NCBI RefSeq assembly: GCF_000227745.2
Contig: NC_018012.1
Span: 1,893,478 to 1,957,477 of the forward strand
DNA from: Thiocystis violascens DSM 198
GTDB lineage: Bacteria; Pseudomonadota; Gammaproteobacteria; Chromatiales; Chromatiaceae
DNA: 64,000 nt
Reading direction: 5' to 3'
Both the position numbers and the translations under genes were made by a program. Under the pieces are notes generated by a model, which saw only the letters and a list, made by a program, of their open reading frames with translations, did not search any database and had not been told where the DNA came from. The first letter of the stretch is position 1. Each line of letters starts with the position of its first letter. Shown piece after piece: positions 1 through 64,000 of this stretch.

Positions 1-794
1 GCGACCGCGAGTCCGTAGGCAAGCCCAGCGGCCACCGGATAGCGTAAGGGTCGGGATGGCGTCGCCGCCATTCCTCCGGCGTCCGCTTCGCGCGCGAATT
101 CGCGTTGCGGAATCCGCAGCACGAAATAATAGAGAATAAAAGCAATCCCATAAGCGATGACGGCCGACCAGATCACGTCGGACAGAAAATGATCCCCGGC
201 GGTCATGCGCCCGATTCCGAGCAGGGTTCCCAGGGCGAGCGATCCGAGCAGCGCCAGGCCGGCGAGCCAGGGGCGGCGGCGCAGCCAGATCATAAAAAAG
301 GCGCCCAGCATGAAACCGGCCGAACTGTGACCGCAGGGAAAGGACTTTCCCTTCCCCGCCTCGCCCACGGCCAGCGGCGGCAGATAGGCCTGGACGCCGC
401 CCAACTCGACCGCCTGATGCGGACGCGGGCGCCCCATGTGGTCTTTCAGCAGCGCGTTGACCGTCAGTCCCGGACCGAGGATGGCCGTGGCGATCAGGAA
501 CAGCGCATGGATCCGCAGCCGCTTGTACCGCGGCCAGAGCAAGCCCGCAAAGAGCGTCGTCAGACTCCCGACCAGGATCAGGCCGATCAGCAGCGGCGCG
601 GTCTGATAGAGAAAGAGCCAGAGCACCCGGCGGGACTCGAACCAGGGATCGTCCGCCTCCGGGTGATAAAAGACCGAGGCCGCGCGCAGATCCAGATCGG
701 TCCACCAGAATGGCAGCGTGCCGATCAGGGCGAGCAGGATCAGCACCATGAGCTGAGGCAGCCAGTAACGGCGTGTGGCGGCGAGTGTCTGCAC
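1..794 (-). CDS. PAP2-family phosphatase (partial, C-terminus off the left edge)
   Basis: Multi-pass membrane phosphatase of the type 2 phosphatidic acid phosphatase family, which removes phosphate from lipid-linked substrates such as undecaprenyl-PP or lipid A. The three family motifs are visible in order: KDHMGRPRP (K-x6-RP type), PCGHSSAGF (the PSGH motif, with Cys in place of Ser) and GRMTAGDHFLSD (R-x5-H-x3-D). Hydrophobic helices flank them. The start is taken as the GTG at 794, just before the first membrane segment; no ATG lies upstream in frame, so the start is uncertain. At least 264 residues are present and the frame stays open to base 1. The substrate cannot be told from sequence. 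Confidence 0.85.
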   Translation of the reverse strand, partial: MQTLAATRRYWLPQLMVLILLALIGTLPFWWTDLDLRAASVFYHPEADDPWFESRRVLWLFLYQTAPLLIGLILVGSLTTLFAGLLWPRYKRLRIHALFLIATAILGPGLTVNALLKDHMGRPRPHQAVELGGVQAYLPPLAVGEAGKGKSFPCGHSSAGFMLGAFFMIWLRRRPWLAGLALLGSLALGTLLGIGRMTAGDHFLSDVIWSAVIAYGIAFILYYFVLRIPQREFAREADAGGMAATPSRPLRYPVAAGLAYGLAV

Positions 795-1047
795 CTGAAC
801 CCGAGTGGCGGTGAAGTGAAAGAGGCGAGAGGGTAACGATTCGAGACGGGAATCACAATCGAAGGCGTGACGCCGCGCCCTTCGTGCACGCGGCGCGGGT
901 ACCCGCCTTGCCCACCGCACCTATCGCGACTACCATCGCGGATCATGCTCTGCAAGGCCGCCCCCGCCATGATCTCCGCTGACTCATCGCGGGAGTCGTG
1001 TCCACTCGCAAACGCCGCATTCCATCACGTCACGAAGGCCCAAAACG

Positions 1048-1836
1048 ATGCTCTCATTTTTCCGCCGGATCGTCATCCTGACCCTTGCCATCCTGAGCGC
1101 TGGAAGCGCCTTCGCGCAAGGCGACCGGCCAGAACTTCTGCTCTACTGCGGCATCACCATGGTGCGGCCCATGACCGAAATCGCTCAGATCTTCGAGCAG
1201 CGCGAAGGCGTCAAGATCACCATCGCCCAGGGCGGCTCCGAAGACCTCTATCAATCCGCGAAGAAGAGCGGCGTCGGCGAATGGTATCTGCCCGGCGAGC
1301 CCAGCTATCGCGATAAACACCAGCCGGAGGGACTGCTGGGCGACTTTGCCACCGTCGGCTACAACCAGATGGCCTTGATGGTGCAAAAGGGCAATCCGAA
1401 ACAGGTCAAGCCCGATCCGCGCGAACTCCTGCGCAAGGATCTGATCGCCATCGTCGGCAACGCGGAATCGGGCAGCGTCGGCCAGGAAGCCAAGGCGATT
1501 CTGGACGCACTGGGAATCTATCAAAAGGTCTTAAGAGCGGCCGCTTTCCTCGCCCCCGACTCGCGCAGCCTGATGAACGCCATGAAAAAACAGGAAGCCG
1601 ATGTCACCCTGGCCTGGCGCGCCACGGGGTTCTTTCCGGACAACGCCGCACGCCTCGAAGTCATCGACCTCGACCCGAGTCTTGCCAAGCCTCAGGCGCT
1701 GCTGCTGATTCAGTTGAACAGCGCGAAGCATCCCGAACTGGTAAGCGGCTTCATGAACTTTGCCGCCGGGGACGAGGGTCAGGCGATCTTCCGCAAGCAC
1801 GGATTCCTCGACAACCAGACCGTAAGCGACCACTAA
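1048..1836 (+). CDS. ModA-like periplasmic substrate-binding protein
   Basis: A 262-residue secreted binding protein. It has a clear signal peptide (MLSFFRRIVILTLAILSAGSAFA, cut before Q) and the type-2 periplasmic-binding fold seen in molybdate/tungstate-binding ModA proteins: an early LLLYCGITMVRPM strand, an IAQGGSEDLY ligand loop and a C-terminal FMNFAAGDEGQAIFRKHGF segment typical of ModA. No ABC permease or ATPase gene is adjacent. Instead the gene ends 24 bp before a hybrid histidine kinase on the same strand, so I infer that it may present a ligand to the sensor rather than feed a transporter. The real ligand is unknown. Confidence 0.8.
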   Translation: MLSFFRRIVILTLAILSAGSAFAQGDRPELLLYCGITMVRPMTEIAQIFEQREGVKITIAQGGSEDLYQSAKKSGVGEWYLPGEPSYRDKHQPEGLLGDFATVGYNQMALMVQKGNPKQVKPDPRELLRKDLIAIVGNAESGSVGQEAKAILDALGIYQKVLRAAAFLAPDSRSLMNAMKKQEADVTLAWRATGFFPDNAARLEVIDLDPSLAKPQALLLIQLNSAKHPELVSGFMNFAAGDEGQAIFRKHGFLDNQTVSDH

Positions 1837-1860
1837 CCCGGTCCGTCCGACGCACTGGCG

Positions 1861-3894
1861 ATGGATCACACCCGCCGCGTTCCCGCTGGCCTGGCAACCG
1901 ACACCGGCCAGACGGCGCTTCCGGTCGTTCCGGATGTCGCCGTCACCTCCATCCGCTGGTTGTTCGGCGTTTTCATCCTCTGTCTGACACTGCTGCTGGG
2001 GTTACGGGTGGTCTTTTCCGACCTGCAGGCGGAGCTGAATGCGCGCAGCACGAACGAGCGGGCGCGACTCTTTATCGGCGAGGAAATCGTCCGTGGTATC
2101 CACGGTATCGAAAAAGACCTCTACCGGATGGCGTCCACCTCGAATCTCGCCGGGCTGAGACGGGTGAATCTGTCAATCGAACATCAGATGGAGAAGCTGC
2201 GGCACGATCTGAACGTGTTGAAGCAGGGCGGAACCGTCCGGCGCGAGGTACAACTGAATCTCGAAGGGCGCGACGAAATGGTCCGCGAGGTCGCCTATCG
2301 CCCCGACCAGGACAATGACCGCCATGTCATGGAACTGATCGAGATCGCCCCGCTCCTGGACACGCTGGGCGAAAAGACCCAGGAATTGGAAGACATCCTG
2401 GTCAGAAGCTGGGAGTTCCAGGAGCGCGAAGACCTGCAAGGTTTTTTCGATCTGCACGTCGACATCGATCTCTTCATCAAGCACATTCCGCCCTATTTCG
2501 AGCGCATCGCCGAAAACGCCAACCGGCTGTTCTTCGATAGCAGCGAACAACTGCGGAATCTGGAAACCGCCCTGCAATTGCAAAGCGATCGCCTCAAGGC
2601 GGTCGAACTCTCGCTGATCGTGCTCGTGATCCTGCTCACCAGTCTGGCCGGCTGGATCTTCCTCAAGCGCATCGGCCAGGCCAATCGGCAGCTTGCCAAC
2701 AGCGCTCAGGAAATGCGGGTCGCCAAGGACGCGGCGGAACGCGCGAGCCGCGCCAAATCGGAATTCGTGTCGCGCATGAGCCACGAGCTGCGCACGCCGC
2801 TGAACGCCATCATCGGTTTCGCCGAATTGCTGGAGGCCGAGCCGCTCGCGCCCTCGCACCAGAATTACGTCAACCTCATCGGCAGCTCGGGCAAGCACCT
2901 GATGGAGCTGATCAACGCGGTGCTCGATCACGCCAAGATCGAGGCCGGCGGCATGACGCTGGAACAGATCGCCTTCGATCTTCACGCCGCCATCGAGGCA
3001 GTCAAAACCATCGTCGGCGATCGCGCCACCGCCAAGGGTTTGGAATTTACCGCCAACATCGACCCCAAGCTGCCACGTTTCGTCGTCGGCGACCCGACCC
3101 GGTTGCGGCAGATCCTCATCAACCTGTTGGTCAACGCGATCAAATTCACCGCGCACGGCGACATCAATCTGTGCATCGCGCGGGAGGATCAACGCATCGT
3201 TTTCAGTGTCCGCGACAGCGGTATCGGCATGGACGCGGCGGGGATCGCCCGCCTGTTCCAACCCTTCAGCCAGGCCGATGACTCGATCACGCGCAAATTT
3301 GGCGGCACCGGTCTCGGGCTGATGATCTCGAAGGAACTGATCGAGGCGATGGGCGGCGGAATCGATGTCGAGAGCGCACCCAATGTGGGAAGCGTTTTCC
3401 GATTCTGGCTCAGGCTACGTGAAGCCGAATCGATCCCGGAACGCGCGACCGATGCCGCACCATCCGGCCCACAGGAGACGCTCGCCAGCCTCGTGGCCGG
3501 GCGGGTGCTGCTGGTCGACGATAACAGCGTCAATCAACAATTGGCCGGCGCGATGCTGAACCGGCTGGGCCTGAGCCATGACTTCGCCAACAACGGGGCC
3601 GAGGCTCTCCGACAACTAGCCAGCGCCGACTATGCCCTGGTGCTGATGGACATGGAGATGCCGGAAATGGACGGCGTCACCGCCACCACCCATATCCGCG
3701 CGCATGAGGCCGCTCGGGGCGCGGCCCGCCTGCCGATCATCGCGATGACCGCCAACGCCATGCAGGAAGACCGCGACCGCTGCTTCGCCGCCGGCATGGA
3801 CGGTTACCTCTCCAAGCCGGTCAGGCTGGCCACCCTGAACACCGAAGTGCGTCGACTGTTCGCCGCGACGACCGCCGCCGCTCCCGCTTCCTGA
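1861..3894 (+). CDS. Membrane hybrid sensor histidine kinase / response regulator
   Basis: A 677-residue hybrid kinase. An N-terminal membrane helix (about 31-52), a long, mostly helical periplasmic region and a second helix (about 250-268) lead into HisKA with [19 protein letters not shown] (phospho-acceptor His308). A HATPase_c domain follows (N-box [25 protein letters not shown]), then a C-terminal receiver domain with LLVDDN and [11 protein letters not shown] (likely phospho-acceptor Asp597). No Hpt domain or DNA-binding output is present, so phosphate must pass to a partner not found nearby. It follows the binding-protein gene by 24 bp and is probably co-transcribed with it. By family this is a BarA/TorS-like layout. 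The signal sensed is unknown. Confidence 0.93.
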
Positions 3895-4016
3895 GCGATC
3901 GCCCGCCATCGCTGGCATCATCGGCCAACTGGATTCGCCCGCCGCAAACCCCGACCTCCAGGGAAACGCGCGCTCGACCACCACACGAGAGAAGCACCAC
4001 GCTGGAGAGATTTGGA

Positions 4017-5276
4017 ATGTCACGGATCAAACTCGAATTCCCGAATACCGCCGGTCAGACCCTTGCGGGTCTTCTGGAAACGCCGCCCGATCGGGTGCCG
4101 ACCGCACGCTACGCACTGTTCGCGCACTGCTTTACCTGTAGCAAGGATGTCGCCGCCGCCAGCCGCATCAGCCGCGCGCTGGCCGCGCGCGGGATCGCCG
4201 CGCTGCGGTTCGACTTCACCGGGCTTGGCAACAGCGATGGCGACTTCGCCAACACCAACTTTTCGTCCAACGTCCAGGATCTGCTGGCCGCCGCGCGCAA
4301 ACTAGAGACCGATTTTCAGGCGCCCGCGCTGCTGATCGGCCACAGTCTGGGCGGGGCAGCGGTGCTGGCCGCCGCGCACCAACTGCCGTCGGTGGAAGCG
4401 GTGGTGACGATCGGCGCCCCGGCGACTCCGGATCATGTCCAACACCTGTTCAGTGGGGCGCGAGGCCAATTGGAGGCCACCGGCGAGGCCGAGGTCCAGA
4501 TCGGCCTGCGCCGCTTCCGGATCCGCAAACAACTGCTCGACGATCTGGCGCAATACGGCTCCGCCGACCATATCCGCCACCTGAACCGCGCGCTCCTGGT
4601 CTTTCACTCGCCGCTCGACGAGATCGTCTCCATCGACGAAGCGGCCAAGATCTATCGGGCCGCCCGTCATCCCAAGAGCTTCATCTCGCTCGACAAGGCC
4701 GATCACATGCTCGGCAACCGCGAGGATGCCGAATATGTCGCCGAAACCCTGGTCGCCTGGGCCAGCCGGTATCTGGGGCTCGGGCGGCATGACTTCGAGC
4801 CCAGCACTGGCACCGCGCCTAGGGTTGCCCCTGGCGAGGTGCTGGTCACCGAAATCGACACCCGCTTTCTGCGCGGTCTCTATACCGACCGTCATCAATG
4901 CCTGGCCGACGAACCCAAGTCGTTCGGCGGCTCCGATTTGGGTCCCTCGCCCTACAAATTGTTGCTGATGGCCTTGGGGGCCTGTACCTCAATGACCTTG
5001 AGGATGTATGCCAACCGCAAGGGCCTGAGTCTCGACGACGTGGAGGTGCGGTTGACGCATGAGCGCGACGACGCGCCAAATCGCACGGATCGCGGACAAC
5101 CCGGCAGGGGCGAACGCATCTTTCAGCGGCTGAACATCCACGGCGATCTCAGCGCGGCGGAACGCGCGCGGCTGCTGGAGATCGCCGATCGTTGCCCGGT
5201 GCACCGCACGCTTGAATCCGGCCCCTTGATTCAGACACGGTATGAGGAGGACGAACCACCTCTCAGTCACGAGTAA
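4017..5276 (+). CDS. Alpha/beta hydrolase - OsmC fusion protein
   Basis: A 419-residue two-domain protein. Residues 1 to about 255 form an alpha/beta hydrolase with the nucleophile elbow GHSLGG (Ser110) and late Asp and His residues in SPLDEIV and DKADHMLG. Residues about 280-410 form an OsmC/Ohr-type domain with the two expected cysteines, in LGACTSMTL and [10 protein letters not shown]. OsmC-family proteins reduce organic hydroperoxides through such a cysteine pair. The fusion is a known architecture, suggesting hydrolysis of an ester and detoxification in one chain, but the substrate is not known. It stands alone, with about 120 bp upstream and repeat-rich DNA downstream. Confidence 0.92.
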
Positions 5277-5320
5277 AAATAAGTATAGCCTTCGCACCTG
5301 AGATCCAGACATATCCTGTC

Positions 5321-5349
5321 GTAGGAGCGGATTTGAAACTCGCTCCTAC
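5321..5349. repeat. Short palindromic element (GTAGGAGCG..CGCTCCTAC)
   Basis: A perfect 9-bp inverted repeat, GTAGGAGCG and CGCTCCTAC, separated by 11 bp, 45 bp after the hydrolase-OsmC stop. It is similar in style to the GTAGGGG..CCCCTAC hairpin at 10210. It could act as a terminator-like or REP-like hairpin; there is no T tract. Confidence 0.6.
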
Positions 5350-5361
5350 GTCCGGCGTGGT

Positions 5362-5414
5362 GACATTGCATCCGTTCGTGGTGAGCTTGTCGAACCATGA
5401 ACGGATGCAATGTC
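5362..5414. repeat. Fold-back repeat, GTTCGTGGTGAGC subtype
   Basis: Arms of 21 bp match at 20 positions: the left arm begins GACATTGCATCCGTTCGTGG, and the right arm is its complement apart from one base. The loop is an 11-bp GAGCTTGTCGA. It belongs to the dispersed GTTCGT..ACGAAC family found at eight places in this window. Confidence 0.8.
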
Positions 5415-5426
5415 GACCTCGGAGCA

Positions 5427-5515
5427 CGATTTCCGCCCGTCCTTCGACCCTTCGGCTCCGCTCAGGACTCAGGACGAACGGAAATCGGTAAAGTCATTCC
5501 AGGAAATCACCTAAG
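5427..5515. repeat. Fold-back repeat with TTAGGTGATTTCC tail
   Basis: The hairpin at 5427-5487 has arms CGATTTCCG..CGTCC and GGACG..CGGAAATCG around a core with TTCGACCCTTCGG and CTCCGCTCAGGACTCA. Beyond it, the next roughly 28 bp, read on the minus strand as TTAGGTGATTTCC then GACTTTACCG, recur at 58055-58083 beside another copy of the same hairpin. The repeated unit is therefore larger than the hairpin. Confidence 0.75.
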
Positions 5516-5558
5516 AATCAACGCAATAGCCGTTTGTTCGAAAAGGATGCGCGCCCTC

Positions 5559-7139
5559 TCAGCGAACAGGCGTGTAACAATACAGATGCCAGACATGCAG
5601 CGGATGCCGACAGGGTGTGACTGGGGTTTCGCGCAAGGGCGCAGCCGGACAATCGAACAGCGTCCGCTGGGTCTCGACGCTAAAGCCCGCGATGGCCGGC
5701 GGCGCGCCGAATCGGGTCACCAGCCAGAAGGGACCGGCCACCGTCTCGGGATCCACGCGCGGAGCAATCTGGCCCCGCAGATATTCGGATGGACGGGTCA
5801 GGCCGGGCCATTGACTGGTGTCCAGATCCGGTTGATGGAAACGCAGCATGGCCGCAGTCTGATAGCGATCCGCATAAACGGGAGCGTCCAGTTCGGCGCC
5901 GATCCGTGCCAGTTCCGTGAAGCCATGGGTCTCGCGCAGGATGCGATTCTGGCTGTCGGGTAGCGGGAGCGCGCCGGTCGCGGCATGCACGGCATAGAGA
6001 CTGACCAGCAGCAGATTGACCGCCGCGGCCGCAAAGACCCAGCGACGCACCCGTCGCAACCAGACCGCCGCCAGCGGCGCGGCCGTGAGCAGATACATGA
6101 TCGGCCAATTGGCCTCCACGTCGCTCATGGTCGCGACCAGGGCAAAAAAGCCCAGCGGGAAAACGGTCGCCGCGCTCAGCAGCACGCGCGCATGCGGCAG
6201 GAACGCCGGCGATTGAGCCAGTCGTTCCGAGGGGCTGGATGGAGGATCGCCATCCAGCCGGGCGGACTTGCCCCAGCGCGCCAGCCAGGGAGCCAGCAGC
6301 AGCGGCAGGCCAATCAGCCCCCAGAACGCCAGTTGCGTCCCAAGATAGCCGAACAGGCTCGCGAGACGCGCGCCGGGAGACTCGGGGCCGGCATGGTCGA
6401 TGGCGCCGGCGGGCGCCGAGGCGAGCGGCCCCATCTCGGTCGAGAAACCATGTCCGAACTGGAAGCGCATCGTCAGCCAGTCCTGGTTCGCGTTCCAGAG
6501 GAGATTCGGCGCGAACACCAGCAGCGCCATCAATGCGCCGAGATAGGGCCAGGGCGTGCGCAACGCCCGCCAGTCCGCGCGCAGGATCGCCCAGAGAAAG
6601 ATCGGGCCGATCAACACCATGGTGTATTTGCCGAGCAGGCCAAGCCCGATCGCCACGCCAGCGGTCAGCCAGCGTCGGCGCTCCCCGGCCAGCGCGCGTT
6701 CGCCCTCGTGCAAGGCCAGCGCCCAACCCAGCGCCAGCGCGGTATCCGGCGTGGTCAGCACGCCACCGGCCAGTCCGGGCAAGGTCGCGAAGGCCAGGAT
6801 CAGCGCGAGCGTCAGATCCCGGTTGTCGGTCAGCCCGCAGTTGCGATAGAAACGGGCGAGTACCAGCAGGGTCAGCGTCCCGGCGATCAAACCGCCGAGT
6901 CGGGCCATGAATGCCGAGCCCGGTTCGAGCAGCGTGCCGAGTCCAAGGAACGCGACACCCGGCGGATGATCGAAATAGCCCCAGGCCAGGCTGCGCGCCC
7001 AGTCGAAATAATAGGCCTCGTCCTGCGTGACCGGCATCAGGGCGGCAATCGCCAGCCTCCAGACGGTCATGGCGAGGATCAGAAGCAGCAGCAGTCGCCA
7101 GGACCGAATGCGCGGTGGATCCGTGAGAGCGTGAGTCAT
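5559..7139 (-). CDS. Glycosyltransferase family 39 (ArnT/PMT-like) membrane protein
   Basis: A 526-residue polytopic membrane protein of the ArnT/dolichyl-P-mannose mannosyltransferase group, which moves a sugar from a polyprenyl-phosphate donor on the periplasmic side. The family signature sits in the first loop: PVTQDEAYYFDWARSLAWG, then YFDHPPGVAFL, with the acidic pair DE. About ten more hydrophobic helices follow, ending in a soluble C-terminal region. The start is set at the ATG at 7139 (MTHALTD), preceded by GGCGGAAAAC. The frame continues upstream only through a 24-bp repeat array, which is not credible coding sequence. The acceptor (lipid A, protein or other) is not known. Confidence 0.88.
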   Translation of the reverse strand: MTHALTDPPRIRSWRLLLLLILAMTVWRLAIAALMPVTQDEAYYFDWARSLAWGYFDHPPGVAFLGLGTLLEPGSAFMARLGGLIAGTLTLLVLARFYRNCGLTDNRDLTLALILAFATLPGLAGGVLTTPDTALALGWALALHEGERALAGERRRWLTAGVAIGLGLLGKYTMVLIGPIFLWAILRADWRALRTPWPYLGALMALLVFAPNLLWNANQDWLTMRFQFGHGFSTEMGPLASAPAGAIDHAGPESPGARLASLFGYLGTQLAFWGLIGLPLLLAPWLARWGKSARLDGDPPSSPSERLAQSPAFLPHARVLLSAATVFPLGFFALVATMSDVEANWPIMYLLTAAPLAAVWLRRVRRWVFAAAAVNLLLVSLYAVHAATGALPLPDSQNRILRETHGFTELARIGAELDAPVYADRYQTAAMLRFHQPDLDTSQWPGLTRPSEYLRGQIAPRVDPETVAGPFWLVTRFGAPPAIAGFSVETQRTLFDCPAAPLRETPVTPCRHPLHVWHLYCYTPVR

Positions 7140-7193
7140 GCCGTTTTCCGCCTTGTTAGAATGCGCTCGGCAACGCGGCCGGATTCGCCACCC

Positions 7194-7334
7194 CACTGCC
7201 ATTAAGTTAAGCCGTTCATGGTTCGATAAACTCACCACGAACGGCTTAATTAAACTCACCACGAACGGCTTAATTAAACTCACCACGAACGGCTTAACTA
7301 AACTCACCACGAACGGCTTAACTTAATGGCAGTG
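7194..7334. repeat. Fold-back element with four 24-bp tandem repeats
   Basis: A perfect 24-bp inverted repeat (7194-7217 begins CACTGCCATTAAGTTAAGCC; 7311-7334 is its exact complement) brackets four 24-bp direct repeats at 7228, 7252, 7276 and 7300 (unit begins AAACTCACCACGAACGGC). The repeat length is a multiple of three, so reading frames stay open through it (an eight-residue IKPFVVSL repeat on the minus strand). This is a member of the GTTCGT fold-back family that has expanded internally. Confidence 0.9.
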
Positions 7335-7395
7335 ACCCGCCAACCGGATCGCTTTCCGAGCCTGCGGTATTTTAACCGATCGAGGGATCGCGACC

Positions 7396-7503
7396 ATGAC
7401 ACCAACCAAACTCGCCGATGACAAACCGCTGGCGGAAAAGACCGGCTTGAGCGAGGCGGACATTCAGTGGATCGGGAGCGTTCGCCCCACCAAGCGATAC
7501 TGA
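7396..7503 (+). CDS. Small hypothetical protein, 35 residues
   Basis: A short ATG frame (MTPTKLADDKPLAEKTG.., ending RPTKRY) with a plausible ribosome-binding site, GAGGG, nine bases before the ATG. It lies between the fold-back array and the antiporter gene and is hydrophilic, without a recognised domain. It could be a real small protein or a gene remnant. Support is only the start signal and frame. Confidence 0.3.
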   Translation: MTPTKLADDKPLAEKTGLSEADIQWIGSVRPTKRY

Positions 7504-7560
7504 ACATCGCTGTCCATCACGGATCTCCCTTTCCAACCGGAACTTGGTAAAGTGCTCGCC

Positions 7561-9261
7561 ATGGAATTAGACAGCTTCGTCCTCTCCGCCATCGTACTGC
7601 TGACCGCGGCGGCACTCGCTGTCACCCTGTTCAAGCATCTCGGGCTCGGCTCGATTCTGGGACTGCTGGTCGCCGGCATCGCCGTCGGTCCCTATTCGCC
7701 CGGACCCAATGTCACCCCACATGTCGAGGATGTCCGCCATTTCACCGAACTGGGCGTGGTACTGCTGCTGTTCGTGATCGGTCTGGAGATGCAGCCCAAG
7801 CGTCTCTGGGCGCTGCGCCGGGAGGTCTTCGGCTTGGGGACCGTGCAGATTCTGCTGTGCGGCGGTGCCATCGCGGCCTATATCTCCTTGTATCAAGCCT
7901 CCTGGCAGGCGGCGCTGCTGATCGGGCTGACCATGGCGCTGTCCTCGACCGCACTGGTCATGCAATTGCTCCACGAACGCGGCGATATCGCGACCCGCCA
8001 TGGCAACGCCGCCTTTGCCGTACTCCTGATGCAGGATCTCGCCGTGGTGCCCCTGCTCGCCCTGGTGCCGCTCTTTTCCGATCTGGGCGTCACCGCCAAT
8101 GCCGCGCCCTGGTGGGAGCAGTTCCTCATGGTCATCGCCATGATCGGGATGGTTCTGATCCTCGGCCGCTATGTCCTGCCCTTCGCGCTGGAGCGTCTGC
8201 TGCGTCAGAACAATCGGGATGCCTTCGCGCTGGTGGTACTGCTGTCGGTGTTTCTCGCCGCCGGCGCCATGCATCGGGCCGGGCTCTCGATGGCGCTGGG
8301 CGCCTTCCTGATGGGGATGCTGCTCTCGTCCACCCGCTTCAGCTTCCAGATCCAGGCCCACATCGAGCCCTTCAAAGGACTTTTGATGAGCCTCTTCTTC
8401 GTCGCTGTCGGCATGTCCATCGATCTGCCCGCCATTGCCGCGCAACCCTGGCTGCTGACCCAGCACGTCGTGGTCATCCTGGCGATCAAGCTGACCGTGC
8501 TGTTTCTCATCGCGCTGGTCTTCGGGCTGTCCCGCGGGATCGCGACCCGACTCGCGTTCCTGCTCGCGCAGAGCGGCGAATTCGGGTTCGTGCTGTTCGG
8601 TTCCGCCAAGCTTTTAGGCGTGATCGACGAGGCGACCTTTGTGATCGCCGTCAGCGTCATCTCGGTCAGCATGCTGCTGACGCCGCTGCTGGTGCGGATC
8701 GGCGACACACTGGCGATCCGCGCCGAGCGTCGCACCGCGGCCCCCCTGTGCTTCGATCAAGAGGCGACCGGAATCCCTTCCCAGGGACGGGTCGTGGTTG
8801 CCGGTTATGGCCGCGTGGGACATACCATCGCCACCCTGCTGGAAGTGAACAATATCCCGTATATCGCCTTCGACACCAATCCGGCGCATGTCGAACGGGG
8901 CGAGCGGGACGGGCGCGCGGTGTATTACGGCGATATCGGCGATCTGGAATTGCTCACCGCCGCCCAGATCGAGGATGCCTCGTTGGTCATCCTGACCATC
9001 GATCACGGCCCGACCGCGCTACGAGCCGTCTCGCACATCCGGATGAACTATCCGCGGGTTCCAGTGATCGCGCGGGCGCGCGATCTGGAGGCCTGCGCCA
9101 GTCTGATCCGCGCGGGCGCAACCCGCGCCTATCCCGAGGCGATCGAAAGCAGTCTGCGCCTCGGGGCGGAGGCTCTGGAGATGCTCGGCGTGCCGATGGA
9201 CGATGTGGACAATCTGTTGCAGGGCGTGCGCAGCCAGGGATATGCGCCGGTGGTCGATTAA
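7561..9261 (+). CDS. CPA2-family cation/proton antiporter with RCK domain (KefB/KefC/YbaL-like)
   Basis: A 566-residue inner-membrane antiporter expected to exchange K+ (or Na+) for H+. Residues 1 to about 380 hold some 12 helices of the Na+/H+ exchanger fold, including GLGSILGLLVAGIAVGP and LLLFVIGLEMQ near the N-terminus. After a linker, from about residue 408, comes a TrkA-N/RCK nucleotide-binding domain beginning GRVVVAGYGRVGHTIA, with the DTNP acidic end of the second strand; this domain gates transport in KefC-type proteins. I chose the ATG at 7561; a GTG at 7552 is the alternative. No KefF/KefG partner gene is adjacent. The stop codon TAA is also the first bases of an 86-bp repeat. Confidence 0.9.
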   Translation: MELDSFVLSAIVLLTAAALAVTLFKHLGLGSILGLLVAGIAVGPYSPGPNVTPHVEDVRHFTELGVVLLLFVIGLEMQPKRLWALRREVFGLGTVQILLCGGAIAAYISLYQASWQAALLIGLTMALSSTALVMQLLHERGDIATRHGNAAFAVLLMQDLAVVPLLALVPLFSDLGVTANAAPWWEQFLMVIAMIGMVLILGRYVLPFALERLLRQNNRDAFALVVLLSVFLAAGAMHRAGLSMALGAFLMGMLLSSTRFSFQIQAHIEPFKGLLMSLFFVAVGMSIDLPAIAAQPWLLTQHVVVILAIKLTVLFLIALVFGLSRGIATRLAFLLAQSGEFGFVLFGSAKLLGVIDEATFVIAVSVISVSMLLTPLLVRIGDTLAIRAERRTAAPLCFDQEATGIPSQGRVVVAGYGRVGHTIATLLEVNNIPYIAFDTNPAHVERGERDGRAVYYGDIGDLELLTAAQIEDASLVILTIDHGPTALRAVSHIRMNYPRVPVIARARDLEACASLIRAGATRAYPEAIESSLRLGAEALEMLGVPMDDVDNLLQGVRSQGYAPVVD

Positions 9262-9343
9262 ACCGCGTCCAGTGCGGTATGCGATGTTTTTGGATTGGAT
9301 TAACCTTGGCCGCATCGACGATATCGGAGCGGACGCGGTTTAA
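9258..9343. repeat. 86-bp inverted-repeat element, copy 1
   Basis: Begins TTAAACCGCGTCC and ends with the exact complement, GGACGCGGTTTAA. It is 86 bp long, the same length as the copy at 13686. Its TAA at 9259-9261 serves as the stop codon of the antiporter gene. Confidence 0.85.
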
Positions 9344-9364
9344 GATATTAAAAAATATAAAATT

Positions 9365-9451
9365 TTAAACCGCGCATCTACTGAGGCTGGTGAAATCCCC
9401 AGAGCCAAACACAAACTGAAAATTACGCATATCGCGCTGGACGCGGTTTAA
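9365..9451. repeat. 86-bp-type inverted-repeat element, copy 2 (diverged left end)
   Basis: Begins TTAAACCGCG and ends GGACGCGGTTTAA, 87 bp. Near its right end it carries TTACGCATATCGCGCTGG, which resembles the left end of copy 1 read on the other strand. It is separated from copy 1 by 21 AT-rich bases. The rest of 9262-9532 holds no gene. Confidence 0.75.
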
Positions 9452-9532
9452 TGCACCTATTGCCGTTGACGCCTAAACTCAGTAGGCTCATCAGCCGCGT
9501 CATCATCACGAGATCGGGAGAACCCGCCAGAC

Positions 9533-10198
9533 ATGGATAACCGCTTCGACCTTGCCCGTTTCAATATGATCCAGCAGCAGATTCGTCCTTGGGACGTTCT
9601 CGACGAGCATGTCCTGGACGCAATGGCTGCAATTGCGCGCGAGGCTTTCGTGCCCGATGCCTATCGCGGGCTGGCCTACGCGGATATCGAGATCCCGATC
9701 GGCACGGGGACGAGCATGCTCGACCCGAAAGTCGTCGGCCGTCTGTTGCAGGCGCTCGACGTGCGACCCGGCGAGAAGGTGCTGGAGATCGGTACCGGCA
9801 CCGGGTATGTCACGGCCTGTCTGAGCCGGCTGGGCGGGCGCGTGATCAGTGTCGAGATCGACCCGGCGTTGGCCGCCGCGGCCCGCGAACGGCTGGCGGC
9901 ACTGAAGTTCGCGGGCGTCGAGGTACGCGAGGGAGATGGTCTGGCCGGCCCCATCGCGGGCGGCCCGTTCGAGGCGATCGCCGTCACGGGTTCGATGCCG
10001 ACGGACGCCTCGCTGCCGATGCTCCAGGATCATCTCTCGGTGGGCGGGCGTCTGTTCTGCATCGTCGGCGAAGAGCCGGTCATGGAGGCGCTGCTGATCA
10101 CCCGACTCGGCGGTCGAAATTTCAGCCGCGAGACACTTTTCGAGACCTGCGTGCCCTCCCTGGCCAAGGTCGTGGAGCCCGAAAGCTTTGTTTTTTAG
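9533..10198 (+). CDS. PCMT-family SAM-dependent methyltransferase
   Basis: A 221-residue protein of the protein-L-isoaspartate O-methyltransferase family. The SAM-binding motif I is VLEIGTGTGYVTACLSRL (about residues 83-100), followed by VEIDP and VREGDGL. Where true isoaspartyl methyltransferases carry a G-x-T-I-S-Q-P motif, this protein has GTGTSMLDPK. It therefore belongs to the divergent branch common in proteobacteria, and repair of isoaspartate should not be assumed. It stands alone, with repeats on its 5' side and a convergent glgX on its 3' side. Confidence 0.82.
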   Translation: MDNRFDLARFNMIQQQIRPWDVLDEHVLDAMAAIAREAFVPDAYRGLAYADIEIPIGTGTSMLDPKVVGRLLQALDVRPGEKVLEIGTGTGYVTACLSRLGGRVISVEIDPALAAAARERLAALKFAGVEVREGDGLAGPIAGGPFEAIAVTGSMPTDASLPMLQDHLSVGGRLFCIVGEEPVMEALLITRLGGRNFSRETLFETCVPSLAKVVEPESFVF

Positions 10199-10209
10199 CT
10201 GGATTCCTC

Positions 10210-10235
10210 GTAGGGGCGAATTTATTCACCCCTAC
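10210..10235. terminator. Hairpin between convergent genes
   Basis: GTAGGGGCGAAT and ATTCACCCCTAC form a 12-bp stem with one mismatch and a TT loop, 12 bp after the methyltransferase stop and before the end of glgX on the other strand. The position suits a bidirectional terminator. The sequence is also of the type seen as a dispersed palindrome, so a repeat origin is possible. Confidence 0.5.
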
Positions 10236-10298
10236 AGGCCTGTATCCTGCTCAAGCAGTGGAGATGTCCTTAATCTCCCCTTCTAATGATGGCACGCC

Positions 10299-12395
10299 CT
10301 AAGAGCCACGCCCCTCCAAGACCACGATGCTGCGCGAACGCAGCAACATCGGGGTCATGTCCACAGCGACCTGATCCGTTGGATCGACGATATCCGTGGG
10401 CGAGGCGCGCCCGGTGTCGAGCGCGAGATCCCAGCGGACGGCCGGCAGCGCGGGCAACTCGAAACGACGTGCCGCTTCGCTCATATTGATCATGACATGC
10501 AGCGGCCCTTCGTCCTGGCGCGCGGGAGCCAGCGTGAAGGCGAGCGATTGCGCCAGCGGATCGCCCCAGGGCGGATCATTCAGCGTTTCGCCGTGCCAGA
10601 CGATGTCCGGCAGATCCGAACCCTGCTGCGCCTCGCCGGAGAGAAAATGGCGGCGGCGCAGATTCGGATGACGCTTGCGGAACGCGATCAGGCCGCGAAC
10701 GAACCGCAGCATGTGCGTATTTTGCTCGACCAGCGACCAATCGAACCAACCGAGATCGTTGTCCTGACACCAGGTGTTGTTGTTGCCATTCTGCGTTCGC
10801 AGCACCTCGTCGCCCGCCAGAAGCATCGGGACGCCTTGACTGAGGAACAGCAGCGTCAGTAGATTCTTGGCCTGTCGTCGCCGCAGGGCCAGGATTTGCG
10901 GGTCATTGGTTTCGCCCTCGGCGCCACAGTTCCAGCTCAGATTATTGTCGCAACCATCGCGATTTTTCTCGCGGTTGGCCTGATTGTGTTTACGCTCGTA
11001 GGAGACCAGATCCCACAACGTGAAGCCGTCGTGACAGGTCACGAAATTGATGCTGTTGGTGGGCTGGCGCAAATTAGCCTGATAGAGATCGCTGCTCCCG
11101 GACAGACGGGTCGCCACCTCGGAGACCAACCCCGGATCGCCGCGCACGAAGCTCCTGATGGTGTCGCGATAACGGCCGTTCCATTCCATCCAGCGGTAAC
11201 CGGGGAAGCTGCCGACCTGATAGAGGCCGGCGGCATCCCACGCCTCGGCGATGATCCTGGACGCGGCCAGGGTGTCGGAGAGTTCGATCTCCCACAGCAC
11301 CGGCGGATTGGCCATCGGACGCCCGTCGGCATCGCGCGCCATGGCGCTGGCAAGATCGAAACGGAAACCGTCGACATGCATTTCCCGCACCCAATATTCC
11401 AGAGCGTCGACGATAAAATGGGCGACGATCGGATGATTGGCGTTGACGGTATTGCCGCAGCCGGTGAAATCCAGATAGAGGCTCTTGTCGATCCCGTCCA
11501 GGCAATAAAAGGTCTCGTTGCCAATGCCTTTGAAGGTCAGGGTTGGTCCGCCGACCCCGCCCTCGCTGGTGTGGTTAAAAACCACGTCCATGATGACGCC
11601 GATGCGCGCGCGATGCAGCGCCTTGACCATCTCGCGGAATTCGCTCAGATGCGTCCCCCGCTCGGGCGTCACGCAGTATCCGGGATGCGGCGAAAAGAAG
11701 CCGAAACTGCTGTAGCCCCAATAGTTGCGCAGACCCGCGTCCCAGACTGCCTCGGGCACATCCTGCTCGTCGAAGGCCATGACCGGCATGAGTTCGACGT
11801 GGGTGATACCGAGTTCCTGGAGATAGGGAATCTTCTCGATCAGGCCGAGAAAGGTTCCCGGATGCTCGACCCCCGAACTGGGATGGCGGGTGAAACCGCC
11901 CACATGCAGCTCATAGATGATGGTTTGTTCGGAAGGCAGCCGCAGCGGCATATCGCCCTCCCAGTTGTATTCCTCGGCGAGGACCAGAGCACGCGGCGAA
12001 TCGTGGGGCTGTACACCGTCACGCTGACGGCGCCAGCGGTTCCAGTCGCAGACGTTGACGGCGCGCGCCCAGGGATCGACCAGTTCGATCCGCGCATCGA
12101 AACGCCAGCCATGATCGCGGGGTTCGCTCGGGCCCTCCATGCGCCAGGTGTAATGGGTGCCGGGCGGCAGATCCACTACCAAAACGTGCCAGGAGAAAAA
12201 GGTATGGTGAACCTGGGGATCGAGCCGGATGATCTGAAAGGGCTCCGGACTCGTCGCGCTCGCATAGAGCAGAAGCTCCGCGCCACAGGCATGGCGGCTG
12301 AAGATGGAGAAGTTGACACCGTCATCCTCGACGGTGGCCCCAGAGGGATAGCGACGCCCTGGGAAAATCGCATAGGGAGCATGGGAAGCTGGCAT
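10299..12395 (-). CDS. glgX: Glycogen debranching enzyme GlgX (isoamylase-type)
   Basis: A 698-residue GH13 enzyme that hydrolyses alpha-1,6 branches of glycogen limit dextrin. An N-terminal CBM48-like segment (FPGRRYPSGATVEDDGVNFSIFSRHA) is followed by the TIM barrel. The four conserved regions are readable: GVIMDVVFNHT, DGFRFDLASAM (nucleophile Asp), IIAEAWD (general acid Glu) and NFVTCHDGF. A C-terminal beta domain ends the chain. Length fits the family. No glg neighbours are seen; the next gene on this strand upstream is an MFS carrier, 163 bp away. Confidence 0.95.
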   Translation of the reverse strand: MPASHAPYAIFPGRRYPSGATVEDDGVNFSIFSRHACGAELLLYASATSPEPFQIIRLDPQVHHTFFSWHVLVVDLPPGTHYTWRMEGPSEPRDHGWRFDARIELVDPWARAVNVCDWNRWRRQRDGVQPHDSPRALVLAEEYNWEGDMPLRLPSEQTIIYELHVGGFTRHPSSGVEHPGTFLGLIEKIPYLQELGITHVELMPVMAFDEQDVPEAVWDAGLRNYWGYSSFGFFSPHPGYCVTPERGTHLSEFREMVKALHRARIGVIMDVVFNHTSEGGVGGPTLTFKGIGNETFYCLDGIDKSLYLDFTGCGNTVNANHPIVAHFIVDALEYWVREMHVDGFRFDLASAMARDADGRPMANPPVLWEIELSDTLAASRIIAEAWDAAGLYQVGSFPGYRWMEWNGRYRDTIRSFVRGDPGLVSEVATRLSGSSDLYQANLRQPTNSINFVTCHDGFTLWDLVSYERKHNQANREKNRDGCDNNLSWNCGAEGETNDPQILALRRRQAKNLLTLLFLSQGVPMLLAGDEVLRTQNGNNNTWCQDNDLGWFDWSLVEQNTHMLRFVRGLIAFRKRHPNLRRRHFLSGEAQQGSDLPDIVWHGETLNDPPWGDPLAQSLAFTLAPARQDEGPLHVMINMSEAARRFELPALPAVRWDLALDTGRASPTDIVDPTDQVAVDMTPMLLRSRSIVVLEGRGS

Positions 12396-12558
12396 AGTGA
12401 CAAGCGCGAGATAATGACTGAGATGAGGCCGGAATCGACGACGCGGCTTACACTCGCTGGGGACCGCGCTCGGCGATCCAGCGAGACGCCCACGACGTCG
12501 TGGCCTGAATAAATTGGATGAATGCCATCATAACATGCTGGATTCTGTCTCATCCCTT

Positions 12559-13686
12559 TTACAAATCGGCCCAGCGCCAAGCCACGATCAGACCGACCGC
12601 CGCCGCCCCGGCGGCGACGCCAAAGGTGACGAGCGCGCCGGAGCCGTCCCACAGAAGTCCGCCGAGCAGACTTCCGGCCGCGCCGCCGGCGCCAAAACTC
12701 AGGCTGTTATAGAGCGCCTGGCCGCGCCCCTGGGTTCGCCCCGGAAAGGCGTGGTGGACCAGATGAATGGCAGATGCATGAAAGGTGCCAAAGGTCGCGG
12801 CATGCAGAAGCTGCGCGACCGCCTGCACGGACAGGACATCGATGAAGGCGCCGATCAACAGCCAGCGCAGGATGGCGAGACCCAGACTCCAGAGCAGCAC
12901 CCGGCGCGCGCCAAAGCGATCGAGCAGCCGATGCATGATCAGAAACACCAGCACCTCGGCGATCACGCCGAGCGCCCAGAGATTGCCGACCGCGACGCTC
13001 GAATAACCGGCCGCTTCCAGATGAATCGAATAAAAGGCGTAATAGATCCCGTGGCCGAGTTGCATCAGGAAACAGGCCGCGAAAAAGGCTAGTACCTCTT
13101 GACGCCGCAGGAGCGCGCGTAGCGACAGCGCCGGCTGACCGTCCTGGACCGGCGCGCTGTCCGGGATCGTCAGCGAACTCAGCCAGACGCCCAGGAAGAG
13201 CATCAGCACCCAGACCGGCACGATGGCGAGCGAATCCCGTTCCAGACGCAGACCCAGCACAGCCACCACCAGGATGAAGCCCACCGAGCCCCACAGCCGA
13301 ACCAGCGCATAGCCGGTGGGCCGCTGCCGCAGATGATTGAAGGTGACCGCTTCCACCTGGGGCAGCGAGGCGTTCCAGAAAAAACTGAACAGCACCATGG
13401 CCGCCGCCATGCTCCAGAAACCATCGGCGAAAAAGACCGTGACGAAGGCGAGCACCGAGAGCAGCGCCCCGAGCCGCACCATCGGCATCCGTCGTCCGCG
13501 CAGATCGACGATGTGTCCCCAAACCATGGGCGCGACGATCTTGGTGCCCGACAGAATCGCCAGAAGCTGCCCGATGGCCAGCGCATCGAACCCCTCGGAC
13601 TGGAGATACAGGCCCCAATAGGGGACAAGCGCGCCGAGCGAGGCGAAGTAGCAGAGATAATAAGCGGAGAGACGCCAGTAGGGCAT
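12559..13686 (-). CDS. MFS transporter (HcaT/YcaD-like, MFS_1_like)
   Basis: A 375-residue, 12-helix major facilitator of the group that includes the 3-phenylpropionate carrier HcaT. It begins MPYWRLSAYYLCYFASLGA and has the typical loop GHIVDLRGRRMPMVRLGA between helices 2 and 3. The start is the ATG at 13686. The frame reads 14 codons further upstream, but those are encoded by the 86-bp repeat that fills the gap to aroC. The substrate is unknown. It may be read from the same transcript as aroC, whose stop is 83 bp upstream. Confidence 0.8.
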   Translation of the reverse strand: MPYWRLSAYYLCYFASLGALVPYWGLYLQSEGFDALAIGQLLAILSGTKIVAPMVWGHIVDLRGRRMPMVRLGALLSVLAFVTVFFADGFWSMAAAMVLFSFFWNASLPQVEAVTFNHLRQRPTGYALVRLWGSVGFILVVAVLGLRLERDSLAIVPVWVLMLFLGVWLSSLTIPDSAPVQDGQPALSLRALLRRQEVLAFFAACFLMQLGHGIYYAFYSIHLEAAGYSSVAVGNLWALGVIAEVLVFLIMHRLLDRFGARRVLLWSLGLAILRWLLIGAFIDVLSVQAVAQLLHAATFGTFHASAIHLVHHAFPGRTQGRGQALYNSLSFGAGGAAGSLLGGLLWDGSGALVTFGVAAGAAAVGLIVAWRWADL

Positions 13687-13771
13687 TAAACCGCGTCCGG
13701 TCGAGCCTGCAAGGCGTGTCTCTCGCATCGGACTTGCGGAAAGCCGCCAGCCTCGCAGCGGACGCGGTTTA
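13686..13771. repeat. 86-bp inverted-repeat element, copy 3
   Basis: Begins TTAAACCGCGTCC and ends GGACGCGGTTTA, exactly 86 bp. It fills the whole space between the aroC stop codon (the TAA at 13771-13769 is part of the element) and the start of the MFS gene at 13686. Confidence 0.85.
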
Positions 13772-14872
13772 CGTCAGCGGCGCGGACGGGATCGCCGGAG
13801 TCGGCGGCCGCACGTCGGCATTTTGAGCGCGCTGACGCAGCAGGTGATCCATGAGAACGAGGGCCAGCATCGCCTCGGCAATGGGCGTCGCGCGGATGCC
13901 GACACAGGGGTCGTGACGACCCGTGGTGACGACCTCGGTCGCCTCGCCACGAGCATTGATGGTGCGTCCCGGCAGACGGAGGCTGGAGGTCGGCTTGAGC
14001 GCGATCCGCGCGATTACGTCCTGACCGGAGGAGATACCGCCGAGAATACCGCCGGCGTGATTGGAGAGAAAACCGTCCGGGGTCATCTCGTCGCGATGTT
14101 CCGTGCCCTTTTGCTCGATGCAGCCGAAACCGGCACCGATCTCCACGCCTTTCACGGCATTGATGCTCATCAGCGCGTGGGCGATGTCCGCATCGAGCCG
14201 GTCGAAGATGGGCTCGCCGAGACCGGTCGGCATCCCCGAGGCGACGACGGTCACGGCCGCGCCGATGGAGTTACCCTCCTTGCGCAGTGCGTCCATGTAG
14301 GTTTCCAGATCGGCGACCGTGGCGGCGCAGGGCCAGAAGAAGGGGTTGCGGTCCACCTCGTCCCAAGCGAATCCTTGCGGGCGGATGGGACCAAGCTGGG
14401 ACAGATACCCGCGCACGACGATGCCGCGACGCACCGCCAGATATTTCTTGGCGATGGCGCCGGCGGCGACCCGGATCGCGGTCTCGCGCGCCGAGGAGCG
14501 CCCGCCGCCCCGGTAGTCGCGCACGCCGTATTTCTGATCGTAGGTGTAGTCCGCGTGACCTGGGCGATAGCGCTCGGCGATCTCGGAATAGTCCTTGGAG
14601 CGCTGGTCCTCATTGCGGATCAGGAGACCGATCGGCGCGCCGGTGGTGCGGCCCTCGAAGACGCCGGACAGGATCTCGACCGCGTCCGACTCGCGCCGTT
14701 GGGTGGTATGGCGCGACTGCCCCGGCTTGCGCCGGTCCAGATCCCGTTGCAGATCGGCGGCGGCGAGTTCGAGACCGGGCGGACAGCCATCGACGACACC
14801 GCCGATGGCCGGACCATGACTTTCGCCAAAGCCGGTGACGACGAAGAGTTTTCCGAAACTGCTGCCGGACAT
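13769..14872 (-). CDS. aroC: Chorismate synthase
   Basis: A 367-residue FMN-dependent enzyme for the last step of the shikimate pathway, EPSP to chorismate. It starts [20 protein letters not shown], the standard AroC N-terminus with its conserved His. It contains [37 protein letters not shown] and GGISSGQ, all family signatures. The start at 14872 is chosen by family alignment over an in-frame upstream extension. It lies 17 bp before the end of tolC on the same strand and is probably read through from tolC. Confidence 0.97.
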
Positions 14873-14888
14873 GATGGACTGCCCCGGC

Positions 14889-16241
14889 TCAGTCCGCGGG
14901 CGGCGGCACGACATCGGCGGGATTGAGCCAGGCATTGCCTTTTTCCAGCACGTCGCGCGTCAGCGTGCTGGTGGCCTGATGCAGCTTGACCCCGTTGATG
15001 ATGTAGTTGTAGCGCGCGTCCAGATAATCGAACTCGGCCTGGAACAGATTGCGCTGTGCATTCAGCACGTCGACCTGGGTGCGCGTGCCGACTTCCAGAC
15101 CCGCCTGCGTGGACTCCAGCGCCGAGCGCGCCGAGACGATCGCCGCCTGCCGGGCCTTGATGTCCTCGATGCTCGTGAGGATGCCGCGGAAGGCATCCTT
15201 GACCTGCTGATCCACCTGTCGGCGCACCTGATCGAGCCGATCCTGCGCGGCGCGGAATTGATACCCCGCCTGACGGGTCCGCGACGCCACCGCCCCGCCC
15301 TGATAGATGGGGACATTCACCGACAGCCCGACGAAGCCCGTGTCGGAATCGGTGTTGAACTCGGCGCCCGAACGCGACATGTCGTATCCGGCCTGCACGC
15401 TGACCGAGGGGTAATAGCCGGAACGCTCGATATCGATGGTCCGCTTGGCGGCGTTGGCCGCCTCGCTGGCGGCAACGATGCCGTAATTGCTCCGCACGGC
15501 CGTCGTCGCCCAGGCGTCGATCTCGTTCGGCTCGGGCGGCGCCAGGGGTAACTGCTCGCCCAACCGCGCCAGCGGAACGCTGATCGGCCCCACGATGGCG
15601 CGTAGCGCCTCCCAGGCATTGTTCAGCGTGTTCTTGCCCGTGATCACGTCGGCGCGCGAGCGATCATAGGCGGCCTGACTCTCGTTCACGTCCGTGATGG
15701 CGACCAGACCGACCTCAAAACGCTGTTTGGACTGTTCCAACTGGCGCTCGTTGGCGCGCAACAGCGCCTCCAGAACCGTGACCGCGTCGGATGCCCGCAG
15801 GACATTGAAATACGCCTCGGTGGTCTTGACCATGAGGTCGATCTGGGCGTTGCGGTATTGCGCCTCGGCTTGCGCAATCACGTTGTCGGACTGCTTGAGC
15901 GTCATCCAGTTCGCCCGGTTATACACCGATTGATTGACGACGGCCTGCAAGCCCCGGGTGTCATAGCTGTCGGTGCGGCTGAAAGAGCCGAATGCATTGT
16001 TTCCGCTGCTATCGACGCTTTGATAACCAAGATCGCCTGTCACGCTCAGGTTGGGCATCAGCAGCGAGCGTGCCTGGGGTTTCACCTCGCGGGTCGCGAA
16101 CAGGGTCTGCTCGGCCTCGCGGAGCGTCGGGTCGCTCTCGACCGCGATGTCGTAGATCTGGATGAGATCCTCGGCCTGACTGGCATGGACGAAGCCACAG
16201 AGCAGAAGGGCAATCAGGGTCGGAAGAGGTTTCCGCATCAT
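14889..16241 (-). CDS. tolC: TolC-family outer-membrane channel protein
   Basis: A 450-residue outer-membrane efflux duct of tripartite exporters and type I secretion. The signal peptide is [23 protein letters not shown], cut before E. Two related halves of long helices and short strands follow, with [20 protein letters not shown] at the mature start and, in the second half, [20 protein letters not shown], the usual second-repeat signature. The last third has [19 protein letters not shown], strongly conserved in TolC. No inner-membrane pump or adaptor gene is adjacent. It is divergent from the hydrolase at 16397. Confidence 0.93.
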
Positions 16242-16396
16242 CGGTTTCGGTTTCCTGGTTCAGGCGGGGACATGACCGCCGCCATGACGATTTGCGCGAC
16301 AGGCGTGCGCGGAATGCGCGCAGTATAGGCGACATGACGGTTTACCCTCAATGCGCGGAAAGAAGGCGCGAGGCATCACGAGCGACTGGTATCCGA

Positions 16397-17386
16397 ATGG
16401 GCAGCATCACGACAAGCGATTTTCGACCGGCCTGGTGGCTCCCCGGCGCGCACCTGCAAACCCTCTGGCCCAGTCTGATGCGACCCCGACACCCGGCGCA
16501 TCTGACCCGGCGGCGCATCGAACTCGCCGACGGCGATTTTATCGACCTCGCGCTGGCCGGATCCACCGGCCCGCGCGTGCTGATCGTGCATGGGCTCGAA
16601 GGCAATCTGGAGTCCCATTACGCGGGCAGCCTCGTCGCGACCCTGGCCCGCGCGGGCTTTCGGCCGATATTCATGCACCTACGCGGCTGCTCGCACGAGC
16701 CGAACCGGCTGGATCGCGCCTATCATTCGGGCGCGACCGAGGATCTCGCCGAGGTGCTCGCCGCGCTCCTCCAGGACGAGGACGAGCCGCTCGCCGCCGC
16801 GGTCGGCTTCTCGCTCGGCGCCAATCTTCTGCTCAAATATCTCGGCGAGACAGAGCGCCCGCCGATCGGCGCCGCCATCGCGGTCTCCGTACCCTTCGTT
16901 CTGCGCGACGCCATGCTCCGGCTGGATCTTGGCGTGTCCCGTCTCTATCGCCGCCACCTCTTGAACCGGCTCAAATCGAACCTGCGGCGTAAATTCGCGG
17001 ATCGCCCCTTGCCGCTCCCGGTCGATCTGGACGACATCCGCGACTTCAACCAGTTCGACGACCGGATCACCGCCCCGCTGCACGGTTTCGCCGGGGTCTT
17101 CGACTACTACAGTCGCGCCAGTTGCCGACCCTTCCTGTCCCGCATCGAGACCCCGACCCTGATCGTCCAGGCCGCCGACGATCCCTTCATGTTCCCGACC
17201 ACGATCCCCTGGGAGCACGAACTCGGCCCTGGGGTGACGCTGGAACTCGCCGCCCATGGGGGGCATGTGGGTTTCATCGCGGGCACCCTCCCCTGGCGCC
17301 CGGTTTACTGGCTCGAACAGCGGATCCTGTCACGCCTGCGGGAGATCCGGCCCGATAGATCCAAGGGGCTCGACCACGCGCCATAA
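16397..17386 (+). CDS. YheT-family alpha/beta hydrolase
   Basis: A 329-residue hydrolase of the YheT/ABHD1-3 family. It begins MGSITTSDFRPAWWLPGAHL, which continues QTLWPSL, the usual YheT opening. The nucleophile elbow is GFSLGANLL; LRGCSHEPNR and AHGGHVGFI (catalytic His) are also typical. The ATG at 16397 is preferred because homologues start there; 16334 is possible. The physiological substrate of this family is not well defined. It is transcribed away from tolC. Confidence 0.85.
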   Translation: MGSITTSDFRPAWWLPGAHLQTLWPSLMRPRHPAHLTRRRIELADGDFIDLALAGSTGPRVLIVHGLEGNLESHYAGSLVATLARAGFRPIFMHLRGCSHEPNRLDRAYHSGATEDLAEVLAALLQDEDEPLAAAVGFSLGANLLLKYLGETERPPIGAAIAVSVPFVLRDAMLRLDLGVSRLYRRHLLNRLKSNLRRKFADRPLPLPVDLDDIRDFNQFDDRITAPLHGFAGVFDYYSRASCRPFLSRIETPTLIVQAADDPFMFPTTIPWEHELGPGVTLELAAHGGHVGFIAGTLPWRPVYWLEQRILSRLREIRPDRSKGLDHAP

Positions 17387-17543
17387 CCGCCTGGCGACCA
17401 ATAATCTGAATCGCCAAAGCCCTGGATCCGCCCTGCGCGACATGCTCAATGCCTGGCGTAAATTATTGTAATCTTGTGCCTCGAACGGACATTCGTCCTT
17501 CGCGTCGGCCTGCCGAAACCCACAACGATAACGAGGAAAAAAG

Positions 17544-18281
17544 ATGAACCGAACCACGCTCATGGCACTGGCCCTCATGGCCGGCAGCGGACTCGCGCTC
17601 GCGGGTCATGGCGCGCATTGGGGTTATTCCGGCACCGAGGGGCCGGAGCATTGGGGCGAACTCGACCCCCATTTCAGCGCCTGCCAGACCGGTAAAAATC
17701 AGGCGCCGATCGATCTGACTAACGTCGTCGACAGTCAACTCCCGCCAATCGGGTTTCATTACAGCCCCGGCGGCAGCGATGAGATCAACAACGGGCATAC
17801 CATCCAGGTCGACTATCAGGCCGGCAGTTCGATCGCCCTGGACGGACACGATTACGAACTGAAGCAATTCCATTTCCACACGCCGAGCGAAAATCATATC
17901 GGCGGCCGGGAGTTTCCGATGGAGGCGCATCTGGTCCACGCCGACCAGGACGGTAACCTGCTCGTGATCGCGGTCATGTTCGATGAAGGCGACGAGAACG
18001 CCGCGCTGATCGTGCCCTGGGCGGGCATGCCCGAAACGGTCGACCGCAAGACCCACCTCGCCGCCCTGGCCTCCGCCGAGAAGCTGCTCCCGGCAAACCG
18101 CGACTACTACCGTTTCAACGGCTCGCTGACGACCCCACCCTGTACCGAGGGAGTGATCTGGCTGGTGCTCAAGGAGCCCGTCACGGCTTCCGCCGAACAG
18201 ATCGGCAAGTTCGCTCGGGTCATGGGACACCCCAACAACCGCCCGATTCAGACCCTCAACGCGCGTGTCGTCATCGAGTAA
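17544..18281 (+). CDS. Alpha-class carbonic anhydrase, periplasmic
   Basis: A 245-residue zinc enzyme that interconverts CO2 and bicarbonate. The signal peptide is MNRTTLMALALMAGSGLALA, cut before G. The mature protein opens HWGYSGTEGPEHWGEL, has the zinc-ligand strand LKQFHFHTPSENH (two His) and MEAHLVH (third His), and ends with LTTPPCTEGVIWLVL, the hallmark of alpha carbonic anhydrases. The start is preceded by a purine-rich ACGAGGAAAAAAG. It stands alone. A periplasmic enzyme of this kind fits inorganic-carbon supply in an autotroph, which is an inference. Confidence 0.95.
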   Translation: MNRTTLMALALMAGSGLALAGHGAHWGYSGTEGPEHWGELDPHFSACQTGKNQAPIDLTNVVDSQLPPIGFHYSPGGSDEINNGHTIQVDYQAGSSIALDGHDYELKQFHFHTPSENHIGGREFPMEAHLVHADQDGNLLVIAVMFDEGDENAALIVPWAGMPETVDRKTHLAALASAEKLLPANRDYYRFNGSLTTPPCTEGVIWLVLKEPVTASAEQIGKFARVMGHPNNRPIQTLNARVVIE

Positions 18282-18358
18282 TCGACGTCCACGCCCGCTT
18301 GACAGGCCGCGCCGATCCACTGACCGGCGTGGTGCGGATCTCCCGACGGAGCGTCGAC

Positions 18359-18982
18359 ATGACAAGCCTGCCACCATCGAGGCAGTCCATCACTGGAGTC
18401 ATCCTGGCCGGCGGTCAGGCGCGGCGCATGGGCGGTCAGGACAAAGGACTCTTGCCCTTCGCCGGCCGGCCGCTGGTGGAATGGGCGATCCGGTCGCTGG
18501 CACCCCAGGTCAGCGCACTGCTGATCAGCGCCAATCGCAATCTCGACGCTTATGGCGCCTACGGTTTTCCCGTAGTCACCGACCTTGAGCAAGGTTTTCA
18601 GGGGCCCCTGGCGGGGATTCTCAGCGCGATGCACGCGGCTCGTACCGCATGGATCCTGACCCTGCCTTGTGACGGCCCGCAACCCCCGCCCGATCTGGGC
18701 GCGCGGCTCGCCCAAGCCGTGATCGAACAGGACGCGGAACTGGGGGTCGCCACCGCGAACGCCCGACGGCAATCCGTGCATACGCTGTTGCCGGTTGCGC
18801 TGTCGGAGAACCTGCGAGGCTTCCTCGCCGCCGGCGAGCGTAAGGTCGATCTCTGGCATGCCCAGCACCGGGTCGCCCTGGCCGATTTCAGCGACCGCCC
18901 CGGCTGTTTCGCCAATCTCAACGCACCTGAGGATGCTTGCGAACTGGAGCCAGCCTTCATCCAAGCCTTGTCGACGGGCTGA
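18359..18982 (+). CDS. mobA: Molybdenum cofactor guanylyltransferase
   Basis: A 207-residue cytoplasmic nucleotidyltransferase that joins GMP to molybdopterin, giving the guanine dinucleotide cofactor used by DMSO-reductase-family enzymes. The nucleotide-binding loop is GVILAGGQARRMGGQDKGLL, with the LAGG, RMGG and DKG elements; TLPCDGPQPPPDL carries the metal-binding Asp. The ATG at 18359 places the loop about 15 residues from the N-terminus, as in other MobA proteins. It follows the carbonic anhydrase by 77 bp and no moa/moe genes are near. Confidence 0.92.
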   Translation: MTSLPPSRQSITGVILAGGQARRMGGQDKGLLPFAGRPLVEWAIRSLAPQVSALLISANRNLDAYGAYGFPVVTDLEQGFQGPLAGILSAMHAARTAWILTLPCDGPQPPPDLGARLAQAVIEQDAELGVATANARRQSVHTLLPVALSENLRGFLAAGERKVDLWHAQHRVALADFSDRPGCFANLNAPEDACELEPAFIQALSTG

Positions 18983-19014
18983 AATGACTTGACATAAAAT
19001 TTTCGCCATCCCCC

Positions 19015-19043
19015 TTGACACCCCTCGTCACCGTCACTAATTT
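19015..19043 (+). promoter_or_regulatory. Putative hsp20 promoter
   Basis: TTGACA at 19015-19020, a 17-bp spacer and TAATTT at 19038-19043. The -35 box sits in CCCCTTGACA, which also fits the CTTGA core of heat-shock sigma-32 promoters. The predicted transcript start is near 19050, leaving a leader of about 85 bases. Confidence 0.5.
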
Positions 19044-19050
19044 ATTCATC

Positions 19051-19126
19051 GCAGGCGCTCGCTAGAGGCTTGCAGACCACGCGGTTCACGTTGAACGCGC
19101 TTTTTCCATATTGCTCGAACCGAGGA
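19051..19126 (+). promoter_or_regulatory. ROSE-like RNA thermometer in the hsp20 leader
   Basis: Three successive hairpins can be drawn. GCAGGC (19051-19056) pairs with GCTTGC (19068-19073). GCGGTTCA (19081-19088) pairs with TGAACGC (19092-19098), with one bulge. TTGCTCG (19111-19117) pairs with CGAGGA (19121-19126) across an AAC loop. The last one has the ROSE signature: UUGCU opposite the AGGA ribosome-binding site, with the middle G unpaired. AGGA is eight bases from the ATG at 19135. ROSE elements open on heating to allow translation of small heat-shock genes. Confidence 0.75.
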
Positions 19127-19134
19127 TATGTCTC

Positions 19135-19599
19135 ATGACAACCATCGACTTTTCGCCCCTGTTCCGCTCCATGATCGGCTTCGACCGGATGACCTCCGCG
19201 CTCGAAACTGCCTATCGCACCGAGCCAGGCGGCTACCCCCCTTACAACATCGAGGTCAGCGGAGAGAACGCCTACCGCATCACCATGGCGGTCGCCGGGT
19301 TTTCCGAGCAGGATCTAAATCTGGAGGCCAAGGAAAACATCCTGACCGTCTCCGGCGGACGCCCCGAGGAAGAGGATGCCACCGAGCGGAAGTTCCTCTA
19401 CCGCGGCATCGCCAATCGCAGCTTCGAGCGAAAATTCCAACTTGCCGATTACGTGCGGGTACTCGAAGCCAGGCTGGAAAACGGGCTGCTGCACATCGAC
19501 CTGCGGCGCGAGATCCCGGAGGCCATGAAACCGCGTAAAATCGAGGTCAACAGCGGCGCTCGGCGTGTCATCGAGACCGCCACAGCCCAGGCGGCCTGA
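19135..19599 (+). CDS. Small heat-shock protein (Hsp20/IbpA-like)
   Basis: A 154-residue chaperone that holds unfolded proteins against aggregation. It begins MTTIDFSPLFRSMIGFDRM, like IbpA/IbpB proteins. The alpha-crystallin domain runs from about PYNIEVSGENAYRITMAVAG to LENGLLHIDLRREIPE (A-x-L-x-N-G-L-L motif), and a C-terminal IEV matches the I-x-I/V oligomerisation motif. The start at 19135 follows AGGA at the proper distance. The leader shows a ROSE-type thermometer and the gene is followed by a strong hairpin, so it is probably a monocistronic heat-induced unit. Confidence 0.95.
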   Translation: MTTIDFSPLFRSMIGFDRMTSALETAYRTEPGGYPPYNIEVSGENAYRITMAVAGFSEQDLNLEAKENILTVSGGRPEEEDATERKFLYRGIANRSFERKFQLADYVRVLEARLENGLLHIDLRREIPEAMKPRKIEVNSGARRVIETATAQAA

Positions 19600-19620
19600 T
19601 CGACGGCCGACTGACCTGAC

Positions 19621-19656
19621 AGCCCAACGCCGGGTTCTTGATCCCGGCGTTGGGCT
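19621..19656 (+). terminator. Strong hairpin after hsp20
   Basis: A perfect 14-bp stem, AGCCCAACGCCGGG with its complement, around an 8-base loop TTCTTGAT, 22 bases after the hsp20 stop. No T run follows, so it may be a terminator or an mRNA 3' stabiliser. Confidence 0.6.
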
Positions 19657-19999
19657 GCGATGCCAGCAATTCCCAGTTTGCCCCTAACCGTTTCGCCTTC
19701 TCTGCCCGGAAAGCAGGGCCAAGGCAGCATGCATCCGTTCATGGTTCGACCCTTCGGCTCCGCTCAGGGCACGGGACGAACGGGAAACCCTTCACTGTTC
19801 GCATGATTCGTCTGGGTTTTTCGCTTCATGAGGCCACACTGAGAATTACTGCTGCGGTGCCGCCTGGCTTGCCAAATTCTGCTACCATGCGCGCAGCGAT
19901 GCGACGCTCCACCGAGCATGCGTATCGCTCGATGAGACTCGATGGTCCGCGCCCATACAAATAACGATCGCGCCCGAGTCAGACCGATCGTCAACGTCC
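19657..19999. other. Non-coding stretch before the GGDEF/EAL gene
   Basis: No convincing gene. It holds one fold-back repeat at 19735-19783; short open frames here lack start signals and family features. The last part is presumably the promoter region of the PAS-GGDEF-EAL gene, but no clear promoter was identified. Confidence 0.5.
19735..19783. repeat. Fold-back repeat, imperfect copy
   Basis: CCGTTC..GAACGG ends around the core TTCGACCCTTCGGCTCCGCT, as in the copies at 5427 and 58083. Its left flank GCATCCGTTC is shared with the copy at 5362, so it looks like a hybrid of two subtypes. Confidence 0.65.
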
Positions 20000-22420
20000 G
20001 TGCCTAACCTCGAATCTATGCCCCTGCTCGCCGCGCTACCCATGGGCGCGCTGCTGCTGGATCACCAGCAGCGCATCGTCGATGTCAACCAAGCTTTTCT
20101 GGATCTGCTTGGATACCCCGACTCGCTGGTACTCGGCCGGGTTTTCCACGAGCTGTTTCAAGATGCCCATCCCGAGCGACTGACAGCGCTGCTGAATTCG
20201 CCAGAAGGCCATTGCGTGCGCATGGACGTCGGTTTCGCGCACGCTGTCGCGGGGCCGCGGATGGCGTCAATCGCCTTCTCGCGCTGCTTCTCGGAAGGGC
20301 AAGACCGGCCGCGACTGCTCTCGATCGTCCTGGGCAATCCGCCGCAAACCGATCCGGATCCACTCCTGGCGCGCTCTGCCGACATCGTCTCCACCTCGCC
20401 CGACCGGATCGCGCTCGTGGATCGAGGACGCCGAATCAAGGCGGTCAACGATGCCTTTCTCCGAACCGTCGACCGCGCACGCGACGAACTCATCGATCAG
20501 GATGTCAAGAATCTCGGCGGCGACGATCAACTGACCGCCTGCCTCGATCGCAACCTCGGCCCTTGCCTCGATAGCGGGCGGATTCTGATCGAGGATATCC
20601 GCGAGACACGCGGTGACGGAGCGCCTCGCGACGCCGAGGTGCGTCTCTTCCCGCATCATGACGCAGAAGGGACGATCACCGGCGTCATCGTCGACATCCG
20701 GGATGTCACGGCCAGCCGGGACGCGGAACGGCGCCTGTTGCAATCCGCCGCCGTGTACGCAGCCACCTCCGAAGGGGTTCTGATCACGGATGCCGCAGGC
20801 TTGATCGTCGCGGTCAACCCCGCCTTTACCCGGATCACCGGCTATACCGAGTCCGAGGTGCTGGGTCAAAAGCCAAACCTGTTGAACTCCCACTGGCATC
20901 CGCGCAGCTATTTTGTCGGAATGTGGCGCCTGCTGTCGCGGCAGGGTTCCTGGCAGGGCGACATCTGGAACCGCCGCAAGGATGGCGAAATCTATCTGCA
21001 AAAACTCACCATCCGGCGCGTCCTGGACGCGCACGGCAAGGTCGTCAATTTCGTGGGCGTCTTCGCCGCGCGCAACCATGCGCCGCCGCGGCGCACGGGC
21101 CATCTGATCCATTACGACGCCTTGACCAAACTGCCCAACCGCCTGCTCTTCGAGTCCCGGCTTGAGCACGCGATTGAACTCGGACGGCGGAAAGCGTCGC
21201 CGCTGGCTCTGGTTCTGTTCGATCTGGACCATTTTGCGCACATCAACTCCAGTCTGGGTCATCAGCTCGGCGACCAATTGCTGCGCGCGGTCGCGCTCCG
21301 GTTACGCGGCGTTATTCGTCCTTCCGACACTCTGGCCCGACTGCGCGCCGACCAGTTCGGACTCCTCTTCGAGGAGATCGAACGGATTACGGAGGTCGAG
21401 GACATCGCCCGGCGTCTTCAGGCGGTCTTGTGCGCCGATCTGCAGGTGAGCAACCATCAGGTTTTCCTCACGGCGAGTATCGGCGCAGCCATCGATGTCG
21501 ACATGAAAAGCGACCGTAACGCACTGTTCGCCCATGCCGAATCCTCCCTTCGGTCGGCCAAACGCCAGGGACGCAACGGTCTCCTGATCTCCCGGATCGA
21601 ACCCGGCAAGGCGGGTCATGAGCACCAGCGCCTGATCGATCTGCTGCGGACCGGACTCGTCAAAGGGGAATACAGACTGATGTACCGCCCCCGCGCGGAC
21701 TTGGAAACGGGGGTCCACACGAGCGCCGAGGTGCTGATCCGCTGGGATCAAGAGGAAATCGGCACCGTCCCGCCAGAACGCTTCCTGACCCTGGCCAATG
21801 AAAGCGGATTCATGGCCGAACTTGGCGAGTGGGAACTCGCAATGGCCTGTCGGCAACTCCAGCATTGGCTGGGGAAGGGTTTCGCCATCGGCGGTTTGTC
21901 CATCCATGTCTCCGAGGCGCAGCTCACGCGCGGCAATCTGATCCAGATCCTCGAACGCCTGCTGGTGGAGAACCCGCTGACGGCCAACCGGCTCGATCTG
22001 GAATTCAACGAATCGCTGCTCCAGAAACACCCCGAACAGATCGCCGGGGTTTTCGACGGATTACGCCGGCTTGGCGTCTCGATCACCTTGAATGACGTGG
22101 GGGCTGGCTGGACCTCGCCAGCGGCGTTGCGGCGACTGCCGATCAAGACCCTCAGGATTCATCCCAACTTCATCGAGTCCCTGCCCGAATCGCACGACGA
22201 TCTGGCCGTGGTCCAAGCGCTCGTCGCCATGGCCCAGGCGCTGGATCTGGAGATCCTGGCCGATGGGGTGCGCACCGACGAGCAGCGACAATTGCTACTG
22301 ACCATCGGCTGCCAGCAGGCCCAGGGCGCACTGTTCGGAGAAGCCGTATTCGCGCCGCACTTCGAGCACAGACTCGATCCCAAACCATGTTCATTCCCGC
22401 ACAACGCGCTCGAAAATTAA
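20000..22420 (+). CDS. PAS-PAS-GGDEF-EAL protein with degenerate catalytic motifs
   Basis: An 806-residue soluble signalling protein. N-terminal PAS-like regions (about 8-125 and 130-245) and a well-formed PAS/PAC at about 250-370 (YAATSEGVLITDAAGLIVAV, NLLNSHWHP) precede a GGDEF domain opening HYDALTKLPNRLLFESRL and an EAL domain. The cyclase site reads A450-D-Q-F instead of GG(D/E)EF. The EAL motif reads E577-V-L, the DDFGTG element reads NDVGAG, and the following KID element reads RIH. I infer that neither cyclic-di-GMP synthesis nor hydrolysis is likely, and that it is a sensor/adaptor. The start is a GTG at 20000; an ATG at 20018 is possible. Confidence 0.85.
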   Translation: MPNLESMPLLAALPMGALLLDHQQRIVDVNQAFLDLLGYPDSLVLGRVFHELFQDAHPERLTALLNSPEGHCVRMDVGFAHAVAGPRMASIAFSRCFSEGQDRPRLLSIVLGNPPQTDPDPLLARSADIVSTSPDRIALVDRGRRIKAVNDAFLRTVDRARDELIDQDVKNLGGDDQLTACLDRNLGPCLDSGRILIEDIRETRGDGAPRDAEVRLFPHHDAEGTITGVIVDIRDVTASRDAERRLLQSAAVYAATSEGVLITDAAGLIVAVNPAFTRITGYTESEVLGQKPNLLNSHWHPRSYFVGMWRLLSRQGSWQGDIWNRRKDGEIYLQKLTIRRVLDAHGKVVNFVGVFAARNHAPPRRTGHLIHYDALTKLPNRLLFESRLEHAIELGRRKASPLALVLFDLDHFAHINSSLGHQLGDQLLRAVALRLRGVIRPSDTLARLRADQFGLLFEEIERITEVEDIARRLQAVLCADLQVSNHQVFLTASIGAAIDVDMKSDRNALFAHAESSLRSAKRQGRNGLLISRIEPGKAGHEHQRLIDLLRTGLVKGEYRLMYRPRADLETGVHTSAEVLIRWDQEEIGTVPPERFLTLANESGFMAELGEWELAMACRQLQHWLGKGFAIGGLSIHVSEAQLTRGNLIQILERLLVENPLTANRLDLEFNESLLQKHPEQIAGVFDGLRRLGVSITLNDVGAGWTSPAALRRLPIKTLRIHPNFIESLPESHDDLAVVQALVAMAQALDLEILADGVRTDEQRQLLLTIGCQQAQGALFGEAVFAPHFEHRLDPKPCSFPHNALEN

Positions 22421-22491
22421 CGGACATGCCTTGCACCCCCCGGGCATGGCGTGTCTAATCCAATTCCGCGCCCCCGAAAGAGTCTTGATTC

Positions 22492-25101
22492 ATGCCTGTC
22501 CCCGATCTGGCGCCCTTCCCGGAAAACCCTGGCCTGGTCGATGCCTACTCGCCGCTGGCCGGTCGCTATGACGAGATGCGCACCGCCGATGGCGAGGTGC
22601 GTCCGCAATGGCAGTATCTGCTCGATGCGCTGCGCACGCTGGGTCCGGCCGGCATCGAGGAACGCTGGCGCGAGGCTTCGCGCCTGATTCGCGACAACGG
22701 CGTCACCTACAATCTGCATGGCGATCCCCAGGGCGTCTCGCGGCCCTGGCAACTGGATCTGCTACCGCTCCTGATCCGTAGCGACGAGTGGGCGGAACTG
22801 GAACGCGGCCTGATCCAGCGCGCCGAACTCTTCAACCTCATACTGCTCGATCTCTACGGCTCCCGCGATCTGATCCGAACCGGACTGCTGCCGGCCGAGC
22901 TGATCGACGGCAACGCCAGCTATCTGATCGCCTGCCACGGCATCGAGGTCGCGGGCGGGCGCCCCCTGGTCCAGTATGCGGCGGATCTGACACGGCTGCC
23001 CGATGGCCATTGGAGAGTGATCGGTGACCGGACGCAAAGCCCCATGGGTGCGGGCTATGCGCTGGAAAACCGGGTGGTGTTGTCGCGGGTGCTGCCCAGT
23101 CTGTTCCGGGACTCGCATGTGCACCGCCTGGCCGGCTTCTTCCGCTCCATGCGCCGCACCCTGACCCGGCTGGCGCCGCGCGTGGCCGAACACGCGCGGA
23201 TCGTGGTGCTCACGCCCGGCCCGCAAAACGAAGCCTATTTCGAACACGCCTATCTGGCCAACTATCTCGGCTATACCCTGGTCCAGGGCGGGGATCTCTC
23301 GGTGCGCGACGGCGCGCTCTGGTTGCGCACCCTGGGGCGACTGGAGCGCATCGACGCGGTCCTGCGACAGGTCAACGATCTCTGGTGCGATCCGCTGGAA
23401 CTGCGCGAGGACTCCATGCTGGGCGTTCCCGGCATGTTGCAGGCCGCGCGCGCAGGCAACCTGATTCTGGCCAACGCGCTGGGCAGCGGGATTCTCGAAC
23501 ACCCGGCGCTCGCGGCCTTCCTGCCCCGCATCTGCCAGCAGCTTCTCGGCGAGTCGCTGGTCCTGTCGGACATCCCGACCTGGTGGTGTGGCGACCCCGA
23601 CTCGCTCGCCCGGGTGTTGAACAGTCTCGATAGCCTGGTCGTCAAGCCCCTGCCGTCGTCTCATCTCATGACGGGCGACAGATCGGCGGGACCGTCGGAA
23701 CTTTTTCCAGGGGCAATGGAGCCGGCCGCGCGCGCGGCGTTGATCAAGGCGATCCAGGCCAATCCAGGCGGCTACGTCGCCCGCGAACGGGTTCAACCCT
23801 CGACCGCGCCGGCACTCATCGACCAGCATCTGGAACCGCGCCCCAGCGTTCTGCGTACCTTCCTGATCGCGGAAGAGGATGGCTATGCCGTGATGCCCGG
23901 CGGGCTCGGGCGCGTCGCCCTGAACCAGGAAACCGCGCCGGTCTCCAATCAACTCGGCGGACTGGGCAAGGACGTCTGGGTGCTGGCCTCGGAGCCGGAA
24001 CGCCAGGAGAGTCTGCTGGCCGCGTCCGATACGCAAACCCCCGCGGTCGTGCAGGAGAGCACGGTCTCCAGCCGGGTCGCCGACAATCTGTTCTGGATCG
24101 GCCGCTATGCCGAACGCGCCGAGGGTCTGGTGCGTCTGCTGCGGATCACGATTTTCAAGTTCTCGGAGCGGGCCGATTATCCGCTGTCCAAGGTCACCTC
24201 TTCCTGCCTGAGATCCCTGCTGGAGGCATTGACCAATCAGACCCAATCCTTTCCCGGCTTCGTCGGCGCCGGGGCGGACGAGCGTCTGCGCAACCCGATC
24301 CCCGAGTTGCTGTCGCTGATCACCGATCCCGCACGACTCGGCGGACTGCCGCGCACGCTGGAGGCACTGGGACAGGCCGCCTACTCGGTGCGCGAACGTC
24401 TGTCGGCGGACACCTGGCGCATCGTCAGCGATATCGAGGGGCGGCTGGCGAACCTCACCGAGCATCCCCCCAGCCAGTTGTCGCAGGCGCTCGACGAACT
24501 CGACCCGCTGGTCACCTCGCTGGTCGCCTTCTCCGGTCTGACACAGGAAAACATGACCCACAACGAGGGCTGGCATTTTCTGGAGACCGGACGGCGGCTG
24601 GAACGCGGGAGCGCCATCGCCAGCCTGCTGCATTCCACCCTGGTACCGGTCGCCGGCGATCAGGAAGAAAACATGGTGATCGAGGCGGTGCTCGGCATCA
24701 CCGACAGTCTCATCACTTACCGGCGCCGCTACCACGCGGGCACCCGGGTCGGCGCACTGCTGGATCTGGTGCTCCAGGACGAAGGCAATCCACGCGCCCT
24801 GGCCTATCAGCTGGCAATGCTCGAACGTCTTGTCGCCGAACTTCCCCGCGGCGATCTGGTGGTTGGACGCACCACGGCGGAGAAACTGGTTCTCAAGAGT
24901 CTGACCGGGATTCGCCTGACCGAGATCGATCATCTGATCCAAGCGCATAAACAGGGTACCCGACGGGTCGTTCTGGCCAAGATGCTCGGTGAGCTGAGTA
25001 CCGAGCTCGCCGCCATCTCGGATGCCATCACCGCCCAGTATTTCCGCCACGAGGAACAGCCGCACAGTCTGCTGCGACGCACCGGGACGCCCGCGCCATG
25101 A
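22492..25101 (+). CDS. Circularly permuted ATP-grasp / alpha-E fusion protein
   Basis: An 869-residue protein. Residues 1 to about 470 match the circularly permuted ATP-grasp family (DUF404/407 type): QWQYLLDALRTLGP, NGVTYNLHGDPQG, WQLDLLPLLI, AYFEHAYLANYLGYTLVQG and DPLELREDSMLG. Residues about 520-860 match the all-helical alpha-E domain (DUF403), opening SSRVADNLFWIGRYAERAE. In many bacteria these are two neighbouring genes; here they are one chain. ATP-grasp enzymes of this group are predicted to form peptide-like amide bonds, but substrate and product are unknown. The stop overlaps the start of the transglutaminase gene (ATGA), so the two are translationally coupled. Confidence 0.9.
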   Translation: MPVPDLAPFPENPGLVDAYSPLAGRYDEMRTADGEVRPQWQYLLDALRTLGPAGIEERWREASRLIRDNGVTYNLHGDPQGVSRPWQLDLLPLLIRSDEWAELERGLIQRAELFNLILLDLYGSRDLIRTGLLPAELIDGNASYLIACHGIEVAGGRPLVQYAADLTRLPDGHWRVIGDRTQSPMGAGYALENRVVLSRVLPSLFRDSHVHRLAGFFRSMRRTLTRLAPRVAEHARIVVLTPGPQNEAYFEHAYLANYLGYTLVQGGDLSVRDGALWLRTLGRLERIDAVLRQVNDLWCDPLELREDSMLGVPGMLQAARAGNLILANALGSGILEHPALAAFLPRICQQLLGESLVLSDIPTWWCGDPDSLARVLNSLDSLVVKPLPSSHLMTGDRSAGPSELFPGAMEPAARAALIKAIQANPGGYVARERVQPSTAPALIDQHLEPRPSVLRTFLIAEEDGYAVMPGGLGRVALNQETAPVSNQLGGLGKDVWVLASEPERQESLLAASDTQTPAVVQESTVSSRVADNLFWIGRYAERAEGLVRLLRITIFKFSERADYPLSKVTSSCLRSLLEALTNQTQSFPGFVGAGADERLRNPIPELLSLITDPARLGGLPRTLEALGQAAYSVRERLSADTWRIVSDIEGRLANLTEHPPSQLSQALDELDPLVTSLVAFSGLTQENMTHNEGWHFLETGRRLERGSAIASLLHSTLVPVAGDQEENMVIEAVLGITDSLITYRRRYHAGTRVGALLDLVLQDEGNPRALAYQLAMLERLVAELPRGDLVVGRTTAEKLVLKSLTGIRLTEIDHLIQAHKQGTRRVVLAKMLGELSTELAAISDAITAQYFRHEEQPHSLLRRTGTPAP

Positions 25102-26000
25102 AATTTCGCGTCCAGCATCTCACCCGCTACGAGTATGCCGAACCGGTTTCGCTGTGCCATAGCATCGCCCACCTGAAACCGCTCCAGACCCGGCGTCAAC
25201 GCTGCCTGTCGAGTCAGCTTCGCGTCGATCCCTGGCCGGCCGTCATGCGCGAGCACGAGGATTTTTTCGGGAACCGGGTAAATTATTTTTCGATCCAGCA
25301 AGCCCACAACGCGCTGGAAGTCACCGCCACCAGCGAGATCGAGATCACCCACATCGCGCTCCCCGAGGCGGACAAGACGCCCCCCTGGGAACGGGTGGTC
25401 GCCCGACTGTACGACAAGGGCGACGGCCTGATGACCAACGCACGGATCTTTACCCTCCCTTCGCCCCAGGTACCGCCGGATCCGGCCGCCCGCGACTATG
25501 CCACCGCCTCCTTTCCGGCCGGGCGACCAATCCTGGAGGCGACGTTGGACTTGATGGGGCGCATCTATCGCGAGTTCGAGTACGATCCTCACTCGACCAC
25601 CATCGCCACGCCAATCGCCGAGGTCATGGAACAGCGTCGCGGCGTCTGTCAGGACTTCGCGCACATCGCCATCGCCGCGTTGCGCGGGTTCGGTCTGGCG
25701 GTTCGTTATGTCAGCGGTTATCTGGAAACCCTGCCGCCGCCCGGCCAGGTCAAACTCCAGGGAGCCGACGCCTCGCACGCCTGGTTCTCGGTGCTGATTC
25801 CCGAACTGGGCTGGGTCGATTTCGATCCGACCAACGACCAGATCCCCGGCGAGCAGTACATCACCACCGCGATCGGACGGGATTTTCAGGATGTCACACC
25901 CCTGCGCGGCATCTTCTATGGCGGCGGCACCCACGACCTGCTGGTTGCCGTCGATGTCAACCGGATCGCCGAACCCGTGCCGGCGATCCCGCCCGCTTGA
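25098..26000 (+). CDS. Transglutaminase-like cysteine protease-fold protein
   Basis: A 300-residue protein with the bacterial transglutaminase N-terminal region (MKFRVQHLTRYEYAEPVSLC) and the catalytic core. Its triad is RRGVCQDFAHI (Cys184), ADASHAWFSV (His227) and GWVDFDPTND (Asp). It is the usual partner of ATP-grasp/alpha-E genes and is thought to cleave or process the amide-linked product. It overlaps the upstream gene by four bases and is followed closely by an unknown membrane-anchored protein. There is no signal peptide, so it is cytoplasmic. Confidence 0.92.
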   Translation: MKFRVQHLTRYEYAEPVSLCHSIAHLKPLQTRRQRCLSSQLRVDPWPAVMREHEDFFGNRVNYFSIQQAHNALEVTATSEIEITHIALPEADKTPPWERVVARLYDKGDGLMTNARIFTLPSPQVPPDPAARDYATASFPAGRPILEATLDLMGRIYREFEYDPHSTTIATPIAEVMEQRRGVCQDFAHIAIAALRGFGLAVRYVSGYLETLPPPGQVKLQGADASHAWFSVLIPELGWVDFDPTNDQIPGEQYITTAIGRDFQDVTPLRGIFYGGGTHDLLVAVDVNRIAEPVPAIPPA

Positions 26001-26022
26001 GCGAGTAACGCCCCTGTTCCGT

Positions 26023-27261
26023 TTGATCAAAGCCTTGAGTTGGCTGTCGATCGTCAGCGTGATCCTCGCCCTGGCGCTCGGCGCCCTGTTCCTACCGGAC
26101 AGTCGCCCCATCGTCGAACAAGATCGCGCCATCACCGCTGCCGAACGCGCCTGGGCCAGACACTGGGTCGCCGCCAATCGTCCTCGGGGCCGGCAGCCTG
26201 GCGAATTGATGACGATCGGACTTTCCGAGCGCGAGGCCACTCTGCTCGCCAACGAACTGCTCGGCCGCTTCGGTCAGGGACGCGCGGCAGTTCGCCTGGA
26301 CGCGGGTCGCGCCACCATCGACGCCTCGCTAGCCCTACCCTGGAACCCGCGCGGCAGCTTCGTCAACCTGGAACTGGGACTGGTCGCGAATGGCTCCCTG
26401 CCGAAGATCGAGACGGCCCGGCTGGGCGGGGTTCCGCTCCCTGGGACGCTGGTTCAGGCACTGGCGGAGCGTGCCCTGGCGGCCGTGGTGAATAGCCAAC
26501 TGCTCCAACAGGTCGACCTTGAAGACGACCGGATGCGCATCGTCTACGAATGGCGCCCCCATCTGCTGGAGCGCATCGGCAGCGGTTTCGTCGCCGATGC
26601 CGATTTGCCGAATCTGCTGCGTTATCAAAACGACCTGACGAAGATGCTGGCGGATCGCACCAGACGCGGGCCGGTCCAACTCGCCGATCTGCTCGCACAT
26701 CTCCTGTCCAGGGCCGGGGCGCAACCTGCGGACGCCGATCCGATCGCCGAGAATCGCGCCATCTTCATGGTCCTGGCCGCCTATGTGAACGGTCGGACCA
26801 TCCGCGATCCGGCGGACGCCACGGCCAGCCCGAAGGCGTCCCGCCCCCATCCGGTTCTGTTGCGTGGGCGTCAGGATCTGAGCCAGCATTTCATGACCTC
26901 GGCGGCCCTGGCGATCCAGGGAGACGACACGCTGTCCGGGATGGTCGGCTGGTACAAGGAGATGTCCGACGCCAACGGCGGCAGCGGTTTCAGCTTCGCC
27001 GACATGGCCGCCAACCGCGCCGGGATTCGGCTTGCTCGGCTCGCGACCGGCAACCGGGAGGACGCCAGGCGCCTGCAACGGATCGCCAGACAGGGTTTGG
27101 CCGAGGACGATTTCATGCCAGCCATCGATGGACTACCCGAAGGCATCGACCAACAGACGTTCGCGGCGAACTTTAGCGGTACCAGCCAGGCCGACTATCA
27201 ACGCATCATCGCCCACATCGATCGCCGGATCGATGCCCGTCGGCTGTTTCGGGAACTCTGA
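26023..27261 (+). CDS. Uncharacterised protein with one N-terminal membrane segment
   Basis: About 412 residues, not recognised. An N-terminal hydrophobic helix (LSWLSIVSVILALALGALFL) is followed by a large soluble part rich in Ala, Leu and Arg, with segments such as GDDTLSGMVGWYKEMSD, GGSGFSFADMAANRAG and DDFMPAIDGLPEGID. It has the look of an enzyme or binding domain outside the inner membrane. The start is uncertain: no ATG precedes the helix, and TTG at 26023 (MIKALSW) is a guess; CTG at 26014 is another. It begins about 22 bases after the transglutaminase stop, so it is probably part of that operon and may act on the same product. Confidence 0.65.
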   Translation: MIKALSWLSIVSVILALALGALFLPDSRPIVEQDRAITAAERAWARHWVAANRPRGRQPGELMTIGLSEREATLLANELLGRFGQGRAAVRLDAGRATIDASLALPWNPRGSFVNLELGLVANGSLPKIETARLGGVPLPGTLVQALAERALAAVVNSQLLQQVDLEDDRMRIVYEWRPHLLERIGSGFVADADLPNLLRYQNDLTKMLADRTRRGPVQLADLLAHLLSRAGAQPADADPIAENRAIFMVLAAYVNGRTIRDPADATASPKASRPHPVLLRGRQDLSQHFMTSAALAIQGDDTLSGMVGWYKEMSDANGGSGFSFADMAANRAGIRLARLATGNREDARRLQRIARQGLAEDDFMPAIDGLPEGIDQQTFAANFSGTSQADYQRIIAHIDRRIDARRLFREL

Positions 27262-27268
27262 TACCGCA

Positions 27269-27979
27269 TCAGGACGTCCGCGCCACGGCCCAGACATCGA
27301 CCTGCTCCACCCCGGCCTTGAGAAAGTCACGGCTCAATTCGGCCACGGTGCTGCCGGTAGTCACCACATCGTCCACGATCGCCACCCGTCTCCAGGGCGG
27401 CTGACGGGTCAAGGCGAATGCCCCACGGAGGTTGCGACGGCGCGCGCGCGGATCGAGTCCGACTTGGGGCTGCGTTGCCGCGATCCGGATACAACACTTT
27501 GCATCGACCGGTAAATCCAGCTCCCGGCCAAGCGCCCGGGCAATTTCGAGCGCCTGATTGTAGCCACGCTCGCGCAGCCGCCCGGAATGCAGCGGAACCG
27601 GTACCAAGACATCCGGCAACGCCAGGGCATGCTCCCGAATCGTCTCGGCCAGACACTGCCCGAGCAACCGCGCGAAATTTAGCCGACCGCGAAACTTCGC
27701 CCCGACCACCAGCGACGGCACGGCCGACTCATAGCGAAAGACCGTGATACAGCGTTCAAAGGGCGGGGCTTTTTTCTGACACCGCCCGCAGAGCATTCCT
27801 GGAGGAACCGACCCCTCTAACGGCAGCGCGCAGCGGAAGCACGACGCCCGATTCCGCGGCAGTTCGGCATCGCAACCGGCGCAGAGATCCCGACCGCCCA
27901 CGCCCGGTGCCCCGCACAGCACGCAGGTCGCGGGAAACAGGACCGAGATCAGAGACGCCAAAGCGATTGTTTGAATCAT
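27269..27979 (-). CDS. comF: ComF-family phosphoribosyltransferase-like protein
   Basis: A 236-residue protein of the ComF/GntX family, linked with DNA uptake and use. A zinc-finger-like N-terminus has paired cysteines ([28 protein letters not shown]). A phosphoribosyltransferase domain follows with the PRPP-binding motif [18 protein letters not shown] and the [11 protein letters not shown] motif. The start is the ATG at 27979. Upstream frame extension runs into the bio promoter and is rejected. It is divergent from bioB, and the BirA operator begins one base upstream of its start codon. Confidence 0.93.
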
Positions 27980-28012
27980 CTGTAAACCAAAAAAGCAAAG
28001 ATTAGTTGACAA
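27980..28012. promoter_or_regulatory. BirA (biotin repressor) operator
   Basis: CTGTAAACC (27980-27988), a 15-bp spacer and AGTTGACAA (28004-28012). The consensus is TTGTAAACC-N15-GGTTTACAA; the half-sites match 8 of 9 and 7 of 9. It overlaps the -35 box of the bioB promoter and touches the comF start, so biotin-loaded BirA should repress bioB and may affect comF. Confidence 0.8.
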
Positions 28013-28033
28013 GGGAGCCACGCGATCTAGGAT
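28006..28033 (+). promoter_or_regulatory. bioB promoter
   Basis: TTGACA (28006-28011), 16-bp spacer, TAGGAT (28028-28033). The -35 box lies inside the right half of the BirA operator, the arrangement expected for repression by occlusion. The leader to bioB is about 65 bases. Confidence 0.7.
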
Positions 28034-28103
28034 AGCCCTCTTTTGTGCCAGCCGATCCTGCTCGCCCGATCGCGCACTTAACACCGATATCGCAACCCAA
28101 ACC

Positions 28104-29105
28104 ATGCCATCACGCAAGTCCGCCATTCGCCACGACTGGACCATCGACGAGATTCAGACGCTGCTCGACCAACCCCTGAACGATCTTCTGTTCAAGGCTC
28201 AAAGCACCCACCGCGCCCATTTCGATCCCAACCGGATTCAGGTCAGCACCCTGCTCAGCATCAAGACCGGCGCCTGCCCCGAAGACTGCGGCTATTGCGC
28301 CCAGAGCGCGCACCACGACACCAATCTGGAACGCGAACGCCTGCTGCCGCTCGACGACGTGCTGACCGCCGCCCGCGCCGCCTGCGCCGAGGGCGCGACC
28401 CGCTTCTGCATGGGCGCGGCCTGGCGCAATCCGACCGACAACAACCTGGACCAGGTGGTCGCCATGATCGAAGGCGTCCACGCGCTCGGGATGGAAACCT
28501 GCGTCACGCTCGGCATGCTCACCGGCCCCCAGGCGCGCCGGCTCAAGGATGCCGGGCTGGATTACTACAATCATAATCTGGACACCTCGCCCGAGTTCTA
28601 CGGCCAGGTCATCACCACCCGCACCTATCAGGACCGGCTCGACACCCTGGAGCATGTCCGCGAGGTTGGGCTCAAAACCTGTAGCGGCGGCATTCTCGGC
28701 ATGGGCGAATCGCGTCGCGACCGCGCCTCCATGCTCCGCCAGCTCACCAACCTGCCCGCCCACCCGGAGTCGGTACCGATCAACCTGCTGGTCCAGGTCG
28801 AAGGCACCCCGCTCTTCGGTCAGGCCGCGCTCGATCCCTTCGAGTTCGTGCGCGTGGTCGCCGCCACTCGCATCCTGATGCCGGCCTCCCATGTGCGACT
28901 GTCCGCCGGTCGTCACGAGATGAGCGACGAGTTACAGGCGCTGTGTTTTCTCGCCGGCGCCAACTCCATCTTTTATGGCGAGCGCCTGCTGACCGCGTCC
29001 AATGCCGAAGCCGACCGTGACCGCGCGCTCTTTGCGCGTTTGGGTCTGACCTTTGAAGAAGTCGACGCCGAGCGTACCGAACCAGGGGCTTGTCACAAAG
29101 AGTAG
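28104..29105 (+). CDS. bioB: Biotin synthase
   Basis: A 333-residue radical-SAM enzyme that inserts sulfur into dethiobiotin. The 4Fe-4S cysteines are in [13 protein letters not shown] (C58, C62, C65), followed by [27 protein letters not shown] and [10 protein letters not shown], all standard for Bio[11 protein letters not shown], near the C-terminus, provides the Arg ligand of the 2Fe-2S cluster. First gene of the bioBFHCD operon, under a BirA operator. The ribosome-binding site before the ATG at 28104 is weak. Confidence 0.97.
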
Positions 29106-29139
29106 CCCCCCCAGGAAGTCGGAAATCTCAATCGACCAC

Positions 29140-30312
<1,173 letters not shown>

Positions 30313-30321
30313 AAACACCCT

Positions 30322-31092
30322 ATGCCAATCAATCTCCCTACCGCCCACCAAGACCTCGTCATGCTGCATGGCTGGGGCATGAACGCCGCCGTCTGGGATG
30401 CTTGCCCGGCGGACACCTGGAACGGACTGAACCAGCACCGGATCGAACTCCCCGGACACGGCCACAGCCCCTTCCCACCCGCGCTCGACAGCCTCTGGAG
30501 TTGGGCCGACGCCTGTCTGGACGCGGCGCCCGAACAGGCGGTCTGGCTCGGTTGGTCGCTCGGCGGATTGGTCGCGCTCGCCGCCGCGCTGCGCGCGCCC
30601 AAGCGGGTCGCGGGGCTCGTCCTGCTGACCGCCACGCCCCGTTTCGTGCGCGCGGCGGACTGGACGCCGGCCATGCCGGAGACGACGCTCGATCAGTTCC
30701 ATCAGGAACTGGCCGCCGATCCCGCCGCCACGCTCGCCCGCTTCCTGGCGCTCCAGGTGCGCGGTAGCGACTCCGCCCGCGAGGTTCTGCGCACCCTGCG
30801 CGAGGCACTCGCCAGCCAACCGGCCCCCAACCCCGCCGCCCTGTCGCTGGGCCTGGATCTGCTGCGCGACGAAGACCTGCGCGGCCGACTCCCGGATCTG
30901 CGCTGTCCCGCGCTCTGGCTGTTCGGCGACCACGATGCACTGGTTCCGGCCAAGGTTGCCGAACGCATCGAGATCCTGATGCCGGGCGCGCGGACTCAGC
31001 TCATCGCCGGCGCCGCCCACGCGCCGCATCTGTCACACCCGGTCGAGACCGCGCGGGCGATCCGATCCTTTCTCGCCGAGCCGGCGGCATGA
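30322..31092 (+). CDS. bioH: Pimeloyl-ACP methyl ester carboxylesterase
   Basis: A 256-residue alpha/beta hydrolase that removes the methyl group from pimeloyl-ACP methyl ester, ending the BioC-BioH route to pimelate. It shows LVMLHGWGMNAAVW, the nucleophile elbow WLGWSLGG (Ser79), the acid in LFGDHDALVP and the His in AAHAPHLSHP. It overlaps bioC by four bases (ATGA). The standard BioH order in the operon supports the assignment over other hydrolases. Confidence 0.95.
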   Translation: MPINLPTAHQDLVMLHGWGMNAAVWDACPADTWNGLNQHRIELPGHGHSPFPPALDSLWSWADACLDAAPEQAVWLGWSLGGLVALAAALRAPKRVAGLVLLTATPRFVRAADWTPAMPETTLDQFHQELAADPAATLARFLALQVRGSDSAREVLRTLREALASQPAPNPAALSLGLDLLRDEDLRGRLPDLRCPALWLFGDHDALVPAKVAERIEILMPGARTQLIAGAAHAPHLSHPVETARAIRSFLAEPAA

Positions 31093-31949
31093 TCGACAAA
31101 GAACGCGCGCGCCGCGGCTTCGAGCGCGCCGCGACGCACTACGACAGGGTCGCCGTGCTTCAGCGCGAAATCGCGGATCGACTGCTGGAACGGCTCGACT
31201 ATGTTCGGCTCGAACCCCAACGCATCCTGGATCTGGGCGCGGGCACCGGGTATGCGGTCGGCGCGCTGCATCGCCGCTACCGCCGGGCGCGGGTGATCGC
31301 GTTGGATTTCGCGCACGGGATGTTGCTCCAGGCACGCAAACGCGGCGGCTGGCTGCGCCGTCCGTGGTGCGTCTGCGCCGATGCCGAAGCATTGCCGCTG
31401 GCCGATGGCGCGGTGGATCTGATCGTCTCGAACGCCACGCTTCAGTGGTGCGACCTGGAACGGGCCTTTGACGAGTGTCTGCGGGTGTTGCGTCCGGGCG
31501 GACTTTTCATGTTCACCACCTTCGGTCCGGATACGCTCAAGGAACTGCGCCAGGCGTGGAGCGAGGTGGACGGCGACTCGCATGTCAGCCCCTTTCTGGA
31601 CATGCACGACATCGGCGATGCACTGGTCCGGGCGCGCTTCGCCGACCCGGTCATGGATGTCGAGCGCCTGACCCTGACCTACACGCACGCGCGCGACCTG
31701 ATGCGGGATCTCAAGCTCCTCGGCGCCCACAACGCCACCCATGAACGCCCGCGCACGCTCACCGGACGCGCGCGACTCGCGGCGGTCGAACGGGCCTACG
31801 AGAATTACCGTGACGCCGGACGACTGCCCGCCAGCTATGAAGTGGTTTACGGTCACGCCTGGGTGCCGGAGCAGAAACCCGGCGCGGGCGGTATCACAAT
31901 CCCGCTCAGCGCCATCGGCGGACGGGGACGCTCGGGCGGTCGGATATGA
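31089..31949 (+). CDS. bioC: Malonyl-ACP O-methyltransferase
   Basis: A 286-residue SAM-dependent methyltransferase that caps malonyl-ACP so that fatty-acid synthesis can build the pimelate chain. It begins MIDKERARRGFERAATHYDR, characteristic of BioC. The SAM motif is ILDLGAGTGYAVGAL, followed by DAEALPLADGAVDLIVSNAT and LQWC. The C-terminal VYGHAWVPEQKPGAGG fits the family. It overlaps both neighbours by four bases, so translation is coupled. Confidence 0.96.
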   Translation: MIDKERARRGFERAATHYDRVAVLQREIADRLLERLDYVRLEPQRILDLGAGTGYAVGALHRRYRRARVIALDFAHGMLLQARKRGGWLRRPWCVCADAEALPLADGAVDLIVSNATLQWCDLERAFDECLRVLRPGGLFMFTTFGPDTLKELRQAWSEVDGDSHVSPFLDMHDIGDALVRARFADPVMDVERLTLTYTHARDLMRDLKLLGAHNATHERPRTLTGRARLAAVERAYENYRDAGRLPASYEVVYGHAWVPEQKPGAGGITIPLSAIGGRGRSGGRI

Positions 31950-32626
31950 GCGGCGTCTTCGTCACCGGTACCGATACCGGCTGCGGCAAGACCGCGATCA
32001 GCGTCGGGCTGATGGCCGCTCTACAGGCGGCTGGGTTGCGTGTTCTCGGCATGAAGCCGGTCGCGTCCGGCTGTGCGCTAACGCCTGACGGCCTGCGCAA
32101 CGCGGACGCACTAGCCTTGCAGAAACAGGGCAGCAGCCGGGAGCCTTATGAGCGGATCAATCCCTACGCCTTCGCCCCGTCGATCGCGCCGCATCTGGCG
32201 GCCGCCACGGCCGGCGTCGTGATCGATCTGGCGGCGATTGTCCGCGCCTACGGTGCGCTGGACGCCAGGGCGGATCTGGTGGTGGTGGAAGGGGTCGGCG
32301 GCTGGCGGGTTCCCCTGGGGGCGGACCTCTCGCTCAGCGATCTTCCGACCGCGCTCGAACTCCCCGTCATCCTGGTGGTTGGGCTCAAGCTCGGCTGCCT
32401 CAATCACGCATTACTGACCGCCGAACGCATCCAGTCCAGCGACGCCCGCCTGATCGGCTGGATCGGCAATCAGGTCGATCCCGGGATGCTGGTGCTTGAC
32501 GAGAATCTCGCGACTCTGACTGCACTGCTTGATGCGCCCTGTCTGGGCGTCGTACCCTGGCTCGATCACGCGGAGCCGGCTCAGATCGCCGCCTTCCTGT
32601 GCACTAAATTGCTTGATCCAGCTTGA
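31946..32626 (+). CDS. bioD: Dethiobiotin synthetase
   Basis: A 226-residue ATP-dependent carboxylase that closes the ureido ring. The P-loop is GVFVTGTDTGCGKTAISVGL; MKPVASGC follows and VVEGVGGWRVPL is the usual second motif. It is the last gene of the biotin operon; bioA is not present in the window and must lie elsewhere or be replaced. Confidence 0.96.
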   Translation: MSGVFVTGTDTGCGKTAISVGLMAALQAAGLRVLGMKPVASGCALTPDGLRNADALALQKQGSSREPYERINPYAFAPSIAPHLAAATAGVVIDLAAIVRAYGALDARADLVVVEGVGGWRVPLGADLSLSDLPTALELPVILVVGLKLGCLNHALLTAERIQSSDARLIGWIGNQVDPGMLVLDENLATLTALLDAPCLGVVPWLDHAEPAQIAAFLCTKLLDPA

Positions 32627-32638
32627 TTCTGGTCTACC

Positions 32639-33517
32639 ATGAAAACGGACAACCTGTTTTTCCGACTATTTCAGGCACTACCCACGCTGGTGCTTGAATT
32701 GGCCGAGATCGAGATCGAAATCGCCGATGCCTGCCGTTATGAATTCCGTGCCGAGGAGGTCAAACAGACCGCCTTTCGTCTCGATGGATTGTTGATTCCT
32801 CCGACCGAAACGCTATCAGCTCCACTGATCTTTGTGGAGATCCAGGCACAGGCGGACGATGACTTTTACGGACGTTTCTTCTCCGAGATTTTTCTGTATC
32901 TTTACCGCTCGGTACCGCGCCGTCCCTGGCTGGCGGTGGCGATCTATCCGAGCCGCGCAACGGAACGCCCGGATACCAGATACAACTCGCTGCTCAGTAC
33001 ACCAGAGGTGCGACGCGTGTATCTGAACGACTGGCGCGAGCGACCGGCTCCGACGCTGGGGTTGCAATTGATCCAACTGCTGATTGCCCCAAGGAAGAAA
33101 GCCTGCCAACAGGCGGTTCTTTTGGCCGGACAAGCCCGTAAGGGAGTTCTTGGCGCGGAACTTTCAGAAGCGACGATGTTGGATTTGATTGAAACCATTG
33201 TGGTCTATCGACTACCTCAACTGACACGCGAGGAAATTCAAACCATGCTCGGAATGACCGATCTCGATCTCAAACAGAGTCGTTTTTACCAAGAGGTCTT
33301 TGCCGAAGGGCGACAGGAAGGACGGCAGGAAGGACGGCAGGAAGGACGGCAGGAAGGCGAAGCCGCCATCCTGCTACGTCTGATCGCGCTGAAATTTGGT
33401 GCACCCGGAAAGTCGTTGCGACAACGGGTGCTCACCGCCGACGCCGAGACTCTGCTGCTCTGGTCGGAGCGGTTACTCACCGCGCAGACCCTGAATGACG
33501 TCTTGGACGAAACTTAA
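32639..33517 (+). CDS. DUF2887/Rpn-like PD-(D/E)XK nuclease-fold protein
   Basis: A 292-residue protein of the Rpn/DUF2887 type, a group related to PD-(D/E)XK nucleases and often found near mobile DNA. It begins [20 protein letters not shown]; the nuclease-like residues lie in [10 protein letters not shown] and [10 protein letters not shown] short tandem repeat near residue 221 encodes (GRQE)x4 from a 12-bp unit (about 33308-33357). After it comes a DUF4351-like helical tail ending [12 protein letters not shown]. It starts 12 bp after bioD but is not a biotin gene, and it is convergent with greA with a four-base overlap. Activity here is untested. Confidence 0.8.
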
Positions 33518-33990
33518 ATGTACCGCACTTCCAAGATCTCGAACTCCCGAACCCCGCCGGGCGCGGCAAGCGACGTCACGTCGCCCTCGCTCTTGCCGAT
33601 CAGACAACGGGCGATGGGCGAGCCGATGGAGATCATGCCCAACTTGAGATCGGCCTCGTCCTCGCCGACGATCTGATAGCTGAGTTCTTCCTCCTTATCG
33701 AGTTCAAGCACGCGAACCGTCGCGCCAAAGACCACTCGCCCAGTGGCCGGGAGCTGGGTGACGTCGATGATCTGAGCATTCGAGAGCTTGCCGTCGATGT
33801 CCTTGATGCGGCCCTCGACGAAACTCTGCTGCTCGCGCGCCGCGTGGTACTCGGCGTTTTCCTTGAGATCGCCATGCGCGCGGGCCTCGGCGATTGCCTC
33901 GATGATGCGTGGGCGCTCGATGCGCTTGAGCCGATCGAGTTCCTCGCGCAATTTCTCAGCGCCCCTGGCGGTCAGAGGGACCTTGCTCAT
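33514..33990 (-). CDS. greA: Transcription elongation factor GreA
   Basis: A 158-residue factor that enters the secondary channel of stalled RNA polymerase and promotes transcript cleavage. The N-terminal coiled coil carries AYAEAR-like acidic turn residues ([20 protein letters not shown]) and the C-terminal domain has [14 protein letters not shown] and [18 protein letters not shown]. The ribosome-binding site GGAAATC precedes the ATG at 33990. It follows carB across an intrinsic terminator, so it probably has its own promoter in the 117-bp gap. Confidence 0.97.
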
Positions 33991-34063
33991 AGGTGATTTC
34001 CTCGTCTGGAGACACCGCCCTGAAACAACATCAGCGGCGGGTCAAACCCATTGCGGGTTCTCT

Positions 34064-34098
34064 ATAAAAAAATGGCGGGCGCCCAAAAAACGCCCGCC
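34064..34098 (-). terminator. Intrinsic terminator after carB
   Basis: On the minus strand, GGCGGGCG pairs with CGCCCGCC around a TTTTTTGGG loop and is followed by ATTTTTTTAT. A textbook rho-independent terminator, ten bases after the carB stop, which separates carAB from greA. Confidence 0.92.
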
Positions 34099-34107
34099 AA
34101 TCACGAA

Positions 34108-37100
34108 TCAGTAAAGATCTTGTAACCGATTGACGCTCACGATGTCCAGTTGTTTCAACGCCAGACAGGTCGCCTCGGCGCCCGCGATGGTCGTGGTATA
34201 GGGGACTTTGTGCTGGAGCGCGGCGCGGCGGATCGCGGCCGAATCGGCGATCGCCTTAGCACCTTCGGTCGTGTTGACGATGAAGCCGATCTCGTTGTTC
34301 TTGATCATGTCGACGATATGCGGACGCCCCTCGGCGACCTTGTTGACGCCGACACAGTCCAGACCGGCCTCGCGGATCGCCGCCGCCGTCCCATGGGTGC
34401 CGTAGAGCGTGAACCCGAAGTCCAGGAGATCGCGCGCGACCCGGATCAGGCGCGTCTTGTCCACCTCGCGCACACTGAGCATGGCCTTGCCGCCGCGTCG
34501 CGGCAGGAGACTTCCGGCCCCTTCCTGCGCCTTGGCATAGGCCTCGCCGAAGGATTCGCCAACCCCCATGACCTCGCCGGTGGACTTCATTTCGGGTCCG
34601 AGCAGGGTGTCCACGCCGGGGAATTTGACGAAGGGGAACACCGCCTCCTTGACGAAATAGTGCTTGGGCTTCAGCTCGCGCCGCAGACCCTGCTCGGCCA
34701 GCGTCCGGCCAACCATGCAGCGGGCCGCGACCTTGGCGAGCGCCAGGCCGATGGCCTTGGAGACGAAAGGCACGGTGCGCGACGCCCTGGGATTGACCTC
34801 CAGAATGTAGATGTCATCGCCCTTGATGGCGAATTGCGCGTTCATCAGTCCAACCACGTTCAGCGCGCGGGCCATGCGGGCCATCTGCTCGCGCATGTGG
34901 TCCTGGATCGAGGCCGAGAGCGTATAGGGCGGCAGCGAGCAGGCCGAATCGCCCGAATGCACGCCAGCCTGTTCGATGTGTTCCATGATGCCGCCGATCA
35001 GCACGTCGGTGCCGTCGCAGATGGCGTCCACGTCGACCTCGATGGCGTCGTCGAGAAAGCGGTCGAGCAGCACCGGCGATTCGTTGGAGACCCGCACCGC
35101 CTCGCGCATGTAGCGGTTGAGTTCCGACTCGTCGAAGACGATCTCCATCGCCCGCCCGCCCAGCACATAGGAGGGACGCACCACCAGCGGATAGCCGATG
35201 TCGGCGGCCTTCGCGACCGCCTCGGCTTCGCTGCGCGCCGTGGCATTCGGCGGCTGGCGCAGACCCAGTTGCTGAATCAATTGCTGAAAACGCTCGCGAT
35301 CCTCGGCTAGGTCGATACAGTCCGGGCTGGTGCCGATAATGGGCACGCCAGCCGCTTCCAGGTCGCGCGCGAGTTTCAACGGGGTCTGACCGCCATACTG
35401 GACGATGACGCCGAGCGGGCGCTCCTTGTCGACGATCTCCAGCACGTCCTCCAAGGTCAGCGGCTCGAAATAGAGTCGGTCGGAGGTGTCGTAATCGGTG
35501 GAAACGGTCTCCGGGTTGCAGTTGACCATAATGGTTTCATAGCCGTCCTCTCGCATGGCGAAGGCGGCATGAACGCAGCAGTAGTCGAACTCGATGCCCT
35601 GACCGATACGATTCGGCCCGCCGCCGAGCACCATGATCTTCTGGCGATCGCTGGGGTCGGCCTCGCACTCCTCTTCGTAGGTGGAATAGAGATAGGCGGT
35701 GCTGGAGGCGAACTCGGCGGCGCAGGTATCGACCCGTTTGAAGACCGGGCGCAGGCCCTGTTCATGCCGGAGCGCGCGGATCTCGCCTTCCTTGCCGCCC
35801 ACCAGATGGGCGATGCGGCGGTCCGAGAAGCCCTGGCGCTTGAGCGCGCGCAGACGTTCGGGCGTGAGACCGGCACGGCCCGCGAGGCACAGTTCGCCCT
35901 CGGCGCGAACCAGATCCTCGATCTGGGCCAGAAACCAGGGGTCGATCCAGCTCAGTTCGTGGATTTCCTCCAGACTGATACCCACGCGGAAGGCATCGGC
36001 CACATAGAAGATGCGCTCGGCGCCGGTCTGGCGCACCTCCAGCCGGATCGTGTCGATGGCGTCTGGATCGGCAAGGTCGACGATTTCATCGAGTCCGTAG
36101 CGATCGATTTCCAGACCCCGGATCGCCTTCTGCAGCGACTCCTGAAAGGTCCGTCCGATGGCCATGACCTCACCCACCGATTTCATCTGGGTGGTCAGAC
36201 GGGCATCGGCCAAGGGAAATTTCTCGAAGGCGAAACGCGGGATCTTGGTGACGACATAGTCGATGCTCGGCTCGAACGAGGCCGGGGTGGTGCCGCCGGT
36301 GATCTCGTTGCGCAACTCGTCGAGCGTGTAGCCCACGGCCAGCTTGGCGGCGACCTTGGCGATCGGGAAACCGGTCGCTTTGGAGGCCAGCGCCGAGGAA
36401 CGCGAGACCCGCGGGTTCATCTCGATGATGATCATCCGCCCGTCGGCCGGATTGATCGCGAACTGCACGTTCGAGCCGCCGGTGTCGACGCCGATCTCGC
36501 GCAACACCGCGATGGCGGCGTTGCGCATGATCTGATATTCGCGGTCGGTCAGGGTCTGGGCCGGGGCGACCGTGATGGAATCGCCGGTATGCACGCCCAT
36601 GGGATCGAAGTTCTCGATCGAGCAGATGATGATGCAGTTGTCCGCGCGGTCGCGGACCACCTCCATCTCGTATTCCTTCCAGCCGAGCGCCGATTCCTCG
36701 ATCAGCAATTCCTTGGTCGGCGAGAGATCCAGCCCGCGCCGGCAGATTTCCTCAAACTCTTCCTGATTGTAGGCGATGCCGCCGCCGCTCCCGCCCATGG
36801 TGAAGGAGGGCCGGATGATGGTCGGAAAGCCGATCGACGCCTGGACCTGGAGCGCCTCCTCCAGGCTGTGGGCGATGGCCGAACGCGGCATGTCGAGCCC
36901 GATCCGACGCATGGCCTGACGGAAGAGATCGCGATCCTCGGCCTTGTCGATGGCCTCGCGCGAGGCGCCGATCAGCTCCACGCCGAAGCGTTCGAGCACG
37001 CCCTCGCGCACCAGATCGAGCGCGCAGTTGAGCGCGGTCTGTCCGCCCATGGTCGGCAGCAACGCCTCTGGGCGTTCCTTCTCGATGATGGCGGCGACCG

Positions 37101-37317
37101 CACGCCAGGTGACCGGCTCGATATAGGTGGCGTCCGCCATCTCCGGGTCGGTCATGATGGTGGCGGGATTGGAGTTCACCAGCACGACGCGGTAACCCTC
37201 CTCGCGCAGCGCCTTGCACGCCTGTGCCCCGGAGTAGTCGAACTCGCACGCCTGACCGATGACGATAGGGCCGGAGCCGATGATCAGGATGCTGTGGATG
37301 TCGGTACGCTTGGGCAT
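34108..37317 (-). CDS. carB: Carbamoyl-phosphate synthase large subunit
   Basis: A 1069-residue subunit that makes carbamoyl phosphate from bicarbonate, ammonia and two ATP for arginine and pyrimidine synthesis. Two ATP-grasp halves are present; the first opens [20 protein letters not shown] and the second has [40 protein letters not shown] and [17 protein letters not shown] are the paired metal-binding motifs. The C-terminal MGS-like regulatory domain ends [14 protein letters not shown]. Full length for the family. It shares one base with the carA stop. Confidence 0.98.
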
Positions 37318-38462
37318 CAGTTCTTCCGCTCGCGAATCAGATCGATAAAGTGGTCGAACACCGGCGCGACATCATGGGGTCCGGGACTCGCCTCGGGATG
37401 GCCCTGAAAACTGAAGGCGGGACGCTGGCGGTGATGAATGCCCTGCAGCGAACCGTCGAACAGCGAGCGATGGGTGGCCTCCAGGGTGTCGGGCAGACTG
37501 GCCTCGTCCACCGCGAAGCCATGATTCTGGCTGCTGATCATGACCGCGCCGGTCTTGAGATCCTGCACCGGATGGTTCGCGCCATGATGACCGAACTTCA
37601 TCTTCAGGGTGCGCGCCCCGCACGCCAGCCCCAACAGTTGATGGCCGAGACAGATCCCGAACAGCGGGATGTCCGTGTCCAGCAACTCGCGAATCGCCGT
37701 GATCGCATAGTCGCAGGGCTCGGGGTCGCCCGGACCGTTGGAGAGAAAGACGCCGTCGGGTTGCAGCGCCAGCACGGTAGCCGCCGGCATGTGCGCCGGC
37801 ACCACGGTGACATGACAGCCGCGCGCGACCAGCATCCGCAGGATGTTGCGCTTGATGCCGTAATCGTAGGCGACGACATGATAGGGCAGGCGCTCGCCCA
37901 CCGGCATCAAGGGTTCCGGCAAGCCGCCGTCCAGCGTCCAGACGCCCTGCGTCCAGGGATAGGCTTCCTTGGTCGAGGCATGCTGGGCCAGATCCATGCC
38001 CTTGAGCCCTGGAAAGGCGCGCGCCTCGGCCAGCGCCGCCGCTTCGTCGAGCGCGTCGCCGGCCTGAAGACAGCCGTTTTGGGCGCCCTTCTCGCGCAGA
38101 ATGCGCGTCAGGCGTCGGGTATCGATGTCCGCGATCCCGACGACGCCCTGACGGATCAGGTAGGCATCGAGCCGCTCGCGCAGCCGATAATTACTCGGCA
38201 GGATCGGCAGATCGCGGACGATGAGCCCCGCCGCCTGAATGGCGCCGGACTCTTCATCCTCGGGGTTGGCGCCGACATTGCCGATATGCGGATAGGTCAG
38301 GGTGACGAGTTGCCGGAGATACGAGGGATCGGTCAGAATCTCCTGGTAGCCGGACATGGCGGTATTGAAGACCACCTCGCCGACGCTCGTGCCATCGGCA
38401 CCAATTGACGTTCCGCGGAAGACCGAGCCGTCTTCCAGAACCAGAACCGCGGGTTTTCTCAA
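37317..38462 (-). CDS. carA: Carbamoyl-phosphate synthase small subunit
   Basis: A 381-residue glutaminase subunit that hydrolyses glutamine and channels ammonia to CarB. The N-terminal half begins [20 protein letters not shown]. The C-terminal class-I amidotransferase has the nucleophile in [15 protein letters not shown] and the His-Glu pair near [20 protein letters not shown] box on the minus strand about 50 bases upstream (38510-38515) could be the -10 of the operon promoter; its -35 is poor. Confidence 0.98.
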
Positions 38463-38724
38463 GGGTATCTCCGAATCCGGGCGAGGACGTGCGACTTTCC
38501 GCGACGGGAAGTATAGAGGACTGCGTCAGCACGTATCGTATTTAGAGCCGCTGGCAGGGCGCTTATCCGGATGGATTCTAAAGAACCGCCGCCGAACTGT
38601 CCACGCGCGCCGAAGAGTCCGGGAAAATTGCCGGTGGACCGTCGCGAGATCGTTGCGCCTCGGCTGAATGATATACTGGCGCAAGATTTCCACGCCCCTC
38701 CAAGCGCCGGTCAGGCGCACGCTT

Positions 38725-39963
38725 ATGATCTCATTGTCGCCCTGGTGGACCCGCGAGCATGTCTCGCGTCTGTTAACGGACCTGATCGCCGCCGAAGTCG
38801 CGCGTCTGCGGCCTGGCCTGCTCGGGTTGCGCAACGCCCTGGAGACAAGCGCCGAGACTGCGGCCGATCGGGTCGATCCGGATCTGGGTCGGGATCTGGA
38901 GACGCTCGAACTCGACTCGCTGGAGTTTCTGGATCTGGCCACGGTCGTGACGGTTCAGTTCCATCTTCAAGAAACGGGTCTCGACGACGACCTCATTGCC
39001 AGTCACCACCTGGGAAAATGGGTCGATCTCATCCTGCGCAGCCGCGCCCGCTGGGATGAAGCGATCAGTTTTCAGACCTCCGGCTCCACCGGCCGGCCGA
39101 AACTCTGCACCCATCCGATGCCTTTCCTGACACAGGAGGTTGCCTGCTTTGCCGACCTGCTGCGTGGCCGGCGGCGCGTACTCAGCGCAGTGCCCGCGCA
39201 TCATATCTACGGTTTCCTGTTTTCGGTCATGCTGCCGGCCCTCTTGGACATTCCCGTGAGAAACGTGCGCGACACGCTGCCCGGCAGCGTCCTCAGGCGC
39301 GCGTGCGCCGGCGATCTGATCCTGGGCCATCCGGCCTTTTTCGATCTGGCCACCCGCGCTCCGGTCGCCGTGGCGGACGACGTGGTGGCCTTGACCTCCA
39401 CCGCGCCCTGTCCTGATCTGGTCTGGCGCCTGCTCGGCGCGACGGGTCTTGCCAGGGTCATCGAGATCTATGGCGCCTCGGAGAGCGCGGGGATCGGAGT
39501 CCGCGAGGCGTCGGATGTCCCTTTCCGGCTTTTGCCGCACTGGTCGCGCGTCACCGGCTCGCACGACCGGATCCTTCGGCTGGGGATCGCTGGCGATACG
39601 TCGGAGAGCGAGCTTCCGGACCATGTCCGATGGCTCGACGACCGCGCATTCCAGGTCGCCGGCCGCCGTGACGGAGCGGTGCAGATCGGCGGGATCAATG
39701 TTTTTCCGGAACGGGTGCAGGGTTGTCTCCGCGAACATCCGGAGGTCGCGGACGCCCTGGTGCGTCTGGCGAGCGCCGGACAGGGCGGACGATTGAAGGC
39801 GTTCGTCGTCCCCGGCCCAGCCTGCCCGGATTCCGAGCGCCTGCCCGAGCGCCTGCAACGCTGGCTTGCCGAACGCTTGACGCCCGCCGAGCAGCCCCGT
39901 TCCATCACCATCGGGTCGCAGTTGCCTAGGTCGGCGCTGGGGAAGCCGATGGATTGGGATTAA
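38725..39963 (+). CDS. AMP-binding acyl/aryl ligase with N-terminal ACP-like segment
   Basis: About 412 residues of the adenylate-forming (ANL) superfamily. The ATP loop is AISFQTSGSTGRPKLCTHPM; IEIYGASESAGIGVRE is the A5 motif and VAGRRDGAVQIGGINVFPER the A8 hinge, with a C-terminal Lys in SALGKPMDWD. Residues about 20-90 resemble an acyl-carrier domain, with ETLELDSLEFLDLATVV around the Ser. Similar small ligases activate cinnamic/coumaric or fatty acids (aryl-polyene or photoactive-yellow-protein pathways), but none of those partner genes is here, so the substrate is open. ATG at 38725 is chosen (AGGCG upstream); 38668 is possible. The stop codon opens a TAAGGCGATTTCC repeat. Confidence 0.75.
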   Translation: MISLSPWWTREHVSRLLTDLIAAEVARLRPGLLGLRNALETSAETAADRVDPDLGRDLETLELDSLEFLDLATVVTVQFHLQETGLDDDLIASHHLGKWVDLILRSRARWDEAISFQTSGSTGRPKLCTHPMPFLTQEVACFADLLRGRRRVLSAVPAHHIYGFLFSVMLPALLDIPVRNVRDTLPGSVLRRACAGDLILGHPAFFDLATRAPVAVADDVVALTSTAPCPDLVWRLLGATGLARVIEIYGASESAGIGVREASDVPFRLLPHWSRVTGSHDRILRLGIAGDTSESELPDHVRWLDDRAFQVAGRRDGAVQIGGINVFPERVQGCLREHPEVADALVRLASAGQGGRLKAFVVPGPACPDSERLPERLQRWLAERLTPAEQPRSITIGSQLPRSALGKPMDWD

Positions 39964-40007
39964 GGCGATTTCCTGAAAACGCTCTACCCAGAGAGAGGCG
40001 GTTAATG

Positions 40008-40052
40008 GACAGTGCCGCTCAAGTCGAGAAACAGTTGATGGACACGTTCTAA
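40008..40052. repeat. 45-bp direct repeat, copy 1
   Basis: GGACAGTGCCGCTCAAGTCG.. to ..GGACACGTTCTAA. It matches 40226-40270 at 43 of 45 positions. A 123-bp inverted-repeat element (TCACGCGGAG at 40057, CTCCGCGTGA at 40170) lies between the copies. No gene is seen in 39964-40270. Confidence 0.8.
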
Positions 40053-40056
40053 TGTT

Positions 40057-40179
40057 TCACGCGGAGAGTGGGGATAGGTATGACGGCTCACGCCGAGCGA
40101 TTGACATCGGGCGGCCCCGTGGAGGCCGTCTCCATCCTGCATCCTGTCTTTCTCCGCGCACTCCGCGCCTCCGCGTGAG
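40057..40179. repeat. Inverted-repeat-ended element TCACGCGGAG..CTCCGCGTGA
   Basis: Perfect 10-bp inverted ends 123 bp apart, non-coding, located between the two 45-bp direct repeats. It looks like a dispersed palindromic element; only one copy is in this window. Confidence 0.5.
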
Positions 40180-40225
40180 ATCGTCATTCAGCAACTGTCA
40201 ATTTTCGACGTCCCGATGGCGGCCG

Positions 40226-40270
40226 GACAATGCCGCTCAAGTCGGGAAACAGTTGATGGACACGTTCTAA
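40226..40270. repeat. 45-bp direct repeat, copy 2 (IS5-type insertion point)
   Basis: Second copy of the repeat at 40008. Its last three bases, TAA, form the left target duplication of the IS element that starts at 40271. Confidence 0.8.
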
Positions 40271-41464
40271 GAGGGTGTAGACAAAATCAAACCGTTGTGG
40301 TCAACCGCCGCAGCAGGATGCGCGCCTCCGCCAGCCAAACCCAGGTTTCGGAGACCGCTGGCAGACGGTCATGATGCATGATCAATCGACGGGCACGCTC
40401 ATTCCACGCATGGGTGCGCTCGACAACCCAGCGCTTCGGCAGCGGAACGAAGCCGTCGGCGTTGGCGATCACCACTCGGTCAGGCGCCCCGTCCACGTGC
40501 CAGGAGCCAACGCTTTTGTTGGCTGGATGGCGCACGACTTCCACGCGGATCGCGTGGGTCTGCTCGGTGGTTTGGGCAAATTGACCGGCGTAGGCGCTAT
40601 CGACAAACAGCGTGTTGATCTGGGGGTACTTGGCGGCCGCGTCAGCGACGGCGCCCGAGGCGGCATCGCGGTCCTGAAGATTGGCCGCGACCACGCTCAC
40701 CGCCAACACGAACCCCAAGGTATCGACCACCAGGCTGCGCTTGCGCCCCTTGACCTGCTTGCCCGCATCAAAGCCGCTCGGTCCACCCTGCGGCGAGCCG
40801 CGGGTCGATTGCGCATCCAGCACCGCCGCCGTCGGCGCGATCTCACGCCCCTCGCGTTCGCGCCATTGCCCCCGCAGTCGATCATGCATCTGCTCAAACT
40901 TCCCAGCCGCACTCCAACGGCGAAACGTCTTGTAGACATTCTGCCAAGGCGCGAAATCGTGCGGCAGCATCCGCCACGCGCACCCCGTGCGCACCACGTA
41001 GCAACACGCCTCCAGGATGCTCCGGCGCGACACGCGGGGCGGTTGACCCCGCCCGCCCGGCATCTCAAAGAGAGCGGCGACCAAGTCCCACTCCGCATCG
41101 GTCAGACAACTTGGGTAGCTTTGGTCGGGGTCGTGGCGACGATGCGCATCCGTATACCCATACCGACGCGGCGTTGCGCGCGCTTGCGCCTCGAGACCAC
41201 TCTCGCCCCGGAGGCGCGTGACGCCCGCCTCCCGCAAGGACTTGCGAATCGTTGCTTCATGAGCCTCGATTCCCGTCCGTGCCGCGAGTTCCCGGGCAAT
41301 CTCTGACAGCGTGGAGGTCGGGCGATCCGTGACAATTTGACGCAATACCGCTTGCTCCGCCTCGTGAATCTTGGGGGGACGACCAGCTTTCGACATCAGC
41401 GCACACCAGCTCAGTTGTAGACTGGTATACAAATAGCAGCTCAATTATTTTTGTCTACACCCTC
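40271..41464 (-). mobile_element. Intact IS5-family insertion sequence, 1194 bp
   Basis: Terminal inverted repeats GAGGGTGTAGACAAAA (left) and its complement at 41449-41464 (right). A TAA on each side (40268-40270 and 41465-41467) is a likely 3-bp target duplication, as in IS427-like IS5 elements. One transposase gene on the minus strand fills it. The element looks complete and potentially mobile. Confidence 0.9.
40287..41396 (-). CDS. IS5-family transposase
   Basis: A 369-residue DDE transposase. An N-terminal winged-helix region (GRPPKIHEAEQAVLRQIV, then SEIARELAARTG and RKSLREAGV) is followed by a DUF4096-type segment (LTDAEWDLVAALFEM) and the catalytic core: VLDAQSTRG (first Asp), LFVDSAYAGQFA (second Asp) and WVVERTHAWNERARRL (Glu). 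The start is the ATG at 41396 (MSKAGRPPK); upstream codons lie in the inverted-repeat region. The chain is uninterrupted. Confidence 0.93.
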   Translation of the reverse strand: MSKAGRPPKIHEAEQAVLRQIVTDRPTSTLSEIARELAARTGIEAHEATIRKSLREAGVTRLRGESGLEAQARATPRRYGYTDAHRRHDPDQSYPSCLTDAEWDLVAALFEMPGGRGQPPRVSRRSILEACCYVVRTGCAWRMLPHDFAPWQNVYKTFRRWSAAGKFEQMHDRLRGQWREREGREIAPTAAVLDAQSTRGSPQGGPSGFDAGKQVKGRKRSLVVDTLGFVLAVSVVAANLQDRDAASGAVADAAAKYPQINTLFVDSAYAGQFAQTTEQTHAIRVEVVRHPANKSVGSWHVDGAPDRVVIANADGFVPLPKRWVVERTHAWNERARRLIMHHDRLPAVSETWVWLAEARILLRRLTTTV

Positions 41465-41511
41465 TAAGCTCAAGCAGCCATTCACAGCATGACTTGGCGT
41501 TCGCCGCCTCC

Positions 41512-41554
41512 TGAAGCCGTTCGTGGCGAGGCCCTCGAACCACGAACGGCTTCA
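41512..41554. repeat. Fold-back repeat, TGAAGCCGTTCGTGG subtype
   Basis: Perfect 15-bp arms TGAAGCCGTTCGTGG and CCACGAACGGCTTCA around CGAGGCCCTCGAA. Same subtype as the arrays at 56472 and 58158, here with a single unit. It sits upstream of the V-ATPase operon. Confidence 0.85.
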
Positions 41555-41633
41555 TGCTCCGAATCCGCGCATTTTTTCGGGATTTCGCGTAAGGTAGCGC
41601 CCCATATCGCTGACGACATTGAACCGAATCCCA

Positions 41634-41951
41634 ATGGACGACACCCTCAAACGACTGCTCGACGCCGAAATGCGGGCGGAACGACTGGCCAAACAGGCGG
41701 AAGAAGAGCAGGAACACACCATTCAGCAGGCCATGGCGGACACCAAGGCCGCCAACGACCAATTCACCGCGCGGATTCCGGATCTGCATCGCTCCTTCAT
41801 CGCCAAGGCCGAGGAACGCGCCGAGCAGAACATCGCCGAGCTGCGCCGACGCTACGACGAGCGGCATAATCAGTTACGCGATCAGGCCGAACAGCGCGAG
41901 GAGGAGGCGATGGAAGCCGCGTTCCAGATCCTCGTTGGCCGCGAGCGATAA
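41634..41951 (+). CDS. V/A-type ATPase subunit H/G-like coiled-coil protein
   Basis: A 105-residue, highly charged helix (MDDTLKRLLDAEMRAERLAK, then long Glu/Arg/Gln heptads to FQILVGRER). Its place as first gene of the V-type operon, its size and its coiled-coil character fit the peripheral-stalk subunit called H, G or NtpF, which pairs with subunit E. Sequence identity alone is too low in complexity to prove it. ATG at 41634 is chosen; 41619 is also in frame. Confidence 0.7.
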   Translation: MDDTLKRLLDAEMRAERLAKQAEEEQEHTIQQAMADTKAANDQFTARIPDLHRSFIAKAEERAEQNIAELRRRYDERHNQLRDQAEQREEEAMEAAFQILVGRER

Positions 41952-42022
41952 CCGACCGCGCGCGAGCGTCCGTTTCACCCCTCTTCCGGCCCATCGCCTG
42001 AACCGAAGACAAAACCCACGCC

Positions 42023-43078
42023 ATGAGCAATGCCGCCGCGCAAGCCTACCTGAACACGCGGGTGTCCGTGATGTCGACGCGACTCCTCGCGCCGGAACAA
42101 ATCGAGCGACTGCCGCGGATGACACTCGCCGAACTGGCGGACCATTTCGATCTATCGGCCATCCTCGACGAACAGCCCTCCGTCGCAACGCGCGCGCGCG
42201 CCGTCGAGCAAAGCCTGCTGCAAATTCTGATGGCGGAATTGCAGGTGCTGGCGCGCCCCATGGCCGCCGCCGAACGCTCGCTGATGCTGGCCTGGGGACG
42301 CAAATACGCGCTCTTCAATCTCAAAACGCTGCTGCGCGGCAAGCTCTACGAGCTGGATCAGCAGGAAATCCGCATTCACCTGTTCGATCTGCCCGAGACC
42401 ATCCGTCTGCCGCATCGGGAACTGTTCCGCGCCGAGAACGCGCTGGAACTGTTGCGCCAGCTCGAGACCGGCCCCTATCGCCAGATTGCCCGTCAGGCGC
42501 GCGAGGTCTACGAAAAACACCGCGAACCCTTCGCCCTGGAAGCGGCCATCGATCAACGCTATTACATGGGCATGGTCCGTCAGATCATGGGTTCGGATAA
42601 CCATCATCTGGATTCGCTCCGGCGTCTGATGGGCGCGGAACTCGACCGCGTCGCACTCCTGTGGCTGTTGCGGTTTCGCTTGACCTATCAGCTTTCGCCC
42701 TCCGAAACCTATTACCAACTGGTGCCTTCGACGCGCCTGCTGACCCGCGAGCGACTCCTGCATCTGGTCAACCTCGACACCTTCGAGCGCATCCTCGATG
42801 CCTTGCCACCGCCGCTCGACACCCTGCTCGCGGACAGCAAAAGCATCGGCGAAGTGCAGCAGCGCCTCAGCAGCTACACTCTGCTGGAAATGCGCGCGGT
42901 ACTCTCGCGCAGTCAATCGGCCATTGCGCGCGCACTCGCCTATCTGATGCTGCGCGAGTCGGATCTGCTCATGCTGTTCGCGGTCGCGCGAGGGCGCCTG
43001 TTGCAGTTCCCGGACGCGACCATAAAGGCCGCGATCGAACTGAGCGCGCCGACCTGCGCCACCGCGCGTGCCGCCTGA
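42023..43078 (+). CDS. V/A-type ATPase subunit C
   Basis: A 351-residue helical protein of the V0-d/AC39 (NtpC) family, which caps the membrane rotor and links it to the central stalk. Features: AYLNTRVSVMSTRLL at the N-terminus, WGRKYALFNLKTLLRGKLYE, YYMGMVRQIMGSDNHHLDSL and, near the end, YLMLRESDLLMLFAVARGRL, a typical C-subunit closing motif. It lies between the stalk subunit and subunit I. Confidence 0.9.
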   Translation: MSNAAAQAYLNTRVSVMSTRLLAPEQIERLPRMTLAELADHFDLSAILDEQPSVATRARAVEQSLLQILMAELQVLARPMAAAERSLMLAWGRKYALFNLKTLLRGKLYELDQQEIRIHLFDLPETIRLPHRELFRAENALELLRQLETGPYRQIARQAREVYEKHREPFALEAAIDQRYYMGMVRQIMGSDNHHLDSLRRLMGAELDRVALLWLLRFRLTYQLSPSETYYQLVPSTRLLTRERLLHLVNLDTFERILDALPPPLDTLLADSKSIGEVQQRLSSYTLLEMRAVLSRSQSAIARALAYLMLRESDLLMLFAVARGRLLQFPDATIKAAIELSAPTCATARAA

Positions 43079-43137
43079 CCCATGACCGTCCGACGCGCGC
43101 ACCAGCGTTTATCACAGACCGAGCGAGCGATTCAGTC

Positions 43138-45033
43138 ATGTTGATGCCCATGCCGATGAAACACGTCCGGCTGCTGGTCCTGACCGAGGATCTGCCGCGG
43201 GCGTCGATGGCGCTCGCCGCCACCGAGAGCTTCCACCCGGATACCCGCCCTCCGGAAGAGTCCCGGCTCGACGCGCTGCCGGGACGCGAATATCGCGAGA
43301 CCTTCAACCAGGCCCAGTCCCGGTACGCCAAGATCGCCCGGCTCATCCCGCTGGATACCGCGCCCGATCTCGACACGATCCGCGTGGTGGATCAGGAGGA
43401 ACTGAGCGCGCTGAACGTCTGGCTGGGCGGTCTGTGGGACGAAACCTCCAGGTATGAGGAAGACTTTCACCGTTTGGACGAGAAGGAACGGCTGATCAAG
43501 GAACAGCAGGCCGCGCTGGAAAATTTCAGCCATCTGAACATCGACCTTGGCATGCTGCGCAACAAAACGCGCTTCCTGGACTTCCATGTCGGTCTGGTAC
43601 CGCGCGAGAATCTGCGCCAACTGGAAGGGGCGGTCAGTCTGGCGGGCTCCATTCTCTCTGTCTACATGCAGCAGGGCGACCATGCGCATGTCGTGATCGT
43701 CGGCCCTGGCGACAAGGAGTCGGCGCTCGCGCCGCTGCTCGCTGCCGCAAGCTTCCAGACGCTGCCCATTCCGTTGGAACTCGATCGCAAACCCGCCGAA
43801 CTTCAGGAGGATTTCGCGAACCAGCGTCTCGCCATCGCCGCGCAGCGCCAGGCGCTCCAGGAGGATCTGGAACGCTGGAGCAAATCCTTCCGCGACCGTC
43901 TGCTGGCGGCCCGTCATACCCTGATGCTGGCCGAACCCCTGGTCACCCTGGATGCCTCGCTGCGCAGCGCCGGAAATCTCGCTCATCTGGCGGGTTGGGT
44001 ACCGGCCCCCGCTGTCGCGGAGCTGGAGCGGACTCTGCGCGAGACGCTGACCCATCCCTTCGATCTCGCCAGTCGCGATCCGCTGCCCGACGAGCGCAAG
44101 CTGGTACCGACGGTGCCGCTCAGAAGCCGCCTGCTCGCCCCCTTCGCCCTGCTGGTCAACCAATACGGCATCCCATCCTATGGCGAAGTGGATCCGACGC
44201 CGCTGTTCGCGGTGACCTTTCTGTTAATGTTCGGAATGATGTTCGGCGACCTCGGACATGGCGCGGTCATTGCTTTGGCCGCGCTCTGGGCGCGTGGCAG
44301 GCTGCCGAAGTTTTACCTCTTTGGCGTCTTCGCCGGTCTTTCGTCCATGGTCTTCGGACTGCTGTTCGGTAGCGTGTTCGGTTATGAAGACATCCTGCCG
44401 GCACTCTGGATGTCGCCGCTGCACGATCCGATCCTGATGCTGAAGGTCGCGCTTGGCTGGGGCATCGGTTTCATCGTGGTCGCCTGTCTGCTCGGGATCT
44501 ACAACCGTCTGGCGATCGGCGATCCGCTGGGTGCGCTCCTTGAACGACACGGCTTGGTCAATCTGCTGTTCTATCTGTCCTTTCTTTGGGGCGGCTACGG
44601 TCTCGCCACGACCGGAGCCTTCGGCACGCTGCCCGCTCTGCTGGTCATCGGTTCGCTGCTGACGCTCGCGGCCTTCCAATGGCATCACCTGACCGCGCCG
44701 ACCGGCGAGAAGGCGCTGGTCGTCGCCATCGAAACGCTCGACACCGTCATCGTCTATCTGTCCAACACGCTCTCCTTCCTGCGCGTCTCCGCCTTCAGCC
44801 TGAACCATGTCGCCCTTTCGCTCGCCATCTTTACCCTGGCCGGCATGATGGGGAGTTTCGGACATATCGTCACCGTGATCCTTGGCAACGTGTTTATCCT
44901 GGTTCTCGAAGGCGGGATCGTCATGATCCAGGTGATGCGTCTTCAATATTATGAAGGTTTCTCGCGCTACTTCTCGGGCGAAGGGCATGCTTTCCTGCCC
45001 CTGCGTCTGCGACAGATTTCGATACACAAATAA
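43138..45033 (+). CDS. V/A-type ATPase subunit I (a-subunit)
   Basis: A 631-residue membrane stator. The N-terminal cytoplasmic half is coiled coil and alpha/beta (MKHVRLLVLTEDLPRASMAL). The C-terminal half has seven to eight helices beginning after YGIPSYGEVDPTPLFAVTF and FGMMFGDLGHGAVIAL, signatures of V-type subunit I. The essential helix with Arg is NTLSFLRVSAFSLNHVALSL, where R faces the rotor Glu. The start is the first of several in-frame ATG codons (43138, 43144, 43150 and 43156). Confidence 0.95.
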   Translation: MLMPMPMKHVRLLVLTEDLPRASMALAATESFHPDTRPPEESRLDALPGREYRETFNQAQSRYAKIARLIPLDTAPDLDTIRVVDQEELSALNVWLGGLWDETSRYEEDFHRLDEKERLIKEQQAALENFSHLNIDLGMLRNKTRFLDFHVGLVPRENLRQLEGAVSLAGSILSVYMQQGDHAHVVIVGPGDKESALAPLLAAASFQTLPIPLELDRKPAELQEDFANQRLAIAAQRQALQEDLERWSKSFRDRLLAARHTLMLAEPLVTLDASLRSAGNLAHLAGWVPAPAVAELERTLRETLTHPFDLASRDPLPDERKLVPTVPLRSRLLAPFALLVNQYGIPSYGEVDPTPLFAVTFLLMFGMMFGDLGHGAVIALAALWARGRLPKFYLFGVFAGLSSMVFGLLFGSVFGYEDILPALWMSPLHDPILMLKVALGWGIGFIVVACLLGIYNRLAIGDPLGALLERHGLVNLLFYLSFLWGGYGLATTGAFGTLPALLVIGSLLTLAAFQWHHLTAPTGEKALVVAIETLDTVIVYLSNTLSFLRVSAFSLNHVALSLAIFTLAGMMGSFGHIVTVILGNVFILVLEGGIVMIQVMRLQYYEGFSRYFSGEGHAFLPLRLRQISIHK

Positions 45034-45065
45034 TAGAAACGCTGTTAACTCTAACGGAGCATTGC

Positions 45066-45515
45066 ATGTACTGGCTCGTCGCACTCATGTCCCTGGCCAT
45101 CCTCGGCCTCATCGTCTCCGGCATCGCGCTGGAATTTCGCCCTGCCCTCGCCAGCCGTATCCGTCCCTGGTATCGGCCCGCGATGGGCACGCAACTGATC
45201 GCCTTCGTCGGCGCCCAGCTCGGACTGCTCTTCATGGGCGTTTCCGATGCCATGGCGCAGGCCGAAACCGTCCATGCCGTCGCCCCCGAGATGTCGATCG
45301 GCATGGGCCTGGCGATTCTCGGCGTCGGGATTCCGACCGGCCTCTCCACCATCGGCGCCGGCATCGCGGTCGGCCCCATCGGCGCCGCCTCGCTGGCGGC
45401 CGTCATGGAACGCCCCGAGGCACTGGGCCGCACCTTGATCTTCCTGGGTCTGGCCGAAGGCATCGCGATTTACGGCCTGGTCATGAGTATTCTGTTGCTC
45501 AACCGGCTGGGTTGA
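45066..45515 (+). CDS. V/A-type ATPase subunit K (rotor proteolipid)
   Basis: A 149-residue proteolipid. The C-terminal hairpin (about 76-146) is the ion-carrying c-type unit: GMGLAILGVGIPTGLSTIGA.. and LGLAEGIAIYGLVMSILLL with the ion-binding Glu131. The N-terminal 70 residues add a membrane helix (1-22) and a second hydrophobic stretch (about 42-65) ending AMAQA, which could be a signal-like or extra membrane segment. Only one ion-binding Glu is present. No Gln of the classical Na+ site was noticed in the first helix, so H+ use is possible but not shown. Confidence 0.88.
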   Translation: MYWLVALMSLAILGLIVSGIALEFRPALASRIRPWYRPAMGTQLIAFVGAQLGLLFMGVSDAMAQAETVHAVAPEMSIGMGLAILGVGIPTGLSTIGAGIAVGPIGAASLAAVMERPEALGRTLIFLGLAEGIAIYGLVMSILLLNRLG

Positions 45516-45525
45516 TCGTCGCGCA

Positions 45526-45897
45526 ATGGACATCGAGCACAAACCCGGCGCCTCGACCCGCATGTTGTTTCTCGGTGAGGATCGCCTCGCGGACGGCTTT
45601 CGGCTGATCGGGTTCGAGACCCATCCGAACCCGGACCCTCGGGACGTCGACCGTATCCTTCGCGACCTGCAAAGAAAACGGGAGACGGCCTTCGTGGTCG
45701 TGGACGATGCCGTGATGAGTCAGGACATCCCGCATCTGCGACAGGTACGCCGCGAGGGCGGGCGGATCATCGTGATCGCCGTCCCCGCGCTCAACGCACC
45801 ACCCAAACTGGCGAGCGAGGTGGCCGCGCGCCTCGCCGCGCTGTTTGGCGCCGCCACCCTACAATCCGGTCAAACCGGGGAGCGAGAGGCATCGTGA
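45526..45897 (+). CDS. V/A-type ATPase subunit F
   Basis: A 123-residue Rossmann-like central-stalk subunit (NtpG/AtpF family): MLFLGEDRLADGFRLIGFE at the N-terminus and FVVVDDAVMSQDIPHLRQV in the middle. Its short length, fold pattern and place between K and E define it. It overlaps the GTG start of the subunit E gene by four bases. Confidence 0.85.
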   Translation: MDIEHKPGASTRMLFLGEDRLADGFRLIGFETHPNPDPRDVDRILRDLQRKRETAFVVVDDAVMSQDIPHLRQVRREGGRIIVIAVPALNAPPKLASEVAARLAALFGAATLQSGQTGEREAS

Positions 45898-46541
45898 ATC
45901 AGGTAGAAGAACTGGAGCGGGCCATTCTGTCCCGCGCGGAGCGACTGGCGAGCGAATTCCGCGAGCGCGCCGGGCGCAGCCGCGACAACATTCTGCGCGA
46001 GGCGGCCGAGCGTCTGCGGCTGCGCGAGGCGCGCGAGGAAGCCATCGCCAAATCGCTGGCCGAGCGCAGCTTCCGCCAACGTGTGCAGGCCAGCGAGCTG
46101 AAGATGCAAACCCATCTCGACCGGATGCGCTGGAATCTGGTGCAGAACGTGGAGCGCATGCTTGCCGAACGGATGCGCGCCTTCATGGCGGATGAACCGA
46201 CCTATCGGGCCTGGATCGACCGACTGATCGTCGAGGCGGCCGAACTCATCGAGTCGCCGGAGCTGATCGTCTCGGCCAATGCCCAGGATCAGCGCCAGCT
46301 CAATGCGCGCTGGGCGCAAATCGCCGAGGCGCTGCCGCCCGGCAAGACCGCCACCCTCGCCCCCGCCGCCGAGGCCATCGACACCCTCGGCGGCGTGCTG
46401 ATCGCTAGCCAGGACCGGCGTATTCGCGTCGACCAGACCTTCGAGGGACGGCTTGCGCGACTCCAGCCCAGGATTCAGCAAACCATCCTGGAACGCCTGC
46501 TGCCGGGCGGATTCGAGACCGGCAACCTCTTTACCGGATGA
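45894..46541 (+). CDS. V/A-type ATPase subunit E
   Basis: A 215-residue peripheral-stalk subunit. The N-terminal half is a long charged helix (VEELERAILSRAERLASEFR); the C-terminal half is alpha/beta with ALPPGKTATLAPAAEAIDTL, then GGVLIASQDRRIRVDQTFEG and RLARLQPRIQQTI, the standard E-subunit ending. It begins at a GTG (45894) overlapping the subunit F gene. It lies 7 bp before the subunit A gene. Confidence 0.9.
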   Translation: MNQVEELERAILSRAERLASEFRERAGRSRDNILREAAERLRLREAREEAIAKSLAERSFRQRVQASELKMQTHLDRMRWNLVQNVERMLAERMRAFMADEPTYRAWIDRLIVEAAELIESPELIVSANAQDQRQLNARWAQIAEALPPGKTATLAPAAEAIDTLGGVLIASQDRRIRVDQTFEGRLARLQPRIQQTILERLLPGGFETGNLFTG

Positions 46542-46548
46542 TGAGACC

Positions 46549-48381
<1,833 letters not shown>

Positions 48382-48414
48382 CGACATTTGACATAAGATC
48401 GAGAGGTTTATCCG

Positions 48415-48645
48415 ATGAGTAATTTTGTCATCTGTGTCAATAATGAAGACAACCCCGCAAGCCTGATATTAGGCAAAGTTTATCCCGTACTTCCGGATAT
48501 GGATGCCGCTGCGCACAAGATGGTTCGCATTATTGACGAGGACCAATCAGAGTCTGACGGCTATCTCTACGAAGCATCCATGTTTGTCAATATCGAGTTG
48601 CCAGAAATGGTCAAGCGAGTTCTGGAACATCGAGCGGATGCATAA
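48415..48645 (+). CDS. Small conserved hypothetical protein, 76 residues
   Basis: Begins MSNFVICVNNEDNPASLILG, with KVYPVLPD, MVRIIDEDQSESDGYLYEAS and FVNIELP. I recall small proteins with this pattern (ASL..K.Y.VLPD, RVIDE..YLY.A..F) from many bacteria, without a known function. A GAGAGG ribosome-binding site stands about eight bases before the ATG. It is the first gene of the island and is 33 bp after subunit A, so it is probably read from the ATPase transcript. Confidence 0.7.
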   Translation: MSNFVICVNNEDNPASLILGKVYPVLPDMDAAAHKMVRIIDEDQSESDGYLYEASMFVNIELPEMVKRVLEHRADA

Positions 48646-48653
48646 CCCTGTAG

Positions 48654-48858
48654 CCCGCGTAGGATGGGTAGAGTGACCGCGCGCTGATCTCTCGGATTCG
48701 CACTAAAGGTCATCGGTCACGATACCCATCGAACCACCGCACTGATGATTAACCTTAGAGTGCTATCGGAAAACTGGGAGCGTATGACTTGTGTGCGGAT
48801 CTGCAATGCCGACGCTTGGGTTCGATGGGTTTCGCTTCGCTCTACCCATCCTACGCTG
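48654..48858. repeat. MITE-like repeat, copy 1 (205 bp)
   Basis: Inverted ends CGTAGGATGGGTAGAG (48658-48673) and CTCTACCCATCCTACG (48840-48855). Closely similar to the copy at 49359 along its length. Non-coding. Elements ending GTAGGATGGGTAGAG are common dispersed repeats in several bacterial groups. Confidence 0.85.
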
Positions 48859-48894
48859 ACTCACTGTTATGCTGAAAACAAAGAGAGGTGAACC

Positions 48895-49080
48895 ATGTCT
48901 GCCGTGAAGGAAAGAATGGCCGATGTGATCCAGAATCAGCCTGAAGATGCAACGTATGAAGAAATCCTCAGAGAACTCGCTTTTGAGAAAATGGTGTCGT
49001 CAGGGTTAAAAGACTCAAGGGAGGGAAAGACAATTTCAAATGAAGAAATGGAGCGCAGGATTAGCGCATGGCAGAAATAA
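48895..49080 (+). CDS. Antitoxin of a ParE-type toxin-antitoxin pair
   Basis: A 61-residue protein, MSAVKERMADVIQNQPEDAT.., ending MERRISAWQK, of the short helical antitoxin type in which ..EEILRELAFEKMVSSGLKDS forms a helix pair. It overlaps the toxin gene by 13 bases, the usual coupling. The ribosome-binding site AGAGAGG lies just before the ATG. Assignment rests mainly on its position before a RelE/ParE toxin. Confidence 0.8.
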   Translation: MSAVKERMADVIQNQPEDATYEEILRELAFEKMVSSGLKDSREGKTISNEEMERRISAWQK

Positions 49081-49367
49081 GGTGGACAGAAGCGGCTGTA
49101 ACATGGCTCCGAAATATCTACGATTACATTTCAGAAAATAACCCAATTGCTGCACAGAGCGTAATAGAAGGAATTTATGAAAAGACACAAGTCTTAGAAC
49201 GCTTTCCAGAGATCGGCTATAAATACCGTGATGAACCAGATGGGCAAGTAAGAATTCTTCTTTATGGCCATTATAGAATTGCCTATCTCATCAGAAAAGA
49301 AAGTGTCGAAATTCTTGGTGTTTTCCACGGCCCAATGGAAATCGAAAGGTACATCAAGCCCGCGTAG
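49068..49367 (+). CDS. RelE/ParE-superfamily toxin
   Basis: A 99-residue toxin: EIRWTEAAVTWLRNIYDYIS, then a helical hairpin, FPEIGYKYRDEPDGQVRILL and YGHYRIAYLIRKESVEILGV with the family Arg-Ile-Ala-Tyr strand, then FHGPMEIERYI. ParE toxins poison gyrase and RelE toxins cut mRNA; which applies is not clear. The last three codons before the stop (AAG CCC GCG) and the stop TAG lie in the MITE-like repeat that begins at 49359, so the C-terminus is repeat-encoded. Confidence 0.88.
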   Translation: MAEIRWTEAAVTWLRNIYDYISENNPIAAQSVIEGIYEKTQVLERFPEIGYKYRDEPDGQVRILLYGHYRIAYLIRKESVEILGVFHGPMEIERYIKPA

Positions 49368-49642
49368 GATGGGTAGAGTGACCGAGCGCCGATCTCTCGA
49401 ATTCGCACTGAAGGTCATCGGTCACGAAACCCATCGAACCACCGCACCGATGCTCAACCTTAGAGTGCTATCGGAAAACTAGGAGCGTATGACTTGGGTG
49501 CGGATCGGCAATGCCGACGCCTGGGTTCTACGCTGGCTTAGAGTGCTATTGGAAAACTAGGAGCGTATTACTTGGGTGAGGCATCTGCAATGCCGACGCT
49601 TGGATTCGATGGATTTCGATGCGATCTACCCATCCTACGCTG
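49359..49642. repeat. MITE-like repeat, copy 2 (284 bp, internally expanded)
   Basis: Left end CGTAGGATGGGTAGAG (49363-49378), right end ATCTACCCATCCTACG (49623-49638). It is longer than copy 1 because a 42-bp segment (TTAGAGTGCTAT.. to ..CTTGGGTG) occurs twice, at 49459-49500 and 49537-49578, in a duplication of about 78 bp. It supplies the toxin stop codon. Confidence 0.85.
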
Positions 49643-49883
49643 GCTGCTAGTGGCACAAGATAATGAGCAAAATTGTATCTGTCCAATTGGAATGGAAATA
49701 TTCTCCTGAAACGTACCTAGAAGAACCGATTTCAATTCCATTTGATGTAGGTGATTTAGAGATAAAGGATGGAGTTGCAATCGCAAGAATAGATCCCGAG
49801 AAATACCATTCGGATAGTTCAATACGGGAAGTATTGACCCGAAAAATCCAAAGTAGATTGCATGCTGTCCAGATCATAACGCA

Positions 49884-50003
49884 TAATTCTACTTTGTTAG
49901 CTTGACATAAGCTTATGATTTTCAAATATTATTTTCAGGGAAAATTTTATTTGGAAATGGCAGATCATGGCTAACGCGATTGGTAGCGAAACCGATGCGA
50001 TGT
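49884..50003. repeat. Perfect 120-bp tandem duplication, copy 1
   Basis: Identical over 120 bp to 50004-50123. It covers three target bases, the left inverted repeat of the IS701-like element, its promoter region and the first codons of the transposase. Copy 1 has the same ATG (49967), but its frame stops after 16 codons at the junction. Confidence 0.95.
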
Positions 50004-50123
50004 TAATTCTACTTTGTTAGCTTGACATAAGCTTATGATTTTCAAATATTATTTTCAGGGAAAATTTTATTTGGAAATGGCAGATCATGGCTAACGCGAT
50101 TGGTAGCGAAACCGATGCGATGT
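50004..50123. repeat. Perfect 120-bp tandem duplication, copy 2
   Basis: Second copy, leading into the long transposase frame that starts at 50087. The junctions share TAA, suggesting slippage or microhomology-mediated duplication. Confidence 0.95.
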
Positions 50124-51494
50124 TAAAAAACATGGTTGGTAACCTCTCCGCTCATCTGGAGGATTATCACGAATTTTTTCAAAACGAAACAGCTGATGGT
50201 CATGAACTGAGTCGAGCTTACATCATGGGTCTTCTCAAAACTGAAGCCGGAAAACGGAATCTCGAACGCATCAACGAAGAAATTGATGTGTCCGGTGGTG
50301 ATGGTTATCAACGGATCCAACAGTTCATCACAGATTCACCGTGGTCGGCGGGAAACCTCATCGGTGCGATCGCCCAAGACACCTCAAGTCTGTATGCGAA
50401 TCAGCCGAATTATCGCGGTCGGGATGTCGGCTACATCATTGATGAGTCAGCGCATCTCAAGAAAGGCAAGTATTCCGTTGGCGTCGCGCGGCAATATGCC
50501 GGTGTCATTGGTAAGGTTGAGAATTGCCAGGTAGGCGTTTATGCCAGCTTAGTTTGGGAATCACAGAGCACGTTAATTAATGAGCGGTTGTTCCTTCCAA
50601 CGTCCTGGACCGCTGATTTAAAGCGATGTGACCAAGCGGGTATTCCTGAAGAGGCACGTCAGTTTAAAACGAAGATCGAACTCGCACTGGAGATGATTCA
50701 ATCCGATCTGGCGGCGGGCGTAGACATTGGTTGGGTGGGCGGTGATGGCCTGTACGGACACGGGTTAGAGCTTGGTGTTTCTTTAGATAACATAGGGTTA
50801 AATTTTCTGCTTGATGTTCATTGCGATCAGATGATCTATCCCCCTCAAACCCATTCTATCGGTTCCGGAATCCGCTGGGCGAGGACGAAAGCCAACCAAA
50901 CTTCAAGCTGATCGCGACCCCACGCAAGTGAGATGGTATGCCGACCATCTTTATCCTTTCCAATGGCGCACGATGGCCGTTCGCAATGGGGCCAAAGGGC
51001 CGATCACGCTGTCCGTTCATACCGCTCCCGTGTGGGTTTGGGATGGCAAGTCGGAGCGCGTGACCGAGCGGGTATTGGTCATCAGCCGAAATCACGCGGA
51101 CAACAAGATCAAATACTCACTCAGTAATGTCGATTATCGGAGCACCCCGATCGAAAGGCTGGCTTACATGCAAGCACAGCGCTATTGGGTTGAACGGGCA
51201 TTTCAAGAAGCCAAAAGCGAATTAGGAATGTCAGATTATCAAGTCAGAAAATGGAATGCCTGGCACCACCATATGGCGCTGGTGATGTTGTCGCTGTCCT
51301 TTATTGTTAAAGAGCGTCTTTTGCACAAAACCGATTATCCATTGGTGAGTTGCCGTGATCTTCGGCTTCTCATCATCGCTTTACTACTCAACGATCCGGA
51401 TGCGGTCGAAAAAAGAATCCAGCAAATGCGGGTCAGGCATGAGCAAAGGCGCAAGGATATCGAGCGTTATTACAAGCTGACCGCGACGGGATAG
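50087..51494 (+). pseudogene. IS701-family transposase, frameshifted
   Basis: Frame 1 (50087-50911) holds MANAIGSETDAMLKNMVGNL, YIIDESAHLKKGKYSVGVAR (first Asp) and DIGWVGGDGLYGHGLEL (second Asp), then loses the frame near 50865. The downstream frame (to 51494) continues GRGRKPTKLQADRDPTQVRW and WVERAFQEAKSELGM (Glu). Together they make a normal IS701 DDE transposase of about 468 residues. The shift is +1 and no A-rich slippery run was seen, so decay is more likely than programmed frameshifting. Confidence 0.85.
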
Positions 51495-52069
51495 TCAATG
51501 CGTTTGAATTAAAGTAACAAAGTAGAAATAAAGACTTCGAATTGAGTAAGCCGTCCCGAACGGATATTCGAGAAGATGGAAAAAGGAATCATTTTCTGGA
51601 ATGTGAATCTTGCATCATGACCATGAGTGCGGGAATAGTTGACTTAGTGGTTAAAGATAAAGATGGAAATATTGTCTCGGACACAAAAAGAGAGCGTTTA
51701 GATAAACAAAAGCGTTTTGCATCTCTTGTAGATAATCATATACATTCCGATGCTACGCTTGACCAAATGCTCAAGAGCTACCAAAAATCAGTCAAAGACC
51801 CTGATGATGAGTTGGTTCATTTATACGAAGTTAGAGATTCTCTCTCCAAGAAGTTTGGATCAAAGAAAGACGCAATACAAAAACTAGGCATCACAAACGC
51901 CGAGTGGGAAGAAATTGGAATATTGGCTAATACCCTTCCGCTCAAACAAGGTCGACACAGAGGCAAAGCTGTAGGTGCGCTCAGAAACGCAGCAACAGCC
52001 GAACTTGAGAAAGCACGTAAATCTGTTGCTTACCTAATTGAAAAATACTTAGAGTATCTGGAAATGTGA

Positions 52070-52549
52070 TAAATCCACTAACAATCACATACACTCGGAC
52101 AGTAAAAACGCCGCTCCTTCGTCGCTCTACTTTTTTCTGCCGGTGATGTGAAATGTTAGGTGATATATCATGAGTTTTTCACATGCCAGAATGCACATGC
52201 CGAGGAGGAAATCCAAATTGTTCCAAGTGCGGTGGTTGGGGATGGGTTGGAGATAAAGTCTAGGGAGTTCAATGCGGCTATTTTCACGCAGTTTTGTTCC
52301 CGCAGACCCTTGGCGCACCGCAGCCGATGAGAGAAGCTTAAGTTACTGATTTAAAATAGCGTTACTCTATTATGCTTCGGGTTGAAAAACTGCATGAGCT
52401 AGAGACACTGAAAACAGGCCAGATTAAACACCCTACCAACACGCGCATCCTCTTTGCATGCGACTGTAAGCAGAAGCTACATTGAAAATTTAGCCTACGG
52501 CCTGGGCGCAAGCGGTTATCCAAACGATACAACTCTATGAGGTCATGAA
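52070..52549. other. Gene-poor stretch of the island
   Basis: Apart from the 26-codon Zn-ribbon frame at 52183, no supported gene is seen. Base composition is AT-rich compared with the operon. It may hold the hicBA promoter near 52500; no clear boxes were found. Confidence 0.5.
52183..52263 (+). CDS. Tiny Zn-ribbon-like ORF (26 residues), probably a gene remnant
   Basis: Encodes MPECTCRGGNPNCSKCGGWG then WVGDKV and a stop. The C-x-C-x6-C-x2-C-x-G-x-G pattern resembles a short metal-binding module found at the N-terminus of longer uncharacterised proteins. Here the frame stops right after it, so it may be a broken gene or a very small protein. There is no strong ribosome-binding site. Confidence 0.4.
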   Translation: MPECTCRGGNPNCSKCGGWGWVGDKV

Positions 52550-52762
52550 ATGAATCAAGAGTACACGGCCGTTGTAAAGCAAGATGGCGATTGGTGGATC
52601 GGCTGGATCGAGGAAGTCCCAGGCGTGAACTGCCAGGAACCGACTCGGCAGGAGTTGTTGCAATCGTTGCGTATCACGCTGAGGGAAGCCATCGAACTGA
52701 ATCGTCAAGACGCTTTGTGCGCGGCCGGATCGGAATACATGGAAGAAAAAATTGCGGTATGA
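52550..52762 (+). CDS. hicB: HicB-family antitoxin
   Basis: A 70-residue antitoxin with the partial RNase-H-like HicB fold: YTAVVKQDGDWWIGWIEEVP, GVNCQEPTRQELLQSLRITL and REAIELNRQD. GAGGT precedes the ATG at a suitable distance. Its stop overlaps the toxin start (ATGA). The antitoxin-first order is one of the two known hic layouts. No DNA-binding domain is attached. Confidence 0.85.
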   Translation: MNQEYTAVVKQDGDWWIGWIEEVPGVNCQEPTRQELLQSLRITLREAIELNRQDALCAAGSEYMEEKIAV

Positions 52763-52947
52763 AGCGAGCTGCTTTTCTAAAGTATCTGCGAGGACACGGT
52801 TGCGAACTTTTACGAGAAGGCGGCAGCCATTCCTGGTGGTGGAACCCGGTACAGAACAAACGCTCGGCCATTCCTCGTCACAATGAAGTCAACGATCTTC
52901 TTGCAGTCAAAATCTGTCATGACCTTGGCGTCAAACCGGTTAAATAA
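52759..52947 (+). CDS. hicA: HicA-family mRNA interferase toxin
   Basis: A 62-residue protein, MKRAAFLKYLRGHGCELLRE, then GGSHSWWWNPVQNKRSAIPR and HNEVNDLLAVKICHDLGV. It has the dsRNA-binding-like HicA fold with the catalytic His in GGSHS and the PRHNEV segment. HicA cuts mRNA when HicB is lost. It overlaps hicB by four bases and ends three bases before the V-ATPase subunit B start codon. Confidence 0.87.
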   Translation: MKRAAFLKYLRGHGCELLREGGSHSWWWNPVQNKRSAIPRHNEVNDLLAVKICHDLGVKPVK

Positions 52948-52950
52948 CAC

Positions 52951-54330
52951 ATGAGCATTAAAGAATATCGCACCGCAGTCGAGGCCCGTGGCGGACTGCT
53001 GGTGGTCAAGAATACCCCCGCCGTGGCGTTCGGCGACCGGGTTCAGATCGAGGATCACAGCGGTCAGATCCGCAACGGTCAGGTGATCCGCGCGGCGGAT
53101 AACGAGGTGCTGATCCTGATCTTCGAGGGCACCGACGATCTGGATCTGGAAAACACCTGGATTCGCTTCCTGGATGAGCCGATCGAGATCGCGCTCTCCC
53201 CCGAGATTCTCGGGCGTGAGTTCAACGGGCTCGGGGTGCCCCGCGACGGCCGCCCGCCGGTGCTGTCGAGTCTGCGCCGTCCGGTCAGCGGGTCGGCCAT
53301 CAACCCGGCCGCGCGCACCTATCCGCGCGAGTTCATCCAGACCGGCATCTCAACCATCGACGGGCTGAACAGTCTGGTGCGCGGTCAGAAGCTGCCGATC
53401 TTCTCGGGTTCCGGTCTGCCCCATAACCGGCTCGCCGCTCAGATCGTGCGTCAGGCAAAGCTGAAGGATCAGGACAGCAGTTTCTCGATCGTCTTCGCCG
53501 CCATGGGCGTGTCCTACGCGGACGCCAAATTCTTCCGCGACGAATTCGCCAACTCGGGCGTGCTGCGCAATGTGGTGATGTTCGTCAATCTCGCCGACGA
53601 TCCGCCGGTGGAACGGCTCACCCTGCCACGCACCGCGCTGACCGCCGCCGAATATCTGGCCTATGACCTGGATCGGCATGTGCTGGTGGTGCTGACCGAC
53701 ATGACCAACTATGCCGAGGCGCTGCGCGAGGTCGCCACCGCCAAGGGCGACGTGCCGGCGCGCAAGGGCTATCCGGGCTATCTCTACTCGGATCTGGCCG
53801 AACTCTACGAGCGCTGCGGACGCATCCATGAGCGGCATGGCTCGATTACGATGATGCCGGTGGTCTCAATGCCCTCGGATGACATCACGCACCCGATCCC
53901 GGACCTGACCGGCTATATCACCGAGGGTCAGATCGTGCTGTCGCGCGAGCTGCACAATCAGGGGATCTATCCGCCGGTGCACATCTCGCCGAGTCTGTCC
54001 CGACTGATGAAGGACGGCATCGGCAAGGACGACACCCGCGAGGATCACCCGCGGGTCGCCGCCCAGCTTTATTCGCTCTATGCCCGTGCGCAGGAGACGC
54101 GCAATCTCGCCTCCATCATCGGCGCGGACGAACTCTCGGAGCGCGACCGCCGCTATCTGAGCTTTGCGGACGCCTTCGACCAGCGCTTCGTCGGTCAGGG
54201 CGAGTCCGAGGATCGTTCGATCGAGGCCACGCTGAATCTGGCCTGGGAGCTGATGAGCAGTTTCCCGAGAGACGCGCTGACCCGACTGAAGGAAACGGAT
54301 CTGGCCAAGCATTATCAGGGGAGCGATTAG
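52951..54330 (+). CDS. atpB: V/A-type ATPase subunit B
   Basis: A 459-residue non-catalytic nucleotide-binding subunit that alternates with A in the head. It begins SIKEYRTAVEARGGLLVVKN and has DHSGQIRNGQVI, FIQTGISTIDGLNSLVRGQK, LPIFSGSGLPHNRLAAQIVR (degenerate P-loop region) and LSRLMKDGIGKDDTREDHP, all B-subunit features. The start is certain by homology, yet the 20 bases before it (end of hicA) contain no good ribosome-binding site. It was presumably adjacent to subunit A before the island arrived. Confidence 0.97.
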   Translation: MSIKEYRTAVEARGGLLVVKNTPAVAFGDRVQIEDHSGQIRNGQVIRAADNEVLILIFEGTDDLDLENTWIRFLDEPIEIALSPEILGREFNGLGVPRDGRPPVLSSLRRPVSGSAINPAARTYPREFIQTGISTIDGLNSLVRGQKLPIFSGSGLPHNRLAAQIVRQAKLKDQDSSFSIVFAAMGVSYADAKFFRDEFANSGVLRNVVMFVNLADDPPVERLTLPRTALTAAEYLAYDLDRHVLVVLTDMTNYAEALREVATAKGDVPARKGYPGYLYSDLAELYERCGRIHERHGSITMMPVVSMPSDDITHPIPDLTGYITEGQIVLSRELHNQGIYPPVHISPSLSRLMKDGIGKDDTREDHPRVAAQLYSLYARAQETRNLASIIGADELSERDRRYLSFADAFDQRFVGQGESEDRSIEATLNLAWELMSSFPRDALTRLKETDLAKHYQGSD

Positions 54331-54398
54331 CGCGCTTGGTGGCCGGAAAAACGGCTATCCTTTCGCCATCCTCATTTGCCAGCGCGAGGTTTCACGCC

Positions 54399-54749
54399 AT
54401 GGCGCTTGCCTGCAAGACGGTCGCCGCGCCAGCGGCCGCCGATCTCTATGAGATGGATACGCATCTTCCAGAACCGGACCCCGTCCCCGGCATCACCTGC
54501 GAAACCTGCGACGCGGCCTGTTGTCGTCTGGAGGTGTTGTGTCTGACCGAGACCGGCGTGCCACGACGCTTCACCACGCGGGACGACTGGGGCGGAACGG
54601 TCATGGAACGACTGGACGATGGCTGGTGCGCGGCGCTGGACCGCGACACCCTACGATGCCGCATCTATGCGCAGCGACCGCTGGTGTGTCGCGAATTCGA
54701 GATGGGCGGACCTGACTGCCTCACCGAACGCGGGATCGACCTCCGCTAA
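54399..54749 (+). CDS. YkgJ-family cysteine-cluster protein
   Basis: About 116 residues with the Fe/Zn-chelating cysteine pattern of the YkgJ family: ITCETCDAACCRLEVLC, then WCAALDRDTLRCRIYAQRPL and VCREFEMGGPDC. The start is taken at the ATG 54399 (MALACKTV); 54453 (MDTHLPEPD) is possible. It is located between V-ATPase subunits B and D, 68 bp after B and 20 bp before D, and so is co-transcribed. Its role in the complex, if any, is unknown; metal binding is inferred from the family. Confidence 0.8.
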   Translation: MALACKTVAAPAAADLYEMDTHLPEPDPVPGITCETCDAACCRLEVLCLTETGVPRRFTTRDDWGGTVMERLDDGWCAALDRDTLRCRIYAQRPLVCREFEMGGPDCLTERGIDLR

Positions 54750-54769
54750 CTCTTACCGCGAGACCACGC

Positions 54770-55414
54770 ATGGCCCAACAACTGATCAAGGTTCCGCCGA
54801 CCAAGAACACCCTGCTCAAGCTGAAAAAGCAGACGAAATTTCTGGAGGAAGGCCATGACCTGCTGGAACGCAAGCGCGAACTGCTCACCCGTCTGGTCTA
54901 TGAACGCATCGGCGAATACCGCCAACTCCGGGAGACCGCCGAACAGGCACTTGCCAAAGCCTATGGCTGTCTGAGCATCACCCATCTGCGCATGGGCAGC
55001 CGGGGGATTCATCAGGCGGCGCTGGGCGCGGAACCGGCCCTGGAGGTGGACATCCTGCCCCGCCGCGCGCTGGGCGTGGAATATCCGGCGGTGACTAGCG
55101 AGCGTGTCCCCTTGAAGCCGGTCGGTCTGCTGGGAACCGACGTCAGTTTCGACGCCACCCGCGATCATCTGGCCAATGCGGCCGTGCTGCTCGCCCGTCT
55201 CGCCGAGGTCGAGATTGCCTTGCATCGACTGCTGGAAGAACAGCGCAAGGCGCAAAAGCGGGTCAATGCGCTCAAGTACAACATCATCCCGCTCTACCGG
55301 CGCACGATCCATTTCATTCAGTCGTCGCTGGAAGAGGAAGAGCGTAACACGCTGTTTCAGGTGAAGCTGTTGCGACAGCGGGCGGATAACAAGGATGCCA
55401 CGGCGGCGGCCTAA
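54770..55414 (+). CDS. V/A-type ATPase subunit D
   Basis: A 214-residue central-stalk subunit, a long antiparallel coiled coil. It opens QLIKVPPTKNTLLKLKKQTK, the near-invariant D-subunit motif (P-T-K..L..L), continues FLEEGHDLLERKRELLTRLV, and near the end has QKRVNALKYNIIPLYRRTIH (R-R-V-N-A-L type). Last gene of the operon. The 167 bp that follow hold no recognisable terminator or gene. Confidence 0.95.
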   Translation: MAQQLIKVPPTKNTLLKLKKQTKFLEEGHDLLERKRELLTRLVYERIGEYRQLRETAEQALAKAYGCLSITHLRMGSRGIHQAALGAEPALEVDILPRRALGVEYPAVTSERVPLKPVGLLGTDVSFDATRDHLANAAVLLARLAEVEIALHRLLEEQRKAQKRVNALKYNIIPLYRRTIHFIQSSLEEEERNTLFQVKLLRQRADNKDATAAA

Positions 55415-55581
55415 GAATCCACATCGAGGTCGAGAGGCAATCCAGAAGAGTATCCATCAACGTCTGGCCCCGGCGTCGACGCCGGATCGTTGCAATTCAC
55501 AAAGACGAGAGAGCGCGCAAAATCATCGCCGAGAGTTGATCCATGCACGTATGACCGGTGCGATTTTCGAGCATGGCTCGT

Positions 55582-56292
55582 TCAGTCCATTGAACGGCCG
55601 GTCGCAACCAGCCGATCCAGGATCCCAAACAGCGCCCCATGGATGAGCGCGTAATCGTCCGCGTCCGCCGCCAGCAGACGTTCCGCGTTTTGCACATAGG
55701 CCGCCGGCAGAAGTTCGTCGGCGCAGTTGGCGACGATGTCGGCAACGCTCCGGGGCGTGGATTCCAGATGACATTGCAGTCCGAGCACACGCCCGTCATA
55801 GAGAAAGACCTGTTGCTCGCAGACGTCGCTCCGCGCCAGATGAACCGCTCCAGGCGGCAGGTCGAAGGTGTCGCCATGCCAGTGAAAGACCTGGATCCGG
55901 GGCGGCAGAAAACCGACGATCGGCGATGACTGTCCCGCGTCGGTGAATTCGATGGGGAACCAGCCGATCTCCTTCTCCGGGTTGCGATAGACCCGCGCAC
56001 CCAGCGCGGCGGCGATCAACTGCGCGCCAAGACAGACGCCGATCACGGTTTTACCGGCGGCGATGGCCTCGCCGATCAAGCGTTTTTCGGGAACCATCCA
56101 GGGATACTCGATGTCATCCTGGACGCCCATCGGACCGCCCATGACGACCAGCCAGTCGAACCCGGCGGGGTCTGGCAGAGCGCCCCCGGAATACACAGGC
56201 GTTAGCGTCAACGCGTGGCCCCGCGCGTTCGCCCAGTCGGCGATGCCAGCCGGACCCTCGAAGGGGACATGCGTGAGAGCGTGAATGCGCAT
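55582..56292 (-). CDS. Class-I glutamine amidotransferase-like protein
   Basis: A 236-residue GATase1 domain. It begins MRIHALTHVPFEGPAGIADW, has GGPMGVQDD, the nucleophile in IGVCLGAQLIAAALG, a His in FHWHGDTFDLPPGAV and the terminal pair in GLQCHLEST (His-x-Glu). This free-standing group (YfeJ/GuaA-N-like) hydrolyses the gamma-amide of glutamine or glutamyl compounds; the acceptor is unknown. It is transcribed towards atpD and lies downstream of the tol-pal operon on the same strand, beyond a repeat array. Confidence 0.88.
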   Translation of the reverse strand: MRIHALTHVPFEGPAGIADWANARGHALTLTPVYSGGALPDPAGFDWLVVMGGPMGVQDDIEYPWMVPEKRLIGEAIAAGKTVIGVCLGAQLIAAALGARVYRNPEKEIGWFPIEFTDAGQSSPIVGFLPPRIQVFHWHGDTFDLPPGAVHLARSDVCEQQVFLYDGRVLGLQCHLESTPRSVADIVANCADELLPAAYVQNAERLLAADADDYALIHGALFGILDRLVATGRSMD

Positions 56293-56471
56293 CGGTGAAT
56301 TTCCTCTATGGTCACGAAATCGCCCCAGTTCACGGCGTCCAGCCGTCCACGTCGTTCAAAGCGTCATCCATGAAATCCAGCAGATTCGCGTCAGCCAGAT
56401 CCGCCTTGGCGGCCAGGCCCGATTGACGGCGACATTCCAACGCAAAACCTGGACGCCGAGTATCCGGCCCC

Positions 56472-56581
56472 CCTGAAGCCGTTCGTGGTGAGGCACTCGA
56501 CGTTCGTGGTGAGGCACTCGACGTTCGTGGTGAGGCACTCGACGTTCGTGGTGAGGCACTCGAACCACGAACGGCTTCAGG
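56472..56581. repeat. Fold-back element with four 21-bp tandem repeats
   Basis: Arms CCTGAAGCCGTTCGTGG and complement enclose four direct 21-bp units at 56481, 56502, 56523 and 56544 (GTTCGTGGTGAGGCACTCGA then C). Located between cpoB and the amidotransferase gene. The rest of 56293-56612 holds no gene. Confidence 0.9.
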
Positions 56582-56612
56582 CTCCGAGGCTGCGGATTTC
56601 CCGGACATCGCC

Positions 56613-57479
56613 TTAAGGCGCCCCCTGCCCGATCCGCTCCAGACGACTCCTGGCAAGACGCGCCTCGGTGCTGTTGGGATAGCGTGTGACGACCTGTTCC
56701 AGCGATACCTTCGCCTGATCATAGGCTTGCTGATCGTATTGGATATAGCCGATCTTGAGCATGGCCGCCGGCGCCTTGGGGCTGTTCGGATTGAGCTGCA
56801 CCAGCCGATCGAATTCAGCCAAGGCGGCGGGATAATTCCGCTGGACATAATAGGTCTCGCCTAGCCAGTACCGGCCGTTGTCCGTAAACTCGCCCTGCGG
56901 ATAGCGGCGCAGCAGGTCGTTGAAGGCGTCCTTGGCCTCGTCGTATTTGCGGTCTTTCAGCAATGAAAAGGCCGCGCTGTAGGCATCTCGCTCGCTCCCA
57001 CCGAAGGTTTCGGGTTGCGGCAGCGAGGGAATGCCGACGGGTCCGTCGGTGATTTGCGACGCGGGGTCTGGCGCGGGCGCGACGGTCTCGACCGGCGGTT
57101 GCAGATCGCCGCCGCTGGCGTCGATCACACCCTCGGGCAGGGTCGGTTGCTGACCGCCGCTGCCTGTCGGCGCCGTCCCTTGCGGATCGGAGCGGCTCGC
57201 GTTTAGTCGGGAGTCGATGTCGAGATACTGGTCGCGCTGCTGACGCTGGAGTTTGTCGATGTCGAAGCGTTGCGTTTCGAGCATGCCGCGCAGTTCCTGC
57301 ATCTCTATTTGCAGGCGCTGCACTTGCAGCAGCAGTTCGGAACCGCTTTGATTTTCCAGAATCCGCTCAAGACGCCCGACCCGCCCTTCGAGCAACGAGG
57401 GCTCCGCGGCAAGCGCGCCGGATTGGAATGCCACGAGACAAGCGCCAGCGAGAAACGGCAGGATCGAGTGGTGTTTCAC
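56613..57479 (-). CDS. cpoB: Cell division coordinator CpoB (YbgF)
   Basis: A 288-residue periplasmic protein that links Tol-Pal constriction with PBP1B activity. The signal peptide ends ..FQSGALA, cut before A. An N-terminal coiled coil for trimerisation follows (LEGRVGRLERILENQSG, LQIEMQELRGMLE), then a Pro/Gly/Gln-rich linker and a C-terminal TPR domain (YSAAFSLLKDRKYDEAKDAF, AALAEFDRLVQLNPNSP). It lies 12 bp after pal. Its stop codon TAA opens a TAAGGCGATGTCC variant of the stop-associated repeat. Confidence 0.95.
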   Translation of the reverse strand: MKHHSILPFLAGACLVAFQSGALAAEPSLLEGRVGRLERILENQSGSELLLQVQRLQIEMQELRGMLETQRFDIDKLQRQQRDQYLDIDSRLNASRSDPQGTAPTGSGGQQPTLPEGVIDASGGDLQPPVETVAPAPDPASQITDGPVGIPSLPQPETFGGSERDAYSAAFSLLKDRKYDEAKDAFNDLLRRYPQGEFTDNGRYWLGETYYVQRNYPAALAEFDRLVQLNPNSPKAPAAMLKIGYIQYDQQAYDQAKVSLEQVVTRYPNSTEARLARSRLERIGQGAP

Positions 57480-57491
57480 GGTCGAGGCTCC

Positions 57492-58040
57492 TTAGTACTG
57501 AATGACGACGCGACGATTGGCGCGCCAGGACGGTTCGCCGTGTCCCGCGTCGGCGGGGCGCTCCTCGCCATAACTCAGGGTGGACATCCGGTCCGGCGGA
57601 ACGCCTTCGGCGAGCAGGAAGCGACGCACGGCATCGGCGCGCTGATCGCCGAGCGACAGGTTGTATTCGCGGGTGCCGCGTTCGTCGGTATGACCTTCCA
57701 GCGTCACGCGGCGACCCGCGTTGGTGCCCAGATAGGTCGCGTGGGTGCGCATCAGGGGGATGAACTCGGGTTTGATGTCCACCGTGTCATAGTCGAAATA
57801 GATGGTTCGGCGATACAGCGGATTGGATGGATCCTCCCAAGGACCGGCATAGGTTGGTCGGGTTGATTCGACGCTCCTGCCGACCTCCGATGCGGCGGGC
57901 GCGGTGATCTGGGCCGCCGCGGAGGCGTCCGAGACCGTCCGTTGGGGAGGCGTCGAGCAGCCGCCAAGAGTCAGAATGGCGATCAGACCAACGCACGGGA
58001 GCGCGATCCAGGAGAAAACGTGGTGCGGAGAGCGTGTCAT
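57492..58040 (-). CDS. pal: Peptidoglycan-associated lipoprotein Pal
   Basis: A 182-residue outer-membrane lipoprotein. The lipobox is LTLGGC, Cys27 or so. A linker is followed by the OmpA-like peptidoglycan-binding domain with IYFDYDTVDIKPEF, VTLEGHTDERGTREYNLSLG and QRADAVRRFLLAEGV. It binds TolB and peptidoglycan. In this operon it is separated from tolB by a 277-bp block of repeats, longer than usual. Confidence 0.96.
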   Translation of the reverse strand: MTRSPHHVFSWIALPCVGLIAILTLGGCSTPPQRTVSDASAAAQITAPAASEVGRSVESTRPTYAGPWEDPSNPLYRRTIYFDYDTVDIKPEFIPLMRTHATYLGTNAGRRVTLEGHTDERGTREYNLSLGDQRADAVRRFLLAEGVPPDRMSTLSYGEERPADAGHGEPSWRANRRVVIQY

Positions 58041-58054
58041 GATGCCGCGTGATC

Positions 58055-58142
58055 CTTTAGGTGATTTCCGGAACAGACTTTACCGATTTTCCGTTCGTCC
58101 TTCGACCCTTCGGCTCCGCTCAGGACTCAGGACGAACGGAAA
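58055..58142. repeat. Fold-back repeat with TTTAGGTGATTTCC lead
   Basis: TTTAGGTGATTTCCGGAA and GACTTTACCG lead into a hairpin with arms ATTTTCCGTTCGTCC and complement around the TTCGACCCTTCGG core. It is the inverse-oriented match of 5427-5515. Confidence 0.8.
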
Positions 58143-58157
58143 ATTTGCAGCCTCGGA

Positions 58158-58269
58158 GCCTGAAGCCGTTCGTGGCGAGACAGAAGCCGTTCGTGGCGAG
58201 ACAGAAGCCGTTCGTGGCGAGGCAGAAGCCGTTCGTGGTGAGGCACTCGAACCACGAATGGGTTCAGGC
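58158..58269. repeat. Fold-back element with four 21-bp tandem repeats (inside tol-pal)
   Basis: Arms GCCTGAAGCCGTTCGTGG and a 15-of-18 complement enclose 21-bp units at 58162, 58183, 58204 and 58225 (GAAGCCGTTCGTGGCGAGAC plus A). It is located between tolB and pal. Confidence 0.88.
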
Positions 58270-58317
58270 GGATCACTAGACAGCCAGGTTTTGATATGCA
58301 ATTTTTCGGAAATCGCC

Positions 58318-59628
58318 TTAGCGGATGAAGGGTGACCAGGCCGGCTCGCGAACCTGACCCGAGTCCTGGGAGAGTCGCTGATTGCCTCCGCCTTCCACGG
58401 ACGCGGCGGCCAGTACCCCGCGACCGCCATGGATCGTCGCGTAGATGACCATGCTGCCGTTCGGCGCGAAACTCGGCGATTCGTCCAGCGTCCCGTTGCT
58501 GAGCAGACGGGTAATCCCGCGTTCGGTATCCAGAACCCCGATGCGAAAGGCCCCATTGATGCGGGTGACCATCGCGACCGAACGACCATCCGGCGCATAA
58601 GAGGCGCGCGCATTGTAGTCGCCATCGATACTGATCCGTTCGGCGGCACCGCCCGTGGCGGACATGCGATAGATCTGCGGACTGCCGCCCCGGTTGCTGG
58701 TGAAGATCAGATGACGGCCATCCGGCGACCAGGCGGGTTCGGTGTCGATCGCGAAATGGTCGGTGAGTCGGATGAGTTCTCGGCTCAGGAGATTCAACAC
58801 GTAAATCTCCGAGTTACCGTCCTTCGAGAGCGTCATGGCGAGTCGCTGCCCCTCCGGCGAGAAGGCCGGCGAACCGTTGATGCCGGGATAACTGGCGACC
58901 AGATCGCGCCGCCCGCTGTTCAGGTCCTGCACATAGATGGCGGCGCGCCGGTTCTCGAACGAGACATAGGCAATGCGCTGGCCGTCCGGCGACCAGGCCG
59001 GCGACAGGATGGGCTCGGCGGATGAAACGATGGTCTGCGGATTGTCGCCGTCCGCGTCCGCAATTCGCAGGGTCACGGTCTGATTGTCGACGCTTCCGCT
59101 AGAGGTCACATAGGCGATGCGGGTCGCGGCCACGCCCGGCTGACGGGTCAGCTTTTCGTAGATGAGGTCGGCGATCAGATGCGCGGTGTGACGTAGCCCG
59201 GTCTTGCTGCCGACGAGGCTGGTGCTGGCCAATTCGTTGCCGCCGAGGACATCGTAGAGGCTGAAACTGATCCGAAAACCGGTGCCCTCGGGATCGATCT
59301 GCCCGATGACCAGACTATTCATCCCGAGCAGACTCCAGTCACGCAGATCCACCGCCTCGCGGGTGGTCGGCATGTCCAGCATGTCGCGCGTCGGCATCGG
59401 CTTGAACTTGCCGGTGCGGGCCAGATCGGCGCTGATCACAGCGGCGATGTCGACCGGCGGAATCAGGCCCTCGGAGACGCCGAAGGGGACGATGGCGATG
59501 GGCTGCGCGGCCTCGACGCCGCCTGTGATTTCGATGTTGAGCCGGGGCGCGGCTGAACCGACGCCAACCCCGGTCAGGCTCAGGACGAAGGCGAGAACGA
59601 TGAGCGGCAAGCGCTGATATCTGCTCAT
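58318..59628 (-). CDS. tolB: Tol-Pal system beta-propeller protein TolB
   Basis: A 436-residue periplasmic protein. The signal peptide ends ..LTGVGVGSAA. The N-terminal domain (LNIEITGGVEAAQPIAIVPF) is followed by a six-bladed propeller with repeated PAWSPDGQRIAYVSFE, PAFSPEGQRLAMTLS and PAWSPDGRHLIFTSNRGG motifs. It binds Pal and the TolA C-terminus. It lies 15 bp after tolA. The stop codon TAA starts a TAAGGCGATTTCC repeat. Confidence 0.97.
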   Translation of the reverse strand: MSRYQRLPLIVLAFVLSLTGVGVGSAAPRLNIEITGGVEAAQPIAIVPFGVSEGLIPPVDIAAVISADLARTGKFKPMPTRDMLDMPTTREAVDLRDWSLLGMNSLVIGQIDPEGTGFRISFSLYDVLGGNELASTSLVGSKTGLRHTAHLIADLIYEKLTRQPGVAATRIAYVTSSGSVDNQTVTLRIADADGDNPQTIVSSAEPILSPAWSPDGQRIAYVSFENRRAAIYVQDLNSGRRDLVASYPGINGSPAFSPEGQRLAMTLSKDGNSEIYVLNLLSRELIRLTDHFAIDTEPAWSPDGRHLIFTSNRGGSPQIYRMSATGGAAERISIDGDYNARASYAPDGRSVAMVTRINGAFRIGVLDTERGITRLLSNGTLDESPSFAPNGSMVIYATIHGGRGVLAAASVEGGGNQRLSQDSGQVREPAWSPFIR

Positions 59629-59643
59629 GATGAGAGATCCCTG

Positions 59644-60921
59644 TTAAGGCGAAAAGGTGAGATCGAACTCTCGGAAGCGTTCAAATGTCGGACCGGATGG
59701 CACGGGTAACGGCGAGGCGTTATAGACCGCGGCGATCACGGATTGATCGAATGACGTGTTGCCGCTGCTCTTGATCAGACGCACGCTATTCGGAACGACA
59801 TCGCCGCCGGGAATCAGCCGTGCCGAGACGACCGTGACCAGATCGCGACCCGTCGCGGGCGGGCGGGTCCAGAACTGACGGACCCGGTCGCGGATCACCG
59901 GGATATAGCGATCGGCCTCGCGCGCGAGTTGCTCGGAGGCCAGCGCGGACAGCAGGTCTTCCTCGCGCGTGCGCTGCGACTCTTCGGCCGTCTCCTGGCG
60001 TGCGCTACGTTCGGCATTGGCGCGCGCCGCTTGTTCGCGCGCCTGATGGGCGATGTCCTCGGCGAGTCGGCGTTCCTCGTCCTCGGCCATGCGCGTGGCT
60101 TCCCGCGCGATCCGTTCCTGGCGCGCGGCTTCGGCGGCACGGCGCTCCCGTTCGCGTTCGCGTTCGGCCTGACGCCGCGCCAACTCGGCGGCCGCCCGCA
60201 GACGCTCCCGTTCGGACGCCATTTCGCGCGCCGCTTCCTCTGCGCGCCGCTGTTCCTCTTGGGCGCGGGCGCGGGCCTCCTCGGCGAGACGCTCTTCTTC
60301 GGCCTGCCGGCGCGCGAGCGCCTCGGCCTGACGTCTGGCTTCCGCCTCGGCCGCGCGACGCGCCTCGATAGCTTCTTGCCGGGCCGCTTCCGCCTGACGT
60401 TCGGCGTCTTGTTCCGCCTGACGGCGCGCGGTCTCCTGGGCCTGACGTTGCGCTTCCAACTCGGCTTGACGCTGAGCTTCCAACTCCACCTGACGTTGGG
60501 CCTCGCGCTGCTCGGCTTCGCGTGCCTGACGTTGCGCGGCCTGTTCGGCCGCGCGCAGGGCGTTCTCTTCCGCTTCGCGCTGGGCCTGTTCCTCGGCCGC
60601 GCGTTCCGCCTGCCGGGCGGTTTCGGCCGCCTCCGCGCGTTGCGCCTCGGCCAGACGCGCCGCCTCCGCTTCGCCCGCGCGCGCCTCCCCCGTCGACGCC
60701 GGATCGTCCGGGCGCCCGGCATCGCTGGATTGAATATCGGCCACCATGGATTCGAGCGCGCGATCCGACACGATGCTGGCCAGAACGACCCTGGACCGGC
60801 TGCCGGCATCGACCGTGGGCCGCGTGAACTGGGCGCTCACGAAAAACAGCAGCCCGAAGAGCAGATGCAGCCCCAGCGACCAGTACAAGGCCCGAGGATT
60901 GCGCCGCAGGATCTGCCACAT
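59644..60921 (-). CDS. tolA: Tol-Pal system protein TolA
   Basis: A 425-residue energy-transducing protein: one N-terminal membrane helix (RALYWSLGLHLLFGLLFFVS), a very long Ala/Glu/Arg-rich helical domain II built of RQAE/AQRQ-like repeats (about 95-330), and a C-terminal domain with YIPVIRDRVRQFWTRPP and TSFDQ-like NTSFDQSVIAAVYNASPLP, the TolB/colicin-binding fold. It uses the proton-motive force through TolQR. The repeat content makes exact alignment of domain II unreliable. Confidence 0.95.
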   Translation of the reverse strand: MWQILRRNPRALYWSLGLHLLFGLLFFVSAQFTRPTVDAGSRSRVVLASIVSDRALESMVADIQSSDAGRPDDPASTGEARAGEAEAARLAEAQRAEAAETARQAERAAEEQAQREAEENALRAAEQAAQRQAREAEQREAQRQVELEAQRQAELEAQRQAQETARRQAEQDAERQAEAARQEAIEARRAAEAEARRQAEALARRQAEEERLAEEARARAQEEQRRAEEAAREMASERERLRAAAELARRQAERERERERRAAEAARQERIAREATRMAEDEERRLAEDIAHQAREQAARANAERSARQETAEESQRTREEDLLSALASEQLAREADRYIPVIRDRVRQFWTRPPATGRDLVTVVSARLIPGGDVVPNSVRLIKSSGNTSFDQSVIAAVYNASPLPVPSGPTFERFREFDLTFSP

Positions 60922-60923
60922 GA

Positions 60924-61367
60924 TTAAGGCTCGCGACGCTCCGGCGGCACGGTGATCAACCCCACCTCCGGCGCGCCCGCCTTCTGTGCGATCGCCATGA
61001 CCCGCACCACCCGGCCATAATCCACGCGGTGATCCGCCCGCACCAGAATGGGCGTCTCCGGTTTGTAATCGAGCACGACGCGCACCCGATCATAGAGAAT
61101 TTGATCGCTCGCCGGCTGATGCTTGTCCTTGCCGACATCGATGTAATAGTCGCCGAACTCGTCCACGGTGATGACCACGGATTCGATGGTCGGGCTGGCG
61201 AGTCCGCCGGTCTTTTCCTGGGGCAGATTGACCTTGACCCCCATGGTGATTAGGGGCGCGGTGACCATGAAGATCACCAGCAGCACCAGCATCACATCGA
61301 TGTAAGGCACGACATTGATCTCGGCCATCAGCCGGCGGCGGTTGCGACTGCGCTTGTGCTTGATCAT
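60924..61367 (-). CDS. tolR: Tol-Pal system protein TolR
   Basis: A 147-residue ExbD-family protein. The membrane helix MAEINVVPYIDVMLVLLVIF carries the proton-path Asp in PYIDVMLVLL. The periplasmic domain ends in the pairing motif VGLITVPP. Two bases separate it from tolA. Confidence 0.96.
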   Translation of the reverse strand: MIKHKRSRNRRRLMAEINVVPYIDVMLVLLVIFMVTAPLITMGVKVNLPQEKTGGLASPTIESVVITVDEFGDYYIDVGKDKHQPASDQILYDRVRVVLDYKPETPILVRADHRVDYGRVVRVMAIAQKAGAPEVGLITVPPERREP

Positions 61368-61388
61368 GGCGTCGAGGCTCCCCGCACC

Positions 61389-62063
61389 TCAGCCCCGCCC
61401 CTGACGCTGAAGCAGGGTCGAAAACTCCTCCATGAATTCCTCGTAACGGTTGTTGAGCCGCTCGACCTGATTGGCATAACGGTTATAGGCAACGACCGCC
61501 GGAATGGCCGCGAACAAACCGATGGCGGTCGCGACCAGCGCCTCGGAGATACCGGGCGCGACCAGCGCCAGGGTCGCCTGTTCGACGTTGCCGAGCGCAT
61601 GAAACGCCTGCATGATGCCCCAGACGGTGCCGAACAGACCGATATAGGGGCTGGTGGAACCGACCGTGGCCAGGAAGGCGAGATTGGTCTCCAGCCGATC
61701 CATCTCGCGGCTCAAGGCGACGCGCATGGAGCGTTCGGACCCTTGCAGGATCGCCATCATGTCGTTGCCCTCGACCTTGCGCATGCGCACGTATTCCTTG
61801 AATCCGGCACGGAAGATGGCGGCCAGTCCCTGATTGCCCTTCTCGTCCTGACCCAGTTCCTGATAGAGCGCGCTGAGATCGCCGCCGGACCAGAACCGCT
61901 CCTCGAAGGCGAGGGCCGTCTTGCGGGCCTTCGCGAGGATTCGGCCGCGATCCAGGATCATGGTCCAGGAGATGACGGACGCCGCCAGCAGCACCAGCAG
62001 TACCAACTGGACGACGAGGCTGGCATGCAGGATCAGATTCAGTAGCGACAGATCGGTGGTCAT
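61389..62063 (-). CDS. tolQ: Tol-Pal system protein TolQ
   Basis: A 224-residue ExbB-family proton-channel subunit with three helices: LILHASLVVQLVLLVLLAAS near the N-terminus, then VGSTSPYIGLFGTVWGIMQA and PGISEALVATAIGLFAAIPA with the conserved Thr and Glu of the channel. First membrane gene of the operon, 6 bp after ybgC. Confidence 0.97.
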   Translation of the reverse strand: MTTDLSLLNLILHASLVVQLVLLVLLAASVISWTMILDRGRILAKARKTALAFEERFWSGGDLSALYQELGQDEKGNQGLAAIFRAGFKEYVRMRKVEGNDMMAILQGSERSMRVALSREMDRLETNLAFLATVGSTSPYIGLFGTVWGIMQAFHALGNVEQATLALVAPGISEALVATAIGLFAAIPAVVAYNRYANQVERLNNRYEEFMEEFSTLLQRQGRG

Positions 62064-62069
62064 GACGTC

Positions 62070-62531
62070 TTACTCCACGGACGCCGGCGACGGACGGCCG
62101 GTTCCAGCTAAAATTCCGGACACGAGCGCGGCCGGCAGACGGCGGGGCCGCAAGGTACCGGCATCGATACAGGCGACGTTCACGGTCCCCTGGCAGCAGA
62201 GCGCGCCGTCCGCGTCGCGGAGGATCTCCTGCGCGAAGGTCAGACTGGCGCCCCCGATGTGCGCGAGGGCGGAGCGCACCGTCAGCAGGTCATTGAACCG
62301 CGCCGGCGTCCGATAATCGAGTTCAACCCGACGCACCGTGAACAGAATGCCCTCGTCCCGGCGCAGCGCATCCTGCTCATAGCCCAGGGCGCGCAGCCAC
62401 TCGCTGCGGCCCCGTTCCAGGAAGCGCAGATAATTGGCATAAAAGACCACGCCGGCCGCGTCCGTATCCTCGTAGTAGATACGCACGGGCCAATCGAAGG
62501 TTGCCTTGGGATCGTCGCGGGATGTCGGCAT
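62070..62531 (-). CDS. ybgC: Tol-Pal-associated acyl-CoA thioesterase YbgC
   Basis: A 153-residue hot-dog-fold thioesterase. It shows PVRIYYEDTDAAGVVFYANY with the catalytic Asp of the 4-hydroxybenzoyl-CoA-thioesterase type, followed by LRFLERGRSEWLRALGYEQ. Start chosen at 62531 (MPTSRDD), just before the domain; an upstream in-frame ATG at 62621 would add 30 non-conserved residues. It is the first gene of the tol-pal operon, as in many gammaproteobacteria. Confidence 0.93.
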   Translation of the reverse strand: MPTSRDDPKATFDWPVRIYYEDTDAAGVVFYANYLRFLERGRSEWLRALGYEQDALRRDEGILFTVRRVELDYRTPARFNDLLTVRSALAHIGGASLTFAQEILRDADGALCCQGTVNVACIDAGTLRPRRLPAALVSGILAGTGRPSPASVE

Positions 62532-62742
62532 CTTGTCGGAAGGCGGGCTGGCTCGCTCAAAAGATATTGAGTTTAGCGGAAACGACTGGTCAGGGCATCT
62601 TGTCCCTAGGGGCGCTCCCATGGGTAATGACGAAGCTGCCAGAATACAGGTACGCTAACAGACATGGCTCACGCTCCTGGCAGCGACGTCCCACCCAGCG
62701 CGTGTTTCGCGGACACGCGGCATCACACAGAAGGAAAACACC

Positions 62743-62904
62743 ATGAGCACGATCGTCATCGACACGCTTCGCGAATCGGAATTGAGACTGGAAGTCCGCA
62801 TTGCCGAGGCCAAAACGGAATTGACCCGTTGGGTCATCGGCGCGGGCGTCCTGCAAACCACCGTGATTATTGGCGTCCTGATGAAAGTGGCGAAGATGGT
62901 TTAG
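62743..62904 (+). CDS. Small coiled-coil/membrane protein, 53 residues
   Basis: MSTIVIDTLRESELRLEVRI.., a charged helix, then a C-terminal hydrophobic segment (WVIGAGVLQTTVIIGVLMKV) that would span or anchor in the membrane. The layout resembles the last part of DUF1640/CCDC90-type proteins. The ribosome-binding site AAGGAAAA is nine bases before the ATG. It may be a genuine small protein or a truncated copy of a longer one. Confidence 0.6.
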   Translation: MSTIVIDTLRESELRLEVRIAEAKTELTRWVIGAGVLQTTVIIGVLMKVAKMV

Positions 62905-62961
62905 GTGGTGTCCGCAAAATCTTGTCCAGAAATCCCGCTTCCACGCATTTAGGAAACCACC

Positions 62962-63453
62962 ATGTCACGTCTCTTCTTTCTCCAGGGCAAACGCGGCGAG
63001 TATCTCGTCGTGATCCAATTCGTGCTCTTCTTCGTCTTTGTGATGATGCCCGCCTGGAACCCGCTCGCGACGCCGGCCCTGCTCGACACCCTGGCCATTC
63101 CGCGCGGAATCGCACTCGTCCTGCTAGGACTCTTTGCGCTGCTGCTCGGCGGTCTGGGCTCGGTCCACATCCGGGACTATCTCACTCCCCTGCCCTATCC
63201 AGTCGACCACAGTCAACTGGTCCAGCATGGTGTCTATAATTGGGTTCGGCATCCGCTCTACGCCAGCCAACTCTTCGCCGCCCTGGGCTGGACACTCTAC
63301 AGCCTGAGCCTCACGCATCTGCTGATTCTGGTCATCGGCTTTTTCTTTTTCGATTACAAGGCGGGAAAGGAAGAAGGCTGGCTCACGGAACGTCATCCCG
63401 AGTATGCGGACTATGCGCGGCGGGTGCGTAAGTTCATTCCCTTTGTCTATTGA
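62962..63453 (+). CDS. ICMT/PEMT-like membrane methyltransferase
   Basis: A 163-residue protein of the isoprenylcysteine carboxyl methyltransferase-like family. Four hydrophobic helices are seen, and the conserved SAM-site segment is VQHGVYNWVRHPLYASQLFA, with PEYADYARRVRKFIPFVY at the C-terminus (the R-R/K..P type tail). The bacterial substrates are mostly unknown. It precedes the ACP-ligase gene by six bases, so the two may form one unit acting on a lipid. Confidence 0.82.
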   Translation: MSRLFFLQGKRGEYLVVIQFVLFFVFVMMPAWNPLATPALLDTLAIPRGIALVLLGLFALLLGGLGSVHIRDYLTPLPYPVDHSQLVQHGVYNWVRHPLYASQLFAALGWTLYSLSLTHLLILVIGFFFFDYKAGKEEGWLTERHPEYADYARRVRKFIPFVY

Positions 63454-63459
63454 TCCGCG

Positions 63460-64000
63460 ATGAACGACTCGATGCAAGCCGCCGACCAGGAAAGTCGACT
63501 CCTGTCCATCCTGCAAGCCTTCGCGCGCGAGTCGCGACTGCCGGAGCCGCCCGAGGGAATCGGCCTGGACACCCGGCTGGAAACGGACCTGGGGCTCGAC
63601 AGTCTGAGCCGCTCGGAACTGATCGCGCGGGTCGAGGCCGGTCTCGGCGTCCATCTTCGGGATGAGGCGCTGCTGGCCGCGACGGCGCGCGATCTGCTCG
63701 GTCTGGCGCGCGCTGGCGCGGGTTTGACGGGCACGGTCGCGGCCGCGCCGACCATGACGACGCGTCGCGGCGCGGGCATTCCAACCGAAGCGCTCACCCT
63801 GCCAGACGCGCTCCTCTGGCACGGGGAGCGGCACGGTTCCCGGATTCACATTACCTATTACGACAGCGACGACCAAGCACATCCCATCACCTATGCCGAC
63901 CTGATCAAGGGCGCCTCGCAAGTGGCGGGGCGTTTGAAACAGGCGGGTCTGAGCGTCGGCGGAACGGTGGCGATCATGCTGCCCACGGGACCGGAGTATT
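63460..64000 (+). CDS. ACP-fatty-acyl-AMP-ligase type protein (partial, runs off the right edge)
   Basis: Open from ATG 63460 to the window end (180 codons). Residues about 12-85 are an acyl-carrier domain with the pantetheine site in ETDLGLDSLSRSELIARVEA. A linker is followed by the start of an AMP-binding ligase (LPDALLWHGERHGSRIHITY, then PITYADLIKGASQVAGRLKQ and GGTVAIMLPTGPEY). The carrier-ligase order suggests loading of an acyl group onto the fused carrier. Catalytic motifs lie outside the window, so the class cannot be fixed. Confidence 0.8.
   Translation, partial: MNDSMQAADQESRLLSILQAFARESRLPEPPEGIGLDTRLETDLGLDSLSRSELIARVEAGLGVHLRDEALLAATARDLLGLARAGAGLTGTVAAAPTMTTRRGAGIPTEALTLPDALLWHGERHGSRIHITYYDSDDQAHPITYADLIKGASQVAGRLKQAGLSVGGTVAIMLPTGPEY

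Follow-up and report, generated by a model that had tools for sequence, protein, structure and literature searches.

The most fitting reading of the four genes at this locus in a purple sulphur bacterium, the first two of which are fused into one chain, is that they form two separate units and not one new pathway: an amidoligase pair, consisting of an ATP-grasp/Alpha-E fusion and a transglutaminase-like protein, and next to it a gene (gene 4) for a membrane-anchored protein that is most probably of the ClaspCone-1 type in the Lipocone superfamily. We consider it probable that the two are independent units lying side by side. Positions within the window, by which we mean the whole 64,000-nt stretch of DNA that was analysed, are collected in Table 1.

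Table 1. Features of the locus and its two neighbours (positions within the 64,000-nt window)
Feature	Position	Strand	Basis or remark
PAS-GGDEF-EAL gene (c-di-GMP turnover type)	20000..22420	+	71 bp upstream of fusion; context, outside the enzyme pair
ATP-grasp/Alpha-E fusion, 869 aa	22492..25101	+	Pfam
Transglutaminase-like protein, 300 aa	25098..26000	+	Pfam; ATGA overlap with fusion
Gene 4, membrane-anchored, probable ClaspCone-1 type (Lipocone superfamily), 412 aa	26023..27261	+	TTG start inferred
Gene 4 membrane helix, residues 2-23	26026..26091	+	Model and hydrophobicity
Gene 4 middle domain, residues 46-177, possibly TULIP-like (weak)	26158..26553	+	Structure comparison
Gene 4 Lipocone core helices H2-H4, residues 284-342	26872..27048	+	Invariant residue pattern
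Presumed ComF-type gene	27269..28144	-	Convergent with gene 4; context; Pfam DZR_2

The fusion and the transglutaminase form an ordinary known pair. All three domains score over the Pfam cut-offs in adjacent genes: CP_ATPgrasp_2 (residues 92-476, E 7.8e-145) and Alpha-E (residues 526-851, E 1.1e-72) in the fusion, and Bact_transglu_N (E 1.3e-27) with Transglut_core (E 6.4e-17) in its partner, whose start lies within the fusion stop codon. The transglutaminase sequence contains the motifs GVCQDF, SHAW, and DFDPTN, and their Cys, His, and Asp, which we take to be the catalytic triad, are invariant in ten relatives. Full-length relatives of the fusion occur in 61 of 210 genomes of the order and, counting the window's own, in 22 of 274 genomes sampled from the class, so that the one-frame fusion is shared with 21 other Gammaproteobacteria. 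The transglutaminase follows 3' of the fusion on the same strand in 60 of the 61 order genomes, with -1 to 233 bp between the ends of the matches (in the exception, the two are on different contigs), and it adjoins the fusion in all 11 of the Gammaproteobacterial loci that were fetched. Domains and order agree with the ATP-grasp/Alpha-E/transglutaminase sets of Iyer et al. (2009), as these are described in citing papers, and phosphate release from ATP is reported for a Yersinia bercovieri relative. The preliminary description had placed these domains at the same coordinates, in a single chain coupled by ATGA to the transglutaminase, and had regarded them as a widespread, poorly understood amide-bond set; all of this is borne out. 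Judging from the families, unit 1 (22492-26000) would act in the cytoplasm, where the circularly permuted ATP-grasp domain would activate a carboxylate with ATP and join it to an amine, the fused Alpha-E domain may assist this step, and the transglutaminase-like enzyme could make, exchange, or hydrolyse an amide bond in the product.

Because published Anbu operons include ATP-grasp, Alpha-E, and transglutaminase genes, the pair could also be an Anbu system that tags proteins for an ancestral proteasome-like particle. This reading is highly improbable. Unlike the sets of Iyer et al. (2009), to the extent that citing papers describe them, the window's pair is without an adjacent Anbu gene, and its genome carries three ATP-grasp/Alpha-E loci, this one included. 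The search of the genome found no Anbu gene beside the pair, whose neighbours are the GGDEF-EAL gene and gene 4. The single proteasome-family match in the genome is a 199-aa open frame on the opposite strand at a distance of about 26 kb, and it is not close to either of the other two ATP-grasp loci; by its size, we assume this frame to be more likely HslV.

Genome counts separate gene 4 from the pair. Among the 210 genomes of the order, 83 encode gene 4 relatives, 36 with a full-length fusion and 47 without, while 25 of the 61 fusion genomes are without gene 4. For these counts, the fusion matches taken were the 61 of full length, and the transglutaminase matches were the 65 with the strongest scores. 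Partial fusion matches (G079, G158, G011, G027, and G055-G058) were left out, three of which (G011, G027, and G058) are in gene 4 holders counted among the 47, and five secondary gene 4 fragments were also left out, with the number of gene-4 genomes unchanged. In the 36 genomes holding both, gene 4 is less than 300 bp from the transglutaminase in 5, 0.6-2.3 kb away in 8, 15 and 43 kb away in 2, more than 500 kb away on the opposite strand in 2, and on a different contig in 19, a category that is not decisive in every case, since contig breaks may hide adjacency (G178 looks like such a genome). A reverse-strand hexapeptide-type gene intervenes between pair and gene 4 in six loci, and one genome (G106) has no pair there but a 62%-identical copy of the GGDEF-EAL gene with gene 4 immediately after it. 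The pair is present in 8 of the 80 gene-4 loci from named genomes, all 8 from genera that we take to be Chromatiaceae, and in one more of the 80 a transglutaminase match lies 4.4 kb away, but it is weak. Four genomes of the class sample have both a full fusion and gene 4; the two are adjacent in the window's own genome only, far apart on one contig in another, and on different contigs in the remaining two. We therefore rejected gene 4 as a fixed part of the operon. From its separate occurrence and the rarity of close adjacency it follows that the conservation of gene 4 beside the fusion largely, though not wholly, fails in relatives and that the adjacency is specific to certain lineages. The preliminary description correctly saw a further gene, encoding a single membrane helix, about 22 bp after the transglutaminase, but its reading of the four as one unit is not confirmed, and its suggestion that gene 4 could be the export, anchor, or target component finds no support in these counts.

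The same numbers make it quite unlikely that a single pathway is encoded here, in which a peptide-like group made by the pair in the cytoplasm would be transferred by gene 4 to a periplasmic lipid, or otherwise exported or anchored by it, although several observations point that way. The genes share a strand and are 22 bp apart in the window, same-strand linkage within 2.3 kb occurs in 13 of the 36 co-holding genomes, from six genera, which is far above random, and another Lipocone, YfiM-1, is described in an operon with an ATP-grasp protein, where lipid head groups are predicted to be modified with peptides (PMC12419801). Fusion and gene 4 also co-occur above expectation (odds ratio 3.1, P 3e-4, uncorrected for kinship), and taken with the linkage this means that there may be a loose functional tie between the two units. 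Compared with genome G007, the window's gene 4 is 73% identical and its pair 95-96%; the faster divergence of gene 4 is not special, because the GGDEF-EAL neighbour is at 71% as well.

Gene 4 most likely starts at a TTG. No in-frame ATG lies between the transglutaminase stop and the membrane helix, no clear ribosome-binding site is seen at the start, and a promoter and terminator scan gave no signal above shuffles; that relatives are encoded in 83 genomes of the order indicates that it is a real gene. In the AlphaFold2 model (pLDDT 87, pTM 0.74), the N-terminal helix is predicted with good confidence, and a hydrophobic N-terminus (best 19-residue mean at least 1.6) is found in all 67 sequences of the larger of our two family alignments (35 and 67 sequences), which spans gamma-, beta-, and delta-proteobacteria and a few others at identities down to about 30%. 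By the same measure, the C-terminal part, for which ClaspCone-1 membership would predict the low values of a soluble Lipocone domain, has a median of 1.32 and a maximum of 2.1 over the 67 sequences. Pfam and NCBIfam contain no over-cut-off match for the window's copy, and searching the PDB by sequence, with gene 4 itself or with the alignments, returned chance-level matches alone. The preliminary description called the gene unrecognised, but its protein carries the residues of the ClaspCone group of the Lipocone superfamily.

These residues are strictly conserved. D285, H289, K312, E313, D316, S324, D327, and G334 are invariant in 67 of 67 sequences, giving the pattern D285-x3-H289, E313-x2-D316, S324-x2-D327-x6-G334, and residue 323, before the serine, is aromatic throughout (F in 66, Y in 1). 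E313, D316, D327, and G334 sit on model helices 302-319 and 325-342; ahead of H2, helices at 220-232 and 240-255 are modelled, together with a single short strand (278-280). In the description of the ClaspCone-1 family (Burroughs, Nicastro, and Aravind, eLife 2025, PMC12419801), the features in common with gene 4 are an N-terminal membrane helix, a domain between this helix and the Lipocone core, an xD or DK motif that precedes the H2 histidine by four positions (D285/H289 here), a glutamate and an aspartate in H3, a serine three before the H4 aspartate with an aromatic residue ahead of it, and a glycine late in H4. The Asn described there four after the H4 aspartate, with a small residue before it, is N331, preceded by A330, in the window's protein, and this position is Asn in 21 and Asp instead in 46 of the 67 family members. 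The SGNH lipase or MBOAT neighbours that the same paper gives for ClaspCone genes do not adjoin gene 4 in the window. Gene 4 is thus most likely a ClaspCone-1 family member, an assignment made by matching its sequence to the published motif description.

Profile comparisons point to the same superfamily. DUF2279/YfiM lipoproteins share D-x3-H and E-x2-D-x6-F-S-x2-D-x6-G with gene 4 (with F or Y in gene 4), and the YfiM and DUF2279 models match 63 (at E <=0.1, best 1.9e-5) and 59 (best 1.7e-5) of the 67 family members. The window's own copy falls below both curated cut-offs (16.6-18.4 bits versus 28.6 for DUF2279, PF10043), and the direct comparison of the gene 4 and DUF2279 profiles is modest (P 5.5e-4, probability 30%, 33 columns; P 0.21 for a transglutaminase control). 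Against ten DUF2279 domains, spacing is equal within H2 and across H3-H4, but the H2-H3 distance differs, since histidine and glutamate are 24 residues apart in gene 4 but 41 apart in the first of the DUF2279 sequences; gene 4 also has a large N-terminal part, whereas the YfiM model covers only 106 positions. The model of the Lipocone domain, which is confident (pLDDT 88.5, pTM 0.88) and was examined for the Lipocone four-helix fold, has no clear match among solved structures: Foldseek gave none at E <=0.001 for either whole gene 4 or the Lipocone domain, a human Wnt3a complex at rank 6 of the whole-protein search (E 0.12) is too weak for use, and solved relatives such as TelC are absent among the structure matches listed for the domain.

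Between membrane helix and Lipocone, ClaspCone-1 proteins are described as having a TULIP domain. For the middle domain of gene 4, VIA-align gave Z 4.9 to CETP (119 residues, 5.2 A), 4.4 to bovine salivary protein 30b, and 4.2 to both BPI and YceB. The top rows, at Z 4.2-4.9, thus include proteins that we take to be of the TULIP type, but unrelated methyltransferases also score 4.2, which makes the TULIP likeness weak. The product of unit 2 (26023-27261) would be anchored in the inner membrane and periplasmic, its TULIP-like domain could hold a lipid, and its Lipocone domain, with H289, E313, and D327, may cleave or exchange the phosphate-linked head group of that lipid. For ClaspCone-1, action on head groups of outer-membrane-bound lipids is predicted (PMC12419801). 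Alternatively, gene 4 could be a lipid carrier or anchor without enzymatic activity, its Lipocone-like domain having a purely structural role, consistent with the weak TULIP match and with the inactive members that the superfamily is described as containing (PMC12419801). We regard this as unlikely: a polar pattern invariant in all 67 sequences, down to about 30% identity, is unlike a decayed active site.

With an enzymatic, independent gene 4 as the preferred reading, a gene that had no over-cut-off Pfam or NCBIfam match now has a testable identity. In the literature found, ClaspCone head-group chemistry is a prediction only (PMC12419801), and this family, whose active-site pattern is the same in all 67 sequences, lends itself well to testing it. 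The locus also calls for caution, since its gene order tempts one to read gene 4 as part of an operon. It is very unlikely, though it would connect two poorly understood systems, that in a few purple sulphur bacteria the pair and gene 4 have become joined into a route by which an outer-membrane lipid receives a peptide- or amino-acid-like group, possibly under the control of the upstream c-di-GMP gene.

That upstream gene matches EAL (E 1.1e-53) and GGDEF (E 6.2e-39) in Pfam, and in 8 other loci the fusion has a similar gene immediately upstream. Gene 4 relatives elsewhere have neighbours that differ from the window's; outside Chromatiaceae these share no common theme, with lgt, thymidylate synthase, HSP90, a decarboxylase, a short-chain dehydrogenase, CorA, and a helix-turn-helix gene represented once each. 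Genes at those loci were called with a simple caller, which missed gene 4 in three loci and left it unlabelled in a fourth. The convergent gene next to gene 4 in the window, whose product is presumably of the ComF type, has a counterpart up to 2.4 kb downstream of gene 4 in 14 of 26 loci with a labelled gene 4.

The ATP-grasp/Alpha-E fusion and the transglutaminase gene behind it are an ordinary pair, and the membrane-anchored fourth gene of the locus (gene 4) is separable from it. The four genes of the preliminary description, the first two fused into one chain, are all present, and its names for the first three domains hold: ATP-grasp, Alpha-E and transglutaminase are confirmed in the pair. 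The TTG listed is the likeliest start of gene 4. The convergent gene downstream, which has a DZR_2 match, is ComF-type, and beyond it lie genes that look biotin-related, judged by eye.

Features of the window, with positions counted within it
Feature	Position (strand)	Details
PAS-GGDEF-EAL gene	20000-22420	directly upstream of fusion
ATP-grasp/Alpha-E fusion, 869 aa	22492-25101 (+)	circularly permuted ATP-grasp residues 92-476, Alpha-E 526-851
Transglutaminase-like protein, 300 aa	25098-26000 (+)	start inside stop codon of fusion
Gene 4, 412 aa	TTG 26023 to 27261 (+)	start 22 bp past transglutaminase stop
Convergent ComF-type gene		downstream of gene 4; DZR_2 match
DUF2887 protein	32639-33517 (+)	E 8.1e-64; directly 3' of biotin-like genes
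IS4/5-type transposase	40287-41444 (-)	DUF4096 + DDE_Tnp_1
Low-GC stretch	48382-52950	GC 0.46-0.56 in 2-kb steps, about 0.63 around
DDE_5 transposase piece	50087-50911	E 1.6e-40; within low-GC stretch

Of the order's 210 genomes, 103 show at least some match to the fusion, which is full-length in 61. Behind 60 of the 61 full-length fusions lies the transglutaminase gene, on the same strand and with -1 to 233 bp between the match ends; in the remaining genome (G001) the two are on different contigs. In a sample of 274 Gammaproteobacteria, the fusion is matched in 79 at E up to 1e-30; an uninterrupted frame spans both domains in 22 (the window's genome among them), scoring no more than three candidates in each genome; and the transglutaminase gene adjoins the fusion in 11 of 11 other loci fetched. 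In three fusion genomes of this class sample (G392, G315 and G358) a separate, unfused ATP-grasp gene lies within a few kb of the fusion; no such nearby gene was seen at the window's locus. The window's own genome (5.02 Mb, one contig) has three ATP-grasp/Alpha-E loci: the fused one, an unfused set followed by a transglutaminase gene and immediately preceded by one for a low-molecular-weight phosphotyrosine phosphatase (L034, 1262000-1277000), and a set in which a FadL/TodX-type outer-membrane protein takes the place of the transglutaminase (L035, 1375000-1390000).

The same gene types as the pair occur in Anbu operons, according to excerpts of two papers (PMC5666114, PMC6376114), whereas the only proteasome-family match in the window's genome is a 199-aa frame about 26 kb from the pair. 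Excerpts of two further papers describe a DUF404/DUF407, DUF403 and transglutaminase cluster in Burkholderia cenocepacia that is NtrC- and sigma-54-dependent (PMC5491218) and pair-type domains grouped with urea metabolism in marine metagenomes (PMC3597751), which together hint that such sets may serve nitrogen metabolism. From what is known of the family, the pair would make its amide bond in the cytoplasm. A PAS-GGDEF-EAL gene lies directly 5' of the fusion in the window and at eight other loci, and c-di-GMP may have a role for the pair.

Relatives of gene 4 occur in 83 of the 210 order genomes: 36 also have a full-length fusion and 47 do not (including G011, G027 and G058, which have partial fusion matches), while 25 have the fusion only and 102 neither. 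The two co-occur more often than expected (odds ratio 3.1, Fisher P 3e-4, with no correction for kinship). Conservation of gene 4 close beside ATP-grasp/Alpha-E genes, which the preliminary description proposed to check, is limited to a few genera. Among the 36, gene 4 lies on the same strand as the pair at less than 300 bp in five (G000, G004, G007, G098 and G100), at 636-853 bp in five, at 1.9-2.2 kb in three, and at 15 kb and 43 kb in one each; in two they are more than 500 kb apart on opposite strands, and in 19 they are on different contigs, some of which may mask adjacency. Eight loci have a gap of 0.6-2.3 kb, G114 and G177 among them; at the six that were read (G019, G020, G120, G180, G112 and G113, one of them with a Pfam run) a hexapeptide-type gene on the reverse strand intervenes, which counts against a single transcript at these loci. 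G106 lacks the pair at this place: about 150 bp separate gene 4 from a GGDEF-EAL gene upstream that shares 62% identity with the window's. Of 26 loci in which gene 4 was labelled, 14 have a ComF-type gene at most 2.4 kb downstream of it, and at five of these (G008, G104, G105, G150 and G145, the last near a contig end) the pair is not beside gene 4.

In the class sample, gene 4 is found in 18 of 274 genomes (two by partial match only), and with the full fusion in four: the two are adjacent in the window's own genome (G000), far apart on one contig in G457, and on separate contigs in both G362 and G471. Named genomes were scanned as well: of 470 confirmed gene-4 loci the best 80 were kept, with at most 6 kb per side fetched and often less; they span gamma-, beta- and delta-proteobacteria plus a few other groups. 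Fusion and transglutaminase are both near gene 4 in 8 of these best 80, all in Chromatiaceae genera, and no link to the pair was seen beyond Chromatiaceae among them; at a further locus, L106, a transglutaminase is matched weakly at a distance of about 4.4 kb. Neighbours elsewhere include lgt, thymidylate synthase, HSP90, an ornithine-type decarboxylase, a short-chain dehydrogenase and CorA. The close packing of pair and gene 4 is a feature of a few genera, and a peptide-lipid route uniting them is very improbable.

Most probably, gene 4 is a ClaspCone-1-type protein that is independent of the pair; the preliminary description had called it unrecognised. Ten residues are invariant in a 67-sequence alignment: D285, H289, G309, K312, E313, D316, G322, S324, D327 and G334. 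AlphaFold2 gave a model (mean pLDDT 87, pTM 0.74; residues 178-412 alone, 88.5 and 0.88) in which a membrane helix (2-23) precedes a beta-rich domain and then helices, with D285 and H289 on helix 284-299, E313 and D316 on 302-319, and D327 and G334 on 325-342. A fold search found no clear match for the Lipocone domain among solved structures. Excerpts of the Lipocone paper (eLife 2025, PMC12419801) place a histidine on H2, a glutamate on H3 and an aspartate on H4. For the ClaspCone group they add an xD or DK motif located four positions ahead of the H2 histidine, a serine that follows an aromatic residue and lies three positions ahead of the H4 aspartate, and, four positions past that aspartate, an asparagine. 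The window's gene 4 agrees with all of these residue patterns; the asparagine position is Asp in 46 of the 67 sequences. For ClaspCone-1 proteins the same excerpts describe one or five membrane helices and, ahead of the Lipocone domain, either a TULIP domain or a combination of Ig-like and metallopeptidase domains.

Further support comes from two models that match the family weakly yet consistently, YfiM (E up to 0.1 in 63 of 67 members, best 1.9e-5) and DUF2279 (59 of 67, best 1.7e-5), with the window's protein under both cut-offs. Across ten DUF2279 domains, residue spacing is identical to gene 4 within H2 and across H3-H4 but differs between H2 and H3; a profile comparison gave P 5.5e-4 and probability 30%, versus P 0.21 for a transglutaminase control. 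The best structural matches of the middle domain include CETP (Z 4.9), bovine salivary protein 30b (4.4), BPI (4.2) and YceB (4.2), all TULIP-type; the modelled likeness is only suggestive because a methyltransferase scores Z 4.2 in the same list.

Lipocone enzymes are predicted to remove or swap phosphate-linked head groups, and ClaspCone-1 to act in the periplasm on outer-membrane-bound lipids (excerpts of PMC12419801). By resemblance, gene 4 would remove or swap head groups of such lipids in the periplasm. Among the records listed by a literature search on ClaspCone, only PMC12419801 and a commentary appear.

Elsewhere in the window, the DUF2887 protein carries consecutive EGRQ repeats close to the C-terminus, and the IS4/5-type transposase has an extra N-terminal helix-turn-helix stretch. 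By eye, the DDE_5 piece is followed by a further frame and a small ParE-like frame, and the low-GC stretch is flanked on both sides by V-type ATPase subunit-like genes.
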